In this document: positions 1-64,000 of the stretch, one piece after another
Layout of the letters: each line of letters starts with the position of its first letter
Position numbering within the stretch: the first letter of the stretch is position 1
Assembly: GCA_025353485.1 (NCBI GenBank)
Contig: JANXQO010000062.1
Span: 39,299 to 103,298 of the forward strand
Reading direction: 5' to 3'
Source of the DNA: Chitinophagales bacterium
GTDB taxonomy: Bacteria > Bacteroidota > Bacteroidia > Chitinophagales > Chitinophagaceae
DNA length: 64,000 nt
Translations under genes and position numbers: made by a program
Notes under the pieces: model-generated
Seen by the model: only the letters and a program-made list of their open reading frames with translations
Databases searched by the model: none
Told to the model about the DNA's origin: nothing

Positions 1-929
1 TTGCTAAACAAATCAGTTTGCACAACAGTACCTTCACCAACTGCATACGCAGAATATTCTTCTCCTAAAATTCTTCTGCCAAGGGTTTTAAATTCAAGAT
101 CATTAAAAATATCTTTAAGCGCATCGTTATCGTATGCTTTAATTCTAAAATCTTCTTCATGAAATTCGCATGGAGCATTGGTAACAATAGTTGCCAGTTT
201 TTTACTCATTATTGCAAGATCTTTTCCTGCTCTTATCTTTTCTCCCAAAGCGCCCTTTATATTTTCTGCGTTGGCTAAGATATTTTCAAGTGTTCCAAAT
301 TCACCTAAAAGTTTTGATGCGGTTTTTTCTCCCACACCGGGAATACCGGGAATGTTATCCACTGCATCTCCCATCAATCCTAAAATATCAATTACCTGCG
401 ATACATCTTTTATATTCCATTTTGCACAAACTTCTTTTGCCCCCATTATTTCTACTTTACCACCCTGGTAGCCGGGTTTATAAATTTTTATTTTATCAGT
501 AACTAATTGGCCAAAATCTTTATCCGGTGTAACCATGTAAACTTCGTAACCTTGTTTTTCTGCCTGCTGTGCAAGGCCGCCAATAACATCATCTGCCTCA
601 AAGCCATCACATTCAATTACCGGTAAATTAAATCCTTTTATTATTCTTTTGATGTCATCCAAGGCCAGGATAATATCTTCCGGCGCAGCAAGCCGGTTAG
701 CTTTATAATCTACAAAATCTGTATGTCGTTCTGTTGGTGCAGCCGTATCAAATGCAACTGCAAGATGGGTAGGTTTTTCCTTGGTAATAAGTTCAAACAA
801 TGTATTTGTAAAACCAAATTGGGCGTTGGTGTTTTTTCCTTTTGATGTGATAATAGGATTTCGTATCAGTGCATAATAAGCACGATAAATAAGCGCCATT
901 GCATCCAGCAAAAACAATTTCTTTTCCAT
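1..929 (-). CDS. polA: DNA polymerase I, N-terminal 5'-3' exonuclease region (partial, runs off the left edge)
   Basis: Minus-strand reading starts MEKKLFLLDAMALIYRAYYALIRNPIITSKG and continues ...DGFEADDVIGGLA...GVGEKTASKLLGEFG, typical of the PolA 5' nuclease; absent from the ORF track because truncated. Confidence 0.93.
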   Translation of the reverse strand, partial: MEKKLFLLDAMALIYRAYYALIRNPIITSKGKNTNAQFGFTNTLFELITKEKPTHLAVAFDTAAPTERHTDFVDYKANRLAAPEDIILALDDIKRIIKGFNLPVIECDGFEADDVIGGLAQQAEKQGYEVYMVTPDKDFGQLVTDKIKIYKPGYQGGKVEIMGAKEVCAKWNIKDVSQVIDILGLMGDAVDNIPGIPGVGEKTASKLLGEFGTLENILANAENIKGALGEKIRAGKDLAIMSKKLATIVTNAPCEFHEEDFRIKAYDNDALKDIFNDLEFKTLGRRILGEEYSAYAVGEGTVVQTDLFS

Positions 930-1050
930 CCTGTAAAAATAAGTGATATAAATTATGCGGATTCTGCTGCCCCGAAGGCACAAAGACAAAAAGATTCACT
1001 AAGAAAAACTTTGTGTTACTTAGCGCCTTTAAGTCTTTGCGGCTAAGTCT

Positions 1051-1782
1051 TTAAAATCTTGTACCTAAATAGTGCGGAAGCATTGCCAGCCAGGTAGGCC
1101 AATCGTGTTTCATATCTTCTCCCCAAATATCTAATTCATAATTTATTCCTTTGCTATCCAACACACCTGCAAATTTTCGGGATGCATCAGGGTCTTCGTA
1201 AGAGCCACTGCCACTAAGGATATGAATATGATTGCTTTTGCGGATAGTGTTTAAAATATTTTCATCTGTAAGATTAGGAACATAATGCTGGGGTGAATTA
1301 AAATACACCTGGTCATCCCAAAAACCTTTGGTGTATTCTGAAAGATCATACACGCCGCTCATGGCTATAGTTCCATTGATAAGGTCAGGGCGTTTTAAAA
1401 ACAAATTCATACTGTGCAATGCACCAAAGCTGGCACCGGAAATTATTATATCCGTTTCATTTGATGTATTCGCTTTAATAAAAGGGATCACTTCATCAAA
1501 TACATAATTATTAAATTGATTGTGGCGGATGCCTTTATGCTCCGGTACCATTTCATTATTTAGCCAGCTTTCATTATTAATGCTGTTGATGGAAAAAACT
1601 TTTACTTTTCCTCCGTTAATAAAATCCTTTAACGAATCAATTAATTGAAAGCGCTCATACTCCAAATAATCTGCTGCAGCGGTGGGCACTAATAATAATG
1701 CAAATCCATAATCCCCATACACGACAACGGGCATATCCTGCGCCAGTGAAGGGCTGTACCAGGAGGTAAGTTCTCTTTTCAT
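1051..1782 (-). CDS. esterase family protein (alpha/beta hydrolase)
   Basis: GASFGALHSMNLFLKRPDL nucleophile elbow and WGEDMKHDWPTW C-terminal His region. Confidence 0.75.
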   Translation of the reverse strand: MKRELTSWYSPSLAQDMPVVVYGDYGFALLLVPTAAADYLEYERFQLIDSLKDFINGGKVKVFSINSINNESWLNNEMVPEHKGIRHNQFNNYVFDEVIPFIKANTSNETDIIISGASFGALHSMNLFLKRPDLINGTIAMSGVYDLSEYTKGFWDDQVYFNSPQHYVPNLTDENILNTIRKSNHIHILSGSGSYEDPDASRKFAGVLDSKGINYELDIWGEDMKHDWPTWLAMLPHYLGTRF

Positions 1783-1839
1783 ACAACATTTATTGTCTAC
1801 ACAAATTATAGAATAAACTTTTAAATGGTTAAGTGTCTA

Positions 1840-2679
1840 TTATTTTGTAAATATTTTGTTGAAGAAATCCTTCATATCATTCCACGAAGCTTTGTCCGCT
1901 GCTGCATTATATTCAATAGGCATATTGAACTTTTTACCATTTTCTGTGGCGTTTGGATTTGTAAAGGCGTGTGTGGCGTTGGGATAACTTTTAAAGGTAT
2001 ACGCCACTCCGGCAGAATCCATTGATTTTTTAAAAGGCGCTACTTCTTTATTTACAAATTCATCTGCTTCACCATGGCACACAAGTATCTGTGATTTTAT
2101 CAATTCTTTTTTTACCGGTGCACCACCAAGCCCGCCATGAAAACTAACAATACCTTTAAGATCAGCACCAAGCTTAACAGCATTTAATACAATATAGCCG
2201 CCGAAACAATAACCTATAGCTGCAATATTTGCAGCATCCACCTGCGGATATTCCTTCAATTTATTTAAAGCTGCATCCAGCCTGGTTTTTGATAATGAAG
2301 GATCGTTATAAAAGGGTGTGGCAAGATCCTGTGCAGCCTTAGGGTCCGGGCCTGTTTTACCCTCCCCAAACATATCTGTAGCCATTGCGATATACCCCAG
2401 CTCAGCTAATTGCCTTGCCCTTCCCCGTGAATAATCATTCAGGCCCCACCATTCGTGAACAACAAGCACTCCAGGCCTTTTATTTTTATTCGAAGAATCG
2501 TAAACCACATACCCTTTATAGGTCTTGCCGTCTAAAGTATAGCTTACAGCCTCTTCTTTTATTGCTGCAACAGAAGAATCTTTTTGCATTTTTGTTTCTG
2601 TATTATTGCTTTGATTATTACATGACATAGCAGCTACAGAGCTTGTAAGTATGCTCATAAGTATTAATTTAAAATTCAT
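1840..2679 (-). CDS. dienelactone hydrolase family lipoprotein
   Basis: Lipoprotein-like signal (AAMSCNN); VVHEWWGLNDYSR, IGYCFGGY and HAFTNP motifs. Confidence 0.85.
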   Translation of the reverse strand: MNFKLILMSILTSSVAAMSCNNQSNNTETKMQKDSSVAAIKEEAVSYTLDGKTYKGYVVYDSSNKNKRPGVLVVHEWWGLNDYSRGRARQLAELGYIAMATDMFGEGKTGPDPKAAQDLATPFYNDPSLSKTRLDAALNKLKEYPQVDAANIAAIGYCFGGYIVLNAVKLGADLKGIVSFHGGLGGAPVKKELIKSQILVCHGEADEFVNKEVAPFKKSMDSAGVAYTFKSYPNATHAFTNPNATENGKKFNMPIEYNAAADKASWNDMKDFFNKIFTK

Positions 2680-2761
2680 TTTAAATATTTAAGGAAGACA
2701 AAAGTACAGGAAAAAGATTTGGACAACTTTACAAAAATGAATAGCTTTTTACCCAACCATT

Positions 2762-3355
2762 TTGCTACTTTCAGCATCAATGGAACAAGAACGCCTGTTA
2801 GTGGAACAAACTGCAATGCTTATTGATGGATGCATTAGAGGGGATAGACAATCCCAGAGCCACCTGTATGCTCTGCTAATGCAAAAAATGTTTGTTGTTT
2901 GCCTGCGCTACTCCAAAAACCGTGAAGAAGCTGAAGAAATATTACAGGAAGGCTTTATAAAGGTTTTTGAATTTATTCATCAATACAAATTTGCAGGCTC
3001 CTTTGAGGGATGGGTGAGAAAGATAATGGTAAACTGTGCCTTGCAGAAATACAGAAGTAAAAAACTGCACGCAGTAGTTGATATTGATATTGCTGCAATT
3101 GAAAATATAGGTAATGAAAATATTATTTCTCAATTAGGTACCAAAGAACTTTTAAAAATGGTACAACTACTTCCTCCTTCTTACCGCATGGTTTTTAACC
3201 TGTACGTTTTTGAAGGAATGAAACACAGGGAAATTGCAGCTCACTTAAAAATTTCAGAAGGCACCTCCAAATCTAATCTTTCAGATGCAAGAGCCATTCT
3301 GCAAAAGGCTGTTCATAACAGTTTACAATCATCTCAAAATATTAAACAATTATGA
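2762..3355 (+). CDS. ECF-type RNA polymerase sigma factor
   Basis: Sigma-70 region 2 (RYSKNREEAEEILQEGFIKVFEFI) and region 4 (LPPSYRMVFNLYVFEGMKHREIAAHLKISEGTSKSNL). Confidence 0.9.
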   Translation: MLLSASMEQERLLVEQTAMLIDGCIRGDRQSQSHLYALLMQKMFVVCLRYSKNREEAEEILQEGFIKVFEFIHQYKFAGSFEGWVRKIMVNCALQKYRSKKLHAVVDIDIAAIENIGNENIISQLGTKELLKMVQLLPPSYRMVFNLYVFEGMKHREIAAHLKISEGTSKSNLSDARAILQKAVHNSLQSSQNIKQL

Positions 3356-4929
3356 GTGAAAATCTACACAATATTGATGATCTGTTTAAAAAGGCAATTG
3401 ATGAGCACGGGGATACGCCTTCTTTAAAGGTGTGGGAAGCCATTGATAAAAATCTTGATAAAAAGAAAGTTGTTTCCATATCTAAAAAATATAATAAACT
3501 AAAATGGGCTGCTGCTGTTCTTTTACTGGCTTCTTTTGGAATGGCAATGTATACATGGCAAACAAGAATGAAAAATAAAGAACTGGTTAAACAAAACAAT
3601 ATTAATAAAGTATCTAAAATTAAAAATAAAACTAAAACTAAAAACAATAATAATAAAAACTTTACCCTCCCTGAAATAATAACTCCGCAAAATGAAAAGA
3701 ACAGCGACACTCAAAATAAAAAACAAATAAATTCACCACTAACTCAAACGGTTACCAACACGGATAAGCAAAAAAATCAGCAGGAAAATTTTGTACAACA
3801 AAATATTACTACAGCGCAAAAAGAAAAAAATCTGCTGCCAACTTCTTCTCAACATAATAATACTGCAAAGGATAAAGAAAAAGTTGAGCAGACGTTAGCT
3901 GCAAATCAGGATGAAAAAAAATCTGAACAATTTGATAAAAACAACAAACAGCAAAAAAATAAAAGAGTAATTATCCGGGATAACATTAAAACAAAAGTGC
4001 CTGAGAATACTATTACAACTCCCGAAAAATATATTGTTGACGCACCAATAATATTTATCAATGTGCCAAAGCCCTATGGCATTTTAGAAATACAATCAGT
4101 AAATCCTTTTTCAAATTCTCTTCCTTTTTTATCTGCTTCTGCAGAAAATATTACAGAAAAAAATAAAAACGCTTCTTCAAAAAAGAGTACTGCAAAATCA
4201 ACAAAAAGCTCTTTATTCTCAGCAACCATTTTCTTTTCACCTGAGTTTGTTTTTTCTAATGTAAAAGATGACCATCCACGTTTTAGAGAAGATAACAGGA
4301 ATGAAATTAAAAATAATGAGAAGATAATATCTTCATCAAGCTATGGCCTTTTACTGGAATATAGTGTCGGCAGTAACTGGAAACTACAATCAGGAGTAGC
4401 TGTGTTCACAAGGGTTACAGGCATTAACACCAAAATTATTTATGCCCGCCCGGATAATAACGGCAATGTAAATTACAGGCTTAGCTGCTCTGCAGGCTCT
4501 GTGTATGTTCCTCTTAAATCAGGTGCTAATCCTTCGCAGGGAGACAGCACTAAAATATTGTCAGCTAAAAACACCCTTCAGTATATAAGTATTCCGCTGG
4601 CAGTAAAATATGTTATCGGTAAGGGCAAACTAAATTTAGTTCCCGGTGTTGGTATCTCCGCAAATATTTTATCAAAGGGTAAAACTGAAACAGTGATTGC
4701 AACAACAGGTGGTAGTGAAAGCTCCGGCAGTAATAATATAGAGGGATTAAAATCCAATTACTTTAATAGCCAAATTAGTTTAGGAGCTCAATACCATTTA
4801 AGCAAAAAAATTGCATTGAATTTTACACCCACAGCAAGACTTGCTTTATCATCTATTAATAAAAATGCCGCTGTAAAAACAAAACTTAATTCTTTTGGTT
4901 TGTCTGCAGGCATTACCATCAAACTTTAA
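3352..4929 (+). CDS. putative dual-membrane anti-sigma/outer-membrane beta-barrel protein
   Basis: ATGA overlap with the ECF sigma gene; short charged N-terminus, one TM (WAAAVLLLASFGMAMYTW), long K/N/Q-rich linker, C-terminal barrel-like strands ending SFGLSAGITIKL. Confidence 0.65.
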   Translation: MSENLHNIDDLFKKAIDEHGDTPSLKVWEAIDKNLDKKKVVSISKKYNKLKWAAAVLLLASFGMAMYTWQTRMKNKELVKQNNINKVSKIKNKTKTKNNNNKNFTLPEIITPQNEKNSDTQNKKQINSPLTQTVTNTDKQKNQQENFVQQNITTAQKEKNLLPTSSQHNNTAKDKEKVEQTLAANQDEKKSEQFDKNNKQQKNKRVIIRDNIKTKVPENTITTPEKYIVDAPIIFINVPKPYGILEIQSVNPFSNSLPFLSASAENITEKNKNASSKKSTAKSTKSSLFSATIFFSPEFVFSNVKDDHPRFREDNRNEIKNNEKIISSSSYGLLLEYSVGSNWKLQSGVAVFTRVTGINTKIIYARPDNNGNVNYRLSCSAGSVYVPLKSGANPSQGDSTKILSAKNTLQYISIPLAVKYVIGKGKLNLVPGVGISANILSKGKTETVIATTGGSESSGSNNIEGLKSNYFNSQISLGAQYHLSKKIALNFTPTARLALSSINKNAAVKTKLNSFGLSAGITIKL

Positions 4930-5149
4930 TTTTAAAAGGTTCTCTTCGTTAATGTCAAATGTAAAACGTGAAAAAGATTTTTCATTTCACATTTCGCTTC
5001 TTACATTTCATTAGTTAAGATTTTCTTAAAGGAAACTTTTTGTAAAATCTTACCCAACTCTTTCAAAAGAATCAGACATCTACCTCCATGAAGTGCTTCT
5101 CAAAGCATTTAATCATCCTGAAAATTTATAACTATTAAATCTTAAAAAA

Positions 5150-6058
5150 ATGAAGTACCGCTTTAAACCACTAATTATTAATGTTGCTGTAGCCGCAGTA
5201 ATGGGCATGGCATCCTGTCAAAAAGAAGTAACAGTAAGTGCAACAGATACTGCAGCAATCCAGACTGCTGTAGCACAAACACAAGCAATCGCAGTTTCAA
5301 TAAGCGCAACAACTGCCGGCGATTCTGTGTATGTTATTAATACATGCTCTGCGCATTCCAGAAGAGATTCAGTTGCATTCGGCAGTTTGCCTTCTTCAAT
5401 AACTGATTATTTAAACACAAATTATTCCGGCTACACTTTTCAAAAAGCATTTACAATAAAAGATGCATCATCAACATTACAGGGGTATGTTGTTATAATA
5501 CAATTTAATGGTAACCCTGTAGGGTTAAAATTTGACACAGGCGGAAAGTTTGTTCAAGTGCTTGAACAACGGGAAGGCCGCGACCTTTTAGGCAGTGGCC
5601 ATCACGAAGGCGGATGCTTTCAAAACCGTGACGGAAAGCAAAGAGATACTGTGGCATTAAGTTCTTTGCCTTCTTTTATCACGACATACTTCGCTTCCAA
5701 TTATCCGCAGGATACTTTAGTTCGTGCTGCTAAAACAAGAGACAGCGGCTATATTTTGTTAAGTAAAAATAATGGATTGTTTGCAACCATTTTTAATGCT
5801 TCAGGGAGTTTTGTAAGCCGTATTGAATTGCCTGCACAAAAGGGTAAAGCAAATTCAATTGATCAAAGTGCACTGCCTGCCAACGCCCTTTCATATTTAT
5901 CAGCAACTTATCCCAACTATGTTTTTAATAAAGCATTTTCAATTACAGAGAATGGCGTAGTGCAGGGATACTGTGTGATTATTGAAGCCAACAATACAAA
6001 ATATGGGGTGCAGTTTGATGCCGCAGGAAATTTTGTAAAAGTAAAAACGATAAGATAG
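5150..6058 (+). CDS. PepSY-like repeat lipoprotein
   Basis: Lipoprotein signal (GMASCQKE); three internal repeats of the LPxxIxxYLxxxYPxxxFxKAxxI...Y.V.I...G..F type. Confidence 0.65.
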   Translation: MKYRFKPLIINVAVAAVMGMASCQKEVTVSATDTAAIQTAVAQTQAIAVSISATTAGDSVYVINTCSAHSRRDSVAFGSLPSSITDYLNTNYSGYTFQKAFTIKDASSTLQGYVVIIQFNGNPVGLKFDTGGKFVQVLEQREGRDLLGSGHHEGGCFQNRDGKQRDTVALSSLPSFITTYFASNYPQDTLVRAAKTRDSGYILLSKNNGLFATIFNASGSFVSRIELPAQKGKANSIDQSALPANALSYLSATYPNYVFNKAFSITENGVVQGYCVIIEANNTKYGVQFDAAGNFVKVKTIR

Positions 6059-6092
6059 TAGAGTTAATAAGCAATAAGGCTGTTTTTGGTAA

Positions 6093-6116
6093 GCCTCTGT
6101 GTTTCCACACGGAGGC
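6093..6116 (+). terminator. hairpin downstream of the PepSY-like gene
   Basis: GCCTC-TGTGTTTCCACACG-GAGGC stem-loop; no strong U-tract. Confidence 0.3.
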
Positions 6117-6143
6117 AATTTTAAACTTCTAAAAAATAATAAA

Positions 6144-6413
6144 ATGAAATTATTTCACATTTATAGCGAAGACTCGATTAGATCATTTTTAAAAGAGATC
6201 TATAATACTTACCAACACCCCTTTGACCCTGCAGATGACATACAAATTTTACCCGGAGAAAGTGGTTTGCCATTTTTTAAAAATCAGGAAGGAGAATACC
6301 TGGACAGTATCATGACACAATGTTTTATTTACGGGATACTTAATGATCTTAATATTTACAGGATAGCAAACGAAGTGCAGTCGGAGATATTTAAAAATAA
6401 AGCAGTTGCATAA
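6144..6413 (+). CDS. hypothetical protein
   Basis: ORF from internal ATG (MKLFHIYSEDSIRSF); no family recognised. Confidence 0.5.
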   Translation: MKLFHIYSEDSIRSFLKEIYNTYQHPFDPADDIQILPGESGLPFFKNQEGEYLDSIMTQCFIYGILNDLNIYRIANEVQSEIFKNKAVA

Positions 6414-6632
6414 AATAAAAAACTTACAGGCAGCGAAATCATTGAAGACACCTTCTTATTAAAACTGAATGATAATTTATCAATAAGCAGTTACTAAGTA
6501 ATAGTACCGTAATTTAAACACTCACCATATAATTGAGGTAAGGTATGAGGAAGATTTACTAATTTCTTTTGACGTTGATTTTTTATAATAAAGCAACCGT
6601 CATGAAATTATTCCTCATTAAATCTTAGTTCA

Positions 6633-7376
6633 ATGAAAACGCTTAAAGCACTTATTACCTCTGTATTTATTATCTCTTTCTCATTTGCTGCAATTGCACA
6701 GTTAAAAAGTTATCCTTATGAAGTCGGTATAAATTTAGGCGCAGAGCTTTATTCCGGGGATCTTACACCAACCTTATTAAGCCCCTATAAATCACCAGGA
6801 TTATTTTTAGGATTTAGCGGAAGTAAAAAACTAACCAATGCTTTTGCAATACAGGCAGGTCTTTCTTTTGGTAAAGTAAGAGCCAATGATGCCAATTATA
6901 AAAATCCCGAATACAGGCAGCAAAGAAATTTTAATTTTAAAACTTCAATAACGGAGCTTACTGCAAGTTTGTTATGGAATCCTTTAGGGACAGAAAGAAT
7001 TCTTTTTCCCTATTTTTTTGCCGGAGCCGGCATAAGCTTTTTAAAAGTGAGAAGAGATTACAGCAATCTTAATGCTGAATATTTCAGTAATGACCCGGCT
7101 ATTACAGATGGATTACCGCAGGATATTGCCCATCGTTTACCCCGTCTTATTCCTGTGTTGCCTGCAGGGGCAGGTATTCGTTATTTTCTCAACAAAAAAA
7201 TTTCTTTAAATCTGCAAACATCTTATCGGCTTATGTCAACTGATTATCTTGACGGTTTTAGTAAAGGAGCCAATCCATCAAAAAAAGATCACTATTATAC
7301 ACATACTATGGGGCTTATTTATTCATTTGGAGAAAGAAATACACTTTCCTGTCCTAAATTATCAGGGAAAAAATAA
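6633..7376 (+). CDS. DUF6089-like outer-membrane beta-barrel protein
   Basis: Signal peptide, YEVGINLGAELYSGDLTP..., repeated amphipathic strands, C-terminal aromatic strand. Confidence 0.65.
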   Translation: MKTLKALITSVFIISFSFAAIAQLKSYPYEVGINLGAELYSGDLTPTLLSPYKSPGLFLGFSGSKKLTNAFAIQAGLSFGKVRANDANYKNPEYRQQRNFNFKTSITELTASLLWNPLGTERILFPYFFAGAGISFLKVRRDYSNLNAEYFSNDPAITDGLPQDIAHRLPRLIPVLPAGAGIRYFLNKKISLNLQTSYRLMSTDYLDGFSKGANPSKKDHYYTHTMGLIYSFGERNTLSCPKLSGKK

Positions 7377-7526
7377 ACATACGTTAAAAAAACGTCCTCA
7401 AACACATCATTCTGTCAAATTATGGATAATTAACCTCATTACATTATCTTTACCCATAATCAATAGCACAAACAGTATAGAGGTTACCCGAATGCTATCA
7501 CTATATAAAAATTAAAAACAGTAATA

Positions 7527-7739
7527 ATGAGAACAGGTAGACCAAGAGAAAGAGCTATAACATTAATGGATGGCTTTTACATCGAGATTAGTAACAAAGG
7601 CGAAAGCAAAGGTTTAAAAATAAGAAGCGAAACCAGAGCAGCAATGGAACTTTCCGCAAAACAATATCAAAAATACAAGGATGTAAATATTCTTGGAGAA
7701 TATAAAGGGGGCGTTAGAGTTACCGAAAAAGTGGCTTAA
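7527..7739 (+). CDS. small hypothetical protein
   Basis: 70 aa ORF MRTGRPRERAITLMDGFYIEISNKGESKGLKIRSET...; plausible start in otherwise non-coding sequence. Confidence 0.5.
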   Translation: MRTGRPRERAITLMDGFYIEISNKGESKGLKIRSETRAAMELSAKQYQKYKDVNILGEYKGGVRVTEKVA

Positions 7740-8025
7740 TTAATTTATATTTTAATTTAGGTAACTGCGAACTTATAATAATTCTGTTCTGCAAATATTT
7801 TTTTACGCTGAAAGATTGAATTTAAACTTCTTCTGAAATACGCAAATATCCTGCAATTTTAGCCCGTTGCATTCGCTTAAAAATATATCGGTTAAAATAC
7901 CATCCTGTAAGATGGAGGTAATTTCTATGCTATGTGTATAGTTGTTTTAGCAAGAGATTAATAAAATAATCCATTAAACTATACAATATTTTAGTGGTCT
8001 ACAAGTTACTATATCTAAATGCCAT

Positions 8026-8889
8026 ATGCTATTAACCAAAACTACTCTTCTCTCTTTTTTAATTTTATTAATTACTCTTTCATCAAAAGGCCAGAGCGAT
8101 ATCAATAGTGAACAGAAAAAATCATACTTCAAATTTTCCATAAGTTATTTATCCAATGCCGTGTACTATGGCCGTAAAGATTCTTTTACTTTGCCCTATA
8201 TTATCCCTTCACTTTCGTATCATGATAAAAGCGGATTATATCTTGAAGGTTCCTTGTCGTACTTCGCAAGTTCCGGACAGTCGCAGGTAGACGCAGGCTC
8301 TATTACAGCAGGATATGATTTTACCAGCGTTAATGAAAAAATTTCAGGCTCCGTTTATGCATCAAAGTATTTTACCAGCAGCAGTAGTTATTCAGTCCAT
8401 GGAGAAGTAAAAGGAGGCATCGGAAGTTCATTGTATTATAAAGCCGGTCCGGTGTCTATTAATGGCGGAGCAGATGTTTCCTTTTCCACTAAAACTGATA
8501 TAGGATTAAACCTGGGGTTATCTCATGCATTTGAATTTGGGGATGGCAGTTTTGCGATTACGCCTTCTGCCTTAGTAAATACCGGCACTCAAAATTTTTA
8601 CCAAGGATATTTTACCAACAGAAAATATTCGGCTAAAAGAAAGCGAAGACAAACTACTAACCCTAATGCCATTAAAGTAATTATTGTAGAAAAGAATTTT
8701 TCTGTATTGGATTATGAACTCTCACTTCCTGTTAATTATGATAATGCTAAATGGGGGTTATCTTTTATACCAACCTATAGTGTGCCCGTAAACGGATTTA
8801 AATATTCGATAAATAATGGACTAACCTACAGAACAGAGACATTGAGCAATACTTTTTATTTTGAAGTTGGCGGGTATATAAAATTTTAA
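8026..8889 (+). CDS. hypothetical outer-membrane beta-barrel protein (paralogue of 57392..58237)
   Basis: Signal peptide; YGRKDSFTLPYIIPSLSYHDKSGLYLEGSLSY parallels LGRTDSLKSSGLFPVIGLKSKTGFYLNSTFIF in the second copy. Confidence 0.65.
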   Translation: MLLTKTTLLSFLILLITLSSKGQSDINSEQKKSYFKFSISYLSNAVYYGRKDSFTLPYIIPSLSYHDKSGLYLEGSLSYFASSGQSQVDAGSITAGYDFTSVNEKISGSVYASKYFTSSSSYSVHGEVKGGIGSSLYYKAGPVSINGGADVSFSTKTDIGLNLGLSHAFEFGDGSFAITPSALVNTGTQNFYQGYFTNRKYSAKRKRRQTTNPNAIKVIIVEKNFSVLDYELSLPVNYDNAKWGLSFIPTYSVPVNGFKYSINNGLTYRTETLSNTFYFEVGGYIKF

Positions 8890-8959
8890 AATAAAATTTT
8901 TCCCATTAAACTAGTTCACGATATACAGGTCATACAGGTTCACTAATAAAATTTTAATC

Positions 8960-9247
8960 ATGAAAAAACTATTTTTATTGGCCTTTGCAGCCGTTATGTC
9001 AACTGCACTATTTGCGCAAACAACACCCACAAAAAAAGAAGAAAGAAAAGATTTGAAAATGGATGTTAAAGATATTAAGAAGGATCGTCATGATCTAAAA
9101 ACCGATATTAAAAATGGCGATAAGAATGCAGCAAAACTTGAAAGACAGGATATAAGAGGCGATAGAAAAGATATTAGACAGGATGCAAAAGACCTGGGAA
9201 TAAAACATCCCGGAAGGCACCCAATGCATCATCCACGCCATCATTGA
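8960..9247 (+). CDS. secreted small charged low-complexity protein
   Basis: Signal peptide (MKKLFLLAFAAVMSTALFAQ) followed by K/D/R-rich repeats DxKDIKKDRHDLKTDIK and a His-rich tail. Confidence 0.6.
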   Translation: MKKLFLLAFAAVMSTALFAQTTPTKKEERKDLKMDVKDIKKDRHDLKTDIKNGDKNAAKLERQDIRGDRKDIRQDAKDLGIKHPGRHPMHHPRHH

Positions 9248-9266
9248 TTTGTAAAAACACTTAGTT

Positions 9267-9296
9267 AAGCTGCCTTTTATCGGGCAGCTTTTTTTA
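9267..9296 (+). terminator. rho-independent terminator
   Basis: AAGCTGCC-TTTTATCG-GGCAGCTT followed by a T-run. Confidence 0.8.
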
Positions 9297-9791
9297 TTTA
9301 AATAAACCCCATTCATCTTCAAATTCATCCTTCTTAAATGTGGCTACCCATTCACTAAAAAGTTTTTGAAATTCATTCAATGATTCCTCAATTACCTTTT
9401 TGTGTTCTTCATCAGCCATGTCCATCAATACAGCAAAGCCCAGCTGTTCCATCATTTGCCTGCAATTGGTACGGATGATAGCTGCATTTTCCATTTTCAA
9501 AATATACAAATCACAGACTGCGGCTCCCATAATTTTTGGCGCCACTATCATTGCATTTTCATAAATAAAACGACTGATGGTTTGTGCATGAGATTCATGA
9601 CCATCTTCATCCGGCTCATCAGGAAGATTTTCAGCAAAGGCAATAACGAGTCCAAATACTTCCCGCCATTTTAAATACCTTGCTTTTGCTGCTTCTCTTT
9701 GAGGCGCAGTTTTCCACTCCTCACCTTCATCATCAAAATTAAATCTGTCATCTTCCCAGCCGGGAAGGAAATTGAGTTTATCTAAATCCAT
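9294..9791 (-). CDS. hypothetical protein
   Basis: Long ORF with acidic, helical composition; no family recognised. Confidence 0.6.
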   Translation of the reverse strand: MDLDKLNFLPGWEDDRFNFDDEGEEWKTAPQREAAKARYLKWREVFGLVIAFAENLPDEPDEDGHESHAQTISRFIYENAMIVAPKIMGAAVCDLYILKMENAAIIRTNCRQMMEQLGFAVLMDMADEEHKKVIEESLNEFQKLFSEWVATFKKDEFEDEWGLFK

Positions 9792-9895
9792 ATTTTTTAA
9801 AAATTTTACTTATTGTATTCCAAATATAACTTATGGCTCCCGGTATTTTTGAATCCAATTGTATTGCCATATTTTTACGCTGACTATACACCAAC

Positions 9896-10477
9896 ATGTA
9901 CGAAATACTTATTGAAAATATTTTCAAAAAAATTGTTCTTAATAATGATGAGCAACAATTATTAAAAACTTTTTTCATTCCAAAAAAATTACGTAAAAAG
10001 CAATGCCTGCTGCAGGAAGGTGATGTTTCAAAATATCTCGCTTTTGTTGAAAAAGGAATTCTTCGCTCTTACACCGTAGATGAAAAGGGTGGGGAACATA
10101 TCGCTGAATTTGCCTTTGAGGGATGGTGGATCGGCGATCAATTTAGTTTTCTTACTGGTGAACCATCTACCTATAATATTGATGCGCTGGAAGACTGCGA
10201 ATTACTGCTGCTGACAAAGCAGGCTGAAGAACAAATGCTGGAAAAAATTCCAAAGATGGAACGCTTTTTTCGGCTGCTTTTGCAAAACCATTTAATTGCC
10301 ACACAAGGCAGATTGGTAAGTTCTCTAAGCAACTCCGCTGAAGAAAAATATAAACAACTTGTAAATGCCTGTCCTACCATTCCGCAACGTGTACCACAAC
10401 ACATGTTGGCTTCTTTTCTCGGCATTACACCTGAAACATTAAGCCGTTTACGCAAACAAATCTCTCAGCGTAAATAA
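9896..10477 (+). CDS. Crp/Fnr family transcriptional regulator
   Basis: Cyclic-nucleotide-binding-like fold (LLQEGDVSKYLAFVEKGILRSY) and C-terminal HTH (MLASFLGITPETLSRLRKQI). Confidence 0.85.
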   Translation: MYEILIENIFKKIVLNNDEQQLLKTFFIPKKLRKKQCLLQEGDVSKYLAFVEKGILRSYTVDEKGGEHIAEFAFEGWWIGDQFSFLTGEPSTYNIDALEDCELLLLTKQAEEQMLEKIPKMERFFRLLLQNHLIATQGRLVSSLSNSAEEKYKQLVNACPTIPQRVPQHMLASFLGITPETLSRLRKQISQRK

Positions 10478-10595
10478 TTTTTTCTTGATATAGATCAAGA
10501 GAAATAGTTATTTCAGGTCAATGTAATTTATTATCACAACTCAATGGAACAGGGCATGTTGCCGGCGTAGATTTGCATTATAAAAAACGCAAATT

Positions 10596-11258
10596 ATGGC
10601 AACAATAAAAACAATCGCAATTATCGGGGCTTCGGGTAATATGGGTTCTTCGATTGCAATAAGTCTTGCTAAAGCACCCTATAGACTATTGTTATTTGGC
10701 AAAGAGGAAAAAAAGCTTAGGTCTGTTTTTAAAGAAATCAAGCTCATAAACAAATTAGTAAATGCAGAAGTTATTGGCTGTGCTGCTGATGCAAGCTGGG
10801 AAGCAGATATAATTATTGCAGCTGTACCCTTTGCTGCTGAAAAAGAATTAGCAGAAAAAATAAAGCAAGTTGCCACGGGCAAAATTGTCATCAGCATTTC
10901 CAATCCGTTGAATGATACTTATACAGGGCTTGTAACAAATGCTGATACCAGTGCTGCTGAAGAATTACAAAATTTTTTACCTCATTCAAAAGTTATAAAG
11001 GCATTCAATACAACTTTCGCAGGTGATTTTTCACAACCTGTAATTGATGGTAAAACGGTAGATGCTTTTATTGCAGGCAATGATGAGGAAGCTTTGCAAA
11101 CAGTATCAGATGTTGTAAGAGCGGCAGGTTTTAATCCTATAAAAGCGGGTGCACTGGCGGTAAGCAGAACGTTGGAAAATATGCAGGCATTGCTTATTCA
11201 GTTAAGCATAAAAAATAATTACAACTGGGTAGCAGGCTGGAAGATATTACACAATTAA
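10596..11258 (+). CDS. NADP oxidoreductase/F420-dependent reductase-like (NAD(P)-binding)
   Basis: IAIIGASGNMGSSIAISLAKAPYRL Rossmann motif; VVRAAGFNPIKAGALAVSRTLE. Confidence 0.75.
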   Translation: MATIKTIAIIGASGNMGSSIAISLAKAPYRLLLFGKEEKKLRSVFKEIKLINKLVNAEVIGCAADASWEADIIIAAVPFAAEKELAEKIKQVATGKIVISISNPLNDTYTGLVTNADTSAAEELQNFLPHSKVIKAFNTTFAGDFSQPVIDGKTVDAFIAGNDEEALQTVSDVVRAAGFNPIKAGALAVSRTLENMQALLIQLSIKNNYNWVAGWKILHN

Positions 11259-11307
11259 AATTTCTTATAAATATTATTATAAACGTTTAAAGCAAAAATA
11301 AAAAAAA

Positions 11308-11805
11308 ATGAAAAAGTTATTAGTAACAAACTCAAACAACTGGACTGCCTTATTTGCAAGACTGGCACTCGGTATTACTATTTTTCCTCACGGCGCTCAA
11401 AAATTATTAGGCTGGTTTGGAGGATATGGGTTTACGGGTACCATGGGATTTTTAACAACGCAGGCACATCTTCCGTGGATATTGGCATTCCTGGTTATTA
11501 TAATTGAAAGCATCGGAGCATTGGCATTAATATTTGGCTTTGGTACACGTATAGCGGCTTTTGGAATACTCGCAAATTTTGTAGGCATACTTTTTACTAC
11601 ACACCTTAATAACGGGTTTTTTATGAACTGGTATGTTCAACCAGGTAAACCGGAAGGCATTGAATATTTTATTTTAGTCTTCGGTCTTGCTGTTGTTTCT
11701 CTTATTGCGGGTGGTCGTAAAGCAAGCATTGATGCTGCCTTAACAGGAAAAACAAATAAAGTGAAAAGCCCAATTTTTTCAAATGATAAAAAAGTGATGG
11801 CTTAA
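11308..11805 (+). CDS. DoxX family membrane protein
   Basis: RLALGITIFPHGAQKLLGWFGGYGF and four hydrophobic segments. Confidence 0.88.
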   Translation: MKKLLVTNSNNWTALFARLALGITIFPHGAQKLLGWFGGYGFTGTMGFLTTQAHLPWILAFLVIIIESIGALALIFGFGTRIAAFGILANFVGILFTTHLNNGFFMNWYVQPGKPEGIEYFILVFGLAVVSLIAGGRKASIDAALTGKTNKVKSPIFSNDKKVMA

Positions 11806-11829
11806 TTTATTCATCATTAAAAGAATATT

Positions 11830-11883
11830 ATGAAAGTAGAAATATGGTTAGATATAAATTGTCCTTTTTTGCTACATAGGTAA
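11830..11883 (+). pseudogene. N-terminal remnant of a DsbA/FrnE-type oxidoreductase (frameshifted, truncated)
   Basis: Reads MKVEIWLDINCPF then frameshifts in a T-run; removing one T restores CPFCYIGK, the CxxC motif of FrnE-like proteins. Confidence 0.65.
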
Positions 11884-12024
11884 GTTATCCAGGCACCGGA
11901 CGGCTCAGTATGGTGTTAACAAATGCAAGGGATGGTGAACTATTACGCCTAACGCCTGCATCGCATTAAAATTTCAAACGTTTTAAACATTCAATAAAAT
12001 AATTAATAAATAAAACAAAAAAAA

Positions 12025-12573
12025 ATGACAACAACAAAATGGTCTTTAGACCCAACACACAGCGAAATTGGATTTAAGATTAAGCACTTAATGATTTCGA
12101 ATGTATCAGGCAACTTCAACAAATTTGATGTTCAGGTAGAAACTAATGGTGATGACTTTGCTAATGCAACAGTAACTGCAAATATTGATGTAGCATCTAT
12201 CAATACAAACAACGAACAGCGTGATGCTCATCTTGCCAATGCAGATTTTTTTGAAACTGATAAGCACCCAAACATTATTTTCAAATCTACCAAAGTAGAA
12301 AAGGTGGATGAGGATACATTTAATCTTTATGGTGATCTCACAATTAAAGAAACCACTAAGCCTGTAAAGCTTTCAGTGGAATACAGTGGCATTGCAAAAG
12401 ACCCATGGGGGAATGTAAAAGCCGGGTTCACTATCAATGGTAAAATCAATCGTAAAGATTGGGGCATAAATTATAATGCAGTTTTAGAAACAGGTGGTAT
12501 AATGTTAGGTGAAGAACTCAAGGTTAATTGCGAAATACAATTAGTAAAACAAACTGAACTTCAACCTGCTTAG
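12025..12573 (+). CDS. YceI family protein
   Basis: WSLDPTHSEIGFKIKHLMISNVSGNF... and KAGFTINGKINRKDWGINYN. Confidence 0.92.
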   Translation: MTTTKWSLDPTHSEIGFKIKHLMISNVSGNFNKFDVQVETNGDDFANATVTANIDVASINTNNEQRDAHLANADFFETDKHPNIIFKSTKVEKVDEDTFNLYGDLTIKETTKPVKLSVEYSGIAKDPWGNVKAGFTINGKINRKDWGINYNAVLETGGIMLGEELKVNCEIQLVKQTELQPA

Positions 12574-12605
12574 TCTCATTTTATAAAAAGATTTAATTTC
12601 TGAAA

Positions 12606-13478
12606 ATGGCAACTAAAATAATTCAACAAATATTACCGCCGCCAGCACCGCACATGGTGGGGGATGGATTCAGGGTTCATAATTTTTTTCCTTCAGGATA
12701 TAATCTTGGTAATAACAGGATGAGCCCTTTCTTTATGATGGATTATAATTCCAAAGTTGATTTTTCTCCAAGAGAAAATCCAAGAGGAGTTGGTGTGCAT
12801 CCGCATCGTGGGTTTGAAACCGTAACAATAGCTTACCAGGGTAAAGTTGCCCATCACGACAGTACAGGTAACAGTGGTGTAATAAGTGAAGGCGATGTTC
12901 AATGGATGACTGCAGCTTCGGGCATTTTACATAAAGAATATCACGAGGAAGAGTTCAGCAAAAAAGGTGGGCCATTTCAAATGATACAGCTTTGGGTTAA
13001 TCTGCCCGCCAAAGATAAAATGAGCAAGCCTAAATACCAGGCAATAACAAACGATCAATTGGGTAAATACCATTTGGATAAAGGCGGTGTTGTTGAAGTG
13101 ATTGCAGGTGAATTTAAAGGAGTGAAAGGTGCGGCATCAACATTTACGCCTATTGAAATGTATAATGCAAAAATAAAAAAGGGTACTGCTCTCACCTTCG
13201 ATCTTCCTGAAAATTTTAATACAGGAATGCTGGTTGTGGAAGGCGCAGTAAAAGTAAACAGAGAAAAAGCGCCTGCTGATAATTTTATTCTTTTTAAAAA
13301 TGAAGGAGAAACTATTTCAGTTGAAGCGGATGAAAACAGCGTTTTATTTATAATAAGTGGTGAACCGATTAATGAACCCATTGCCGCTTATGGTCCGTTT
13401 TTAATGAATACTCACGAAGAATTAGAGCAGGCTCTTGAAGATTTTAACAAAGGAAAATTCGGATACCTCGAAGATTAA
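12606..13478 (+). CDS. pirin family protein
   Basis: GVHPHRGFETVTIAYQGKVAHHDSTGNSGVISEGDVQWMTAASGILHKEYHEEEF. Confidence 0.93.
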   Translation: MATKIIQQILPPPAPHMVGDGFRVHNFFPSGYNLGNNRMSPFFMMDYNSKVDFSPRENPRGVGVHPHRGFETVTIAYQGKVAHHDSTGNSGVISEGDVQWMTAASGILHKEYHEEEFSKKGGPFQMIQLWVNLPAKDKMSKPKYQAITNDQLGKYHLDKGGVVEVIAGEFKGVKGAASTFTPIEMYNAKIKKGTALTFDLPENFNTGMLVVEGAVKVNREKAPADNFILFKNEGETISVEADENSVLFIISGEPINEPIAAYGPFLMNTHEELEQALEDFNKGKFGYLED

Positions 13479-13523
13479 AATTATTAATGCTAAACATTTA
13501 TTCATAATCTAAAAACTAAAACA

Positions 13524-14054
13524 ATGGCAATTTCATGGAAGATTGATCCTGCACATTCAGAGATCCGGTTTAAAATACGACACCTGATGGTAACCAATGT
13601 TACCGGGTATTTTAAAAAGTTTGATCTTGTTGTTGAAACTGAAACAGATGATTTTAATACAGCCAAAAAAATTGAATTCACTGCTGACATTGATTCAATA
13701 GAAACCAACAATGAGCAAAGGGATACACACCTTAAGTCTGATGACTTTTTTAATGCTGAAAAATTTTCGCAATTAAAATTTGTAAGCAGTGATTATTCCG
13801 GAAGCGGAGATGATGCAACATTAAATGGCGATCTAACTATCAGGGATGTTACAAAATCAATTAAATTAAATGTTGAATATGGCGGAAGTGTTGTTGACCC
13901 ATACGGTCAAAGCAAAGCTGGTTTTACGGTTACCGGTAAAATAAGCAGGAAAGAATATGGGCTTTTGTGGAATGCTGTAACAGAGGCTGGGCAAGTAGTG
14001 GTTAGTGATGAAATTCGTATTCATTGTGAGATACAATTGGTAAAGCAGGCGTAA
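13524..14054 (+). CDS. YceI family protein (second copy)
   Basis: WKIDPAHSEIRFKIRHLMVTNVTGYFKKFD... parallels 12025..12573. Confidence 0.92.
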   Translation: MAISWKIDPAHSEIRFKIRHLMVTNVTGYFKKFDLVVETETDDFNTAKKIEFTADIDSIETNNEQRDTHLKSDDFFNAEKFSQLKFVSSDYSGSGDDATLNGDLTIRDVTKSIKLNVEYGGSVVDPYGQSKAGFTVTGKISRKEYGLLWNAVTEAGQVVVSDEIRIHCEIQLVKQA

Positions 14055-14066
14055 CCTCATCCCTAA

Positions 14067-14090
14067 CCCTTCTCCACAAGTGGAGAAGGG
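14067..14090. repeat. REP-like intergenic palindrome
   Basis: CCCTTCTCCAC-AA-GTGGAGAAGGG, 11-bp perfect arms. Confidence 0.8.
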
Positions 14091-14100
14091 AACTCTATAG

Positions 14101-14208
14101 CAAAATAAATTTAATGCCAATGAAGGAATTTATAAGGCAGCAGAAGGAATGCTGAAAGAACTTTTGAAGTGGACTGAAACATTACAGCAAATAAGGAACA
14201 AAAAATAA
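14101..14208 (+). pseudogene. possible 3' gene remnant
   Basis: Open frame without a usable start: QNKFNANEGIYKAAEGMLKELLKWTETLQQIRNKK*. Confidence 0.3.
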
Positions 14209-14290
14209 GTTTCACGCAAATATTTGTAAGAAAGCAAAGCCGCAAAGAAAAAACTTTGGGGCTTTATTATCATTGCGCCTTTGTGTGAAA
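14209..14290. repeat. imperfect inverted-repeat intergenic element
   Basis: TTTCACGCAAA...CAAAGCCGCAAAG facing CTTTGGGGCTTT...TTTGTGTGAAA. Confidence 0.55.
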
Positions 14291-14299
14291 AAATTATTC

Positions 14300-16399
14300 T
14301 TAATTCTTCACCGGCAAAAAAGAATATTTTTTAGCATATTCCATCATCTGCTCATAAAAACTTGCAGGGTATTCAATTTTTACATCGGTGATTTTATCTC
14401 CACCCATTACAGCAACAAGACGTGGCTGAATAAATCCTTTATATGGTTTTACATTTAATTTTTTATAGCGCTCTAAAATTTCTTTATGTAAAGCAAGGTC
14501 TACTTTTACGCCATAATTTTCAATCAGATTTTTGCCTGCATTAAAATCTCCTTCTGATTTCACTCTTTGTATCTCACGTAATAATTGTCCAAAAAGGTTA
14601 CGCAGTTTATTGTAATCATTTATCTGCACATACGTTTTGCCATCCCTTTTTACAAACTGAACAACACTATCTCTTTTCCCTTTTTCATACACCCACCTGG
14701 CTATCATTTGCCTGTTACGCATGTGTGCTTCCTCTACCTGGTCACCTGATTTTAATCTGGTAAGCTGCGTCATTAACCCGTTCATTAAATAGCTATCGTA
14801 TTGCGTTTTAGCAACTTCAAGAGAAGGCATAACTCCAATATCAATTAGCTTTTGATCCATGATATAATACAGTGCCACAAGATCTGCACGTCCTTCTTCC
14901 AAAGCTGATGCATAATTTTTTAATGTTTTGTCAGTTGTTTCTACACCCTGATTTATTTGTCCGGATGCATGACCGATACACTCATGCATATCAGTATGAA
15001 GATCTGCCGCAAGTGCTTCCCATTTTTTCATTCGCTGTGCAACTGTATCATTCAAAGCAAACTCATCTACCATACCGCTCTTAGCACCTGCAACATTATA
15101 TGAGTAAATGATGTTACTAAGTGATACAGATTTAGAGCCATGTTCTTTTCTTATCCATTCGTTGTTGGGCAGGTTAATTCCTATTGCAGTATTGGGCGCC
15201 AGCGATCCGCTTTCAACAATAACAGTTATTGCTTTTGCAGTGATACCTTTTACATTTTTCTTTTTGTGCTCCGGCATTAGCGGCGAATTATCTTCAAACC
15301 ATTGCGCCTGGTCTGCAATAGCTTTTATGCGTTTGGTGGCCTCCATATCTTTTATAGAAACAACACTTTCATAAGTTGCTTTTTTACCAATAGGATCATC
15401 ATACACTTCAATAAATCCATTCACTACATCAATCCGGCTGTTTATATCAGCTACCCATGCAATGCTGTATTCGTCAAACTTTTTTAGATCACCGGTTTGA
15501 TAATATTCTATCAAAAGTTGCAATGCTTTTTTCTGCTGATCATTCTCAGCAACGGTTACAGCTTTTTGCAACCAGTCCACAATTTTTTCTATAGCAGGTG
15601 AATACATACCACCAACTTTCCAAACTTTTTCTGTGATCTTACCGTTCTCTTTTATTAATTTACTGTTAAGTCCCCACATTGGCGCTTCGCCCTTACTGTT
15701 GAACTTGCCGTAAAACTCTTCCACTTCTTTTTGAGTAACACCTTCATAAAAATTTCCTGACGAAGCTTTAATATTATCAATGTTGGGGCTTTGGTCAACA
15801 AGTTTTGGTTCAAACTTCAGATCATATACAATTGGTTTTATCCTGTTTAAAAATGCCTGAATACTTTCGCCTGTATCTTTTGGTATTTGGATAGAATCGC
15901 TTGCTTTTACAACAGTAGAAAAATATTCAAATGAACAGGCAGGAATAAATTTTTCATTTCCATAATGATGATGATTGCCATTGCTGAACCAAACACGTCC
16001 GCAATATTCTTCAAATTTTTTCCAGTCATCGCTGTTCTTGTCTCCGGCAAATGAGCCATAAGCGGCCTCTAGAGTTTTACGAACCAAAATATTATACTTT
16101 CCTCTTTGATCATAAGCAATTTCTCTTCCGCTAAGGGCTGCTTCGTATAAATAATAAGCAAGTTGTTTTTGCTGAAGACTTAACTGGCTAAAACCCGGCA
16201 CCTGGTAGCGAAGCACCTGGATGTCGGCAAAAGCTTCGGCTTCTACTTTAAACGTGGTGTCGTAGGAAGCGGCCGCAGTAGTATCGCTTACCTGTGTGCT
16301 ATCCTTATTTGCTGTGGAGTTTGTGCCATTATTATTGCATGAAAGCAGTACGCTAAATAATACAATGGCCGCTACAAATTGTTTTGCGGAGTTTTTCAT
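14300..16399 (-). CDS. dipeptidyl-peptidase III family (peptidase M49) lipoprotein
   Basis: HEXXGH zinc motif (DMHECIGHASG), EEGRADLVALY; lipoprotein signal (VLLSCNNNG). Confidence 0.88.
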   Translation of the reverse strand: MKNSAKQFVAAIVLFSVLLSCNNNGTNSTANKDSTQVSDTTAAASYDTTFKVEAEAFADIQVLRYQVPGFSQLSLQQKQLAYYLYEAALSGREIAYDQRGKYNILVRKTLEAAYGSFAGDKNSDDWKKFEEYCGRVWFSNGNHHHYGNEKFIPACSFEYFSTVVKASDSIQIPKDTGESIQAFLNRIKPIVYDLKFEPKLVDQSPNIDNIKASSGNFYEGVTQKEVEEFYGKFNSKGEAPMWGLNSKLIKENGKITEKVWKVGGMYSPAIEKIVDWLQKAVTVAENDQQKKALQLLIEYYQTGDLKKFDEYSIAWVADINSRIDVVNGFIEVYDDPIGKKATYESVVSIKDMEATKRIKAIADQAQWFEDNSPLMPEHKKKNVKGITAKAITVIVESGSLAPNTAIGINLPNNEWIRKEHGSKSVSLSNIIYSYNVAGAKSGMVDEFALNDTVAQRMKKWEALAADLHTDMHECIGHASGQINQGVETTDKTLKNYASALEEGRADLVALYYIMDQKLIDIGVMPSLEVAKTQYDSYLMNGLMTQLTRLKSGDQVEEAHMRNRQMIARWVYEKGKRDSVVQFVKRDGKTYVQINDYNKLRNLFGQLLREIQRVKSEGDFNAGKNLIENYGVKVDLALHKEILERYKKLNVKPYKGFIQPRLVAVMGGDKITDVKIEYPASFYEQMMEYAKKYSFLPVKN

Positions 16400-16536
16400 T
16401 ATAAAAAAAATTTAAGGGGATAAAAATAAGTTATTACAAAGAAATGTTAGCAGGAATATTAGCACATTAACAAATGCTTTGGCATAAACGTTGCGTGCAT
16501 TAAGAGTAATTATAAATAAAATTTAAAAAATAAATT

Positions 16537-17328
16537 ATGGTACTTAGATCTTTATTATCGCTTGCTTTTTTAACAGTGATAATTTTTTCTGTAGAATCAC
16601 AAAACCTGAAAGTAAAGCGCAAAGGAGTTACACCATTGGATGTTACTAAAAATGCACCGGACAATAACTACCTGTATACGCTGAATCAATTTGCTGGAAA
16701 ATGGCAGGAAGTGAATCGCACTGACAGCAAAAATTCTTCTATAGCTTTTAAGGATACATTGTTTTATAATTTTTCAGGGAAGAATGTATTTAGCAGGGAT
16801 GGGGTTAACATGAGTTTAAAAGGAGAGGCAGCAATAGAACCCGGCAATGTATTGGTGGCAGCAGCAGATGTGTTTACTATAAGATCAATGAATAACAACC
16901 AGGTTGTTTTAGATGATGGTGATTACCTGCATACATTGGTAAGAAAAAAAGAGTTTTGGTATGAAACATTACCTACCAATTATGTAGTGCCTGAAAAAAA
17001 TATAACTCCTGTTTCTGTAAATGCATCTGCGCTTTTTGGCAAATGGAAAGTATATAGAAGGGATGCTAAACCGGGAAGTGAAAATCACAGGATACTTATT
17101 AGAATTCTTAATGTTACCGAAATAAAAGATGAGCATACAGCTATCGGTGAAGTAACTTTTTATCAAACTGAAAAACTGGAAATACTTCCCTGTACCATTA
17201 CGCTTAGCGGCGAAAGAATACATATCGCAACTTCAAAAGGTTCGTGGAATATGAATGTATATAAAGCGGATGGAAAAGACCTCGTATTTGGTGATGCTTC
17301 TCTTATGTATTATTGTAAGCCCTTATAA
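16537..17328 (+). CDS. hypothetical secreted protein
   Basis: Signal-like N-terminus; two internally similar halves (FAGKWQEVNR / LFGKWKVYRR). Confidence 0.55.
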   Translation: MVLRSLLSLAFLTVIIFSVESQNLKVKRKGVTPLDVTKNAPDNNYLYTLNQFAGKWQEVNRTDSKNSSIAFKDTLFYNFSGKNVFSRDGVNMSLKGEAAIEPGNVLVAAADVFTIRSMNNNQVVLDDGDYLHTLVRKKEFWYETLPTNYVVPEKNITPVSVNASALFGKWKVYRRDAKPGSENHRILIRILNVTEIKDEHTAIGEVTFYQTEKLEILPCTITLSGERIHIATSKGSWNMNVYKADGKDLVFGDASLMYYCKPL

Positions 17329-17401
17329 ACCCTTGAGGAGCTGACCTAAAAAAAAGGCTATTCTTGAAAAAAAATAAAAGTTCTGCCGGTAGAAATAAAC
17401 G

Positions 17402-17424
17402 AGGAAGGTTTTTAACACCTTCCT
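17402..17424. terminator. hairpin between convergent genes
   Basis: AGGAAGGT-TTTTAAC-ACCTTCCT, 8-bp perfect stem. Confidence 0.5.
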
Positions 17425-17428
17425 GGTT

Positions 17429-17842
17429 TTATAAAATTTCAGCAACAAACTGCTTACAGAAATTTTTAATCTCATCTCTTACTTTTCTAAATTGCTGCGT
17501 TATTTCATCTTCAGTACCTTTTGCTTTTGCAGGATCAGGAAAGTTGTGATGAAACTGTTTTGCTGTTGATGGAAATACAGGACATTGTTCTTTTGCATTA
17601 TCACAAACCGTTATCACAAAATCAAAATTGATGTTGCGGTATTCATCAACATTGTTAGAAGTGTGCTTTGAAATATCAATCCCATCTTCTTTCATTACAA
17701 CAATGGCTTTAGGATTAACTCCATGCGTTTCTATTCCTGCACTGTACACTTCTGCTTTATCTTTTGCAAAATGTTGTAAATAACCCTCGGCTATCTGGCT
17801 TCTGCAACTGTTGCCTGTACACAATACTAAAATGCGTTTCAT
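17429..17842 (-). CDS. arsC: arsenate reductase, low-molecular-weight protein tyrosine phosphatase type
   Basis: MKRILVLCTGNSCRSQIAEGYL P-loop, VITVCDNAKEQCPVFP. Confidence 0.9.
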   Translation of the reverse strand: MKRILVLCTGNSCRSQIAEGYLQHFAKDKAEVYSAGIETHGVNPKAIVVMKEDGIDISKHTSNNVDEYRNINFDFVITVCDNAKEQCPVFPSTAKQFHHNFPDPAKAKGTEDEITQQFRKVRDEIKNFCKQFVAEIL

Positions 17843-17884
17843 ATCTAACAAGATTCTTAATTTATTATTATTGAAAATGAATCA

Positions 17885-19375
17885 TTACCAAATTGATTTC
17901 ATTTTCCAAAGCGTTGACTTTAGCAGTTTAGATTTCCCACTGGAATTGAATAGCTCAATGCCATTATCAGATTCGCCGGGAAAAATTTGAGCCGTTAAAA
18001 CGACCTCACCATTATTGGCAAATACTTCCACAATACTATGGTCGAAAAATATATGCAGTTGAAGTTGCCTGTTATGTAATGCAAGAGTTGTTTCAAACCT
18101 GCTACGCTTTTCAAAAGCTTTATTAAAAGAACGAACACCACTTTTACTTCTGTCAACGTATAATAATTGTTTTGCTGCATCATAACCTATTTCAAAAAAA
18201 CTATTTCCTGATTTTGCAATTCGTACACCACTGGTTGATAAAGCAGAAGGCTCAATCATTATTTCCATTTCAAACTGCTGGCTTTTTACGGGCAATAATT
18301 TTGTTTCGTTAATAGTTTCATTTTTAAACTCCCATTCTTTTGTGCGCAAAGTTTGTAATGCAGCAACCGGCTTTTGCAGCAACACCCATTCATTGTTTAT
18401 CTTTTTTACACTCATATTTCTTGGCAGCGACATAGCTCCTTTCCAGGGTGTGGTTGGTATGTCATTGGCATAGTTCCAGTTGTTAAGCCACCCGATAGAT
18501 GTTGGCAAATGTGCTGCGGGTAGTTGGTTGTACGCAATGGCTGCATAATAATCCGGACCGTAATCCGGACGGACAATTTTATTCACCGGGTTTTCATTGG
18601 TAAATGTTGTCCCATCAAACTCTCCTACAAAATATTGCATGGAACCGTTTTGCGAAGTTTGCAAAACCCATTTCTTTTTTCCGGGCATACCTTCAACAGT
18701 CACTTGTGTAAGATCAGGGCATTCCCATACACCAGTTGTATCACCTGCGGGACTAAAGTCACTTAAATGATTCCATTCTTTTAAATTTTTTGAAGAATAG
18801 AATTGCACAAAATGTTCAACCGGAAACATCAATGCCATCACCCAAAACTTTTTAGGTTCGCACCAGAAAATTTTTGGATCACGGAAATCTTTTTTACCAA
18901 GATCAAGAACCGGGTTCCTGTTATACTTTGTCCAGGTAATTCCATTGTCTAAACTATATGCAATGTGTTGCGATTGATTTACATTTTCAATGTGCCCCGT
19001 ATAAACAGCCACCATAGGCACTTTCCCGTTCTTGCCAAAGCCACTGGTATTATTTTTATCAACCACACAGGTGCCTGAAAATATCATGATACCATTTTCT
19101 TCCGGTATGGCTATGGGCAGGTGTTTCCAATACACGAGGTCTTTACTCACTGCATGGGCCCATGTCATGTGGCCCCATACATTACCAAACGGATTGTGCT
19201 GATAAAATAAATGATACGTTCCATTATTATAGACAAGACCATTAGGATCATTGCACCAATTAATTGCAGGAGAAAAATGAAATCGTGGACGGTATTGTTC
19301 TTTATAAGAAGAATTTGTTTGGCCGAAGGCGCAAAAAGAAAAAGCAAAGCATAAAGAAAAAATTAAAACTCTCAT
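17885..19375 (-). CDS. glycoside hydrolase family 32 (exo-inulinase/levanase/sucrase)
   Basis: FSPAINWCNDPNGLVYNNGTYHLFYQHNP, FRDPKIFW, WECPDL motifs; signal peptide. Confidence 0.93.
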   Translation of the reverse strand: MRVLIFSLCFAFSFCAFGQTNSSYKEQYRPRFHFSPAINWCNDPNGLVYNNGTYHLFYQHNPFGNVWGHMTWAHAVSKDLVYWKHLPIAIPEENGIMIFSGTCVVDKNNTSGFGKNGKVPMVAVYTGHIENVNQSQHIAYSLDNGITWTKYNRNPVLDLGKKDFRDPKIFWCEPKKFWVMALMFPVEHFVQFYSSKNLKEWNHLSDFSPAGDTTGVWECPDLTQVTVEGMPGKKKWVLQTSQNGSMQYFVGEFDGTTFTNENPVNKIVRPDYGPDYYAAIAYNQLPAAHLPTSIGWLNNWNYANDIPTTPWKGAMSLPRNMSVKKINNEWVLLQKPVAALQTLRTKEWEFKNETINETKLLPVKSQQFEMEIMIEPSALSTSGVRIAKSGNSFFEIGYDAAKQLLYVDRSKSGVRSFNKAFEKRSRFETTLALHNRQLQLHIFFDHSIVEVFANNGEVVLTAQIFPGESDNGIELFNSSGKSKLLKSTLWKMKSIW

Positions 19376-19398
19376 CAGCTTTTTTTTTAAATAAAAAA

Positions 19399-20751
19399 TT
19401 ATTCTACGATTAATTTTTTTTCTAATTCTTCCAATGATACACCCTTGGTTTCAGGAACCTTTGTTAATACCCAGATCAATTGCAATACCATCATAAAAGC
19501 AAAGAAGGCAAAAATGGGCCAGGGGTTGTCTTTAAAAATTCCATTCTTTTCATCCAGAAAAAAAGGTGTGATCAATGTTATGATGCCCGCAAATACCCAA
19601 TGCACACTGGCGCCAAAAGATTGGCCCATGGCCCGGATTTTATTAGGAAAAATTTCAGAAAGAAAAACCCAGATAACGGCTCCCTGCCCTATAGCATGTG
19701 AGGCAATAAAGAGTAATAAGAAAGTCATTAAAAACGCAGGGCTTGCATGCGAAGAAAAAGACCAGGCAACTATAGAAAGACTAAGGATATATCCTATGGA
19801 GCCAATAATGAGTAGTGTTCTTCGTCCAATTCTGTCTATCAGATAAAGGCCTACAAACGTAAAGATTAAATTAGTGCCCCCGATAGCAATTGAATTAAGC
19901 AAAGATTCTTTTGCTCCCAATCCGCTTCTCGAAAGTATTTCGGGAGCATAATAAAGAATAAAGTTGATGCCGGAAAGCTGATTAAAAAAGGCGATCATAA
20001 AAGCCAGCCAGATAATTATACTATGCTTTGAGCTAAAAAAATTAGAGGCCTTTCCTGCTAACGCTTCGTGTTGATTGCTTGTAATGATAGATGAAACTTC
20101 TTCTTCCACATTGGCAACACCTATCTGGGATAAGATTTTTTTTGCAGCAGCCTGGTCATTCTTTTTTGTAATTAACCAACGTGGGCTTTCGGGTACACCC
20201 ATCACCATCAAAGTATAAATTATAGAAGGCACAGCTAACACACCCAGCATCCATCGCCAGTCATTAGCGCCACCAACACCATGTAAAAAATAATTGGAAA
20301 GAAAAGCGATCAATATTCCAAACACAATATTGAATTGGTACAGCGCTCCCAAACGGCCTCTTGTAGAAGGAGTTGAAATTTCTGAAATATAAGTAGGCGC
20401 TACTACCGATGAAACGCCAATACCAATTCCGCCAATAAACCGAAAGGCCGAAAATGTATATGGGTCCTGTGCTAACGCAGAGCCTAATGCAGAAACAGCA
20501 AACAGCACTCCTATCCAAAGCAATACTTTTTTTCTTCCAAATCTATCAGCCGGAATACTGCCCAATAAGGCTCCCGCAACAGTCCCCCACAATGCCATAG
20601 ACATAATAAAAATGCCATGAAATAATGTTGAGGTATGCCAAAGTTCTTTTATGGGTTGATTAGCGCCGGAAATAACTACTGTATCAAAGCCGAAAATAAA
20701 ACCCGCCAATGCCGCAACGATTGACCAGTTCAAAAGCTTGTTCTTATTCAT
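19399..20751 (-). CDS. sugar porter family MFS transporter
   Basis: GFDTVVISGANQ, DRFGRKKVL, PESPRWL, DRIGRRTLL, VPETKGVSLEELE signatures. Confidence 0.93.
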   Translation of the reverse strand: MNKNKLLNWSIVAALAGFIFGFDTVVISGANQPIKELWHTSTLFHGIFIMSMALWGTVAGALLGSIPADRFGRKKVLLWIGVLFAVSALGSALAQDPYTFSAFRFIGGIGIGVSSVVAPTYISEISTPSTRGRLGALYQFNIVFGILIAFLSNYFLHGVGGANDWRWMLGVLAVPSIIYTLMVMGVPESPRWLITKKNDQAAAKKILSQIGVANVEEEVSSIITSNQHEALAGKASNFFSSKHSIIIWLAFMIAFFNQLSGINFILYYAPEILSRSGLGAKESLLNSIAIGGTNLIFTFVGLYLIDRIGRRTLLIIGSIGYILSLSIVAWSFSSHASPAFLMTFLLLFIASHAIGQGAVIWVFLSEIFPNKIRAMGQSFGASVHWVFAGIITLITPFFLDEKNGIFKDNPWPIFAFFAFMMVLQLIWVLTKVPETKGVSLEELEKKLIVE

Positions 20752-20899
20752 AATCAGTGATGCATTAATAAAGAAAGATAAGAAACAAAATTAAAATTGC
20801 GGCTATCTGAAGGTAGTCAGCAATGGGTTATGCTGAATCATGTAGCATCATCCTGTGCAGAATAACAATAACTCTTATGGTACCAATTTGTATCATACC

Positions 20900-21394
20900 T
20901 TATTTTACTCCCACAACAGAACTTCTTCTTTCCATAAGAACTGTATCTCTCCAAACGCCATTCATCTGCCCGATCTTTTCTCTATAACCAACAATTCTAA
21001 ATCCATTTGCTTCATGAATTTTTATGCTGCCATTATTTTCCGTAAATATTCCTGCCTGCAGCGTCCATATATTATTTGCTTCGCTTTCTTTTATCAATTG
21101 CTGCAATAATGCATTACCAATTTTTTGTCCCCGGAATTTTTCGCCAACATATACACTCACTTCTCCAACACCTGCGTAAACACATCTGCCGGAAACCGCT
21201 GTAAGTGCAGCCCATCCGGCAATTTCATTATCAGCTTCTGCAACAACTCTGCTGTGGGCAAGATGAGTGTTGTTCCATTCTTCCCATTTAGGTGCACTCT
21301 GTTGAAAAGTTGCATTGCCTGTTTTTATGCCTTCTTCATAAATTGATCTTACTGATTGCCAATGTTCCGGCAATAATGGTGAAAAGGTTATCAT
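20900..21394 (-). CDS. GNAT N-acetyltransferase (phosphinothricin/ArsN1-like)
   Basis: YEEGIKTGNATFQ, GVGEVSVYVGEKFRGQKIGNALLQQLI, HEANGFRIVGYREKIGQMNGVWRDTVLMERRS. Confidence 0.85.
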   Translation of the reverse strand: MITFSPLLPEHWQSVRSIYEEGIKTGNATFQQSAPKWEEWNNTHLAHSRVVAEADNEIAGWAALTAVSGRCVYAGVGEVSVYVGEKFRGQKIGNALLQQLIKESEANNIWTLQAGIFTENNGSIKIHEANGFRIVGYREKIGQMNGVWRDTVLMERRSSVVGVK

Positions 21395-21430
21395 TACTTT
21401 TATATTTATAACAAAACAATTTGTTCTTCA

Positions 21431-21534
21431 CCTCACCCCACGAACTGATTTATTTTTTTAGAGACATTCTGCCCCTCTCCATATGGAGAGGGGTCGAAGG
21501 TTTCTTCAATTTGAATTAACATTGTGGGGTGAGG
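21431..21534. repeat. nested REP-like palindromic element
   Basis: Outer CCTCACCCCAC/GTGGGGTGAGG (11 bp) enclosing the perfect 22-bp palindrome CCCCTCTCCATATGGAGAGGGG at 21472-21493. Confidence 0.85.
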
Positions 21535-21538
21535 TTAC

Positions 21539-22387
21539 TCAGTTGCAGCAATCAGGACCACAGCAAGCACCTTTTTCTGTACCTGGTTTTTCTGCATAAA
21601 CAGTAACGCTGAATATTCCTGTACCTGATTGTTTAAAAGAAGCAATTTGTTCTGCGGATAAGTAATTGCTTAGAATATCATCAGGAACAGTGATCACTTT
21701 CTCTTTTTGCAGGGTTATATTTTTAAATCCATTGGATTCTATCAATTGCAGATATTCATTTTTTTGAATAGCGCCTGCAACACAGCCTGCATACATTTCT
21801 GCAGCGTTTTTAATATTTAGCGGAAGCTCCCCAACCAATACAATATCCGAAATACTAAAGTGGCCGCCGGGTTTTAATACTCTTAAAATTTCTTTGAACA
21901 CACCATCTTTATTAGGAACAAGATTTAAAACACAGTTGCTAACAATTACATCAGCAGTGTTTGCAGTAACAGGCATCTTTTCAATATCACCCTGCCTGAA
22001 CTCAACATTATTATAACCTCTTACTTCTGCATTTTTTCTTGACTTGTCGATCATCGCCGGAGTGAAATCAATACCAATAACTTTTCCGTTTTCTCCTGTT
22101 TCATGCCGTGCAATAAAAGCATCATTGCCTGCTCCGCTTCCAAGATCAATTACCACATCACCCTTTTTTATTTTGGCAAATTGGGTTGGTAAGCCACAGC
22201 CTAAACCAAGGTCTGCATCAGGGTTGTAGCCCTGCAATTGGTTATAATCTTCTGACATAATATTGTACACTTCATCACTACAACATCCCGAACCGCAGCA
22301 TGAAGCTGCATTGGTTTCTTTATCCTGTAAAGCAATCTCTGAATATTTTTGCTTTACCATTTCTTTTACTTTGTCTTGAGTTTGCAT
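21539..22387 (-). CDS. arsM: arsenite S-adenosylmethionine methyltransferase
   Basis: CCGSGCC N-terminus, LGLGCGLPTQFAKIKKGDVVIDLGSGAGNDAF, SNCVLNLVPNK, C-terminal CCGPDCCN. Confidence 0.93.
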   Translation of the reverse strand: MQTQDKVKEMVKQKYSEIALQDKETNAASCCGSGCCSDEVYNIMSEDYNQLQGYNPDADLGLGCGLPTQFAKIKKGDVVIDLGSGAGNDAFIARHETGENGKVIGIDFTPAMIDKSRKNAEVRGYNNVEFRQGDIEKMPVTANTADVIVSNCVLNLVPNKDGVFKEILRVLKPGGHFSISDIVLVGELPLNIKNAAEMYAGCVAGAIQKNEYLQLIESNGFKNITLQKEKVITVPDDILSNYLSAEQIASFKQSGTGIFSVTVYAEKPGTEKGACCGPDCCN

Positions 22388-22419
22388 TGTATTTATATTT
22401 AATAGTTATACCCTCTAAA

Positions 22420-22435
22420 TCTCCCTAAAGGGAGA
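22420..22435. repeat. REP-like palindrome (CCCTCTAAATCTCC type)
   Basis: TCTCCCT-AA-AGGGAGA preceded by CCCTCTAAA. Confidence 0.75.
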
Positions 22436-22487
22436 CTTGCCATCCGCACAAAATCCCTGGCACACGGATTAGCATAGTAAATTAATA

Positions 22488-22811
22488 TCAGCAACAGCTT
22501 CCTTTAAAAGAATCAAAAAGCTTATTGAGAGATTGCTGTGCGGCCTTCCATTCTTTCTCATCTATGCAATAACAAACCTTTGCACCATCAATATCGCCTT
22601 TAATTAAGCCTGCATCTTTTAATTCTTTTAAATGTTGCGAAACGGTACTTTGCGAAAGCGGTAATTCATCTACAATATCCCCACAGATGCAGGTTTGCTT
22701 TTTAGCTAATAATTGTAAAATAGAAATGCGTGCAGGATGCGCAAGTGCTTTTGCATATTTTGCAAGGCTGTTGTGCTTAACTGTAAACTCCAATGATTTT
22801 GTTGCTCCCAT
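22488..22811 (-). CDS. arsR: ArsR family metalloregulator
   Basis: [48 protein letters not shown]. Confidence 0.92.
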
Positions 22812-22890
22812 AATCGTATCGCAATATTACGATAAGTTTTCAGAACAACAAATTTTTTGAAAGAATTTTATAAAATTTTTTATTGGATAG

Positions 22891-24159
22891 TTATGTTCGC
22901 ATCACGCCGATCTTACTTCCATTCCAGCCCGGGAACAAAACTTTATCGTTATTTATTTTAAGATGTTTATCTGCAACTTCGCTGAAAACACTTCTGAAGT
23001 CAGTTGTTACAGGAAGATCTCTGCCATCTTCAAGATTTTCTACAGCCAAAGGTTTCATGTTATTATATACAGTGCCGCCGTTAACATCGTTACCCAAAAT
23101 AAAGTTGCAGGAAGCTCTTCCATGATCAGTTCCTCCTGTTCCATTTTGATGTACTGTTCGTCCGAATTCAGTCATTGTCATAAGCGTAACATCATCCTGA
23201 TAGGTTGATCCCATATCATTCCAGAAAGCAGTTATACTTCCGCTAAGATCATTTGCATTGCGGGCAAAAACGCCCAGTTCTGTTCCCTGGTTAAAGTGTG
23301 TATCCCATCCGCCGGATTCAGCAAACGCAACTTCTAACCCAACATCCATTTTTATTAATTGTGCAACCTGCTTTAATGCATTGCCAAGTGCAGTGGCCGT
23401 ATACACAACATTATTTTCAGGTTTATAATTTCGCACATCAAATTTCTTAAGCATCTTCACCGCATCAAAACTTTCTTTGCCTGTTTCTTTTAATAATCCT
23501 GAAGAGGTTTGGTCATACAGATCTTCAAAACTTTTTGCGGCCATATTTGCACCCATAGGATTTCCCTTTAACTGGATAGCAAAATCCTGCAAATTATTTA
23601 TTGCAATAGAAGGATTATCACCATAAAAAGAACGTGGCATTGAAGACGTAAGACTTACTGCTCTGAATGGTGTTGCATCATGCCCCATTAATCCCACTGC
23701 ACGGTTAAGCCAGCCACTACCTGTGCCTTTATCAAAAGGAGTTCCTGATTCCATATAATCCTGCGCATCAAAATGTGAACGTGTATTATTAGGAGAACCA
23801 ATGCCATGAACAATTGCAAGCTGTTTGCTGCGGAACATTGATTCAAAAGATTTCATTCCCGGATGGAGACCAAACTTACCATCAAGATCAATTAAGGGAG
23901 TTGTCTTACTGTCTTTTGCAGCAGACATAAATAACGTTGGTCTTGCTGCCTGCAAATATGTATCAGTAAAAGGTGTTACTGCCATCAGTCCATCCATAGC
24001 ACCCCGCTGAAAAATACATACCAGGACTTTTTTCTTTTTGTATGGACTGAATTGTTTACTGCTGTTTGCAGCACGAGCCATAAATGTTGGAACACCGCCA
24101 ATGCCAATTCCAAACATTGCAAGTCCGCCGCCTTTTAAAAAACCTCTTCTTGATACCAT
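22891..24159 (-). CDS. DUF1501 domain-containing protein (Tat-like signal)
   Basis: MVSRRGFLKGGGLAMFGIG; CIFQRGAMDGL; GGTDHGRASCNFILG. Confidence 0.92.
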   Translation of the reverse strand: MVSRRGFLKGGGLAMFGIGIGGVPTFMARAANSSKQFSPYKKKKVLVCIFQRGAMDGLMAVTPFTDTYLQAARPTLFMSAAKDSKTTPLIDLDGKFGLHPGMKSFESMFRSKQLAIVHGIGSPNNTRSHFDAQDYMESGTPFDKGTGSGWLNRAVGLMGHDATPFRAVSLTSSMPRSFYGDNPSIAINNLQDFAIQLKGNPMGANMAAKSFEDLYDQTSSGLLKETGKESFDAVKMLKKFDVRNYKPENNVVYTATALGNALKQVAQLIKMDVGLEVAFAESGGWDTHFNQGTELGVFARNANDLSGSITAFWNDMGSTYQDDVTLMTMTEFGRTVHQNGTGGTDHGRASCNFILGNDVNGGTVYNNMKPLAVENLEDGRDLPVTTDFRSVFSEVADKHLKINNDKVLFPGWNGSKIGVMRT

Positions 24160-24190
24160 GGTTGAAATGTTTTAAGAAGCCCCCTCTAAA

Positions 24191-24209
24191 TCTCCCCCGG
24201 TGGGGGAGA
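24191..24209. repeat. REP-like palindrome
   Basis: CCCCCTCTAAA + TCTCCCCC-GGT-GGGGGAGA. Confidence 0.8.
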
Positions 24210-24341
24210 CTTCCGAAGCTTTATTTTGAATGAATTTCTTTTATTTAATTTGTTATTTTTAATTAATATATTTTAAAAAACAGTCAAATCTTTTTCATTT
24301 CAAAAAGTTCTTATACACGGCCCAAATGAAGCATTAGCAAG

Positions 24342-24360
24342 CCTCCCCCACCGGGGGAGG
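24342..24360. repeat. REP-like palindrome, inverted relative to the 24191 copy
   Basis: CCTCCCCC-ACC-GGGGGAGG + TTGGAGGGGC. Confidence 0.8.
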
Positions 24361-24371
24361 TTGGAGGGGCT

Positions 24372-26366
24372 TTACTTCCTTTGAAATTCCGGTGAGCCAA
24401 TAATTATTCCTACCACCTGCGATAGCATTGAATTATTGCCTGCAACTGTTTGCAATGTGTTATTTCCTTTCTTTAAACCTTTTAATCCTTTGCCGCCTTT
24501 ATTGCCAACACCATCATCATCCCGATAGCTATCGGGATCATTCATTACAACCCCATTGTTAACCATACTTGTTTGTGGTGCAGTATTTTTATCAGCAGCA
24601 TCATTAATTTTTTTTACAAGTTCCGGATCATTGAGCATTGGCGTTAATCTTTTTACTGTTTCATCAAGATTGCGTTCGGGCATGATGAGTTTGCCATAAG
24701 TTAGCAACGCCGCCGTAGCGCTTTCAGGCTCGTGACGATTGTTCAATGAAAGCAGGTCAAGTTTTGTACCTGCGATTCTTTGCGATGCAATCGCCAATCC
24801 AAAATTCATACGGTTAAGCAAGGCCCCGGTGTTTATCCAGTATTGTCCTTTATCAGGAAAGCCCGTAGGCGCCTGATAGAAGTACATCTTCTGTCCCATT
24901 TTATCTGCCCATACAAATATTTGATAAGGTTGTTTTATATCAACATTAAGTGCACGCACTGCACTTATTGCAAGCTCGAAAGGTGATTTTGTTTTTGCTC
25001 TTATCACCTCTTTATTCCAGAATTCAGGAGCTGTTGCCATTGTTATTAATACCTCTTTTATATCGCCATCTTTTTCAGTAAAAGTTTTAGCCATTTTATC
25101 AATGAGACTTTGTGGAGGATTATCACTTACAAAACGCACTGCTATTTTTTTACAAATAAATTTTGCTGTAGAAGGATGATGCGCAAGCATTTTTAAAAGC
25201 TGTACACCTTCTTCATAACCGCCATTAGCGGCAAAGTTTTTTCCCAACACAGTTTTTTCTTTATTATCATGCCGGTTGATAGCGAATAAAAAATCACCTT
25301 CATGTACAAAACCATGTTCACTAAGTTTATCTTCTCCAAATTTTTCTATAACTTTTTTTATTGCATTGCCCCATCCATTATCCCCCATTGGATAAATTGT
25401 CCAACCTGTAAGTACCCGTGCAGCCTGTGTTACGTCCTGCTGTGTGTAGCCACCATCAACACCTAATGTATGCAGCTCCATTACTTCTCTTGCATAATTC
25501 TCATTTAAACCCTGTGCTTTTTTTGCATTTTGTAATTTTTTAAGTTGATTTTTTTGTGCTGAATCTGTCATCATTCCTTCCTGCTTCTGCGGAATCATTT
25601 GACGCAGTTTTTGATTTTGCTGAAGACTGGCATTTGTATTTTCGCCGGAGCTGCTGAAGTTATCAAGATATAAAAGCATCGCCGGTGATTTGGCTGTTCC
25701 CAACAAAAGATTTTCAAATTTTCCAAACACATTCGGACGGATAACATCCCTTTCATAATCAGGAATAAACTGGGCACAATCATTTTTTGTAATGGAAACA
25801 TTAAAATGATTGAACCAGAAATCAGTAAGCATTTCCTGTAACTGGTTGTTGCTGTATGCTGCTCTTAAAACTTTTTGATTGATGAACTGACGGAAGAGTT
25901 CCTGCTGTGGCCGTAAATTATTTTGCTGCATGTACGCCTGTAACTGTTCACGGTATTCTTTCTTATCTGTCTTAACTGAGTCCTTATCAACCTTACCATC
26001 TTTTACAGCCATGCGAAGTATCTGCCCCGGTTTAGGGAAAGCATTTGCAATTTGCTCATTACTTAATTTTAATGCATCATAACCACTTAACTTTTGATTG
26101 AGAGAATCATCGGCAAGCGTACCATTCAGTTGCTGCTCAAACCATTTTTCCAAACCCATGTTAACCACTTCATCTATTTGCCCGGGAGTAGCACCATAAG
26201 TAAACCGGTTTAATAAATGCGCTGCAGCTTCACGCTCAGTAAGCCCTGCTTTTTTATAAGGAAAACTAAAATGCTGTTTATACGTGGGTATTTGAAAGAA
26301 AGAAAGAAGAAAGAAACTGGCAGAGAAAATTAGAAGTTTAGCAACTTGCCTTATCCTGTTTTGCAT
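24372..26366 (-). CDS. DUF1800 domain-containing protein
   Basis: AAHLLNRFTYGATPGQIDEV, NENYAREVMELHTLGVDGGYTQQDVTQAARVLTGWT. Confidence 0.93.
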   Translation of the reverse strand: MQNRIRQVAKLLIFSASFFLLSFFQIPTYKQHFSFPYKKAGLTEREAAAHLLNRFTYGATPGQIDEVVNMGLEKWFEQQLNGTLADDSLNQKLSGYDALKLSNEQIANAFPKPGQILRMAVKDGKVDKDSVKTDKKEYREQLQAYMQQNNLRPQQELFRQFINQKVLRAAYSNNQLQEMLTDFWFNHFNVSITKNDCAQFIPDYERDVIRPNVFGKFENLLLGTAKSPAMLLYLDNFSSSGENTNASLQQNQKLRQMIPQKQEGMMTDSAQKNQLKKLQNAKKAQGLNENYAREVMELHTLGVDGGYTQQDVTQAARVLTGWTIYPMGDNGWGNAIKKVIEKFGEDKLSEHGFVHEGDFLFAINRHDNKEKTVLGKNFAANGGYEEGVQLLKMLAHHPSTAKFICKKIAVRFVSDNPPQSLIDKMAKTFTEKDGDIKEVLITMATAPEFWNKEVIRAKTKSPFELAISAVRALNVDIKQPYQIFVWADKMGQKMYFYQAPTGFPDKGQYWINTGALLNRMNFGLAIASQRIAGTKLDLLSLNNRHEPESATAALLTYGKLIMPERNLDETVKRLTPMLNDPELVKKINDAADKNTAPQTSMVNNGVVMNDPDSYRDDDGVGNKGGKGLKGLKKGNNTLQTVAGNNSMLSQVVGIIIGSPEFQRK
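24519..24538. repeat. 20-bp perfect palindrome inside the DUF1800 gene
   Basis: ATCCCGATAGCTATCGGGAT, self-reverse-complementary. Confidence 0.9.
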
Positions 26367-26441
26367 ATTAAGATTTTAAGATTGTTAGTGCCCCGTATAG
26401 GACTACAGGAATTACCAAAAGTTTAAATGATTTTTTTTAGC

Positions 26442-26657
26442 TCATGGACATTTACCTTTTGTCCAGCTTGTGAGTCCTTCGCATTTGGCCTCGCAATCAT
26501 TGCCATATGTTTTTCCATCGCAGCCACACACGGGATCATATATTGCAGGGCAGATACATGAGGGAATAGCCAGTCCTTTACAGGATATTGTATTTTTTGT
26601 ACAGGAGGCAAAAAAAATAATTATAAAAATTGTAGTAGCTGAGAATAAATTTTTCAT
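26442..26657 (-). CDS. Kazal-type inhibitor-domain lipoprotein
   Basis: MKNLFSATTIFIIIFFASC lipobox; CPAIYDPVCGCDGKTYGNDCEAKCEG Kazal signature. Confidence 0.8.
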   Translation of the reverse strand: MKNLFSATTIFIIIFFASCTKNTISCKGLAIPSCICPAIYDPVCGCDGKTYGNDCEAKCEGLTSWTKGKCP

Positions 26658-26858
26658 AGCTGTCGGTTGATGATAAGGCTTTCCGCGATCGCTGCTGCTT
26701 TCTCTATTGTGGAAGCATATAAATCCTCCCCGCCAAAAGTTTTGAAAAGGTCTTGCTATTGCTGAATCCAGTAATCCCTCCTCTCTTACGCCAAGTGAAC
26801 CTCCATATTTTTGAATAGACAATTCATGTAGCTTAAGAATTTCGGCTTTCAAAATCAT
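26658..26858 (-). pseudogene. truncated, frameshifted Doc/Fic-family toxin
   Basis: MILKAEILKLHELSIQKYGGSLGVREEGLLDSAIARPFQ then a frameshift at the A-run (26740-26743); frame-corrected TFGGEDLYASTIEKAAAIAESLIINR* stops before the HPFxDGNKRTG active site. Confidence 0.75.
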
Positions 26859-27046
26859 TGAGCTAATTTTTGCAATACATTACCGTATTTTGAAACAACC
26901 TCCTTAAAAAATAATTCTGCATCAAACTTTAATTCCTTTCCTTCACTGTCAGCTTTTTCAATTATTTTAAAAATAACTTTTAACTGATCTTCATTTAAGC
27001 TATCCATTTTTTGATTTATTGCTTTTTTCATTTCTTCTACACTCAT
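26855..27046 (-). CDS. putative antitoxin of the Doc/Fic module
   Basis: 63 aa, 4-bp ATGA overlap with the doc-like gene, antitoxin-sized acidic/helical protein. Confidence 0.6.
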   Translation of the reverse strand: MSVEEMKKAINQKMDSLNEDQLKVIFKIIEKADSEGKELKFDAELFFKEVVSKYGNVLQKLAQ

Positions 27047-27133
27047 AACATATTTTTATTCCCAAATTTAATAAATCTTACCCGTAGATTCTGTTAAGAT
27101 AACTATAGCTAATTTTGAATTTTAAAACGACTG

Positions 27134-29215
27134 ATGGATAAACTGGCGAATTATATAACAGGCAAATGGATTGAAGGTGATGGAGTGGGACAAACACTTT
27201 TTAATGCTGTTAACGGAGAAACAATAACAAATGCAACCACACAAGGATTGGATTTTACCTCCATGCTTGAATATGGAAGAACAGTGGGCAGCCCTGCATT
27301 ACGCAATATGACCTTTCAGGAAAGAGGAAGAATGTTGAGAGCTTTGGCATTACATCTTACAGAAAAAAAAGAACCCTTTTATACCATCAGTTATAAAACA
27401 GGTGCTACAAGAGCAGACAGTTGGGTAGATATTGAAGGCGGTATTGGCAATTTATTTTCCAATGCTTCATTAAGAAGAAGGCTACCCGATGATATTTTTT
27501 GCATGGATGGCGAAGGGATAGGATTGAGCAAGGGCGGCACTTTTATGGGGCAACATATTTTAGTTCCTAAAGAAGGAGTTGCCATTCATATCAATGCATT
27601 TAATTTTCCGGTGTGGGGAATGCTTGAAAAAATTGCTGTGAATTTATTGGCGGGTGTTGCAGCAATTGTAAAACCTGCATCTGTTACCTGTTACCTTACG
27701 CAGGCTGTTGTAAAAGAAATTATTGCTTCCAAAATTTTACCGGAAGGAGCATTGCAATTGCTTTGCGGCGGTGTGGGAGATCTTTTAGACCACGTTACTT
27801 CACAGGATGTAATCACTTTTACAGGTTCCGCCTCTACTGGGTTAAAATTAAAAGCGCATCCAACTATTTTAGATGAAAATGTTCCTTTTAATTTAGAAGC
27901 AGACTCTTTAAACTGTATTGTTTTGGGAGAAGATGTAACTCCGGAAAAACCCGAGTGGGATATTTTTATAAAAGAAGTTAGAAAAGAAATGACAGCAAAG
28001 GCTGGTCAAAAGTGTACTGCCATCCGTAGAATTTTTGTTCCTGAAAATAAAATGGAAGACGTTTGGAATGCCATCAGCAAATCTTTATCTCAAACAACAA
28101 TCGGCAATCCTGAAAATGAAAAAGTTAGAATGGGATCGCTTGCCGGGCAAACGCAACGGGATGAAGTAAAATCGCAGGTACAAAAGCTTTTGGCATCATC
28201 ACAAATAATTTATGGCAGCCTCGATAGCGTAGAAGTGATTGATGCAGATGCAAACAAAGGAGCTTTTATAAGTCCGCTTTTATTATTGAACGATAAACCT
28301 TTTGTTGGTGAAGAAGCCCATAACGTTGAGGCTTTTGGACCGGTGAGTACGATCATGCCTTATAAAAATTTAGACGAAGCAATTGAATTATCAAAAAAAG
28401 GAAAAGGTTCTTTGTGCAGTTCTATAGTAACTGCTGATACAACAATTGCAAGGGAATATGTGATCAATGCAGGCACTCATCATGGAAGAATTTTGGTATT
28501 GAATAATGAATGTGCCAAAGAAAGTACAGGGCATGGCTCGCCATTGCCTTTGCTGGTACATGGCGGCCCTGGCAGAGCCGGTGGTGGTGAAGAAATGGGA
28601 GGATTGCGTGGCGTAAAACATTATATGCAAAGAGTTGCAGTGCAGGGTTCACCCACAATGCTAACCGCTATCACAAATGTTTATCATGCAAATGCAAAAG
28701 GAAATATTACCGGTATTCATCCCTTTAAAAAATATTTTGAAGAATTACAAATAGGTGATCAACTAATTACAGAGAAAAGAAAAATTACCGGTGAAGACAT
28801 TGATAAGTTTGCCGAATTAAGTGGCGATCATTTTTATGCTCATATAAAAACAACTGATTTTTCTGATACAATGTTTGAGCAACAGGTAGCACACGGATAT
28901 TTTATTATGAGTATAGCCGCAGGACTTTTTGTTGACAGCTATGAAAAAAATCCTGTGCTTTTAAATTATGGAATTGATGAATTGCGTTTTACCAAACCTG
29001 TTTATGCCGGTCACGAAATTTATATCCGGTTTACCTGCAAAGAAAAAATTGAACAGGAATTAAAACCCCGGGAAAAAAACCCTGATGTTACTTTTATAAA
29101 AGGAAGTGATATACCGAAAGGAATTGTAAAATGGTATGTTGAAATTTTAGACGAAAGCGAAGAGCCTGTTGTAGGCGTGGCAACGATATTAACCATGGTG
29201 GCTAAGAAATATTAA
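27134..29215 (+). CDS. paaZ: bifunctional aldehyde dehydrogenase/enoyl-CoA hydratase (phenylacetic acid degradation)
   Basis: ALDH domain (NAFNFPVWGMLEKIAVNLLAGVAAIVKPAS, AGQKCTAIRR) plus C-terminal MaoC domain (GEDIDKFAELSGDHFYAH). Confidence 0.93.
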   Translation: MDKLANYITGKWIEGDGVGQTLFNAVNGETITNATTQGLDFTSMLEYGRTVGSPALRNMTFQERGRMLRALALHLTEKKEPFYTISYKTGATRADSWVDIEGGIGNLFSNASLRRRLPDDIFCMDGEGIGLSKGGTFMGQHILVPKEGVAIHINAFNFPVWGMLEKIAVNLLAGVAAIVKPASVTCYLTQAVVKEIIASKILPEGALQLLCGGVGDLLDHVTSQDVITFTGSASTGLKLKAHPTILDENVPFNLEADSLNCIVLGEDVTPEKPEWDIFIKEVRKEMTAKAGQKCTAIRRIFVPENKMEDVWNAISKSLSQTTIGNPENEKVRMGSLAGQTQRDEVKSQVQKLLASSQIIYGSLDSVEVIDADANKGAFISPLLLLNDKPFVGEEAHNVEAFGPVSTIMPYKNLDEAIELSKKGKGSLCSSIVTADTTIAREYVINAGTHHGRILVLNNECAKESTGHGSPLPLLVHGGPGRAGGGEEMGGLRGVKHYMQRVAVQGSPTMLTAITNVYHANAKGNITGIHPFKKYFEELQIGDQLITEKRKITGEDIDKFAELSGDHFYAHIKTTDFSDTMFEQQVAHGYFIMSIAAGLFVDSYEKNPVLLNYGIDELRFTKPVYAGHEIYIRFTCKEKIEQELKPREKNPDVTFIKGSDIPKGIVKWYVEILDESEEPVVGVATILTMVAKKY

Positions 29216-29231
29216 CTTTAAAAAGAAATAG

Positions 29232-29252
29232 CATAGGCACATAGATACATAG
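29232..29252. repeat. left inverted repeat flanking the GxxExxY gene
   Basis: CATAGGCACATAGATACATAG, ends immediately before the ATG at 29253. Confidence 0.85.
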
Positions 29253-29666
29253 ATGATAACACAGAAATATTTAGATGATTTAACCTATCAACTGATAGGA
29301 GCCGCTATTGAGGTACACAAAGAATTAGGTCCCGGATTATTAGAGAGTGTATATGATAAATGTTTTAAAAGCGAAATAGCACGTAAAGGCTTACAATATC
29401 AATCGCAATTATATGTACCTGTAGTTTATAAAAATTTACAGTTAGACACTGAATTAAGACTTGATTTCTTAGTAGAAGAATTAATTGTAGTTGAATTAAA
29501 AGCTACCGAATTCATTCATCCTTTGTATGAAGCACAGCTATTGACATATATGAAACTGCTACAAAAGCCAAAAGGTTTATTAATTAATTTCAATTGCACA
29601 AATATTTTTAAAGAAGGACAAAGAACAAGAGTAAATGAACTGTATTCTTCTTTGCCTAAAACTTAA
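29253..29666 (+). CDS. GxxExxY family protein (PD-(D/E)XK-like)
   Basis: GAAIEVHKELGPGLLESVYDKCFKSEI and RLDFLVEELIVVELKATE. Confidence 0.92.
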   Translation: MITQKYLDDLTYQLIGAAIEVHKELGPGLLESVYDKCFKSEIARKGLQYQSQLYVPVVYKNLQLDTELRLDFLVEELIVVELKATEFIHPLYEAQLLTYMKLLQKPKGLLINFNCTNIFKEGQRTRVNELYSSLPKT

Positions 29667-29687
29667 CTATGTATCTCTGTACCTATG
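29667..29687. repeat. right inverted repeat flanking the GxxExxY gene
   Basis: CTATGTATCTCTGTACCTATG, reverse complement CATAGGTACAGAGATACATAG (19/21 match to the left copy); starts immediately after the TAA. Confidence 0.85.
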
Positions 29688-29706
29688 TGGTAAAAAATAA
29701 AAAATT

Positions 29707-30474
29707 ATGCTTCAAACTCCTTACGTAAAATCTCACAACGAACACGGTATAACAACCATTGAATTTTTTCATTCGCAGAGTAATTCATTGCCGGCAAAAA
29801 TATTAGAGCAGCTTGCACATGAAATTCATTTTGCAGGAACGCATGAAGAAACAAAAGTTATTATTCTGCGCAGTGCAGGTGATGGTGCATTTTGCGCCGG
29901 TGCCAGCTTTGATGAACTTATTGCTATCAACAATGAAACCGAAGGGTTAAAATTTTTTAGTGGATTTGCTAATGTTATTAATGCAATAAGAAAGTGTAAA
30001 AAAATAATCATTGGGAGAATCCATGGTAAATGTGTTGGTGGCGGTGTAGGGCTGGCAGCATCTGTTGATTATGCGATTGCAGTAGATAAAGCAGAAATTA
30101 AATTAAGTGAACTGGCAATGGGAATCGGGCCATTTGTAGTAGGTCCTGCGATAGAAAGAAAGATCGGAACATCGGCATTTAGCCAGTTGGCAATTGATTC
30201 ATCGCTTTGGCGAAATGCAGAATGGGCAAAGCACAAAGGATTGTTTGCAGAAGTATATAATTCAATTGAGAATATGGATGAATCAGTTTACCGGCTTGCA
30301 AATTCTTTAGCACATTCCAACCCTGAGGCAATGATAGAAATGAAAAAAATATTCTGGAAAGGAACTGAACATTGGGATGAACTTTTAAAAGAGAGAGCGG
30401 CGATTAGTGGTAAACTTATATTAAGTGAGTATTCTAAAAATGCGATTAATGAATTTAAAGCGAAGAAAAGTTGA
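29707..30474 (+). CDS. enoyl-CoA hydratase/isomerase family protein
   Basis: GDGAFCAGASFDEL, GRIHGKCVGGGVGLAASVDYAIA. Confidence 0.9.
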   Translation: MLQTPYVKSHNEHGITTIEFFHSQSNSLPAKILEQLAHEIHFAGTHEETKVIILRSAGDGAFCAGASFDELIAINNETEGLKFFSGFANVINAIRKCKKIIIGRIHGKCVGGGVGLAASVDYAIAVDKAEIKLSELAMGIGPFVVGPAIERKIGTSAFSQLAIDSSLWRNAEWAKHKGLFAEVYNSIENMDESVYRLANSLAHSNPEAMIEMKKIFWKGTEHWDELLKERAAISGKLILSEYSKNAINEFKAKKS

Positions 30475-30559
30475 GCAATGAATTTTCATAATGGGGTTTA
30501 AAAGACGGGGATTCAACGATGCTGAATTACTGGTTTTATTTTATTAAATTTGGTTTGCT

Positions 30560-30784
30560 ATGCATAATTATAAAATTTTATTACAAAAGGAACCCGAAGG
30601 CGGCTTTACAGTTACAGTTCCCGCTTTGCCCGGCTGTATTACATACGGCGAAAATCTGGATGAAGCAATTGCGATGGCAAAAGAAGCAATTGAGCTTTAT
30701 ATTGAAGAACTTCGGGAACGTGGTGATGAAATCCCTGATAATAATAATACACTTGAATACTCTTTAAACTTAGAACATGCATGA
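30560..30784 (+). CDS. hicB: HicB family antitoxin
   Basis: EPEGGFTVTVPALPGCITYGENLDEAIAMAKEAIELYIEEL. Confidence 0.9.
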   Translation: MHNYKILLQKEPEGGFTVTVPALPGCITYGENLDEAIAMAKEAIELYIEELRERGDEIPDNNNTLEYSLNLEHA

Positions 30785-30981
30785 ACCTTTCGCCAAAGTA
30801 CTTGATAAAATTGCTTGAGCAAAACGGTTTTATTTTTAAACGTTCAAAAGGTTCTCACCATCTTTATTTTAATTCCGAAAAAAATATAACTGTTACTGTT
30901 CCTTTGCATGGAAATAAAGACATGGCAAAAGGAACTTTTATGGCAATACTTAAACAGGCTGGTATTGAAATAAAAAGGTAA
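30781..30981 (+). CDS. hicA: HicA family toxin
   Basis: LLEQNGFIFKRSKGSHHLYFN...VTVPLHGNKDMAKGTFMAILKQAGI; 4-bp overlap with hicB. Confidence 0.92.
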   Translation: MNLSPKYLIKLLEQNGFIFKRSKGSHHLYFNSEKNITVTVPLHGNKDMAKGTFMAILKQAGIEIKR

Positions 30982-31019
30982 TTATTAAGTAAACTATTTT
31001 TGTCCCTAATCTTTTTAAT

Positions 31020-31658
31020 TTGGATCCATCAGAAATACTCCACGCATTTATTGAGGGAATGAAAACAACTACCTGGCTTGAATATGTAGGTGTCTTCTTC
31101 GGCATTGCAAGCGTTTGGCTTTCCAGGAAAGAAAATATTTTAGTGTATCCCATTGGTTTAATAAATACTATTATCTACATCTACATAAGTTTTAAAGGAA
31201 GCCTGTTAGGCGAAGCAACGGTTAATTTATATTATACCATCATGAGCATTTATGGATGGATGCTATGGACACGAAAGGACAGGCAGCAACATCATGTAGT
31301 AGTAATTACCTGGAGCAATAAAAAAGAATGGATTAACGAACTTCTTTTTTTCTCAGCATTTTATATTGCCATTTATGTGGCACTTACTTATTTAAAAAAA
31401 GATTTTGCTCCCGGCGCAATTCCCTGGGCGGATGCATTTGCAAGTGCCACCGCATTTACCGGCATGTGGCTGATGGCAAAGAAAAAAGTGGAGAGCTGGT
31501 ATTGGTGGATAGCAACTAATATTGCATCCATCCCATTATATTTTGTAAAGCATTATGTTTTTACAAGCGTGTATTATGTTGTGTTGCTTATTATGGCTGT
31601 ATGGGGTTTGCTGGAGTGGATGAGAAGAGCAAACAAAGAAAAAATATTGATTAAGTGA
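31020..31658 (+). CDS. pnuC: nicotinamide mononucleotide/riboside transporter PnuC
   Basis: EYVGVFFGIASVWLSRKENILVYPIGLINTIIYIYI, YGWMLWTRK; possible TTG start, alternative ATG downstream. Confidence 0.9.
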   Translation: MDPSEILHAFIEGMKTTTWLEYVGVFFGIASVWLSRKENILVYPIGLINTIIYIYISFKGSLLGEATVNLYYTIMSIYGWMLWTRKDRQQHHVVVITWSNKKEWINELLFFSAFYIAIYVALTYLKKDFAPGAIPWADAFASATAFTGMWLMAKKKVESWYWWIATNIASIPLYFVKHYVFTSVYYVVLLIMAVWGLLEWMRRANKEKILIK

Positions 31659-31678
31659 CCTACACTTTAAAGTGTAGG
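31659..31678. repeat. 20-bp perfect palindrome in the pnuC-nadR gap
   Basis: CCTACACTTTAAAGTGTAGG immediately after the pnuC stop. Confidence 0.85.
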
Positions 31679-31705
31679 ACATTTCGTTAAAAAAAAAATC
31701 GCTTA

Positions 31706-32230
31706 ATGAGCATGAAAAAAATTGTTGTCATAGGTCCTGAGTCCACAGGTAAAAGCACGTTATGTTTACAGCTTGCGGAACATTATAAAACATTGTGGTG
31801 CCCCGAATATGCAAGAGAATATTTAGAAAAAAATGGAAGAGACTACGATTATGACAACCTGCTCACTATCGCAAAAGGCCAAATTGATTTAGAAGTAAAA
31901 TATATTAGTTCAACATCAAACATTCTTTTTATAGATACGGATATGTACGTGATGAAAGTTTGGTGTGAGTTTGCTTTTGGTAAATGTCATAGCTGGATAT
32001 TAAATCAAATTGCAACAAGAAAATATGATCTGTATCTTCTCTGTAATGTTGATCTGCCCTGGATAAAAGATGATCTGAGAGAATATCCGGATAAGGGAAC
32101 AAGAAATAAACTGTATCATTATTACAAAGACATTATGGTGAATCAATCCGTTCCCTGGGTTGATATAAGTGGTAATTATGATGAAAGACTGCAGGTAGCA
32201 ATTAATACTGTTGATGAATTAGATATTTAG
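31706..32230 (+). CDS. NadR-like ribosylnicotinamide kinase (AAA_28 ATPase)
   Basis: VVIGPESTGKSTLCLQLAEHY Walker A; EYAREYLEKNGRDYDYDNLLTIAKGQ; lies next to pnuC. Confidence 0.85.
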   Translation: MSMKKIVVIGPESTGKSTLCLQLAEHYKTLWCPEYAREYLEKNGRDYDYDNLLTIAKGQIDLEVKYISSTSNILFIDTDMYVMKVWCEFAFGKCHSWILNQIATRKYDLYLLCNVDLPWIKDDLREYPDKGTRNKLYHYYKDIMVNQSVPWVDISGNYDERLQVAINTVDELDI

Positions 32231-32952
32231 TGTATCAGCTTTTGTATATCCGTGTCTCCTTCTAAATGCGCCATTTGTTTTAATATCCACGGATACCTTG
32301 CTGCAACATGCACAGACAAAGGTTTTACAGTATAGCCTTTAGGATTTGGTAAACAGGCCGCTATCATTGCTGCTTCTGTTCTGCTTAAATTTTTTGCAGA
32401 TTTATTAAAATATTTTTTTGATGCCGCTTCTGCACCAAAAACTCCTTCGCCCATTTCGGCAACATTTAAATACATCTCCAGTATTCTTTTTTTACTCCAC
32501 AAGTGTTCAATCATAAAAGTAAAATACACTTCCAGGCCTTTTCTAAAGTAGCCTCCATGCTGCCAGAGAAAAACATTTTTTGCAACCTGCTGGCTTATTG
32601 TACTTGCCCCTCTTAGTGATCTGCTTTTTTGATTGTGCTTCATCGCTTTTTCAATACTCTTAAAATCAAATCCATTATGATCAGGAAACAATTGGTCCTC
32701 TGAACTCATTACTGCCAGTTTAATATTTGGGCTCATTTCATCAAGATCAACATAATCTCTGTTCAATCCGTGTCCAAATAAAACGCTGCTTAATTGTGTG
32801 ATGGTTATCGGCGGGTTTATCCATTTACAAAATAAAATAGAAAAGATAGAAAAGAGAAAACCATACAGCAAAACCTTTTTAAAAATTCGCCACGTTTTTA
32901 AAAACAGGCTTCTTCGTTTTGGTTGTGATTTACGTTTTAGGTTCATATCCAT
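32227..32952 (-). CDS. mtgA: monofunctional peptidoglycan glycosyltransferase
   Basis: GT51 motifs SSEDQLFPDHNGFD, RGASTISQQVAKNVFLW, RILEMYLNVAEMGEGVFGAEAASKKYF; no transpeptidase domain. Confidence 0.93.
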   Translation of the reverse strand: MDMNLKRKSQPKRRSLFLKTWRIFKKVLLYGFLFSIFSILFCKWINPPITITQLSSVLFGHGLNRDYVDLDEMSPNIKLAVMSSEDQLFPDHNGFDFKSIEKAMKHNQKSRSLRGASTISQQVAKNVFLWQHGGYFRKGLEVYFTFMIEHLWSKKRILEMYLNVAEMGEGVFGAEAASKKYFNKSAKNLSRTEAAMIAACLPNPKGYTVKPLSVHVAARYPWILKQMAHLEGDTDIQKLIH

Positions 32953-32993
32953 TTTCTAAAAACCACTTTAGGGCAATGTCATTAAGTTAACAC

Positions 32994-33056
32994 AAACCAA
33001 GAAGGTTTATTTCTATTCTTAAAATTTAAACCTCCGCAAAAAAACCTTCTTGGTTT
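32994..33056. repeat. 15-bp perfect inverted repeat with 33-nt loop
   Basis: AAACCAAGAAGGTTT (32994-33008) / AAACCTTCTTGGTTT (33042-33056); possible terminator of the upstream minus-strand gene. Confidence 0.75.
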
Positions 33057-33102
33057 TGTATTTTAAATCCTTAACTAATTACACCCCTTTAGGGGATGGG
33101 AG

Positions 33103-33657
33103 TTATTTCACTTTTATATATTCCAGTTGATACTTTTTACCAATGGCATAATTAGAGTTGCTTGATTTCAATAATAAATAACCAACACCGGCCAAAGCGG
33201 CGCCGCTGATAACGAGTGCAGGGCTTGCATGATATTGTGTTCCCGGTTTAGTAAATATCCATGTTCCAAGTCCCACCGCAGTTATTAAAATTCCGCCACC
33301 TAAAAGACTTCCGCCACTGGCGGCCCAGCTAAAACCTTTTCTTTTTTGATTTTCCATTTTAATAATTTCTTTATAATTAAAAGCAAGCCTGTAAGTTGCT
33401 ACAGTATCTATTACATATACTCCAAGATTTGTTGGCACCTGTCTTATATCATACTCTTCAATAAATAGAGAATCTTTTTTAACGGATACTATCTTACCTG
33501 AATAATAACCATTGGCTGTTTGAAAACTAATATTGCTTCCGGCAAAAAAATTTTTTATTGTTCGCTGATCTTTTTTTAAAACTATAAAATCAGAAGGCTG
33601 TGATAAACAGGAAGCATAAATAAAAGAGGAAATAAAAAAGAGAAGGGCACTTTTCAT
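33103..33657 (-). CDS. hypothetical secreted/membrane protein
   Basis: Signal peptide; Gly-rich hydrophobic region (WAASGGSLLGGGILITAVGLGTW). Confidence 0.55.
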   Translation of the reverse strand: MKSALLFFISSFIYASCLSQPSDFIVLKKDQRTIKNFFAGSNISFQTANGYYSGKIVSVKKDSLFIEEYDIRQVPTNLGVYVIDTVATYRLAFNYKEIIKMENQKRKGFSWAASGGSLLGGGILITAVGLGTWIFTKPGTQYHASPALVISGAALAGVGYLLLKSSNSNYAIGKKYQLEYIKVK

Positions 33658-33667
33658 TTTTAAAGTA

Positions 33668-34315
33668 CTATTGATGTTTCTTCATAAAAAATACTACACC
33701 CATAAATAAAAACGTTCCAAAACAAAGCAGTATAAATCCTGAGATGCGGTTTATCAATCTTATGTTATGTATAGTAAGTTTTGATCTGAGCTTTCCTGCA
33801 AGTACAACTTTGCCAACATCTGCGCTCATATTAATGATAAGACAGGTGCCGAAAATTATTATTCTTTCTTTTATGGTATGCGTTATTGCAATTGCGGTAA
33901 CTGATGTTAGCCAAAAAGCGATAACACCGGGGTTAAGTGTATTAACCAAAAAACCCTGTAATGCAAGTTTTAAATGGTCGCTTCCCTGCAGGGGAGGCAA
34001 GTTAATATCCTGCGGGTGAAGCTTTACCTTTTTAAAAAATAAATAGAAAACACCCATGCTTATTAAAAAAACACTTCCTGCAATGCCAATGGGTTTTTTA
34101 AAATCAAGAAGGGTTGTTACAAACTCAGAAAACAAATTGCTCAACATCACCCACACCAGGTCGCTAACCCAAACACCGGCAACAAAACTAAACCCGCCCT
34201 CCTTACCATTATTAATGCTTTGTTTTATTATAGTAAAAATTACAGGCCCTACAGAAATAACCAGCAACAGCCCCATAAGAAATCCTTTTATAACCGCCTG
34301 TATTATATCTGCCAT
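33668..34315 (-). CDS. LysE family translocator
   Basis: GFLMGLLLVISVGPVIFTIIKQSINNGKEGGFSFVAGVWVSDL, GFLVNTLNPGVIAFW. Confidence 0.88.
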   Translation of the reverse strand: MADIIQAVIKGFLMGLLLVISVGPVIFTIIKQSINNGKEGGFSFVAGVWVSDLVWVMLSNLFSEFVTTLLDFKKPIGIAGSVFLISMGVFYLFFKKVKLHPQDINLPPLQGSDHLKLALQGFLVNTLNPGVIAFWLTSVTAIAITHTIKERIIIFGTCLIINMSADVGKVVLAGKLRSKLTIHNIRLINRISGFILLCFGTFLFMGVVFFMKKHQ

Positions 34316-34405
34316 TGTAAACTTTTAAAATAAAAAATGCCGCTGTTTAAAACTACAATTTAAATGATAAAATTATTTGCAGTTTTAGCTTTGCGGCACA
34401 CACTA

Positions 34406-35938
34406 TTATTTAACAGCAACGCCATTTAAAAATTTTTTCCAGTTTTCCAGCATCTTGCCTTTTAAAACTCTTGGAAATTTATTCTGCCCACCAAGTTTTC
34501 CTTCTGCCTTCATAAAATTCATAAATGTTTGCTCGCTTAGCACATCAACAAAAACTTCTTTCAGGGCATGCTTTCGTTCTACTTCATAATCATCATTCAA
34601 CTCTTTTAATTTATTGTCAATTCTTATTTTAAGATCTTCGCTGTTTACTTTATCATCTGTTGCAATATACCATTGGTGAGCAAAGAACGAGCCGTAAGGC
34701 ACACCGGCAACAGTAAATTCAGGAATAGATATTTTTAATTCTTCGCTCACCAGTTCAATTGCTTTGTTCATATTATCTACACTTAAATGCTCGCCAACAA
34801 GGCTTAAGAAATGCTTTGTTCTGCCGGTGATTATTATTTCGCTTTTATCAATATCAACAAAGCGCACTGTATCTCCAATCAAATATCTCCAGGTTCCTGC
34901 ATTGGTGCTTATTAATATTGCATAATCTTTTCCTTCTTCCACCTCATGTATCATTAATGCATTGGGGTTATCAACCATATTGCCTTCGCTGTCAAAATTT
35001 TCATCATCAAAGGGAACAAATTCAAAAAAAATATTATTATTGAGAGCAAGTTTCAACCCTTTTGTATCCTGCCTGTTTTGGTAGGCTAAAAACCCCTCGC
35101 TTGCAAGGTATGTTTCTATATAGGTGATTGGTTTGCCAAGCAATTTTGTAAATCCTCTTTTATAAGGCTCCATCGCAACTCCGCCATGAACATAAAAAGC
35201 AAGGTTGGGCCACATCTCATGAATATTTTTTAGATCATAGCGCTCGATAATTTTTTCCATGCAGAGTTGCACCCATGCCGGCACACCAACCACAAAGGCA
35301 ATATCCCACTGCGGCGCCTTCTCAACAATTTCATCCAGTTTTTTTGCCCAGTCCTTTTCCTTTGATATTTTTTTTCCGGGTTTGTATAAACCCTGAAACC
35401 AGAAGGGAAGATTTTTTGCCTGAATACCACTTAGGTCTCCGGCAAAGTAGGTAGCTGTTTTTTGTAATTGTGTACTGCCTCCCAATAACAACCAGCCTTT
35501 ACTAAAAGAAGATCTTTTTGGAACATTTGAATACGTTGCCAGCGTTAACAGGTGGCGAATGCTGGTAATGTTATTGGAACGGATAAGATCTTTTGTTATG
35601 GGAATATATTTACTTGAAGAATCGCTGGTACCGCTGCTTAGCGCAAAAAGTTTTATTACTCCGGGCCAGCAAATATCAGGCTTGCCTTCTAATGTTTTGT
35701 ACCACCATTCTTTAAAAATTTTGCTGTAATCATATGTGGGAACCACTTCCTGAAATAATTTGCCGACGTGCCTGCTCAACAGTATTTCATCAAACATATA
35801 TTTTTGACCAAATTCAGTAAAGCGTGCCTTTCTCAACATCTTCCTCAGAACTTTTAATTGTTGTCGCCTGGGTGAACTTACCGGTAAGTTAAGGGCCCGG
35901 GCAATAGATTTTGGAAGCTTAATATCAATCAGCGCCAT
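34406..35938 (-). CDS. GH3 auxin-responsive promoter family protein (acyl-acid amido synthetase-like), copy 1
   Basis: FALSSGTSDSSSKYIPIT, YIETYLASEGFLAYQ, LISTNAGTWRYLIGDTVRF, KLGGQNKFPRV. Confidence 0.9.
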   Translation of the reverse strand: MALIDIKLPKSIARALNLPVSSPRRQQLKVLRKMLRKARFTEFGQKYMFDEILLSRHVGKLFQEVVPTYDYSKIFKEWWYKTLEGKPDICWPGVIKLFALSSGTSDSSSKYIPITKDLIRSNNITSIRHLLTLATYSNVPKRSSFSKGWLLLGGSTQLQKTATYFAGDLSGIQAKNLPFWFQGLYKPGKKISKEKDWAKKLDEIVEKAPQWDIAFVVGVPAWVQLCMEKIIERYDLKNIHEMWPNLAFYVHGGVAMEPYKRGFTKLLGKPITYIETYLASEGFLAYQNRQDTKGLKLALNNNIFFEFVPFDDENFDSEGNMVDNPNALMIHEVEEGKDYAILISTNAGTWRYLIGDTVRFVDIDKSEIIITGRTKHFLSLVGEHLSVDNMNKAIELVSEELKISIPEFTVAGVPYGSFFAHQWYIATDDKVNSEDLKIRIDNKLKELNDDYEVERKHALKEVFVDVLSEQTFMNFMKAEGKLGGQNKFPRVLKGKMLENWKKFLNGVAVK

Positions 35939-36065
35939 TAAAAGTAAGATTGGTTAAGGACAACAAATTTACTGAATACCTGAGCCAAATACATCAAATT
36001 TTTACAAGAGGTAAATACAAAAAAATATTGGTTCTTGCTTTTCAAATCATTGTTTAGTAAACCTT

Positions 36066-37970
36066 TTAATTTAAACCTGACTTCTGCGGATTCTTTAAAT
36101 ATTTATCTAAAAATTTCAATGTTGTTTCTGCAGCTTTCATTTGATTTTCTTTCTTTATAAAACCGTGTCCTTCATCGGGGAATAAAACATATTCAACCGG
36201 CGTTCCGTTCTTTTTAGCGCCGGCAACAATTTCGTCGCTTTCTTTTTGCAATACTCTTGGGTCGTTAGTGCCTTGCAAAACCAACAACGGTGTTTTTATT
36301 TTTTCGGTATTAAACAGGGGAGAAATGTTTCGTAATCTTACTGAGTCAGCACTATAGGGATCACCCATTTCCCGGTACAAGGCTTTGCGAAAACTTTCCC
36401 AGTAGGGTGGTATACTTTTTAATGTTCGTGGCCAGTTGGCAACCCCATAAAGATCTACGCCAATTTTAAATTCGTTTGGATATTGAATGATACCTGCCAG
36501 AGACATAAAGCCTCCATAACTTCCGCCATAGATCCCGATTTTTGTTGAGTCAATATTCTCCTGTTTTGCAAGCCATCTTTTTCCATACACACAATCCATC
36601 AGATCTTTATCACCATGATCACGATCGTCCATAGCATGAAAAGTTTTCCCATAGCCGCTGCTGCCGCGGTTGTTTACCATCAAAATTGCATAGCCATGAT
36701 TTAAAAAATATTGAGCGCTTTGCGAATAACCGACTCTTGATTGTCCGCCGGGGCCGCCATGCACCCACACCAATGCAGGAACGGGTTTATCTTTTGATGC
36801 CGTTAAGGGGTGATAATAAATTGCCGGCACATCTACGCCATCAAATGATTTAAAACGAATCACTTCTGACTTTGCAAGATCATCACTATTAATTTCCGGA
36901 TTTAGTGTGTTGGTTACCTGCTTTAGTTTTTGGGTTTCAAAATTATACAGCCATAAATTATTGGGGCTTTTATCGCTGCCAACAGTTAGTATCATATTCT
37001 TTTCACTATTGCTGATGTTTACTCCCTGCACATCACCATCAGGTATTTCAGGAAATTTTATTTGGGTGCCTGTTGCATGATCAAAAAGCAATACTTTATT
37101 TCTTCCATCTTCATTTATTCCCACTACCCTGTATTTACCATTCTCACTCAGGTACATGTAGGCTACATCCCAATTGGTTTCAAAGAGTTTTTCTTTTTGG
37201 CCGCCGGCAATATTGTATTTCACTAAATACTCAAATTCCTTTCCTTCGTTGGTTGTATAATAAAAAGAAGAATCATTTAGGTCAAAAGTGGCAGGATTAT
37301 AAGTGCCCCCGGCATCTGCTGATAATTTTTTCATTTGTTTTGAGGCCATATCAAATAAATACATTTCATTTTCATCGGTAGTAATTGTTTTGGTTAAAAG
37401 CAGGTATTGCTCATTAAAAGAAATATTGCTTACGTCGTATCCGCTGTCATTTTTGTAGATCATATTGGATGTCCATGATGCGGTATCCATTTTATACAAA
37501 TCAAAATATTTTGGATCTCTTTTATTACTTGTATAATATAATATGGTTCTGGCTTTGTTCCAGCCAAAAAATTGTGTCTTTTCTTTCGCTCCCGGAGTAA
37601 GGTCTTTAGCGCTGTCACCTGGATGCAACAGGTACATATGGCTGTTTTCATTTCCGCCCTGGTCTGCAGAATAAATAATATTATCAGTACCGGCAACATA
37701 ATCATTTACAAAAAAAGATTCTTTGGCAGAATTTGTTATGGGTTTCATTCCTGTATCCGAAAGATTAATTTCATACACATTATAAATACCCGTTTCGTTA
37801 TTGTTAACCGCAATTTTAGTTTCATCCTTATTGAATATACCACCGCCAATATTTTTTGTTTTATAGAATTGCTCAATGGTGTACTGCTTCACTTCTTTTT
37901 TTACAGATGTCTCATTGTTTTTACAGGAGTGAAAAATTAAAGCTGATGCCAGCACAAAAAAGTATCTCAT
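36066..37970 (-). CDS. S9 family prolyl oligopeptidase-type lipoprotein
   Basis: GIYGGSYGGFMSLAGIIQYP nucleophile, WVHGGPGGQSR, DEGHGFIKKEN; start set at MRYFFVLASALIFHSCKNN (lipobox). Confidence 0.9.
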   Translation of the reverse strand: MRYFFVLASALIFHSCKNNETSVKKEVKQYTIEQFYKTKNIGGGIFNKDETKIAVNNNETGIYNVYEINLSDTGMKPITNSAKESFFVNDYVAGTDNIIYSADQGGNENSHMYLLHPGDSAKDLTPGAKEKTQFFGWNKARTILYYTSNKRDPKYFDLYKMDTASWTSNMIYKNDSGYDVSNISFNEQYLLLTKTITTDENEMYLFDMASKQMKKLSADAGGTYNPATFDLNDSSFYYTTNEGKEFEYLVKYNIAGGQKEKLFETNWDVAYMYLSENGKYRVVGINEDGRNKVLLFDHATGTQIKFPEIPDGDVQGVNISNSEKNMILTVGSDKSPNNLWLYNFETQKLKQVTNTLNPEINSDDLAKSEVIRFKSFDGVDVPAIYYHPLTASKDKPVPALVWVHGGPGGQSRVGYSQSAQYFLNHGYAILMVNNRGSSGYGKTFHAMDDRDHGDKDLMDCVYGKRWLAKQENIDSTKIGIYGGSYGGFMSLAGIIQYPNEFKIGVDLYGVANWPRTLKSIPPYWESFRKALYREMGDPYSADSVRLRNISPLFNTEKIKTPLLVLQGTNDPRVLQKESDEIVAGAKKNGTPVEYVLFPDEGHGFIKKENQMKAAETTLKFLDKYLKNPQKSGLN

Positions 37971-38037
37971 AAAGTTTATTTTAGTAGTAGTAAATGTAGA
38001 ATAAACTATATACAAATAATTTATTTTAGAAATAAAA

Positions 38038-38556
38038 ATGCTTTTCGATCTTAATAAAACAGTAGAGGTGTTGGAAAGAACGCCCCAAATTTTGCAGAAA
38101 TTACTTTCCGGAGTTTCGGATGAGTGGACAATGAACAATGAAGGCGACGATACATGGAGCCCTTATGATATTGTTGGTCACCTCATCCAGGGAGAACGTA
38201 CTGATTGGATGCGAAGACTTGAAATTATTTTACACAAAGGCGATAAAAAATTTATTCCCTTCGACAGGTTTGAACAGTTTAAAGAAAGCGAAGGAAAAAA
38301 TTTACAACAACTTTTATCAGTGTTTGCAGCATTGAGAAAAGAAAATTTACAAAAATTAAAAAGCCTTCGGCTAACTGATGACGATCTTTATAAAACCGGT
38401 ATCCATCCTGAATTTGGAGAAGTTACTCTAAGGCAATTATTATCTACCTGGACGGTGCATGATCTTACGCATATTGCACAAATTACAAGAGTAATGGCCA
38501 GGCAATATAAAGAAGTAATTGGCCCATGGATAAAATATTTCAGGGTAATTCAATAA
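38038..38556 (+). CDS. DinB family protein
   Basis: WSPYDIVGHLIQGERTDWMRRLE; TWTVHDLTHIAQITRVMARQY. Confidence 0.85.
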   Translation: MLFDLNKTVEVLERTPQILQKLLSGVSDEWTMNNEGDDTWSPYDIVGHLIQGERTDWMRRLEIILHKGDKKFIPFDRFEQFKESEGKNLQQLLSVFAALRKENLQKLKSLRLTDDDLYKTGIHPEFGEVTLRQLLSTWTVHDLTHIAQITRVMARQYKEVIGPWIKYFRVIQ

Positions 38557-38595
38557 GACAACATATAATGTAGGAAGTTTTTTTTATTTAATTAT

Positions 38596-38625
38596 TTGTT
38601 TTATAGGGAATGTAAAGTATATTTG
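38596..38625 (+). promoter_or_regulatory. Bacteroidota-type promoter
   Basis: TTG - 19 nt - TATATTTG (fits TTG/TAnnTTTG), 22 nt upstream of the ATG at 38648. Confidence 0.6.
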
Positions 38626-38647
38626 ACGTTAAATAAACTTTACATCT

Positions 38648-39055
38648 ATGAAACTAAGACTCTTGCCCAATTATTTTAAAAAAATTTCATTAATAATTAT
38701 TCTACTTGTAATAACCTTTTTAATATTTATGAAAATAAGTGATCCGAATATTCCAAAAGGGTTTATTACGCCACTTGTTAAAGTGTCGCTTATTCTTGCC
38801 GGATATTTCTTTATTATGTCAAAAGAAAAAATAGAAGATGAATTTATTCAAAGTGTTAGATTAACATCATATGCTATAGCTTTTAGCTTTCTAATTATTC
38901 AGTATTTAATTACTGAAAGTCAGATATTGAGTTTTTTACATAAAGATGATCCCAGTGCATTTAGATATATATTTAACTCAATCCTTTTTTATATCTTTTT
39001 TTTCTATCTTCTTAAATACAGAGTAATAAAACTAAAATGTGAAAAACAATCTTAA
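38648..39055 (+). CDS. hypothetical four-TM membrane protein
   Basis: Multiple hydrophobic segments; overlaps the downstream HTH gene by 17 nt. Confidence 0.65.
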   Translation: MKLRLLPNYFKKISLIIILLVITFLIFMKISDPNIPKGFITPLVKVSLILAGYFFIMSKEKIEDEFIQSVRLTSYAIAFSFLIIQYLITESQILSFLHKDDPSAFRYIFNSILFYIFFFYLLKYRVIKLKCEKQS

Positions 39056-39245
39056 AGAACTTAGAGAAGCAAATGGTTTAACTCAAGAGAGTCTTGCAAA
39101 CCTAGTATTTGTAAGCAGGCAAACAATTATTTCAATTGAAAAAGAATATTATGTTCCTACAACACCTCTTGCTTTAAAGCTTGCGGAAATATTAAAAACA
39201 AAAGTGGAAGATATTTTTACGCTGGAAAAAAAAGATTGGAAATAA
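39039..39245 (+). CDS. XRE-family helix-turn-helix regulator
   Basis: LKELREANGLTQESLANLVFVSRQTIISIEKEYYVPTTPLALKLAEIL. Confidence 0.9.
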   Translation: MKNNLKELREANGLTQESLANLVFVSRQTIISIEKEYYVPTTPLALKLAEILKTKVEDIFTLEKKDWK

Positions 39246-39301
39246 TATATTCAAATCACCCTTCCATCAATATCATAGCTTTGTAAGACAATATTTTTTT
39301 T

Positions 39302-40015
39302 ATGGAAAATAAAATGAACAGAATTGCTTTACTTGTTGACGGTGATAATGCACAACCACGTTTGCTCAACCTTGTTTTGGAAGAAGCATCAAAGTACGGC
39401 AAGGTCACAATCCGCAGAGTATATGGCGACTGGACAACGCCGCACATGAACTCATGGAAAGCACAATTGAATGAAATGGCATTTAATCCTATTCAAAAAT
39501 TTTCTTACACTGCAGGGAAAAACTCCACTGACAGTGCATTGATAATTGATGCCATGGATATTTTGCATGATAATTTAGTGGATGGTTTTTGCATTGTAAG
39601 CAGCGACAGTGATTATACAGGCCTCGCAAAACGCATAAGAGAAGATGGAATTTTTGTTATGGGGATTGGGGAGAAAAAAACGCCCAATGCATTTGTAAAA
39701 TCGTGTGAGATATTTACGCATGTTGAAAACCTGGAACCCAAAGTTGAGCAGGAAGAAAAAAAAGTGATTCATAAAAAAGAAAGAGTTACGGTTGATACAA
39801 GGCTTATCAATAAAGCTTTTGATATGAGCGCCAATGAAAGCAACGAAGTGTACGTTTCCACAATGGGATTGGCTTTAAGAAAATTAGATCCAAGTTTTGA
39901 TTCAAGAACATTTGGTTTTAAAACACTAACGCAATTGTTCAGTAAGCTTAGAGATTTTATTGTTGTTGATAATATTGTGAACGGATTGAACAACCCTTTG
40001 ATAAGAAGAAAATAA
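39302..40015 (+). CDS. NYN-domain (LabA/DUF88-like) protein with C-terminal OST-HTH/LOTUS domain
   Basis: ALLVDGDNAQPRLLNLVLEEA, DSALIIDAMDIL, IVSSDSDYTGLAKRIREDGIFVMGIG; LOTUS-like C-terminus ...RKLDPSFDSRTFGFKTLTQLFSKLRDFIVVD. Confidence 0.85.
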   Translation: MENKMNRIALLVDGDNAQPRLLNLVLEEASKYGKVTIRRVYGDWTTPHMNSWKAQLNEMAFNPIQKFSYTAGKNSTDSALIIDAMDILHDNLVDGFCIVSSDSDYTGLAKRIREDGIFVMGIGEKKTPNAFVKSCEIFTHVENLEPKVEQEEKKVIHKKERVTVDTRLINKAFDMSANESNEVYVSTMGLALRKLDPSFDSRTFGFKTLTQLFSKLRDFIVVDNIVNGLNNPLIRRK

Positions 40016-40017
40016 TT

Positions 40018-40113
40018 GGTAAGAGAACAAGGAGATAAAAGAGTAAAAGAGATTTTTTATCTCATGTGATCTTTGCTATTACTCTTTATCTCTTTCAACT
40101 CTTTTGTCTCTTA
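40018..40113. repeat. imperfect inverted-repeat intergenic element
   Basis: TAAGAGAACAAGGAGATAAAAGAGTAAAAGAG facing CTCTTTATCTCTTTCAACTCTTTTGTCTCTTA; fills the intergenic gap. Confidence 0.7.
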
Positions 40114-40707
40114 GCTATCCTTCCATCCCCACAAATACCTGCAGGCATACGTACGATAAGGAGACCATTTAGAGGAGATATCTAACATCTTTTCTTTCAT
40201 TGCTTTTTTATCAGTCGCATCTAATGTATATAATTTAGTAATTGCCTGTTGAATACCCAAATCATCAACAGCAAAAACATCTTCTCGTCCGAGAGTGAAC
40301 ATCAATATCATTTCTACCGTCCATTTCCCAACTCCTTTTATTTGTGTAAGAAGATCAATTACTTCTTCATTACTCATTTTATGTAAGCGTGTGTCAGTAA
40401 GATTCTTCTCAACAAAAAATTTGCAGACATTATGAACGTAGCTGGCTTTGGCATTGGAGAACCCTATGCTGCGAAATTTCTCAACAGGTATTTCCAATAT
40501 TTCTTTTGCAGTAGGTTCCTTCCTTCCAAACAAAGCTAAAAAACGTTTAAATATTACTTTAGCAACCTTTGTACTTAATTGCTGGCTGATAATAGAAGAA
40601 CATAAATACAGGTAAACTTTTTTACGTGGCTGCAATACAAATGGCTCCTGCAGTTCAAGAATTTTTTTAAACTTTTTATCTTTTGATAAATGTAAAATGT
40701 GTTCCAT
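40111..40707 (-). CDS. DNA-3-methyladenine glycosylase II-like (HhH-GPD)
   Basis: LYLCSSIISQQLSTKVAKVIFKRF; LTQIKGVGKWTVEMILMFTLGREDVFAVDDLG. Confidence 0.88.
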   Translation of the reverse strand: MEHILHLSKDKKFKKILELQEPFVLQPRKKVYLYLCSSIISQQLSTKVAKVIFKRFLALFGRKEPTAKEILEIPVEKFRSIGFSNAKASYVHNVCKFFVEKNLTDTRLHKMSNEEVIDLLTQIKGVGKWTVEMILMFTLGREDVFAVDDLGIQQAITKLYTLDATDKKAMKEKMLDISSKWSPYRTYACRYLWGWKDS

Positions 40708-40726
40708 ACAGCTCTTTTAAAAAATT

Positions 40727-40829
40727 TACCGCAGAGAGCAGAGTTAGATGAGTTCACGCAGAGAATTTTTAAAATCTCTTTCTTATTATTTCTCTCTGCG
40801 TAAACTTTGTTTCTCTTTTCTCTGCGGTT
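40727..40829. repeat. imperfect inverted-repeat intergenic element
   Basis: TTACCGCAGAGAgcAGAG...ACGCAGAGA facing TCTCTGCGT...CTCttTTCTCTGCGGT; ends at the cysS stop. Confidence 0.8.
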
Positions 40830-42339
40830 AAAGTATTTCCCAACTTATGTTCCCGTTCTTTTTATCTTTTAATAATATACCTGCCTTATTCAATTGATTC
40901 CTTATCTTATCAGATGTTGCAAAATCTTTATTTTCCCTTGATTCTTTTCTTATCTCTATCAACAATTCCATAACACTGTTTAATACTGGGTTATTTTCTT
41001 TTGGATTTTTTAATCCAAGAATATCTTCCAGCCAGAGTTTAAAAGATGTTTTCATTAATTGAAAAGTGTTGGAAGAAAGTGCATCCATACTTATATGGCC
41101 ATCTTTAATTCCGTTGATGAAGGGAACCATTTCAAAAAAATTAGCCAACACTTTTGCCGTATTAAAATCATCATTCATAAAATCATCTAATTCTGCCAAG
41201 AGCTTTGAGCATTGAGCTTCGAGGTCTTTATCGGCTGCCGGTTGCCGGTTGCCGGTTACTGGTAACCGGATACTTGTACCAGGTAACTTCTGCAGCACTT
41301 CATATCCTTCCCACAAACGCTTCAATCCTTTTTCTGCTGCCACCAATGCTTCACTGCTAAAATCCTGTGTGCTGCGGTAATGTGTTTGCAAAATAAAAAA
41401 ACGAACGGTCATTGGTGTGAATGCCTGCGTAAGCAATGGATGATTACCGCTGAACATTTCAGTAAGCTTAATAACATTATTATAACTCTTACCCATTTTT
41501 TTGCCGCCAATCGTTATCATATTATTATGCAGCCAATATTTTGCCGGTGTGTGATGATTACAGATGGTGCTTTGGGCTATTTCACTTTCATGATGAGGAA
41601 ATAAAAGGTCCATCCCTCCTCCATGAATATCGAATTCAACACCTAAATATTTTGTTGCCATAGCAGAGCATTCAATATGCCATCCGGGAAAACCTTCTCC
41701 CCACGGGCTTTTCCAGCGCATGATATGTTGCGGCGGTGCAGCTTTCCATAATGCAAAGTCTGCTTTGTCTCTTTTCTCATCCTGACCATCAAGGTGTCTG
41801 GTGGTTTCTAAAAGATCTTCAATAACTCTTCCGCTCAATTTTCCATAGTCATGTGTAGCTGCATATTTTTTTACATCAAAATAAACTGAGCCATTGGAAA
41901 CATAAGCATAACCTGCTTCAATGATTTTTTCGATCATGGTTATTTGTTCCACAATATGCCCGGTTGCGGTGGGTTCAATATTTGGATCAAGTATATTAAA
42001 TTCCTTCATCGCCCAATGAAAAAGGTTGGTGTATTTCTGCACCAGTTCCATGGGTTCAATTTTTTCAAGCTGTGCTTTTTTAGATATCTTATCTTCTGCT
42101 TCCCTGCCTTCTTCTTCAAAATGTCCTGCATCGGTTATGTTGCGTACATACCGCACTTTGTAACCCAGGTACAATAAATACCGGTTCACAATATCAAAAG
42201 TTATATAAGGCCGTGCATGCCCTAAATGGCTTTCACCACTCACTGTGGGGCCGCATACATACATACCTACATGACCTTTTGTTATGGGTTTAAACTCTTC
42301 TTTTTTCCTTGAAAGGGAATTATATACTTTAAGAGACAT
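40828..42339 (-). CDS. cysS: cysteine--tRNA ligase
   Basis: MYVCGPTVSGESHLGHARPYITFDIV, GWHIECSAMA, HHESEIAQS, GKKMGKS. Confidence 0.96.
   Translation of the reverse strand: MSLKVYNSLSRKKEEFKPITKGHVGMYVCGPTVSGESHLGHARPYITFDIVNRYLLYLGYKVRYVRNITDAGHFEEEGREAEDKISKKAQLEKIEPMELVQKYTNLFHWAMKEFNILDPNIEPTATGHIVEQITMIEKIIEAGYAYVSNGSVYFDVKKYAATHDYGKLSGRVIEDLLETTRHLDGQDEKRDKADFALWKAAPPQHIMRWKSPWGEGFPGWHIECSAMATKYLGVEFDIHGGGMDLLFPHHESEIAQSTICNHHTPAKYWLHNNMITIGGKKMGKSYNNVIKLTEMFSGNHPLLTQAFTPMTVRFFILQTHYRSTQDFSSEALVAAEKGLKRLWEGYEVLQKLPGTSIRLPVTGNRQPAADKDLEAQCSKLLAELDDFMNDDFNTAKVLANFFEMVPFINGIKDGHISMDALSSNTFQLMKTSFKLWLEDILGLKNPKENNPVLNSVMELLIEIRKESRENKDFATSDKIRNQLNKAGILLKDKKNGNISWEIL
41237..41269. repeat. 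short tandem/inverted repeat within cysS
   Basis: GCCGGTT x3 (41237-41257) running into CCGGTTAC-TG-GTAACCGG (41252-41269). Confidence 0.85.
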
Positions 42340-42366
42340 ATGGTAAAATTAGAAATAAGAAATGAA

Positions 42367-42388
42367 ACCTGCCTGCCGACAGGCAGGT
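42367..42388. repeat. intergenic hairpin flanked by 12-bp direct repeats
   Basis: ACCTGCCTG-CCGA-CAGGCAGGT; AGAAATAAGAAA at 42351-42362 and 42390-42401. Confidence 0.75.
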
Positions 42389-42480
42389 AAGAAATAAGAA
42401 AATTTATTTGCCGGATGTGCACAGGCAACATTTGCAGATGTGATATAGTATAACGTTATTCATCTTTATAAAGATAAAAT

Positions 42481-43611
42481 TTATTTATTTATGTGCAAAC
42501 TAACATCAGCAATAATAGGAAAATGATCGCTTAAGTTTTTAGGGATTCTTGTAAACTGCTGTATGGTAAATTTTTTATCCGCAAAAATATTATCTATCCT
42601 TAACGTTGGGGAAATACCGGAAAATGTTCTTCCAAATCCTATTCCTTTTTCAACAAAAGCATTTTGCAATCCATCACCAATTTTACAATAGGCGTAAGAG
42701 TTTGGCACATCGTTAAAATCGCCGCACACAATAATAGGGTAAGGGCTTTTGTCCACTTCTTCTTTTACTTTTTCAGATTGTACTTTCCGTTTAAGAAATC
42801 CACGTTTTAGTTTGCTGATAATACTTTTTGATTCTGACAGCGCTGTATCCGTATTGATTCCGGGGTTATCTAAATATTTTAAATTATCCTGGGTAAATTT
42901 TAATGATTGTAAATGAATATTAAATATCCTTATGGTATCACTGCCGGCTATTACATCAGTGTATTGAAAAGTTGAATTGTAATCGTGTGGCGGTGAGCTG
43001 ATGGTTTGTTTATTTACAATAGGAAATTTTGAAAATGTAATTATCCCGAAATGATGCACCCTGTCAAAATCAAACCGGTTTTCGTAAGAATAAAAATAAC
43101 CCGTGAATTCCATCCTTCGTTTAAAATCTCCCAGGTAATTTATCGCCTTATCATCATCACCGCCAACCATCTCCTGAAAACAGGCAATATCAGGCTGGTA
43201 TTGTTCTACCAGCTTTATCATGGCTTCTTTTTTTTCAGGATGGGTCTTATATTCCAGAATATCAAAGTGCTCAACATTCCAGCTCATCACACGAATATTA
43301 TTCAATAATTTTTCCTGTTTAAATGTTGATGAAAGATGTAATGGAAAAATATTTTGCACTGCCTTCCAGCAAAAAGCAATGGCTAACAGCGATACTAACA
43401 TCCACATTTTTTTAGCAAAAAGCCAGCAGAAAAAAAAGAGGAGAAGGGTAATTAAAATATAGGGCAGGCTTAGTGTGAGCAACCCGATAAACCACCAGCG
43501 ATCAGGATTAAAAAATTTTACATAGCTGCCCAATACAAAGCAAACAGCAGCCACAATATTGCAGATAATAAAAAAATTTTTGGTAACCCTTCTGAAAAAT
43601 GGTTTTGCCAT
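42481..43611 (-). CDS. endonuclease/exonuclease/phosphatase family protein (membrane-anchored)
   Basis: N-terminal TMs; VMSWNVEHFD, IACFQEMV, IVCGDFNDVPNS, LSDHFPIIADV. Confidence 0.9.
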   Translation of the reverse strand: MAKPFFRRVTKNFFIICNIVAAVCFVLGSYVKFFNPDRWWFIGLLTLSLPYILITLLLFFFCWLFAKKMWMLVSLLAIAFCWKAVQNIFPLHLSSTFKQEKLLNNIRVMSWNVEHFDILEYKTHPEKKEAMIKLVEQYQPDIACFQEMVGGDDDKAINYLGDFKRRMEFTGYFYSYENRFDFDRVHHFGIITFSKFPIVNKQTISSPPHDYNSTFQYTDVIAGSDTIRIFNIHLQSLKFTQDNLKYLDNPGINTDTALSESKSIISKLKRGFLKRKVQSEKVKEEVDKSPYPIIVCGDFNDVPNSYAYCKIGDGLQNAFVEKGIGFGRTFSGISPTLRIDNIFADKKFTIQQFTRIPKNLSDHFPIIADVSLHINK

Positions 43612-43663
43612 TGGCAGTAAGCCGGATTAAGTTAGTATTGATTAAGTTACGGTATCAAAATAA

Positions 43664-44602
43664 TTAAAGATCCGCTTCCCCGGCTCTTTTTAAAATATTC
43701 TTTTCTTCTTCACTTAATAAATGATACCCTTTCTGATTTATTTTATCAAGTATCTCATCTATTCTTTGCTGCGTTATATTTGAGTTTTTTGTAAAAGGTT
43801 TTTGATTTCCTGTTTTATAAAAAACCTTTTCTTTAATTCTTATTTGTGTTGCTGCTTTCTTTTTATCAGGATTAAAAAGATTAATGAACCAGCCGTAAAA
43901 ATTATTCATCCACAGGCTCCAGTCTCTGCCCCTGCGCAAACTAAATACAAACATAAACCCGGTAAAAGCGCCTGCAAGATGTGAAATATTATATGCCGCA
44001 CTGGCGCCTGATACACCGGCAAAATCAATAATAACATACAATAAGGTAAGTACCCAGATAGGTATGCCGCCATTAAGCATTTTAAAAAAACGATAATCCG
44101 GAGCCAATGCTGTTGTGGCTACAGCAATAGCCATAGTGGCTGCATTGGCGCCATGTATAAAGGAAGAATTTATAGTTGGTTGCAATTGAGGTAATAAATA
44201 ATTAGCTGCTACAAATGCTACTGCCCCGGCTATGCCTCCGTAAATGTAAACAGGAATTAATTTTCGGTTGCCGGTGATGCTTTGTAAAATTGAACCGAAA
44301 GCCCAAAGCCAAAGCATATTTGTAATTACAGTAAGCACACGTATATGAACGAACATGTAAGTAAAAACTGTCCATGGTTTTTGCGCTAATGCAGATAGTT
44401 TAGCCGGCATAATGAACCATGGCAATACATTTCCTTCAAAACTGCCGGAAGGTGATTGTATGATATAATAAATGATCTGGAGAAACCATACGGCAATAAA
44501 AAAAACAGCATTAATACTGATCAAGATCATCAGGGCATTTCCATCTGCCCCCAGGGAAATTTTGCGTTTTTGATAACCAAGGTATCTTTCAGATTCACTC
44601 AT
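43664..44602 (-). CDS. rhomboid-like membrane protein, probably catalytically inactive
   Basis: Rhomboid topology and SHLAGAFTGF, but GANA where GxSG is expected. Confidence 0.8.
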   Translation of the reverse strand: MSESERYLGYQKRKISLGADGNALMILISINAVFFIAVWFLQIIYYIIQSPSGSFEGNVLPWFIMPAKLSALAQKPWTVFTYMFVHIRVLTVITNMLWLWAFGSILQSITGNRKLIPVYIYGGIAGAVAFVAANYLLPQLQPTINSSFIHGANAATMAIAVATTALAPDYRFFKMLNGGIPIWVLTLLYVIIDFAGVSGASAAYNISHLAGAFTGFMFVFSLRRGRDWSLWMNNFYGWFINLFNPDKKKAATQIRIKEKVFYKTGNQKPFTKNSNITQQRIDEILDKINQKGYHLLSEEEKNILKRAGEADL

Positions 44603-44669
44603 ACTACTTAAGATGGTTATAAAGTTACATTAATAAACCACCCCTCCGGTTACAGAAAGTTAAGTTTTA

Positions 44670-45266
44670 CTAAAATGTTTTTGTGTTTGTTTTGCCCCAG
44701 ATTATAACCAGTATAAACCCCATGACCATACCGCCCAAATGGGCAAAGTGTGCAATGTTATCGGCAGCGCCGGGGTGAAGGCCGCCGAACAGATCAATTG
44801 CTGCGTAAATTGCCACCATAAATTTTGCTTTTATAGGAAAAGGAAACGGAAGAATATAAAATTTTGTATCAGGAAATAAATAGGCAAATGCTGCAAGCAA
44901 ACCCATAATAGCACCGGAAGCGCCTACAGCAGATCCATTTATATTCATCGTAAACATTTGCGCTATACCTGCTGCCAACCCACATACAAGATAAAAGATC
45001 AAAAATTTCTTTGGTCCCCAAACCCTCTCCAGCACTGCACCAAACATCCACAGGGCATACATATTAAAAAGTATGTGAAAGAAATTTCCGGGATCATGGG
45101 CAAACATGTGCGTTACCAATTGGTAAGGTTTAAAATTTTCACTTTGATAAGAGTATAGAGCAATGTAATTGGTAAGCCCAGTTGTTTTGTCCATTATCAT
45201 TTGTGCTACATATACCAAAGCATTAATGATGATAAGATTTAAAACTATCGATGTTGTTTTCTGCAT
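44670..45266 (-). CDS. rhomboid family intramembrane serine protease
   Basis: MFAHDPGNFFHILFNMYALWMFG, AVGASGAIMGLLAAF, IAHFAHLGGMVMGF. Confidence 0.92.
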   Translation of the reverse strand: MQKTTSIVLNLIIINALVYVAQMIMDKTTGLTNYIALYSYQSENFKPYQLVTHMFAHDPGNFFHILFNMYALWMFGAVLERVWGPKKFLIFYLVCGLAAGIAQMFTMNINGSAVGASGAIMGLLAAFAYLFPDTKFYILPFPFPIKAKFMVAIYAAIDLFGGLHPGAADNIAHFAHLGGMVMGFILVIIWGKTNTKTF

Positions 45267-45312
45267 TTAATTTCCGTATTGAACTATTAATAGATTTTAT
45301 TTATGGTGCAAT

Positions 45313-46716
45313 TTACTGCTTCAATTGTAATAGCACCACACATTCTATATGATGGGTATGAGGGAACATATCCAGCGGTTGAATTTTTTCAACTTTATAT
45401 TTTTCGCTTAGCAGATTTATATCTCTTGCCTGGGTGGCTACATTACAACTTACATACACAATTTTAGGCGCCGAAATTTCCAGTAATTTGGTAATTAATT
45501 TGCTGTGCATGCCTGCCCTTGGCGGATCTGTGATAATCACATCAGGCTTTCCGTGTTGTGTAAAAAAAGCTTCGTCGCAAATTTCAATTACATCTCCCGT
45601 AAAAAAATTCGCATGCTCAATATTATTTAATACAGCATTTTCTTTTGCATCTTTAATTGATTCTTCAATTACATCTACACCAATAACTTTTTTTACCTGT
45701 TTGCTTAAAAAGATACCAATGCTTCCTGTGCCGCAATAAAGATCGTATACAATTTCATTACCGGTAAGTGCTGCAAAACTTTTGGCAACCTCATACAATT
45801 GTTCTGCCTGTTTAGTGTTGGTTTGAAAAAATGATTTTGGAGAAATCTTAAATTTAAATTCGCCAAGGATTTCTGTTATGTATCCTTTTCCAAAATAAAC
45901 CTGTGGATCAAGATCGTAAATACTGTCATTCCATTTTACATTGATAGTGTATAGCAATGTGGTGACGGAAGGGGTTTTTTCTAATAAATAATCCAGCAGT
46001 TTTTTAATTTCTTCTTCGTTATCATTACCAAAAACAAAATTTATCATCAACTCTCCTGTGGTGCAATAGCGTATAATAATGTTTCGCAAAAAACCTTTGT
46101 GCTCCCGTATGTCGTAATAAGAAAGGTTATTTTCAACTGCATAAGCACGAATGGTATTGCGGATAAGATTATTTATATCATCCATCAGCCAGCATTCCTG
46201 TATATCAATTATTTTATCAAAAATTCCGGGGGCATGATAGCCCAGCGCATTTTCCTGTGAAATTTTTTCAGACTTATTTATTTCGTCGTTGGTGAGATAG
46301 CGCCTGTTACTAAAAGTAAATTCTAATTTATTGCGGTAATAAATTGTTTTATCAGAGCCAATGATGGGTAATATCTCCGGCATCTGAGCTTTGCCAATTC
46401 TTTTTAAAATTTGTTCTGCTTCCTGCTGTTTATATTGCAATTGTTTTTCATAAGGAAGCATCTGCCATTTACAACCTCCGCATATACCAAAGTGAATGCA
46501 AAATGGTTCCGTTCTTTCTTTTGAATATTCTGTAAAGCTTATTGCCTTCCCTTCTGCCCAATCCTTTTTAGTTTTTGTAATAAAGATATCGGCTACATCT
46601 CCCGGCACTGCGCCTTCAACAAAAATCACTTTCCCTTCAATCCTTCCAAGTGATTTGCCTTCTGAAGCATAATCCGTAATGGCAAGGTCTTTAATAACAA
46701 ATTTTTTCTTCCGCAT
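45313..46716 (-). CDS. rlmD: 23S rRNA (uracil-C5)-methyltransferase, RlmD/RumA family
   Basis: TRAM domain (DYASEGKSLGRIEGKVIFVEGAVPGD), CGGCKWQ cluster, SFFQTNTKQAEQLYEVA, DLYCGTGSIGIFLS, DPPRAGMH, YVSCNVATQARD. Confidence 0.9.
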   Translation of the reverse strand: MRKKKFVIKDLAITDYASEGKSLGRIEGKVIFVEGAVPGDVADIFITKTKKDWAEGKAISFTEYSKERTEPFCIHFGICGGCKWQMLPYEKQLQYKQQEAEQILKRIGKAQMPEILPIIGSDKTIYYRNKLEFTFSNRRYLTNDEINKSEKISQENALGYHAPGIFDKIIDIQECWLMDDINNLIRNTIRAYAVENNLSYYDIREHKGFLRNIIIRYCTTGELMINFVFGNDNEEEIKKLLDYLLEKTPSVTTLLYTINVKWNDSIYDLDPQVYFGKGYITEILGEFKFKISPKSFFQTNTKQAEQLYEVAKSFAALTGNEIVYDLYCGTGSIGIFLSKQVKKVIGVDVIEESIKDAKENAVLNNIEHANFFTGDVIEICDEAFFTQHGKPDVIITDPPRAGMHSKLITKLLEISAPKIVYVSCNVATQARDINLLSEKYKVEKIQPLDMFPHTHHIECVVLLQLKQ

Positions 46717-46844
46717 CGTCTTTTCTAAGGCGGCAAAAATACTTTATAACTCAGTAAGTGCGTTATTGATAAAATGTTAAGGATTTTATATGGCATATAC
46801 TTTTTCGCTTGGTTTAGATATTTTTGCCACCATTATTTAAGCTG

Positions 46845-48272
46845 ATGAAAAGATCTTTAATTACCCTTATTTTAATTATAGTAGCCTGTGCAGCTAAAAG
46901 CCAATACCGGATAACCCTGCAAACGCCAAATTATAAAAGTGGCCTTGCCTATCTTACGTATTATTATGGAAAAAATATTAATGTAGAGGATTCGGCATTA
47001 GTAAATAATAAAGGCATTGCAATTTTTAAAAAGAATCAAAAATTACAGCCGGGCATCTACTCAATTGTTTTCCCCGGCAAAAATAAACTGATTGATTTTT
47101 TAGCAGACCAGGAACAAATAATCACTGTTAAATCAGATACAACAGATCTTCTGAATAAAACAATTGTTACAGGATCAAAGGAAAATAACCTCTTTCAGCA
47201 GTATCAAAAGTATATAGCAATAAAAGGCAAACAACTGCAGGCAGAACAGCAGGCTTATAGTAACAGTAAAACAAAAAGTGATTCTGTTTTGCATGAAAAT
47301 AATTACCAGCACTACAATAAAGAACTTAATCAATACAGGGAGAATATCATAAACCAACATCCGCAATCTATGCTGGCAACTTTATTTAAAAGCATGAAGG
47401 AACCCGGATTTCCTATTGCACACCCTTTAACAAAACAGGATTCTATAACTAACTATCAATTCTACAAAAAACATTATTGGGATGGAATAAGTTTTATGGA
47501 TAACAGGATCATCCGTACGCCGTTTTTTTTGCCAAAAGTTGAAAGATATTTCAGAGACATTTTAGTTCCTGCTGCTGATACAATAATTAAAGAATCAGAT
47601 TATTTATTGCTGCTGGCACGCACCAATACAGAGATGTATAAATTTTTATTGAACTGGTTAACGGATGAATATATCTATCCAAAATACATGGGACAGGATG
47701 CAGTGTTTGTTCACCTGTTTGAAAATTATCATTCCAAAGGTGTTTCAAACTGGCTGAACGAAAAACAATTAACCGCAATCTCTAACAGGGCATACATGGT
47801 TATGTCTAATTTAATTGGTGAGAAAGCCGCAGACCTTGATATGGTTGACAATACAGGAAAGCCAACGCCGCTGTATGGTGTAAATGCCGAATTTACTGTT
47901 GTTTGTTTTTGGGACCCCACCTGCAGCCATTGTCGTGAAGAAGTGCCAAAGCTTGATTCCTTATACCAGGCAAAATGGAAACAACAGGGAGTAAAAATTT
48001 ATGGCGTATTAAGTGAAAATGAAAAAGTAAAATGGATACAATTCATCAAAGAAAATAATTTAAAAGACTGGATACATGTTTACCAAACGGAAGAAACAAA
48101 AAAAACTATAGCGGATTCTCAAAAGCCAGGCTATAAACAACTCTACGATATAACCCAAACACCTACACTATATTTGCTGGACAAAGAAAAACGCATCATA
48201 GCAAAAAAATTAACGCTGCAACAAATGGATGACCTTCTTCAAACCAAACTAAAAAATAAACCCGCTAATTAA
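46845..48272 (+). CDS. thioredoxin-like (TlpA/DUF5106-type) protein
   Basis: Signal peptide; DPTCSHCREEVPKLDSLYQ (CxxC) and TPTLYLLDKEKRI. Confidence 0.85.
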   Translation: MKRSLITLILIIVACAAKSQYRITLQTPNYKSGLAYLTYYYGKNINVEDSALVNNKGIAIFKKNQKLQPGIYSIVFPGKNKLIDFLADQEQIITVKSDTTDLLNKTIVTGSKENNLFQQYQKYIAIKGKQLQAEQQAYSNSKTKSDSVLHENNYQHYNKELNQYRENIINQHPQSMLATLFKSMKEPGFPIAHPLTKQDSITNYQFYKKHYWDGISFMDNRIIRTPFFLPKVERYFRDILVPAADTIIKESDYLLLLARTNTEMYKFLLNWLTDEYIYPKYMGQDAVFVHLFENYHSKGVSNWLNEKQLTAISNRAYMVMSNLIGEKAADLDMVDNTGKPTPLYGVNAEFTVVCFWDPTCSHCREEVPKLDSLYQAKWKQQGVKIYGVLSENEKVKWIQFIKENNLKDWIHVYQTEETKKTIADSQKPGYKQLYDITQTPTLYLLDKEKRIIAKKLTLQQMDDLLQTKLKNKPAN

Positions 48273-48281
48273 TTCTATCAA

Positions 48282-50129
48282 ATGAAACGGTTTTTTTTAT
48301 TTTTCATTTTTGCCTGTTTTACCACATCCATTTATTCTCAACCCTTATTTACTTATGGCAGTAACACGGTTAGTAAAGATGAATTTTTAAGAGCTTACAA
48401 TAAAAACAAAACTGCCGTTACCGATAAAGCAATGGCATTGCGTGAATACCTTGATCTTTACATAAAATTTAAGCTGAAAGTAAAGGCAGCTAAGGATATG
48501 CGGATAGATACTTTAGGCTCGCTGGCTAATGACCTGCAAAATTTTCGCACACAAATTGAAGAAAGTTACCTTACTGATGAGAGCCAGGTGAATGCATTAG
48601 TACAGCAGGCATTTGAGAGGAGCCAAAAAGATATTCATGTTGGTTACCTGTTATATCCGCTAAAAGATTATCCTGATTCGATTTCCGTCTCCAGAAAACA
48701 TTCGGTAACAAAATTGATGTGGAATGACCTGGGTTTTGTTACTGTTTTTAACCTGCCATACCAAATGGAAAATGTTGTATATAAATTAAAACCAGGAGAA
48801 GAGAGTAAACCGTTGCCGGCTAAAAATGGTTATTATATTTTTAAAAATATGGAAGAAAGAAAAGCTGTTGGTAAAATAAAAGCTGCACAAATATTAATTG
48901 CAATTCCCGAAGGGGCTAAGGAAGAAGATAAAATTTCTGCCGGTAAAATTGCTGATTCACTTTACCACGCATTACAGTCTGGTACTGACTTTGGAGAGCT
49001 GGCGAAAGAATTTAGTAATGATAAGATGACGTATATGGCGGGTGGTGTAATGCCCGAATTTGGAGTGGGCAGGTATGATCCGTTTTTTGAAAATAAAGTT
49101 TTTGCCTTACAGAAAGATGGCGATATCACTCCCCCATTTAAAACTCAATTTGGTTACCATATTGTAAAAAGATTATCACGCTTACAAACCCCGCAGGATA
49201 AAACCAATGACAGCTATTTGTTTATTTTGAAGCAACAGGTTCTTCAGGACAGCAGGGTAACATCTGCCAAAGAAAAATTTTTAAGTGATGTTTTAAAGAA
49301 ATTAAGTTATAAAAAAAATATAGCTATTAAAGAAAATGATCTTTGGAAATTAACAGACAGTTTTTTGGTTAGTAATAAGGTGTCAGGCCATTACAATGGC
49401 CAGACACCTTTGTTCTCTATTAATAACCAGAACATAAAAGTTAGTGACTGGCTAACATTCATTAAAGATTATAAAGCTGCCGGCTCAAACAATGAGGAAT
49501 CAGACAGTGTATTAATGAATAAATTTATTTCAAAAACTGCTCTGGAAAATTATAAAAAAAGGTTACCGGATTTTAGCCCTGCATTTAAATACCAGTTGCA
49601 GGAATTTAAGGATGGCAATATGTTGTTTGAAGTGATGGAAAGAAATGTTTGGACCAAAGCATCGAACGACTCTGCCGGATTAAGAAATTATTACAGTCAG
49701 CACAAAACAAAATATACCTGGAACGAAAGTGCTGATGCAGTTTTACTTTCTGCTTCTAATGAAAAAACCGCAAAAGATGTTGCAGAGCAAATTAAAAAAG
49801 GTAAAAGCCGGGAACAGGTAGCAGAAGAAAATACAGCACAAATACAAACTGACTCCGGCAGGTATGAGATTACTCAAATACCCGCAAAGCCAAATACAAA
49901 ATTTGTTGAAGGAATGATAACAGAACCTTTGGTTAATGAAAATGATGGCACGGCAACCTTTGTAAAAATTATAAAAATATATCCCTCCAATCAGCAACGT
50001 AATTTTGAAGAAGCCCGTGGACTTGTAATAAATGATTACCAAAATTTTTTAGAAGAAAAATGGATAGAACAATTAAAAAAGAAATATCCTGTTAAGGTTA
50101 ATGAAAAAGTTTTTCAATCGCTGCTTTGA
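48282..50129 (+). CDS. parvulin-type peptidylprolyl isomerase (SurA-like)
   Basis: Signal peptide; KAAQILIAIPEG...FGELAKEFSND...GGVMPEFGVGRYDPFFENKVFAL...TQFGYHIVKRL. Confidence 0.88.
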   Translation: MKRFFLFFIFACFTTSIYSQPLFTYGSNTVSKDEFLRAYNKNKTAVTDKAMALREYLDLYIKFKLKVKAAKDMRIDTLGSLANDLQNFRTQIEESYLTDESQVNALVQQAFERSQKDIHVGYLLYPLKDYPDSISVSRKHSVTKLMWNDLGFVTVFNLPYQMENVVYKLKPGEESKPLPAKNGYYIFKNMEERKAVGKIKAAQILIAIPEGAKEEDKISAGKIADSLYHALQSGTDFGELAKEFSNDKMTYMAGGVMPEFGVGRYDPFFENKVFALQKDGDITPPFKTQFGYHIVKRLSRLQTPQDKTNDSYLFILKQQVLQDSRVTSAKEKFLSDVLKKLSYKKNIAIKENDLWKLTDSFLVSNKVSGHYNGQTPLFSINNQNIKVSDWLTFIKDYKAAGSNNEESDSVLMNKFISKTALENYKKRLPDFSPAFKYQLQEFKDGNMLFEVMERNVWTKASNDSAGLRNYYSQHKTKYTWNESADAVLLSASNEKTAKDVAEQIKKGKSREQVAEENTAQIQTDSGRYEITQIPAKPNTKFVEGMITEPLVNENDGTATFVKIIKIYPSNQQRNFEEARGLVINDYQNFLEEKWIEQLKKKYPVKVNEKVFQSLL

Positions 50130-50266
50130 TTTTTAAGTACTCCCGTAAACATATCTGTTTAAAATTTTCCTTTATTTTTTTATCACAGGGCCGCTTGGCA
50201 AAGTTTTTGCCTTACTGATGAAACTTAATTATTAACCTCATCATTAACAAGAAAACTAAACCAAAA

Positions 50267-50962
50267 ATGAAAAAATTATTAGTTGCAGCATTTGCTATGG
50301 CAATGCTCACAAGTACAAAAGCGCAGGTATATATCCAGGGAGGCGTAAACCTTGCCAACATTACTAAAACCACCAGCGGGCAAACGGAAGACAATAATAT
50401 GCTCACCACTTTTAATGCCGGCATATTGGGGCGTTTTGGTTTATCAAAAGTTGTTGACCTTGAAAGCGGCCTGTTGTTTACAGGCAAAGGTTCCAAAGCA
50501 AATACGTATTATACCTCCGGCAACACCTCAGACAATTATGTAAAAACAAAATTTAATCCTTTCTACATCGAGGTTCCTTTAAATGTTGTTGTAAGAGTTC
50601 CGTTGCAAAAAACACATGGCCTTTTCTTCCATGCAGGCCCTTATGCAGCTATTGGTGTTGCAGGTAAATCAACAACAGATCAAAAAATTATCGGGATAAG
50701 CAGCCATTCTGAAAATACTATTCAGTATGCAAATGACAATCCTTTTACTTCCCGTCAGGAAGATGCTGCTTACTATAAATTGAAGCGTTTTGATTTTGGT
50801 ATAAATATTGGCGGAGGATTTGATCTTGGAAAAATATTATTGAAAGCTAATTATGGTTATGGCTTAACAAAGATCAATTCTACTGAAAGCAATAATGCAT
50901 CAGATGATAAAAATAAATACCGCACATTAAGTTTTTCTGTAGGCGTGCCCATCGGAAAATAA
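50267..50962 (+). CDS. porin family/outer-membrane beta-barrel protein
   Basis: Signal peptide; YIQGGVNLANI...FNAGILGRFGLSKVVDLESGLLFTGKGSK...FYIEVPLNVV. Confidence 0.8.
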   Translation: MKKLLVAAFAMAMLTSTKAQVYIQGGVNLANITKTTSGQTEDNNMLTTFNAGILGRFGLSKVVDLESGLLFTGKGSKANTYYTSGNTSDNYVKTKFNPFYIEVPLNVVVRVPLQKTHGLFFHAGPYAAIGVAGKSTTDQKIIGISSHSENTIQYANDNPFTSRQEDAAYYKLKRFDFGINIGGGFDLGKILLKANYGYGLTKINSTESNNASDDKNKYRTLSFSVGVPIGK

Positions 50963-50978
50963 TTCTCTGCATAACTAC

Positions 50979-51014
50979 AAAAAAGCTGTTCAAAATTTGA
51001 GCAGCTTTTTTTTT
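50979..51014 (+). terminator. rho-independent terminator
   Basis: AAAAAAGCTGTTCA...TGAGCAGCTTTTTTTT stem-loop with T-tract. Confidence 0.8.
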
Positions 51015-51068
51015 AAAATTTTTTATTAAGGCCCTCTCTTGTTAGTATCGCCGCCAGTCAATACCAAA

Positions 51069-52022
51069 CTATACAATTTGCTTTACTGCATTAACTATTA
51101 CATGAGGCTTGCCCAGCGTATAATAATGCAGGATAGGCACTCCGGATTTTTTTAATTCTTTTGATTGCATCAAAAGCCATTCGGTACCCACTACTTCTAC
51201 ATCTTTATCATCTTTGCATTTTAAAATTTCGGTGCTGAGTTCTGTAGGAATATCAACATGGAAGGTTCTTGGCAAAACCGATAATTGCTTTTTTGAAGTG
51301 ATAGGTTTTAATCCGGGTATTATGGGAACATCAATTCCCGTTTCTTTACATGCTTTTACAAAATCAAAATATTTTTTATTATCAAAAAACATTTGAGTGG
51401 TAACATACTCAGCGCCTGCATCCACTTTTGCTTTTAAATATTTCAGGTCGGTCTGCAGATTTGGCGCTTCAAAATGTTTTTCCGGATAGCCGGCAACACC
51501 AATACAGAATTGCGTTTTAGAGCCATCTCTTATATCTTCTTCTAAATAAATTCCATTATTAAGATCAACAGCCTGTTTTAAAAGATCAATAGCATACCGG
51601 TGCCCGTTTTGTTCCGGCTCAAATAGTGTTTCATTTTTGGCTGCATCGCCACGCAGCACCAAAACATTATCTATTCCTAAAAAAGCAAGGTCAATTAAAG
51701 CACTTTCTGTTTCCTGCTTGCTAAAGCCGCCGCATATCAAATGCGGTACAGCATCCACTTTATAATGATTCATTATAGCGGCACAAATTCCAACAGTACC
51801 TGGTCTTTTTCTTACTTCTACTTTATCAAAAGTTCCATCCGCTTTCTTTTTAAAAACCTGTTCGCTGCGGTGATACGTTACATTGATGAATGCAGGATTA
51901 AATTCCATCAGCGGATCAAGATGATCGTAAATGGAATTAATTGTTTTCCCCTTAAGTGGTGGTAAAATTTCAAAAGATATTACTATATCCTTTCCAGCTT
52001 TTATGTGATCGGTGACTTTCAT
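51069..52022 (-). CDS. metF: methylenetetrahydrofolate reductase [NAD(P)H]
   Basis: SFEILPPLKGKTI, FINVTYHRSEQ, HLICGGFSKQE, NVLVLRGD, TTQMFFDNKKYFDFV, PIIPGLKPI. Confidence 0.94.
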   Translation of the reverse strand: MKVTDHIKAGKDIVISFEILPPLKGKTINSIYDHLDPLMEFNPAFINVTYHRSEQVFKKKADGTFDKVEVRKRPGTVGICAAIMNHYKVDAVPHLICGGFSKQETESALIDLAFLGIDNVLVLRGDAAKNETLFEPEQNGHRYAIDLLKQAVDLNNGIYLEEDIRDGSKTQFCIGVAGYPEKHFEAPNLQTDLKYLKAKVDAGAEYVTTQMFFDNKKYFDFVKACKETGIDVPIIPGLKPITSKKQLSVLPRTFHVDIPTELSTEILKCKDDKDVEVVGTEWLLMQSKELKKSGVPILHYYTLGKPHVIVNAVKQIV

Positions 52023-52162
52023 TATTAAAAATTGAGTGCAAACTTAAACAACTGTTTTGTAAAAAAAGAAATGCACAGGTGTACAAGTGAGTTTCCAAAG
52101 GCTTAGGAGACAAAACGATGCTGATAGAAGCGCTATTGTTTGGGCAAATTTTTTTTTATTCT

Positions 52163-53200
52163 TTATTGTTTAATACCTTGTAAATTACCAGGTCTATACT
52201 TTTCATTTGCATTATATCTTTCCCAAACACTTTCATCAATTGACTGGTTGGAATTATCATTCAAAGTAATTTTTCTTTGGCAGGGTAGCCAGAACCAATA
52301 CGTTGGTGTATATGAATTGCGAAGTTCTCCTGAATAATCCGGTTTAATTTCTTTCAGGCGATCATCATCATAGCACAAGCCAACATCTTTTGCTTTTTCT
52401 ATCAGCCAGTTTAATGCAACATCGCTTAAGCCAGAATCGGCATAGCCTCCTCCAATATTTGAATGAACGCCCGCAAACCAGCGCTGCTCCATATGTTGCG
52501 GGTCATTAGGATTGCCTGTAGCTTTCTTACTTTTTTCCCATAACGTGGGTTTAAACAAAAATCTTTTTTCATTTATCGCTAATGCATGGTACGCATTGCC
52601 AACAGTGCTGCTTAATGTTACATCGTGAAACTTGTAACGGTTTTTATTTTTGAATTTGTACCACGGCAAAGGAATGCCGAGACTGCCTACTGTATCCCAC
52701 ACACCAATAAATTTTGTGTGTGTTATATTTTCAAAACAATAATTTTTTCTGAAAGATGTCATCAGGTCAGAATCAGGCGTGCTGTAATCGTTCTTGTTTC
52801 TGTACAATTCAAATGCCTTATTAACAAGATGAATATATTGTGGTTTCAGCACTCCGCAATTTCTTATAAAACCTGCAATGCTCCTTGCTGTATAAGCCCC
52901 CCTGCTGAATCCAAATAAAAATATGTGATCGCCCGGTTGATAATTTAATGCAATAAAAGTATACATATCCTGAATGTGCTTATCAAGACCGTGCCCTGTG
53001 AGTCCTCCGGTAATTTTATCTCTTTCGGAATAACCCGTGCCAACACCTTCATCATAAATTTTGCATTGTTGAATACCATCAGTGCCGGACGAACATATTG
53101 TATTGAACATTTTTTCTACGTTGGTTTTTACAACAGTTCTCCTGTCAGTAGTGCCTGGCTTGTTCCATGTGCCGTCGCTGCATGTTATAATTCTTTTCAT
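52163..53200 (-). CDS. DUF2235 domain-containing protein (phospholipase-like alpha/beta hydrolase)
   Basis: MKRIITCSDGTWNKPG, FLFGFSRGAYTARSIAGFI, WFAGVHSNIGGGYADSGLSDVALNWL. Confidence 0.92.
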   Translation of the reverse strand: MKRIITCSDGTWNKPGTTDRRTVVKTNVEKMFNTICSSGTDGIQQCKIYDEGVGTGYSERDKITGGLTGHGLDKHIQDMYTFIALNYQPGDHIFLFGFSRGAYTARSIAGFIRNCGVLKPQYIHLVNKAFELYRNKNDYSTPDSDLMTSFRKNYCFENITHTKFIGVWDTVGSLGIPLPWYKFKNKNRYKFHDVTLSSTVGNAYHALAINEKRFLFKPTLWEKSKKATGNPNDPQHMEQRWFAGVHSNIGGGYADSGLSDVALNWLIEKAKDVGLCYDDDRLKEIKPDYSGELRNSYTPTYWFWLPCQRKITLNDNSNQSIDESVWERYNANEKYRPGNLQGIKQ

Positions 53201-53306
53201 TTAATTATAGTTGTCACAAACATAAGCTGTAATATAAAACTTATTATAACATTTCTTCCACTGCTTTTTAAATTCCATTCTCTTATTTTTGTTTAAACAC
53301 ATTGTT

Positions 53307-54056
53307 TTGAATCAAACTATTTACGCAAAAGATATTGTAAAGCATTACGGCAGAAGGGCTGTTGTAAATCATGTTTCATTCCATGTACAGCAGGGAGAGA
53401 TTGTTGGCTTATTAGGACCAAATGGTGCAGGAAAAACAACAAGCTTTTACCAGGTTGTAGGTTTAATAAGGCCTGATAAAGGTGATATTTTTTTGAATGA
53501 TCTTAATATAACTAAACTGCCCATGTACAAAAGAGCAAAGATGGGCATTGGCTATTTACCGCAGGAAGCAAGTGTTTTTAGAAAGCTTAGTGTAGAAGAT
53601 AATATTGCTGCCGTTTTGGAAATGAGTAGCTATAATAAAAAACAACAAAAAGAAAAATTAGAATCGCTGATAGAAGAATTGAGATTAAGCCATGTACGCA
53701 AAAGCAATGGTGATGTACTTAGCGGCGGCGAAAGAAGAAGAACAGAAATAGCAAGAGCGCTGGCAGTGGATCCTAAATTTATTTTATTAGATGAACCATT
53801 TGCCGGTATAGATCCTATTGCTGTTGAGGATATTCAGTCGATAGTAAATAAATTAAAATTTAAGAACATCGGAATTCTAATTACTGATCACAATGTAAAT
53901 GAAACCTTGTCTATCTGCGACAGGGCTTATCTTTTGATAGAAGGAAAAATTTTTAAACATGGTACGGCCGAAGAGCTTGCAGATGATGAACACGTAAGAA
54001 GATTATATCTCGGAAGAAATTTTGAATTAAAGAGAAAAGATTTTTTACAGGCATAA
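53307..54056 (+). CDS. lptB: LPS export ABC transporter ATP-binding protein
   Basis: [61 protein letters not shown]; start ambiguous (TTG at 53307 or 53289). Confidence 0.93.
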
Positions 54057-54057
54057 A

Positions 54058-54140
54058 GACGTGAAACGTAAAAGGTGAAACGTAAATAAATTTTAAAGTT
54101 TGAATCTTCTATTTCACGGCTGACGTGTCACGTTTCACGA
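54058..54140. repeat. imperfect inverted-repeat intergenic element
   Basis: CGTGAAACGTAAAAGGTGAAACGT facing ATTTCACGGCTGACGTGTCACGTTTCACG. Confidence 0.75.
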
Positions 54141-54164
54141 AATAAAATCCTACTTTGCTTATCA

Positions 54165-55685
54165 ATGAAACTGCTTAGTCCTGCCATATCACGTTTAGCA
54201 AGGTTAAGATTGTGGCGTATAGAGAACTGGGTGTGTGATCCCATCGCCGCACAACGGGAGGTTTTACAACACCTGATAACTTCTGCGCAATACACTGAGT
54301 TTGGGCGTAAGTATAATTTTGAAAAATTATTTTCAATCAGTGAATACAAAAAAAATGTTCCCATCCATGAGTACGATGATATAAAACCTTACATCTTACG
54401 CATGATGAACGGAGAAGAAAATATTCTTTGGAACACCCCTGTAAACTGGTTTGCAAAAAGCAGCGGCACCACTTCAGATAAAAGCAAGTTCATTCCCATC
54501 AGTGATGAAAGCTTTACTGACATGCACTTTAAGGCCTCCAAAGATGTACTTACAAATTATTATAACAATTTTCCTGAAAGCGATTTACTCACAGGAAAAA
54601 GTTTAGTTGTTGGTGGAAGCCACCAGGTGCACCAGGTAAATGAAGACATTCATTATGGTGATCTGAGCGCTGTTCTTATACAGAATACTCCTTTTTGGGG
54701 CCACTGGATCCGTACTCCCGAACTAAGTGTTGCATTGCTTGATGAATGGGAAAATAAAATTGAGAAGCTTGCCCATATCACCATAAATGAAAATGTTACT
54801 TCACTGGCTGGGGTACCTACATGGACCATCGTTTTAATAAAAAGAGTTTTAGAACTATCAGGCAAACAATATTTAAAAGAAGTATGGCCAAACCTTGAAT
54901 TATATATTCATGGAGGTGTTTCATTTGTGCCGTACCGTGAGCAGTTAGACCGGTTAATTGGTAAGCCTATAAACTATCTTGAAATATATAATGCAAGCGA
55001 AGGGTTTATTGCAGGCCAGGATAAACTAAATGATGACGGAATGCTGTTGTTTACTGATCATGGAATTTTTTATGAGTTTATGCCTGTTGATGAATATGGA
55101 AAAGATAATCCGGAAACGATCGGTTTAAAAGATGTAGTGCTGAATAAAAATTATGCGCTGGTAATAAGCACCAATGGAGGTTTATGGAGATATTTAATTG
55201 GCGATACTATTCAATTTACATCGCTGCGGCCTTACAAAATAAAAGTCACAGGCAGGCTTAAACATTATATAAATGCTTTTGGCGAAGAAATAATTGTTGA
55301 CAATTCTGACAACGCAATAACCATTGCGTCTGAAAAAACCGGGGCCGTTGTTATTGATTACACGGCAGCTCCTGTATATTTCAGCGATAACAACAACGGC
55401 GCTCATGAATGGCTTATTGAATTTGATAAAGAGCCTGACGATCTTAATACCTTTACATTTGAATTGGACAGCGCATTAAAATCCATCAACAGTGATTACG
55501 AGGCAAAGCGGCATAAAAACATTGCACTTCGTATGCCCATTGTTTATGCAGTAAAAAAAGGAACCTTTACAGAATGGCTGCGAAGCAAAGGAAAACTTGG
55601 TGGACAACATAAAGTACCAAGATTAAGCAATGAAAGAAATTTGCTGGAGGAAATAAAACTGATAAGTAAAAAAGAAATTGAGTAG
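54165..55685 (+). CDS. GH3 auxin-responsive promoter family protein, copy 2
   Basis: FAKSSGTTSDKSKFIPIS, NYLEIYNASEGFIAGQD, VISTNGGLWRYLIGDTIQF, KLGGQHKVPRL. Confidence 0.9.
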   Translation: MKLLSPAISRLARLRLWRIENWVCDPIAAQREVLQHLITSAQYTEFGRKYNFEKLFSISEYKKNVPIHEYDDIKPYILRMMNGEENILWNTPVNWFAKSSGTTSDKSKFIPISDESFTDMHFKASKDVLTNYYNNFPESDLLTGKSLVVGGSHQVHQVNEDIHYGDLSAVLIQNTPFWGHWIRTPELSVALLDEWENKIEKLAHITINENVTSLAGVPTWTIVLIKRVLELSGKQYLKEVWPNLELYIHGGVSFVPYREQLDRLIGKPINYLEIYNASEGFIAGQDKLNDDGMLLFTDHGIFYEFMPVDEYGKDNPETIGLKDVVLNKNYALVISTNGGLWRYLIGDTIQFTSLRPYKIKVTGRLKHYINAFGEEIIVDNSDNAITIASEKTGAVVIDYTAAPVYFSDNNNGAHEWLIEFDKEPDDLNTFTFELDSALKSINSDYEAKRHKNIALRMPIVYAVKKGTFTEWLRSKGKLGGQHKVPRLSNERNLLEEIKLISKKEIE

Positions 55686-55687
55686 TT

Positions 55688-56437
55688 ATGAAACTTCTTG
55701 AAAATAAAGTAGCTATTATAACCGGCGCCAGCCGTGGCATTGGTGAAGGCATTGCATTAAAACTGGCAGAGCATGGCGCACATATTGCCTTCACTTATTT
55801 GAGCAGTGATGAAAAAGCAATGTCGTTGAAAGAAAGATTACAATCTTATGGTGTAAAAGCAAAAGCTTACAAAAGCAATGCTGCTATTTATGATTATGCA
55901 GAATCAACTGTGAATGATGTGGTGAAAGAATTTGGCGGTGTAGATATTTGTGTAAACAACGCAGGCATCTCAAAAGATAATTTATTGCTGCGCATGACAC
56001 CCGAGCAATGGGATGAAGTGATAACTACTAATTTAAAAAGCGTTTTCAACATGACAAAGCAGGTTATCCGCCCGATGATGAAAGCAAGAAAAGGAAGTAT
56101 CATCAACATGAGTTCGATAGTTGGTATGCGGGGAAATGCAGGCCAGAGCAGCTATGCAGCAAGTAAAGCAGGCATCATTGGTTTTACAAAATCAATTGCA
56201 GCAGAATTGGGAAGCCGAAATGTTAGATGCAATGCAATTGCCCCTGGTTTTGTAGAAACTGATATGACGGGTTATTTAAAAGATGGCGAAGGCGCCGATA
56301 AATACAAAGCCAATATTCCTTTGGGAAGATTTGGAACTGTAGAAGATATTGCCAATGTTACATTGTTTTTAGCAAGCGATATGAGTAGCTATGTAACAGG
56401 ACAAACCATAAGTGTTTGCGGTGGGCTAAATATGTAA
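55688..56437 (+). CDS. fabG: 3-oxoacyl-ACP reductase
   Basis: AIITGASRGIGEGIALKLAEHGA, VNNAGISKDNLLLRM, SSYAASKAGIIGFTKSIAAELGSRNVRCNAIAPGFVETDMT. Confidence 0.93.
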   Translation: MKLLENKVAIITGASRGIGEGIALKLAEHGAHIAFTYLSSDEKAMSLKERLQSYGVKAKAYKSNAAIYDYAESTVNDVVKEFGGVDICVNNAGISKDNLLLRMTPEQWDEVITTNLKSVFNMTKQVIRPMMKARKGSIINMSSIVGMRGNAGQSSYAASKAGIIGFTKSIAAELGSRNVRCNAIAPGFVETDMTGYLKDGEGADKYKANIPLGRFGTVEDIANVTLFLASDMSSYVTGQTISVCGGLNM

Positions 56438-56464
56438 AACCAGAAATCCCTCTACCCTCCTAAA

Positions 56465-56482
56465 TCCTCCCTAAAGGGAGGA
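56465..56482. repeat. REP-like palindrome
   Basis: TCCTCCCT-AA-AGGGAGGA after CCCTCTACCCTCCTAAA. Confidence 0.8.
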
Positions 56483-56646
56483 CTTGGTTACGCTAAAATT
56501 TTTCTGAAATTTCTATGATGCTAAACATTATGCGGATGAAGTGATTGCGACACAACGATGATGCTCTGAAATACTAAAGCTGGGGTTAAAAAATAAACTG
56601 CGGTAAATAAATATTTGAAATTCCCTACAGCGGAATCTTTTGGAAG

Positions 56647-56663
56647 TCTCCCCTTTGGGGAGA
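56647..56663. repeat. REP-like palindrome (opposite orientation)
   Basis: TCTCCCC-TTT-GGGGAGA followed by TTTAGAGGGG. Confidence 0.8.
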
Positions 56664-56682
56664 TTTAGAGGGGCTGTGTTTT

Positions 56683-57282
56683 CTACTCCGCTTCCGCTAC
56701 AACTTCCTTCACCTCAGGGATCATTCTCTTCATCATCCCTTCAATGCCGGCTTTTAAAGTTATCATGGAAGAAGGGCAGCCAGAGCAACTTCCCTGCAAC
56801 ATAAGATTTACTTTACCATCTTCGTAGCTTCTGAATTGTATAGCGCCGCCATCCATTTCCACGGCAGGTTTTACATAATTTTCGAGCAATTCTTTTATAC
56901 GTTTTACTACATCTTCATCATCAGCACTTACTTCGTTGCTGCTTTCTGATTTCATGTTGGCAACATCTTCTTCGTTTACAACAGGCTTGCCCTCTTCTAA
57001 ATATTCTTTTAAAAATTGCTTGATAGAAGGAATAACATCCTGCCAGTCTTCTGTTTCATTTGTTTTAGTAAGCGTAACAAAATTGCTTGCTATAAAAACT
57101 GATTTTATAAAAGGGAAACTAAAAAGTTCTGTAGCTAAAGGTGATGGTGAGGCACTTGCATCATCCTGAAAGTCAATGCTCTTTCCCGGATACAATAATT
57201 TGTTGGCAACAAATTTCATTGTCTCAGGGTTAGGGGTCATTTCGGTGTATATGCTGATTACGGGGTTACCTGTTTTTATCAT
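56683..57282 (-). CDS. NifU family Fe-S scaffold protein (Nfu N-terminal + NifU C-terminal domain)
   Basis: TPNPETMKFVANK; VKPAVEMDGGAIQFRSYEDGKVNLMLQGSCSGCPSSMITLKAGIEGMM. Confidence 0.93.
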   Translation of the reverse strand: MIKTGNPVISIYTEMTPNPETMKFVANKLLYPGKSIDFQDDASASPSPLATELFSFPFIKSVFIASNFVTLTKTNETEDWQDVIPSIKQFLKEYLEEGKPVVNEEDVANMKSESSNEVSADDEDVVKRIKELLENYVKPAVEMDGGAIQFRSYEDGKVNLMLQGSCSGCPSSMITLKAGIEGMMKRMIPEVKEVVAEAE

Positions 57283-57391
57283 AACAAAAAATTTAACTAT
57301 CCCAAAGTTAATAAGTTTGCGCCCTAATACATCATCGGGTAGTATATAACAGAGTTAAATAACCAAGATTTTTCTTTTCTCGAAAACTAAA

Positions 57392-58237
57392 CTATAGCCT
57401 TACCCCAACTCCTGCAGAAAAATAGAAAAGATCACTGCCTCTTTCAGAAAGATCAGGTCTGCTATTAACTGTAACCAGATTTTGAGGCATGACATAGGCG
57501 GGAGAAATATATGCATTGAATTTTCCTTTAACTAAAACCATAGGTGCAGATACTTCATAAGAAAGAATAGTAAATTGTTTTGCCTGTTCTATAGAAGAAC
57601 TATTGTTTGCTAATAATGGCAGGCCATTGTTCTTCTTTACATTTTTAAAATAAGTGTGTGTACCCGAATAAATATATGCGGATGGATTAACTGCAAGCAC
57701 TGCATTATTAATAATATTTCTAAAAAGAAAAAGTTTATCCAGTCCTGCCGTCAGTCCAAAATCTGTTTGGCCATTACTAAACTTAATATCACCTCCAACA
57801 TTTACATTCACAATTTTATTATTGTAAATTATATTTACTCCGGCCTGTCCTTTTAATGCTGATTGCACTAAAACGCTTTTATCCTGGTAGAGAAAATGAT
57901 CGTAATAAATATTGCCGGAAAAATTTTTACTGTAAGGAAAACGATAGCCACCTTCCAGTATAGTGCCTGTATAATTTAATGGTGTAGCAGCATTCTGTAT
58001 AAAAATAAATGTGGAATTAAGATAAAAGCCTGTTTTGCTTTTTAACCCGATAACAGGAAAAAGGCCGCTGCTTTTTAAACTATCTGTTCTTCCCAGGTAA
58101 TGAAGTTTTGATTGATAATTTACACTTGCTGTTAATTCGTTCTTTGCGCTGTCACGGATGTTTTGAGAATCTGCACTAAAAAAAACCAGCAACCCTATAA
58201 CTATTAAGGATATACTTTTAATTTTTGTATAAGGCAT
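57392..58237 (-). CDS. hypothetical outer-membrane beta-barrel protein (paralogue of 8026..8889)
   Basis: Signal peptide, strand-rich sequence, similarity by eye to 8026..8889. Confidence 0.65.
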   Translation of the reverse strand: MPYTKIKSISLIVIGLLVFFSADSQNIRDSAKNELTASVNYQSKLHYLGRTDSLKSSGLFPVIGLKSKTGFYLNSTFIFIQNAATPLNYTGTILEGGYRFPYSKNFSGNIYYDHFLYQDKSVLVQSALKGQAGVNIIYNNKIVNVNVGGDIKFSNGQTDFGLTAGLDKLFLFRNIINNAVLAVNPSAYIYSGTHTYFKNVKKNNGLPLLANNSSSIEQAKQFTILSYEVSAPMVLVKGKFNAYISPAYVMPQNLVTVNSRPDLSERGSDLFYFSAGVGVRL

Positions 58238-58276
58238 AGTTATAAGGTTGCGGTTAAAAAAATTGGGCTATGTTTA

Positions 58277-58864
58277 TTATTGTTTCTTCACATCAGCTTT
58301 TACTTTTGTTTCAGAAGAAATATTTACATTAGCTTTTGAATCTTTTATTTTATCCTTAACCTTTGTAACGTTGTCTTTTGTTTTTTCCTTAGTCTTATCA
58401 GCACCGTCTTTTACTTTTGTTTTTGTTTCCTGTACTGCGTCAGTGGTATTTTGTGTTGACACATTTCCTGATACAGTTGCATCTGTTTGAGATGAGGTAA
58501 GAATACTTGTTCCATTTTCTAAATTTCCATTTCCGTTTGATTGGTTTCCTGAATTGTTGTTTGAAGAATTAACCTGCGTAGCCGTGTTTACACCTGCATT
58601 AGCTTTTACAGCCGGTTCAGGTTTAGCATTATTTACTTTTGTAACTGCTGTTGTTGAAACCTGTGTAGCCTTAGTTACAGCTGTGTTGGTGGCTGTTCTT
58701 GTTGTAGAAACGGTTTTGCTTACAGCACTGTTAACGGCTGCAGCGTTAACTGTTGTTGTAGCTTTTGTAGCAGAGTTAACTCCTACGTTTAATTGGGCAA
58801 AAGAAAAATGTGAAATTAAAATAAATGCAGCGCTGGCTAAAAATCCAAAGATTTTCTTTTTCAT
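58277..58864 (-). CDS. secreted low-complexity A/T/N/K-rich protein
   Basis: Signal peptide MKKKIFGFLASAAFILISHFSFAQ followed by Ala/Thr/Val repeats and KDGADKTKEKTKDNVTKVKDKIKD. Confidence 0.6.
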   Translation of the reverse strand: MKKKIFGFLASAAFILISHFSFAQLNVGVNSATKATTTVNAAAVNSAVSKTVSTTRTATNTAVTKATQVSTTAVTKVNNAKPEPAVKANAGVNTATQVNSSNNNSGNQSNGNGNLENGTSILTSSQTDATVSGNVSTQNTTDAVQETKTKVKDGADKTKEKTKDNVTKVKDKIKDSKANVNISSETKVKADVKKQ

Positions 58865-59004
58865 AAAGTTGTAATTTTTCAAGTGAATAAATGAGGTTCG
58901 CTGTTATGATGCCAAAACTTATGCCAACGCTGTCTTAAAATGAATCGTAAAAATATTTCACGACTAAAATTTTTTTCTGATAACAAATCTTTAACAAGAA
59001 AAGG

Positions 59005-61314
59005 TCAATCAGTTATAACACGCAGTTTGGCATAATTCAACATTATTTTTTTTTCGCCATTGTGCTCAAACTTAACTGTAGCAATAGGATTGTGTGCAGC
59101 GCCTTCCATTTTTATTACTTCACCAAAGCCAAATTTTTGATGCTCTACCTTTGCGCCTTCCTGTAAATCACTGGTATCACTTGGCGCAAAATTAACTGAA
59201 GGTGTATGTTCTTTTATTTTTATGGCAGCAGTGGTTACATAAGCAGGTTTATCAGTATAGCGTGGGCGCTCATCAGTTGGGCCTTTGATAGCAGATTTTA
59301 TTTTTTCGAAAGGATTCCAGTGAGAGGTTTGGTTGTTGCGCATATTACCGCCGGCAAACGCACGGTCTAAATATTTTTCAGGCAGCTCATCAATAAACCT
59401 GCTCGGCTCATTTTGTGTAAGGTTACCAAAACGGTAACGGGTGTTTGCATACGTGAGATAAAGTTTTGCTTTTGCTCTTGTAACGGCAACATAAAATAAT
59501 CTTCGCTCTTCTTCCAGTTCTTCCTTTGTATTAATTGACATTGAATTGGGGAACAAAGTTTCTTCCAGTCCACCAACAAATATTACAGAAAATTCCAAAC
59601 CCTTTGCAGCATGTATCGTCATTAATTTTACCACATCGCTTTCGCCTTTATCATCATCGGCATCAGTTAATAAAGTTATTTGCTGAAGATAACTGCCAAG
59701 GCTTTTATCCAGCAGCTCACCATCTTCTGTTGGTGTTTCAGTAAACTCTTTTATTGAGTTAAGCAATTCCTGTATGTTCTCATATCTTGCTAAACCTTCA
59801 GTTGTTTTATCATTGAACAGATCTTTTATTATGCCTGTGCTTTTGCCCACAATTGTCGCCAGATCGTATGCATTTTTTTTCTGCAATTCACTTTGAAACA
59901 TTTTTATCATGGTTACAAAGTTGTTAATCACTTCCAGCGTATTTGCCCTGTAACCAAATTCTGCAGCACGTTCCAGCACATTCCAAAAGGAGATATTATT
60001 TTCATTCGCAAACAGGATCGCTTTTTCAACAGTGGTTTTTCCAACCCCTCTTGCCGGAAAATTAATGATGCGTTTCAATGCCTCTTCATCACCCGGATTT
60101 AAAACAATTCTTAAATAGCTTAAGAAATCTTTTATCTCTTTTCTCTGATAAAAACTTATGCCGCCGTAGATGCGGTAAGCAATATTCATACGGCGCAGAC
60201 TTTCCTCAAAGCTCCTGCTCTGTGCATTGGTGCGGTATAAAATAGCAAAATCATTATTGCGAAAATGATTGCGGAGCTTCTGCTCCTGTATGGCATCAGC
60301 CACATATTTTCCTTCATCATTATCCGTTGCTGTACGAACGAGTTTTATTTTTTCACCTTCATCATTTGCTGTCCATAATGTTTTTGGCAACTGACCTTTG
60401 TTGTTGGCAATAATATCGTTGGCAACATGCAGAATACTTTGTGAGCTGCGATAATTTTGTTCAAGCATTACAATTTTTACTTCATCATAATCTTTCTGAA
60501 ACTGTAAAATGTTTTCAATAGTGGCGCCACGAAAACTGTAAATGCTTTGTGCATCATCACCAACCACAGCAACGTTCTCATGCATGGCACCGAGTAGTTT
60601 TATAATTTGATATTGTGCCGGGTTCGTATCCTGGTACTCATCAATCATTATGTATTTAAACTTGCGCTGGTACTTACTCAGGCTTTCAGGATGTGTGCTT
60701 AGTAATAAATAAAATTTTAAAAGAAGATCATCAAAATCCATTGCACCATTTTTAAAACAGCGCTTGCAATACGCATCAAATATTTGTCCCAGCATCGGGC
60801 GGTTGGCTCTTACGTCTTCCTGTTGCAATGCATAATCATTCATGTATTCTGCGGCGGTTATCAACCCATTCTTGGCTGCTGAAATACGGTTGTACACTAC
60901 ATTTGGTTTGTACTGTTTATCATCAAGACCAAGTTCATTAACAACCGTTTTTACAACACTCTTTGCATCATCAGTATCATAAATGGTAAAGTTGCGGGGG
61001 TAGCCAAGCTTGTCAGCCTCGGCCCGTAAAATTCTTGCGAACACAGAGTGAAAAGTACCTATGTATAAATTTCTTGCTTCGTTATTACCAAGAATTCTTT
61101 CAACCCTTTCCTTCATTTCTGCGGCAGCCTTGTTGGTAAAGGTTAATGCAAGAATATTAAAGGCATCTACACCATTAGCCATCAGGTGGGCAACACGGGT
61201 GGTAAGCACTTTTGTTTTACCGCTTCCTGCGCCGGCAACAATCATGATAGGTCCGTCACGGTGCAGCACCGCCTCACGTTGCGGTTCATTCAATCCCTGT
61301 AAATATTCCTGCAT
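59005..61314 (-). CDS. pcrA: UvrD/PcrA-type ATP-dependent DNA helicase
   Basis: LNEPQREAVLHRDGPIMIVAGAGSGKTKVLTTRVAHL, MIDEYQDTNPAQY, VVGDDAQSIYSFRGA, LMTIHAAKGLEFSVIFVGG, RLFYVAVTRAK. Confidence 0.94.
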   Translation of the reverse strand: MQEYLQGLNEPQREAVLHRDGPIMIVAGAGSGKTKVLTTRVAHLMANGVDAFNILALTFTNKAAAEMKERVERILGNNEARNLYIGTFHSVFARILRAEADKLGYPRNFTIYDTDDAKSVVKTVVNELGLDDKQYKPNVVYNRISAAKNGLITAAEYMNDYALQQEDVRANRPMLGQIFDAYCKRCFKNGAMDFDDLLLKFYLLLSTHPESLSKYQRKFKYIMIDEYQDTNPAQYQIIKLLGAMHENVAVVGDDAQSIYSFRGATIENILQFQKDYDEVKIVMLEQNYRSSQSILHVANDIIANNKGQLPKTLWTANDEGEKIKLVRTATDNDEGKYVADAIQEQKLRNHFRNNDFAILYRTNAQSRSFEESLRRMNIAYRIYGGISFYQRKEIKDFLSYLRIVLNPGDEEALKRIINFPARGVGKTTVEKAILFANENNISFWNVLERAAEFGYRANTLEVINNFVTMIKMFQSELQKKNAYDLATIVGKSTGIIKDLFNDKTTEGLARYENIQELLNSIKEFTETPTEDGELLDKSLGSYLQQITLLTDADDDKGESDVVKLMTIHAAKGLEFSVIFVGGLEETLFPNSMSINTKEELEEERRLFYVAVTRAKAKLYLTYANTRYRFGNLTQNEPSRFIDELPEKYLDRAFAGGNMRNNQTSHWNPFEKIKSAIKGPTDERPRYTDKPAYVTTAAIKIKEHTPSVNFAPSDTSDLQEGAKVEHQKFGFGEVIKMEGAAHNPIATVKFEHNGEKKIMLNYAKLRVITD

Positions 61315-61524
61315 GGTGTAAAGTTACGAAATGAGAAAGAGGGTAATAGGGTTGTTAGGAAATATTTAGGGAAGGTTTTTTAAAAAAATCTTTAGTTACG
61401 AGAATTTGTTTTTTTAAAGTCCCCAACTTCAGAGTTGTGTCACTCACTTGAACTTGCAGATTTCTTTACTTAGCTTTATTGAAGCGATAAAAATGAAAAA
61501 TATAAAGCGCTTGCTTAACTATTA

Positions 61525-62013
61525 TTAAATAAATAATTTACCTAAAGTTTGAGTTAAGGAAATATTTAAATCAATAAATTTTACTTGTAAAAGATTTGCA
61601 TCATTCAATGGAGTTATGTATTGCTTAAAACTATTTAAGTCTTTCGAAATAATTCCTTCAATTCTTTTAGTTTGAATTTGAGCTAAGATTTTTACATCAT
61701 TTGCTATTACTCTCCGATTATAACCTTGGATATTTTCTTGATTCCCTTTTAAGTGAGCATGAAATAAACCGGCATTTTTACCATCTATAAAGTCGAAGGA
61801 CTCAATTTGTAAATTATTCAAGGGTAAGTTAAGCGGATCATCGCCTACAGAATACTCGGCAATTACAATTGTAGAAACATGTATGGTAATTTTTTCTTCT
61901 AAAAAATATTTATAATATTCCAAAGCGTTTTGATGCAAGCTATCAGTTTTATCCATTAACCTTATGCAAAATGAGGTATCTAGCATAACACTATTAATCC
62001 CCAAATTATTCAT
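61525..62013 (-). CDS. PIN-domain-like protein
   Basis: SVMLDTSFCIRLMD, VIAEYSVGD, NDVKILAQ, SKDLNSF place acidic residues as in PIN nucleases. Confidence 0.65.
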   Translation of the reverse strand: MNNLGINSVMLDTSFCIRLMDKTDSLHQNALEYYKYFLEEKITIHVSTIVIAEYSVGDDPLNLPLNNLQIESFDFIDGKNAGLFHAHLKGNQENIQGYNRRVIANDVKILAQIQTKRIEGIISKDLNSFKQYITPLNDANLLQVKFIDLNISLTQTLGKLFI

Positions 62014-62788
62014 TTGCGCCTCCTCTAATTTCTTCTAACCAAACATCCTTGTTTTGAATTTTTTTCCAATTTTCTGATGCTTTATCAATCAGTTTGTTCA
62101 AAACTAATTCATCATAATTAGTTTGATAATTGAGAAAGTCAATCAATTCTAAATCTTTCAGAAAACCGGATTGTAAATTTTGTTTTCCTTTTACCCATAA
62201 TCCATAAACTTGAAAGAGTTTATTGGCTCCTGAAGTAAGTTGTTCTTCACTTGCATCAACTACCAATTTTCCATATCTATCAGTCAGAAAATGAAGGTTT
62301 ACTTTATTCAATCCCCCTTCTTCAAAAATTTTTCCATATAAATATAGATTAATATTCACCCAATCAGTCTGGGGAGCAATGAATTCTGATTCTTTATTGA
62401 TTGTCACAAAAGCTTGATCAGGCGAAATAGAAGATGTAATAAAATATTCCCGGCCTGTAGTATAAGATTTTCTTTGCCATTTATCAATAATAGCAGCCGC
62501 TTTTGGTTCAAGTAAATCTGTATTTCTTTGAATCCCAACTTCCGTCATCAAAGCAGTAAACATTATAGCCTTCGCAGCGGGAACAAAAAACATATTTTTT
62601 ACTGAACCTTCTTTTACCTCGTAAGAAACTTTTGGACGTTCTTCTTTTTCGGTTTTAGATGGAAAAAGTAAGGTTTCAACATCCGTAAGAAGTTCCTTTG
62701 TTTCTGAGATATCAATATCCTTTGGATTTAAATTACCATTCGAAGTTTTACCAGAAATCGTTATTGATATATGACCTGTCGTTTCCAT
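62006..62788 (-). CDS. uncharacterised protein paired with the PIN-like gene
   Basis: 8-bp overlap with the downstream PIN-like gene; METTGHISITISGKTSNGNLNPKDIDISETKELLTDVETLLFPS...; no known domain recognised. Confidence 0.65.
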   Translation of the reverse strand: METTGHISITISGKTSNGNLNPKDIDISETKELLTDVETLLFPSKTEKEERPKVSYEVKEGSVKNMFFVPAAKAIMFTALMTEVGIQRNTDLLEPKAAAIIDKWQRKSYTTGREYFITSSISPDQAFVTINKESEFIAPQTDWVNINLYLYGKIFEEGGLNKVNLHFLTDRYGKLVVDASEEQLTSGANKLFQVYGLWVKGKQNLQSGFLKDLELIDFLNYQTNYDELVLNKLIDKASENWKKIQNKDVWLEEIRGGANE

Positions 62789-63066
62789 GAATATAAAACA
62801 AATTTATGTTTTCTCATGTAAAGTCTAATAAGATTTTCTCAATATGATTATAAAATTATCAACCTTTATCGGGTAGTTCGATCCCGTTGGCCGGAGACCA
62901 ACCGGTACGATCTGCATAGGAAATATTTTTGCAATGATAGGTGTTCTTCTAATAATTTATAACCTCAGAGCCACAGCAATGAGTGCCGCCATTTAGTCTC
63001 TCTTGTCTTATAAATAATTTCCGGTAAATGAGGATACTGAAATAGCTTTACACACAATCTTTTTTA

Positions 63067-63684
63067 ATGAAATCAAAATCCTCCATCACTACCATCTTCA
63101 CTGATCTTGGCGGTGTATTGCTTACCAATGGCTGGGACCGCGGCAGCCGCAGAAAAGCTATTGATCTTTTTAAACTTGACCCTGAAGAAACAGAAGAACG
63201 CCATCACCTCACCTTTGATACCTACGAGGTTGGCAAAATAACCCTTGATGAATATCTTGACCGTGTAGTATTTTATAAAAAACAAGCTTTTAGCCGCACA
63301 CAGTTTCGGGAGTTTATGTTTGGGCAGTCAAAACCTTTTCCCGAGATGATCGCATTGGTTAGGCAATTAAAAAAGAAGCATAATTTAAATGTTGCAGTAG
63401 TAAGTAATGAAGGAAGGGAGCTGGCAGAGTACCGCATTAAAAAGTTTATGCTGAATGATTTTGTCGATTTTTTTATTGTCTCCAGTTTTGTTCATTTTAG
63501 AAAACCCGATGCTGATATTTTTCGCATTGCGCTGGATACAGCGCAGGTAAGTGCAAAGCAGGTGGTATATATTGAAGACCGCCCTATGTTTGTACAGGTT
63601 GCTGAAACCCTTGGTATCCGTGGCCTTCATCATATTGATCACGCAACCACTTTAAGCAAACTGCAAAAGTTTGGTATTAAATAA
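63067..63684 (+). CDS. HAD family hydrolase
   Basis: TIFTDLGGVLLTNGWDRGSR, VAVVSNEGRELAEYR, FRKPDADIFRIAL, VVYIEDRPMFVQVAETLG. Confidence 0.88.
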   Translation: MKSKSSITTIFTDLGGVLLTNGWDRGSRRKAIDLFKLDPEETEERHHLTFDTYEVGKITLDEYLDRVVFYKKQAFSRTQFREFMFGQSKPFPEMIALVRQLKKKHNLNVAVVSNEGRELAEYRIKKFMLNDFVDFFIVSSFVHFRKPDADIFRIALDTAQVSAKQVVYIEDRPMFVQVAETLGIRGLHHIDHATTLSKLQKFGIK

Positions 63685-63726
63685 TTCTATCTTTTTAGTT
63701 TATAAAATTTCAGCAAAAAAATAATT

Positions 63727-64000
63727 ATGAAAATCATTATTGCTTCTGACCATGCAGGATTTAATTATAAAACTTTGTTGCTAAAAGATATTCAGCAGCA
63801 GGGTTACGATGTAAATGATCTTGGCGCTTTTAGTACTGATGCTGATGATTATCCCGATCATGCTGCTGATGTTGCCAATGCTATTCTTAAAAAAGAGGGA
63901 GAGAGGGGGATTATTATTTGCGGAAGTGGTGTGGGTGTAAGTGTTGCTGCCAATAAATTTAAAGGGATACGGGCAGGTGTTTGTCATGATACATACTCAG
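63727..64000 (+). CDS. rpiB: ribose 5-phosphate isomerase B (partial, runs off the right edge)
   Basis: MKIIIASDHAGFNYKTLLLKDI...DYPDHAADVANAI...GIIICGSGVGVSVAANKFKGIRAGVCHDTYS. Confidence 0.93.
   Translation, partial: MKIIIASDHAGFNYKTLLLKDIQQQGYDVNDLGAFSTDADDYPDHAADVANAILKKEGERGIIICGSGVGVSVAANKFKGIRAGVCHDTYS

Follow-up and report, generated by a model that had tools for sequence, protein, structure and literature searches.

The 64,000-nt stretch analysed here, called the window, comes from a draft genome of 3.8 Mb in 189 contigs (G000). Between a gene for a PaaZ-like aldehyde dehydrogenase with MaoC (27134–29215, + strand), the 3' end of which faces the element, and a downstream enoyl-CoA hydratase/isomerase gene (29707–30474, + strand) lies a GxxExxY gene of the same strand (29253–29666), encoding a PD-(D/E)XK nuclease-like protein of 137 aa. 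As the earlier note had claimed, this gene is framed by an inverted repeat, whose arms of 21 nt each (29232–29252 and 29667–29687) are complementary at 19 of 21 positions, with 414 nt between them. The left arm adjoins the ATG (29253) and the right arm adjoins the TAA, which ends at 29666. Both arms are built of CATAG units about 8 bp apart. The left arm reads CATAGGCA CATAGATA CATAG on the + strand and its outer end is decayed, while the right arm (CTATGTATCTCTGTACCTATGTGGT, 29667–29691, + strand) runs on outward beyond the 21-bp match, which stops at 29687, to ..CCTATGTGGT (29691), and its outer GTGGT resembles the AACC/GGTT outer ends of related elements. Elsewhere in the window, genes for a HicB-like antitoxin and a HicA toxin follow the hydratase gene (30560–30981, + strand; HicB_lk_antitox 1e-15, HicA_toxin 3e-22), and an ORF at 26442–26858 (− strand) carries a C-terminal Kazal domain, its N-terminal part being Doc/Fic-fragment-like by eye only.

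The repeat stands out in its surroundings. Inverted repeats were scored in the 60-bp flanks of the 69 ORFs in the window that encode 100 aa or more; the GxxExxY ORF came first with 32, followed by an ORF overlapping the same repeat (27) and then by a score of 22. Searched with one mismatch allowed, ACATAGANACATAG has two matches in 64 kb, precisely the two arms, against 0.04 expected. A chance inverted repeat was rejected on these counts, together with the enrichment around 110 genes described below.

The protein matches PF13366 and TIGR04256 with E-values of about 1e-38, and both scores lie far above the cut-offs of the families (132.5 bits against 35 for TIGR04256; 129.7 bits against 22 for PF13366 PDDEXK_3). 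The GxxExxY motif (G28-E31-Y34) and the active site (D71, E81, K83) are present here and in 109–110 of 110 homologues; individually, D71 and K83 are found in all 110, E81 in 109, Q95 in 104 and Y99 in 106. An AlphaFold model (pLDDT 96) finds its best PDB matches, at marginal E-values, in Cas4 (SSO0001 on top), lambda exonuclease and AdnAB, so that a RecB/Cas4-like PD-(D/E)XK nuclease fold is predicted. No solved structure related by sequence was found. The protein falls outside Cas4 proper, with a profile score of 20.1 bits against a cut-off of 22.7 and two cysteines against the four needed. Profile searches revealed no known transposase domain, and a classic IS was rejected on this ground; profile and fold matches are solely PDDEXK/Cas4-like, without an HUH motif or Y1 catalytic tyrosine. 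Among intact orthologous copies dN/dS ranges from 0.02 to 0.16, a pattern indicative of purifying selection on the enzyme, and given the conserved catalytic residues it is therefore probably maintained for its predicted catalysis. Frameshifted or stop-containing copies are nevertheless frequent, and such decay beside a maintained enzyme would be expected, by analogy, of selfish or partly domesticated elements.

The Cas4-like fold, the weak Cas4 profile matches and the sporadic, multi-copy distribution of the gene could also fit a nuclease that protects its host or cuts element-free alleles, with the arms marking self DNA or guiding insertion. We hold this to be very unlikely, because no curated defence family was matched except Cas4 weakly, phage records gave no match and viral contigs only two, and homing would leave the dispersed gene-less hairpins described below unexplained. 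A phage origin was likewise rejected, with no match among phage records and two weak viral contigs.

The architecture is directly visible around homologues in general. We collected 110 GxxExxY genes with enough flank from the window's bacterial family, from bacteria and archaea at large and from two viral contigs; they belong mostly to Bacteroidota, with others from Planctomycetota, Chloroflexota, Proteobacteria and archaea, and stem from isolates as well as MAGs. Each upstream flank was aligned to the reverse-complemented downstream flank of its gene, and swapped, shuffled and other-ORF flanks served as controls. The median score was 31.5 (n = 110), compared with 16 for swapped flanks, 15.5 for shuffled flanks and 16 for other ORFs of the same loci, so the general lack of repeats among homologues that the earlier note had named as fatal to its reading does not apply. 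The 99th percentile of the controls was exceeded by 74 of the 110 genes (shuffled), by 59 (other-ORF) and by 43 (swapped), the swapped flanks being the strictest control because they retain repeat-like composition. The arms pair within an element, not between elements. The enrichment that had been proposed at start and stop codons is thus real, but direct contact is not the rule: the arms lie at a median of 12 bp ahead of the ATG and 10 bp past the stop codon, and the exact abutment in the window is a special case. For 25 of the 110 genes, no repeat spanning the gene and no hairpin beside it was detected. Within the window's bacterial family, 69 of 100 genomes carry GxxExxY genes, with up to 15 copies per genome. 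A draft of 189 contigs may raise the suspicion of an assembly artefact; the same architecture in 110 genes of isolates and MAGs from many phyla, and its recurrence at orthologous sites of several genomes, make chance or artefact a negligible explanation of the repeats. One match in Bacteroides, at first sight on a plasmid, seems to lie on a piece of chromosome, judging by its thrA and radA genes.

The arms fall into several types. Common arms consist of TTTAACC followed by CACAGAG, CGCAGAG, CGCAAAG, CACGAAG, CATTAAG, CATAAAAG or CACATAG units, and arms of the GFQEVIY clade have GTCTGAA..GATT. Self-matches of the arms peak at lag 9 and are raised at lag 8 too, the units being mostly 8–9 bp apart. 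Arm similarity follows protein identity (Mantel rho 0.386; 0.372 with GC difference removed; reached by 0 of 500 permutations). The CATAG type of the window also occurs with its closest homologues in Ignavibacteriaceae (L077) and Sphingobacteriales (L076) and with a second copy in its own genome (L007). Each GxxExxY subfamily may well be bound to its own arm sequence. Most of the eight PF13366 copies of G000 carry their own, differing arms, and the CATAG type was found there at only two genes and in a single further hairpin; it therefore gives no sign of recent spread. As a side observation, at four loci (L220, L276, L350 and L353) genes upstream of an element end at a stop codon within its arm (GTCTGA), and genes downstream apparently take their ATG start from the arm (ATCATGGTTCAGAC).

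Hairpins without a gene are widespread. A pattern of three arm units has about 54 matches in 100 genomes of the window's bacterial family, compared with none for the reversed pattern; many of these lie away from any gene, and several are gene-less hairpins (e.g., in G065 and G127). Such hairpins span about 60–125 bp with their arms back to back, are located at the 3' ends of genes, and in one case fold into a near-perfect stem (z −14). The hairpin of the L002 type (about 110–123 bp) is dispersed in G000, G015 and G008 at 70–99% identity, its ends T-TCTGAACC / GGTTCAGA-A being conserved and its middle variable. Hairpins at BepA-like, HPPD, TonB and SIMPL-domain genes of G000 (named by eye from translations) are missing from sister genomes. 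A tandem array of half-hairpin units of about 47 bp, ending in a complete hairpin, was seen at G000:C120:17159-17423 (L350).

The arm TCTGAACCATGATTTGGG, exact or with one mismatch, was counted 55 times in G000, 16 in G015, 14 in G008, 7 in G010 and twice each in G003 and G007, while the other 14 genomes and the control patterns gave 0. The sole two arms in G007 and in G003 flank the cognate gene, whose protein is 86% and 71% identical, respectively, the G003 copy being broken. G008 and G010 have hairpins and no close cognate gene, G008 being a sister species without any GxxExxY gene, and G016 has a 70%-identical protein and none of these arms. The link between hairpin and gene is therefore strong, yet not absolute.

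The position of the hairpins at 3' gene ends might suggest a role in RNA. The GxxExxY gene itself lies mostly 3' of a co-directional gene (75 against 9, a count whose background comprises too few gene pairs to judge a bias) and is probably read through, so that the arms could pair in the transcript for processing, stability or autoregulation, with rare spread by recombination or horizontal transfer. A precedent exists in the intervening sequence (IVS) of Coxiella 23S rRNA, an ORF within a stem of terminal inverted repeats that is cut by RNase III (PMC4990558). We consider this reading improbable, since spread at the DNA level is required to account for gene-less hairpins that are dispersed or nested and for the presence/absence polymorphism seen among sister species.

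This polymorphism is seen directly at several sites. Empty sites, for which the earlier note had proposed a comparison of paaZ-hydratase loci, do exist: in G008, the closest relative having both genes in reach (PaaZ 92% and hydratase 86% identical to the window genome over the compared stretches), a 27-bp gap without the element separates the two genes, and this genome (98% complete) gave no PF13366 match, compared with 8 in G000 and 4 in G015. The same site holds a frameshifted GxxExxY gene flanked by CATAG arms in G019, and remnants with other arms in two further relatives. G000 carries elements at nuoH-nuoI and preT-preA, where relatives have no GxxExxY gene. At trpG-trpD, G015 is occupied, G000 has the same outer arms without the gene, G003 is truncated and six others are empty; the trp element of G000 additionally contains a nested L002-type hairpin (L278 compared with L276). 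G007 and G018 share a syntenic site at which their GxxExxY genes belong to different subfamilies and have different arms. Many GxxExxY copies are vertically inherited or pseudogenes, and presence and absence may reflect a single gain with repeated loss or repeated insertion, which are not always distinguishable. Other sequences occupy some of these sites: an unrelated hairpin family, GCCCCNNNCCCC...GGGGNTAGGGGC, at nuoH-nuoI in G015 (L271) and G003 (L275), and a toxin-antitoxin-like gene pair, judged by eye, at preT-preA in G018 (L284).

The earlier inference of a self-contained element gains support from the generality of the repeats among homologues and from the empty sites in relatives. The window gene together with both arms is best regarded as a single small element, about 0.5 kb long, from a family that is widespread. 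Together, the gene-plus-hairpin units and the scattered gene-less hairpins suggest a family of tiny mobile elements.

No consistent target-site duplication was detected at paaZ-hydratase, trpG-trpD, nuoH-nuoI, preT-preA or nine hairpin sites, and none was consistent at the four polymorphic hairpin sites either. In the two readable cases, the nested L278 hairpin and the BepA-like site, 15–19 bp of target DNA seem to be replaced, the divergence being too great for certainty. At one gene-bearing locus shared by several species (L004, L216, L224, L228 and L237), a GxxExxY element sits where a histidine kinase gene ends, and about 90 bp of the kinase 3' end flank it as a direct duplication.

A second protein family shows the same layout. 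Genes for the PF05635 four-helix-bundle protein (S23/IVP), for which no nuclease role is known, are multi-copy in the same bacterial family (75 of 100 genomes, up to 16 copies). Short units, e.g., AAGTTATAAGTATTAAGTT, GGATGTTGGATG or AGTATTTAGTAT, form inverted arrays on either side of these genes (L288–L317). Of 28 loci, 16 score above the 95th percentile for swapped flanks, and their arm sequences differ from those of GxxExxY. In rRNA, intervening sequences that carry S23/IVP genes and end in inverted repeats have been described (PMC4990558). Similar hairpins may thus be served by two proteins that are unrelated, or else a single process carries both proteins along as passengers. As passengers, GxxExxY and S23/IVP would be cargo ORFs in the loops of hairpins that are moved or made by other machinery, for example template switching during host replication or a transposase of a kind not yet known; the layout shared by the 16 S23/IVP loci, the lack of target duplication, the apparent replacement of target segments and the hairpins of G008 and G010 without a close cognate gene all fit this. 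We nevertheless judge it unlikely, because arm type co-varies with protein sequence, and near-invariant catalytic residues and purifying selection are not required of a pure passenger.

We favour, with moderate confidence, a REPIN-RAYT-like unit in which the nuclease lies beside its cognate hairpin and acts on this hairpin and on gene-less copies. The RecB/Cas4-like nuclease, as a dimer or multimer, would recognise the repeated units of its hairpin in extruded or single-stranded form and cut at or near the hairpin ends, and host repair or replication would copy the hairpin, whether gene-bearing or gene-less, to new intergenic sites. RAYTs are thought to spread REPINs by comparable copying. We infer the recognition, the cutting, the copying route and the role of the nuclease as mobiliser. 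The REPIN-RAYT-like reading is weakened because no target duplication was found and 15–19 bp of target seem replaced, and because S23/IVP genes have the same inverted-array enclosure, so that the ORF may not be the mobiliser. More tentative still is the bolder proposal that a PD-(D/E)XK nuclease of RecB/Cas4 type alone drives replicative hairpin spread in many phyla, without a transposase and with the target replaced rather than duplicated, S23/IVP being a second such lineage. If true, the favoured reading would propose a function and a substrate for the very common GxxExxY family, which has none; intergenic repeats of a widespread class, among them ACCACAGAGACACAGAG and GTCTGAACCATGATTTGGG, would be explained as components of a single family of elements; a way of life like that of REPIN-RAYT would have arisen also with an unrelated nuclease; and a connection to the unexplained S23/IVS elements would be drawn.

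Among known systems, Cas4/RecB nucleases share the predicted fold and the QxxxY motif with GxxExxY, SSO0001 being the closest structure; in contrast, GxxExxY has about 130 aa, stands alone outside CRISPR context and has too few cysteines for the Cas4 iron-sulphur cluster. Like MITE and IS elements, the GxxExxY elements have terminal inverted repeats, gene-less miniature copies, a nested insertion and empty sites, but they carry no DDE or tyrosine transposase, show no detected target duplication, and have ends that co-vary and differ among copies of one protein family. With the 23S rRNA IVS (S23p) they share a small ORF inside long-stem terminal inverted repeats and a sporadic distribution, and similar inverted arms of tandem units also enclose the S23 genes of the window's bacterial family. 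However, S23p is a helical bundle and GxxExxY a predicted nuclease, and the GxxExxY elements are intergenic rather than in rRNA, with gene-less hairpins dispersed; the window ORF is PDDEXK_3 and lies between paaZ and hydratase, outside the S23p IVS class. No description of repeats flanking GxxExxY genes was found in the open-access literature, where the family is named in passing only; GxxExxY is already known as a protein family, and the gene-plus-hairpin elements may be an undescribed family.

The closest likeness is to REPIN-RAYT systems (PMC3116915, PMC8266576): a gene flanked by palindromic repeats that are cognate to it, numerous gene-less inverted pairs scattered through intergenic DNA, a repeat type that follows the protein, orphan hairpins without a gene, and a gene under purifying selection. 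The GxxExxY elements have dispersed gene-less inverted pairs with the ends of the gene (L002 type; G065 and G127), the CATAG type of the window contributing one extra hairpin only, and their repeats co-evolve with the protein at the Mantel correlation given above. They differ in their arms, in which short degenerate units follow one another mostly at 8–9 bp, and in their enzyme, a predicted RecB/Cas4-like PD-(D/E)XK nuclease where RAYT (TnpA-REP) is HUH/Y1; they occur in Bacteroidota, Planctomycetota, Chloroflexota and others. The RAYT analogy of the earlier note thus holds for the anatomy, in dispersed gene-less hairpins and arm-protein co-variation, and fails for the enzyme. The GxxExxY system lacks the defining HUH/Y1 enzyme and is not a member, and it is nearest to REPIN-RAYT in anatomy and dynamics.
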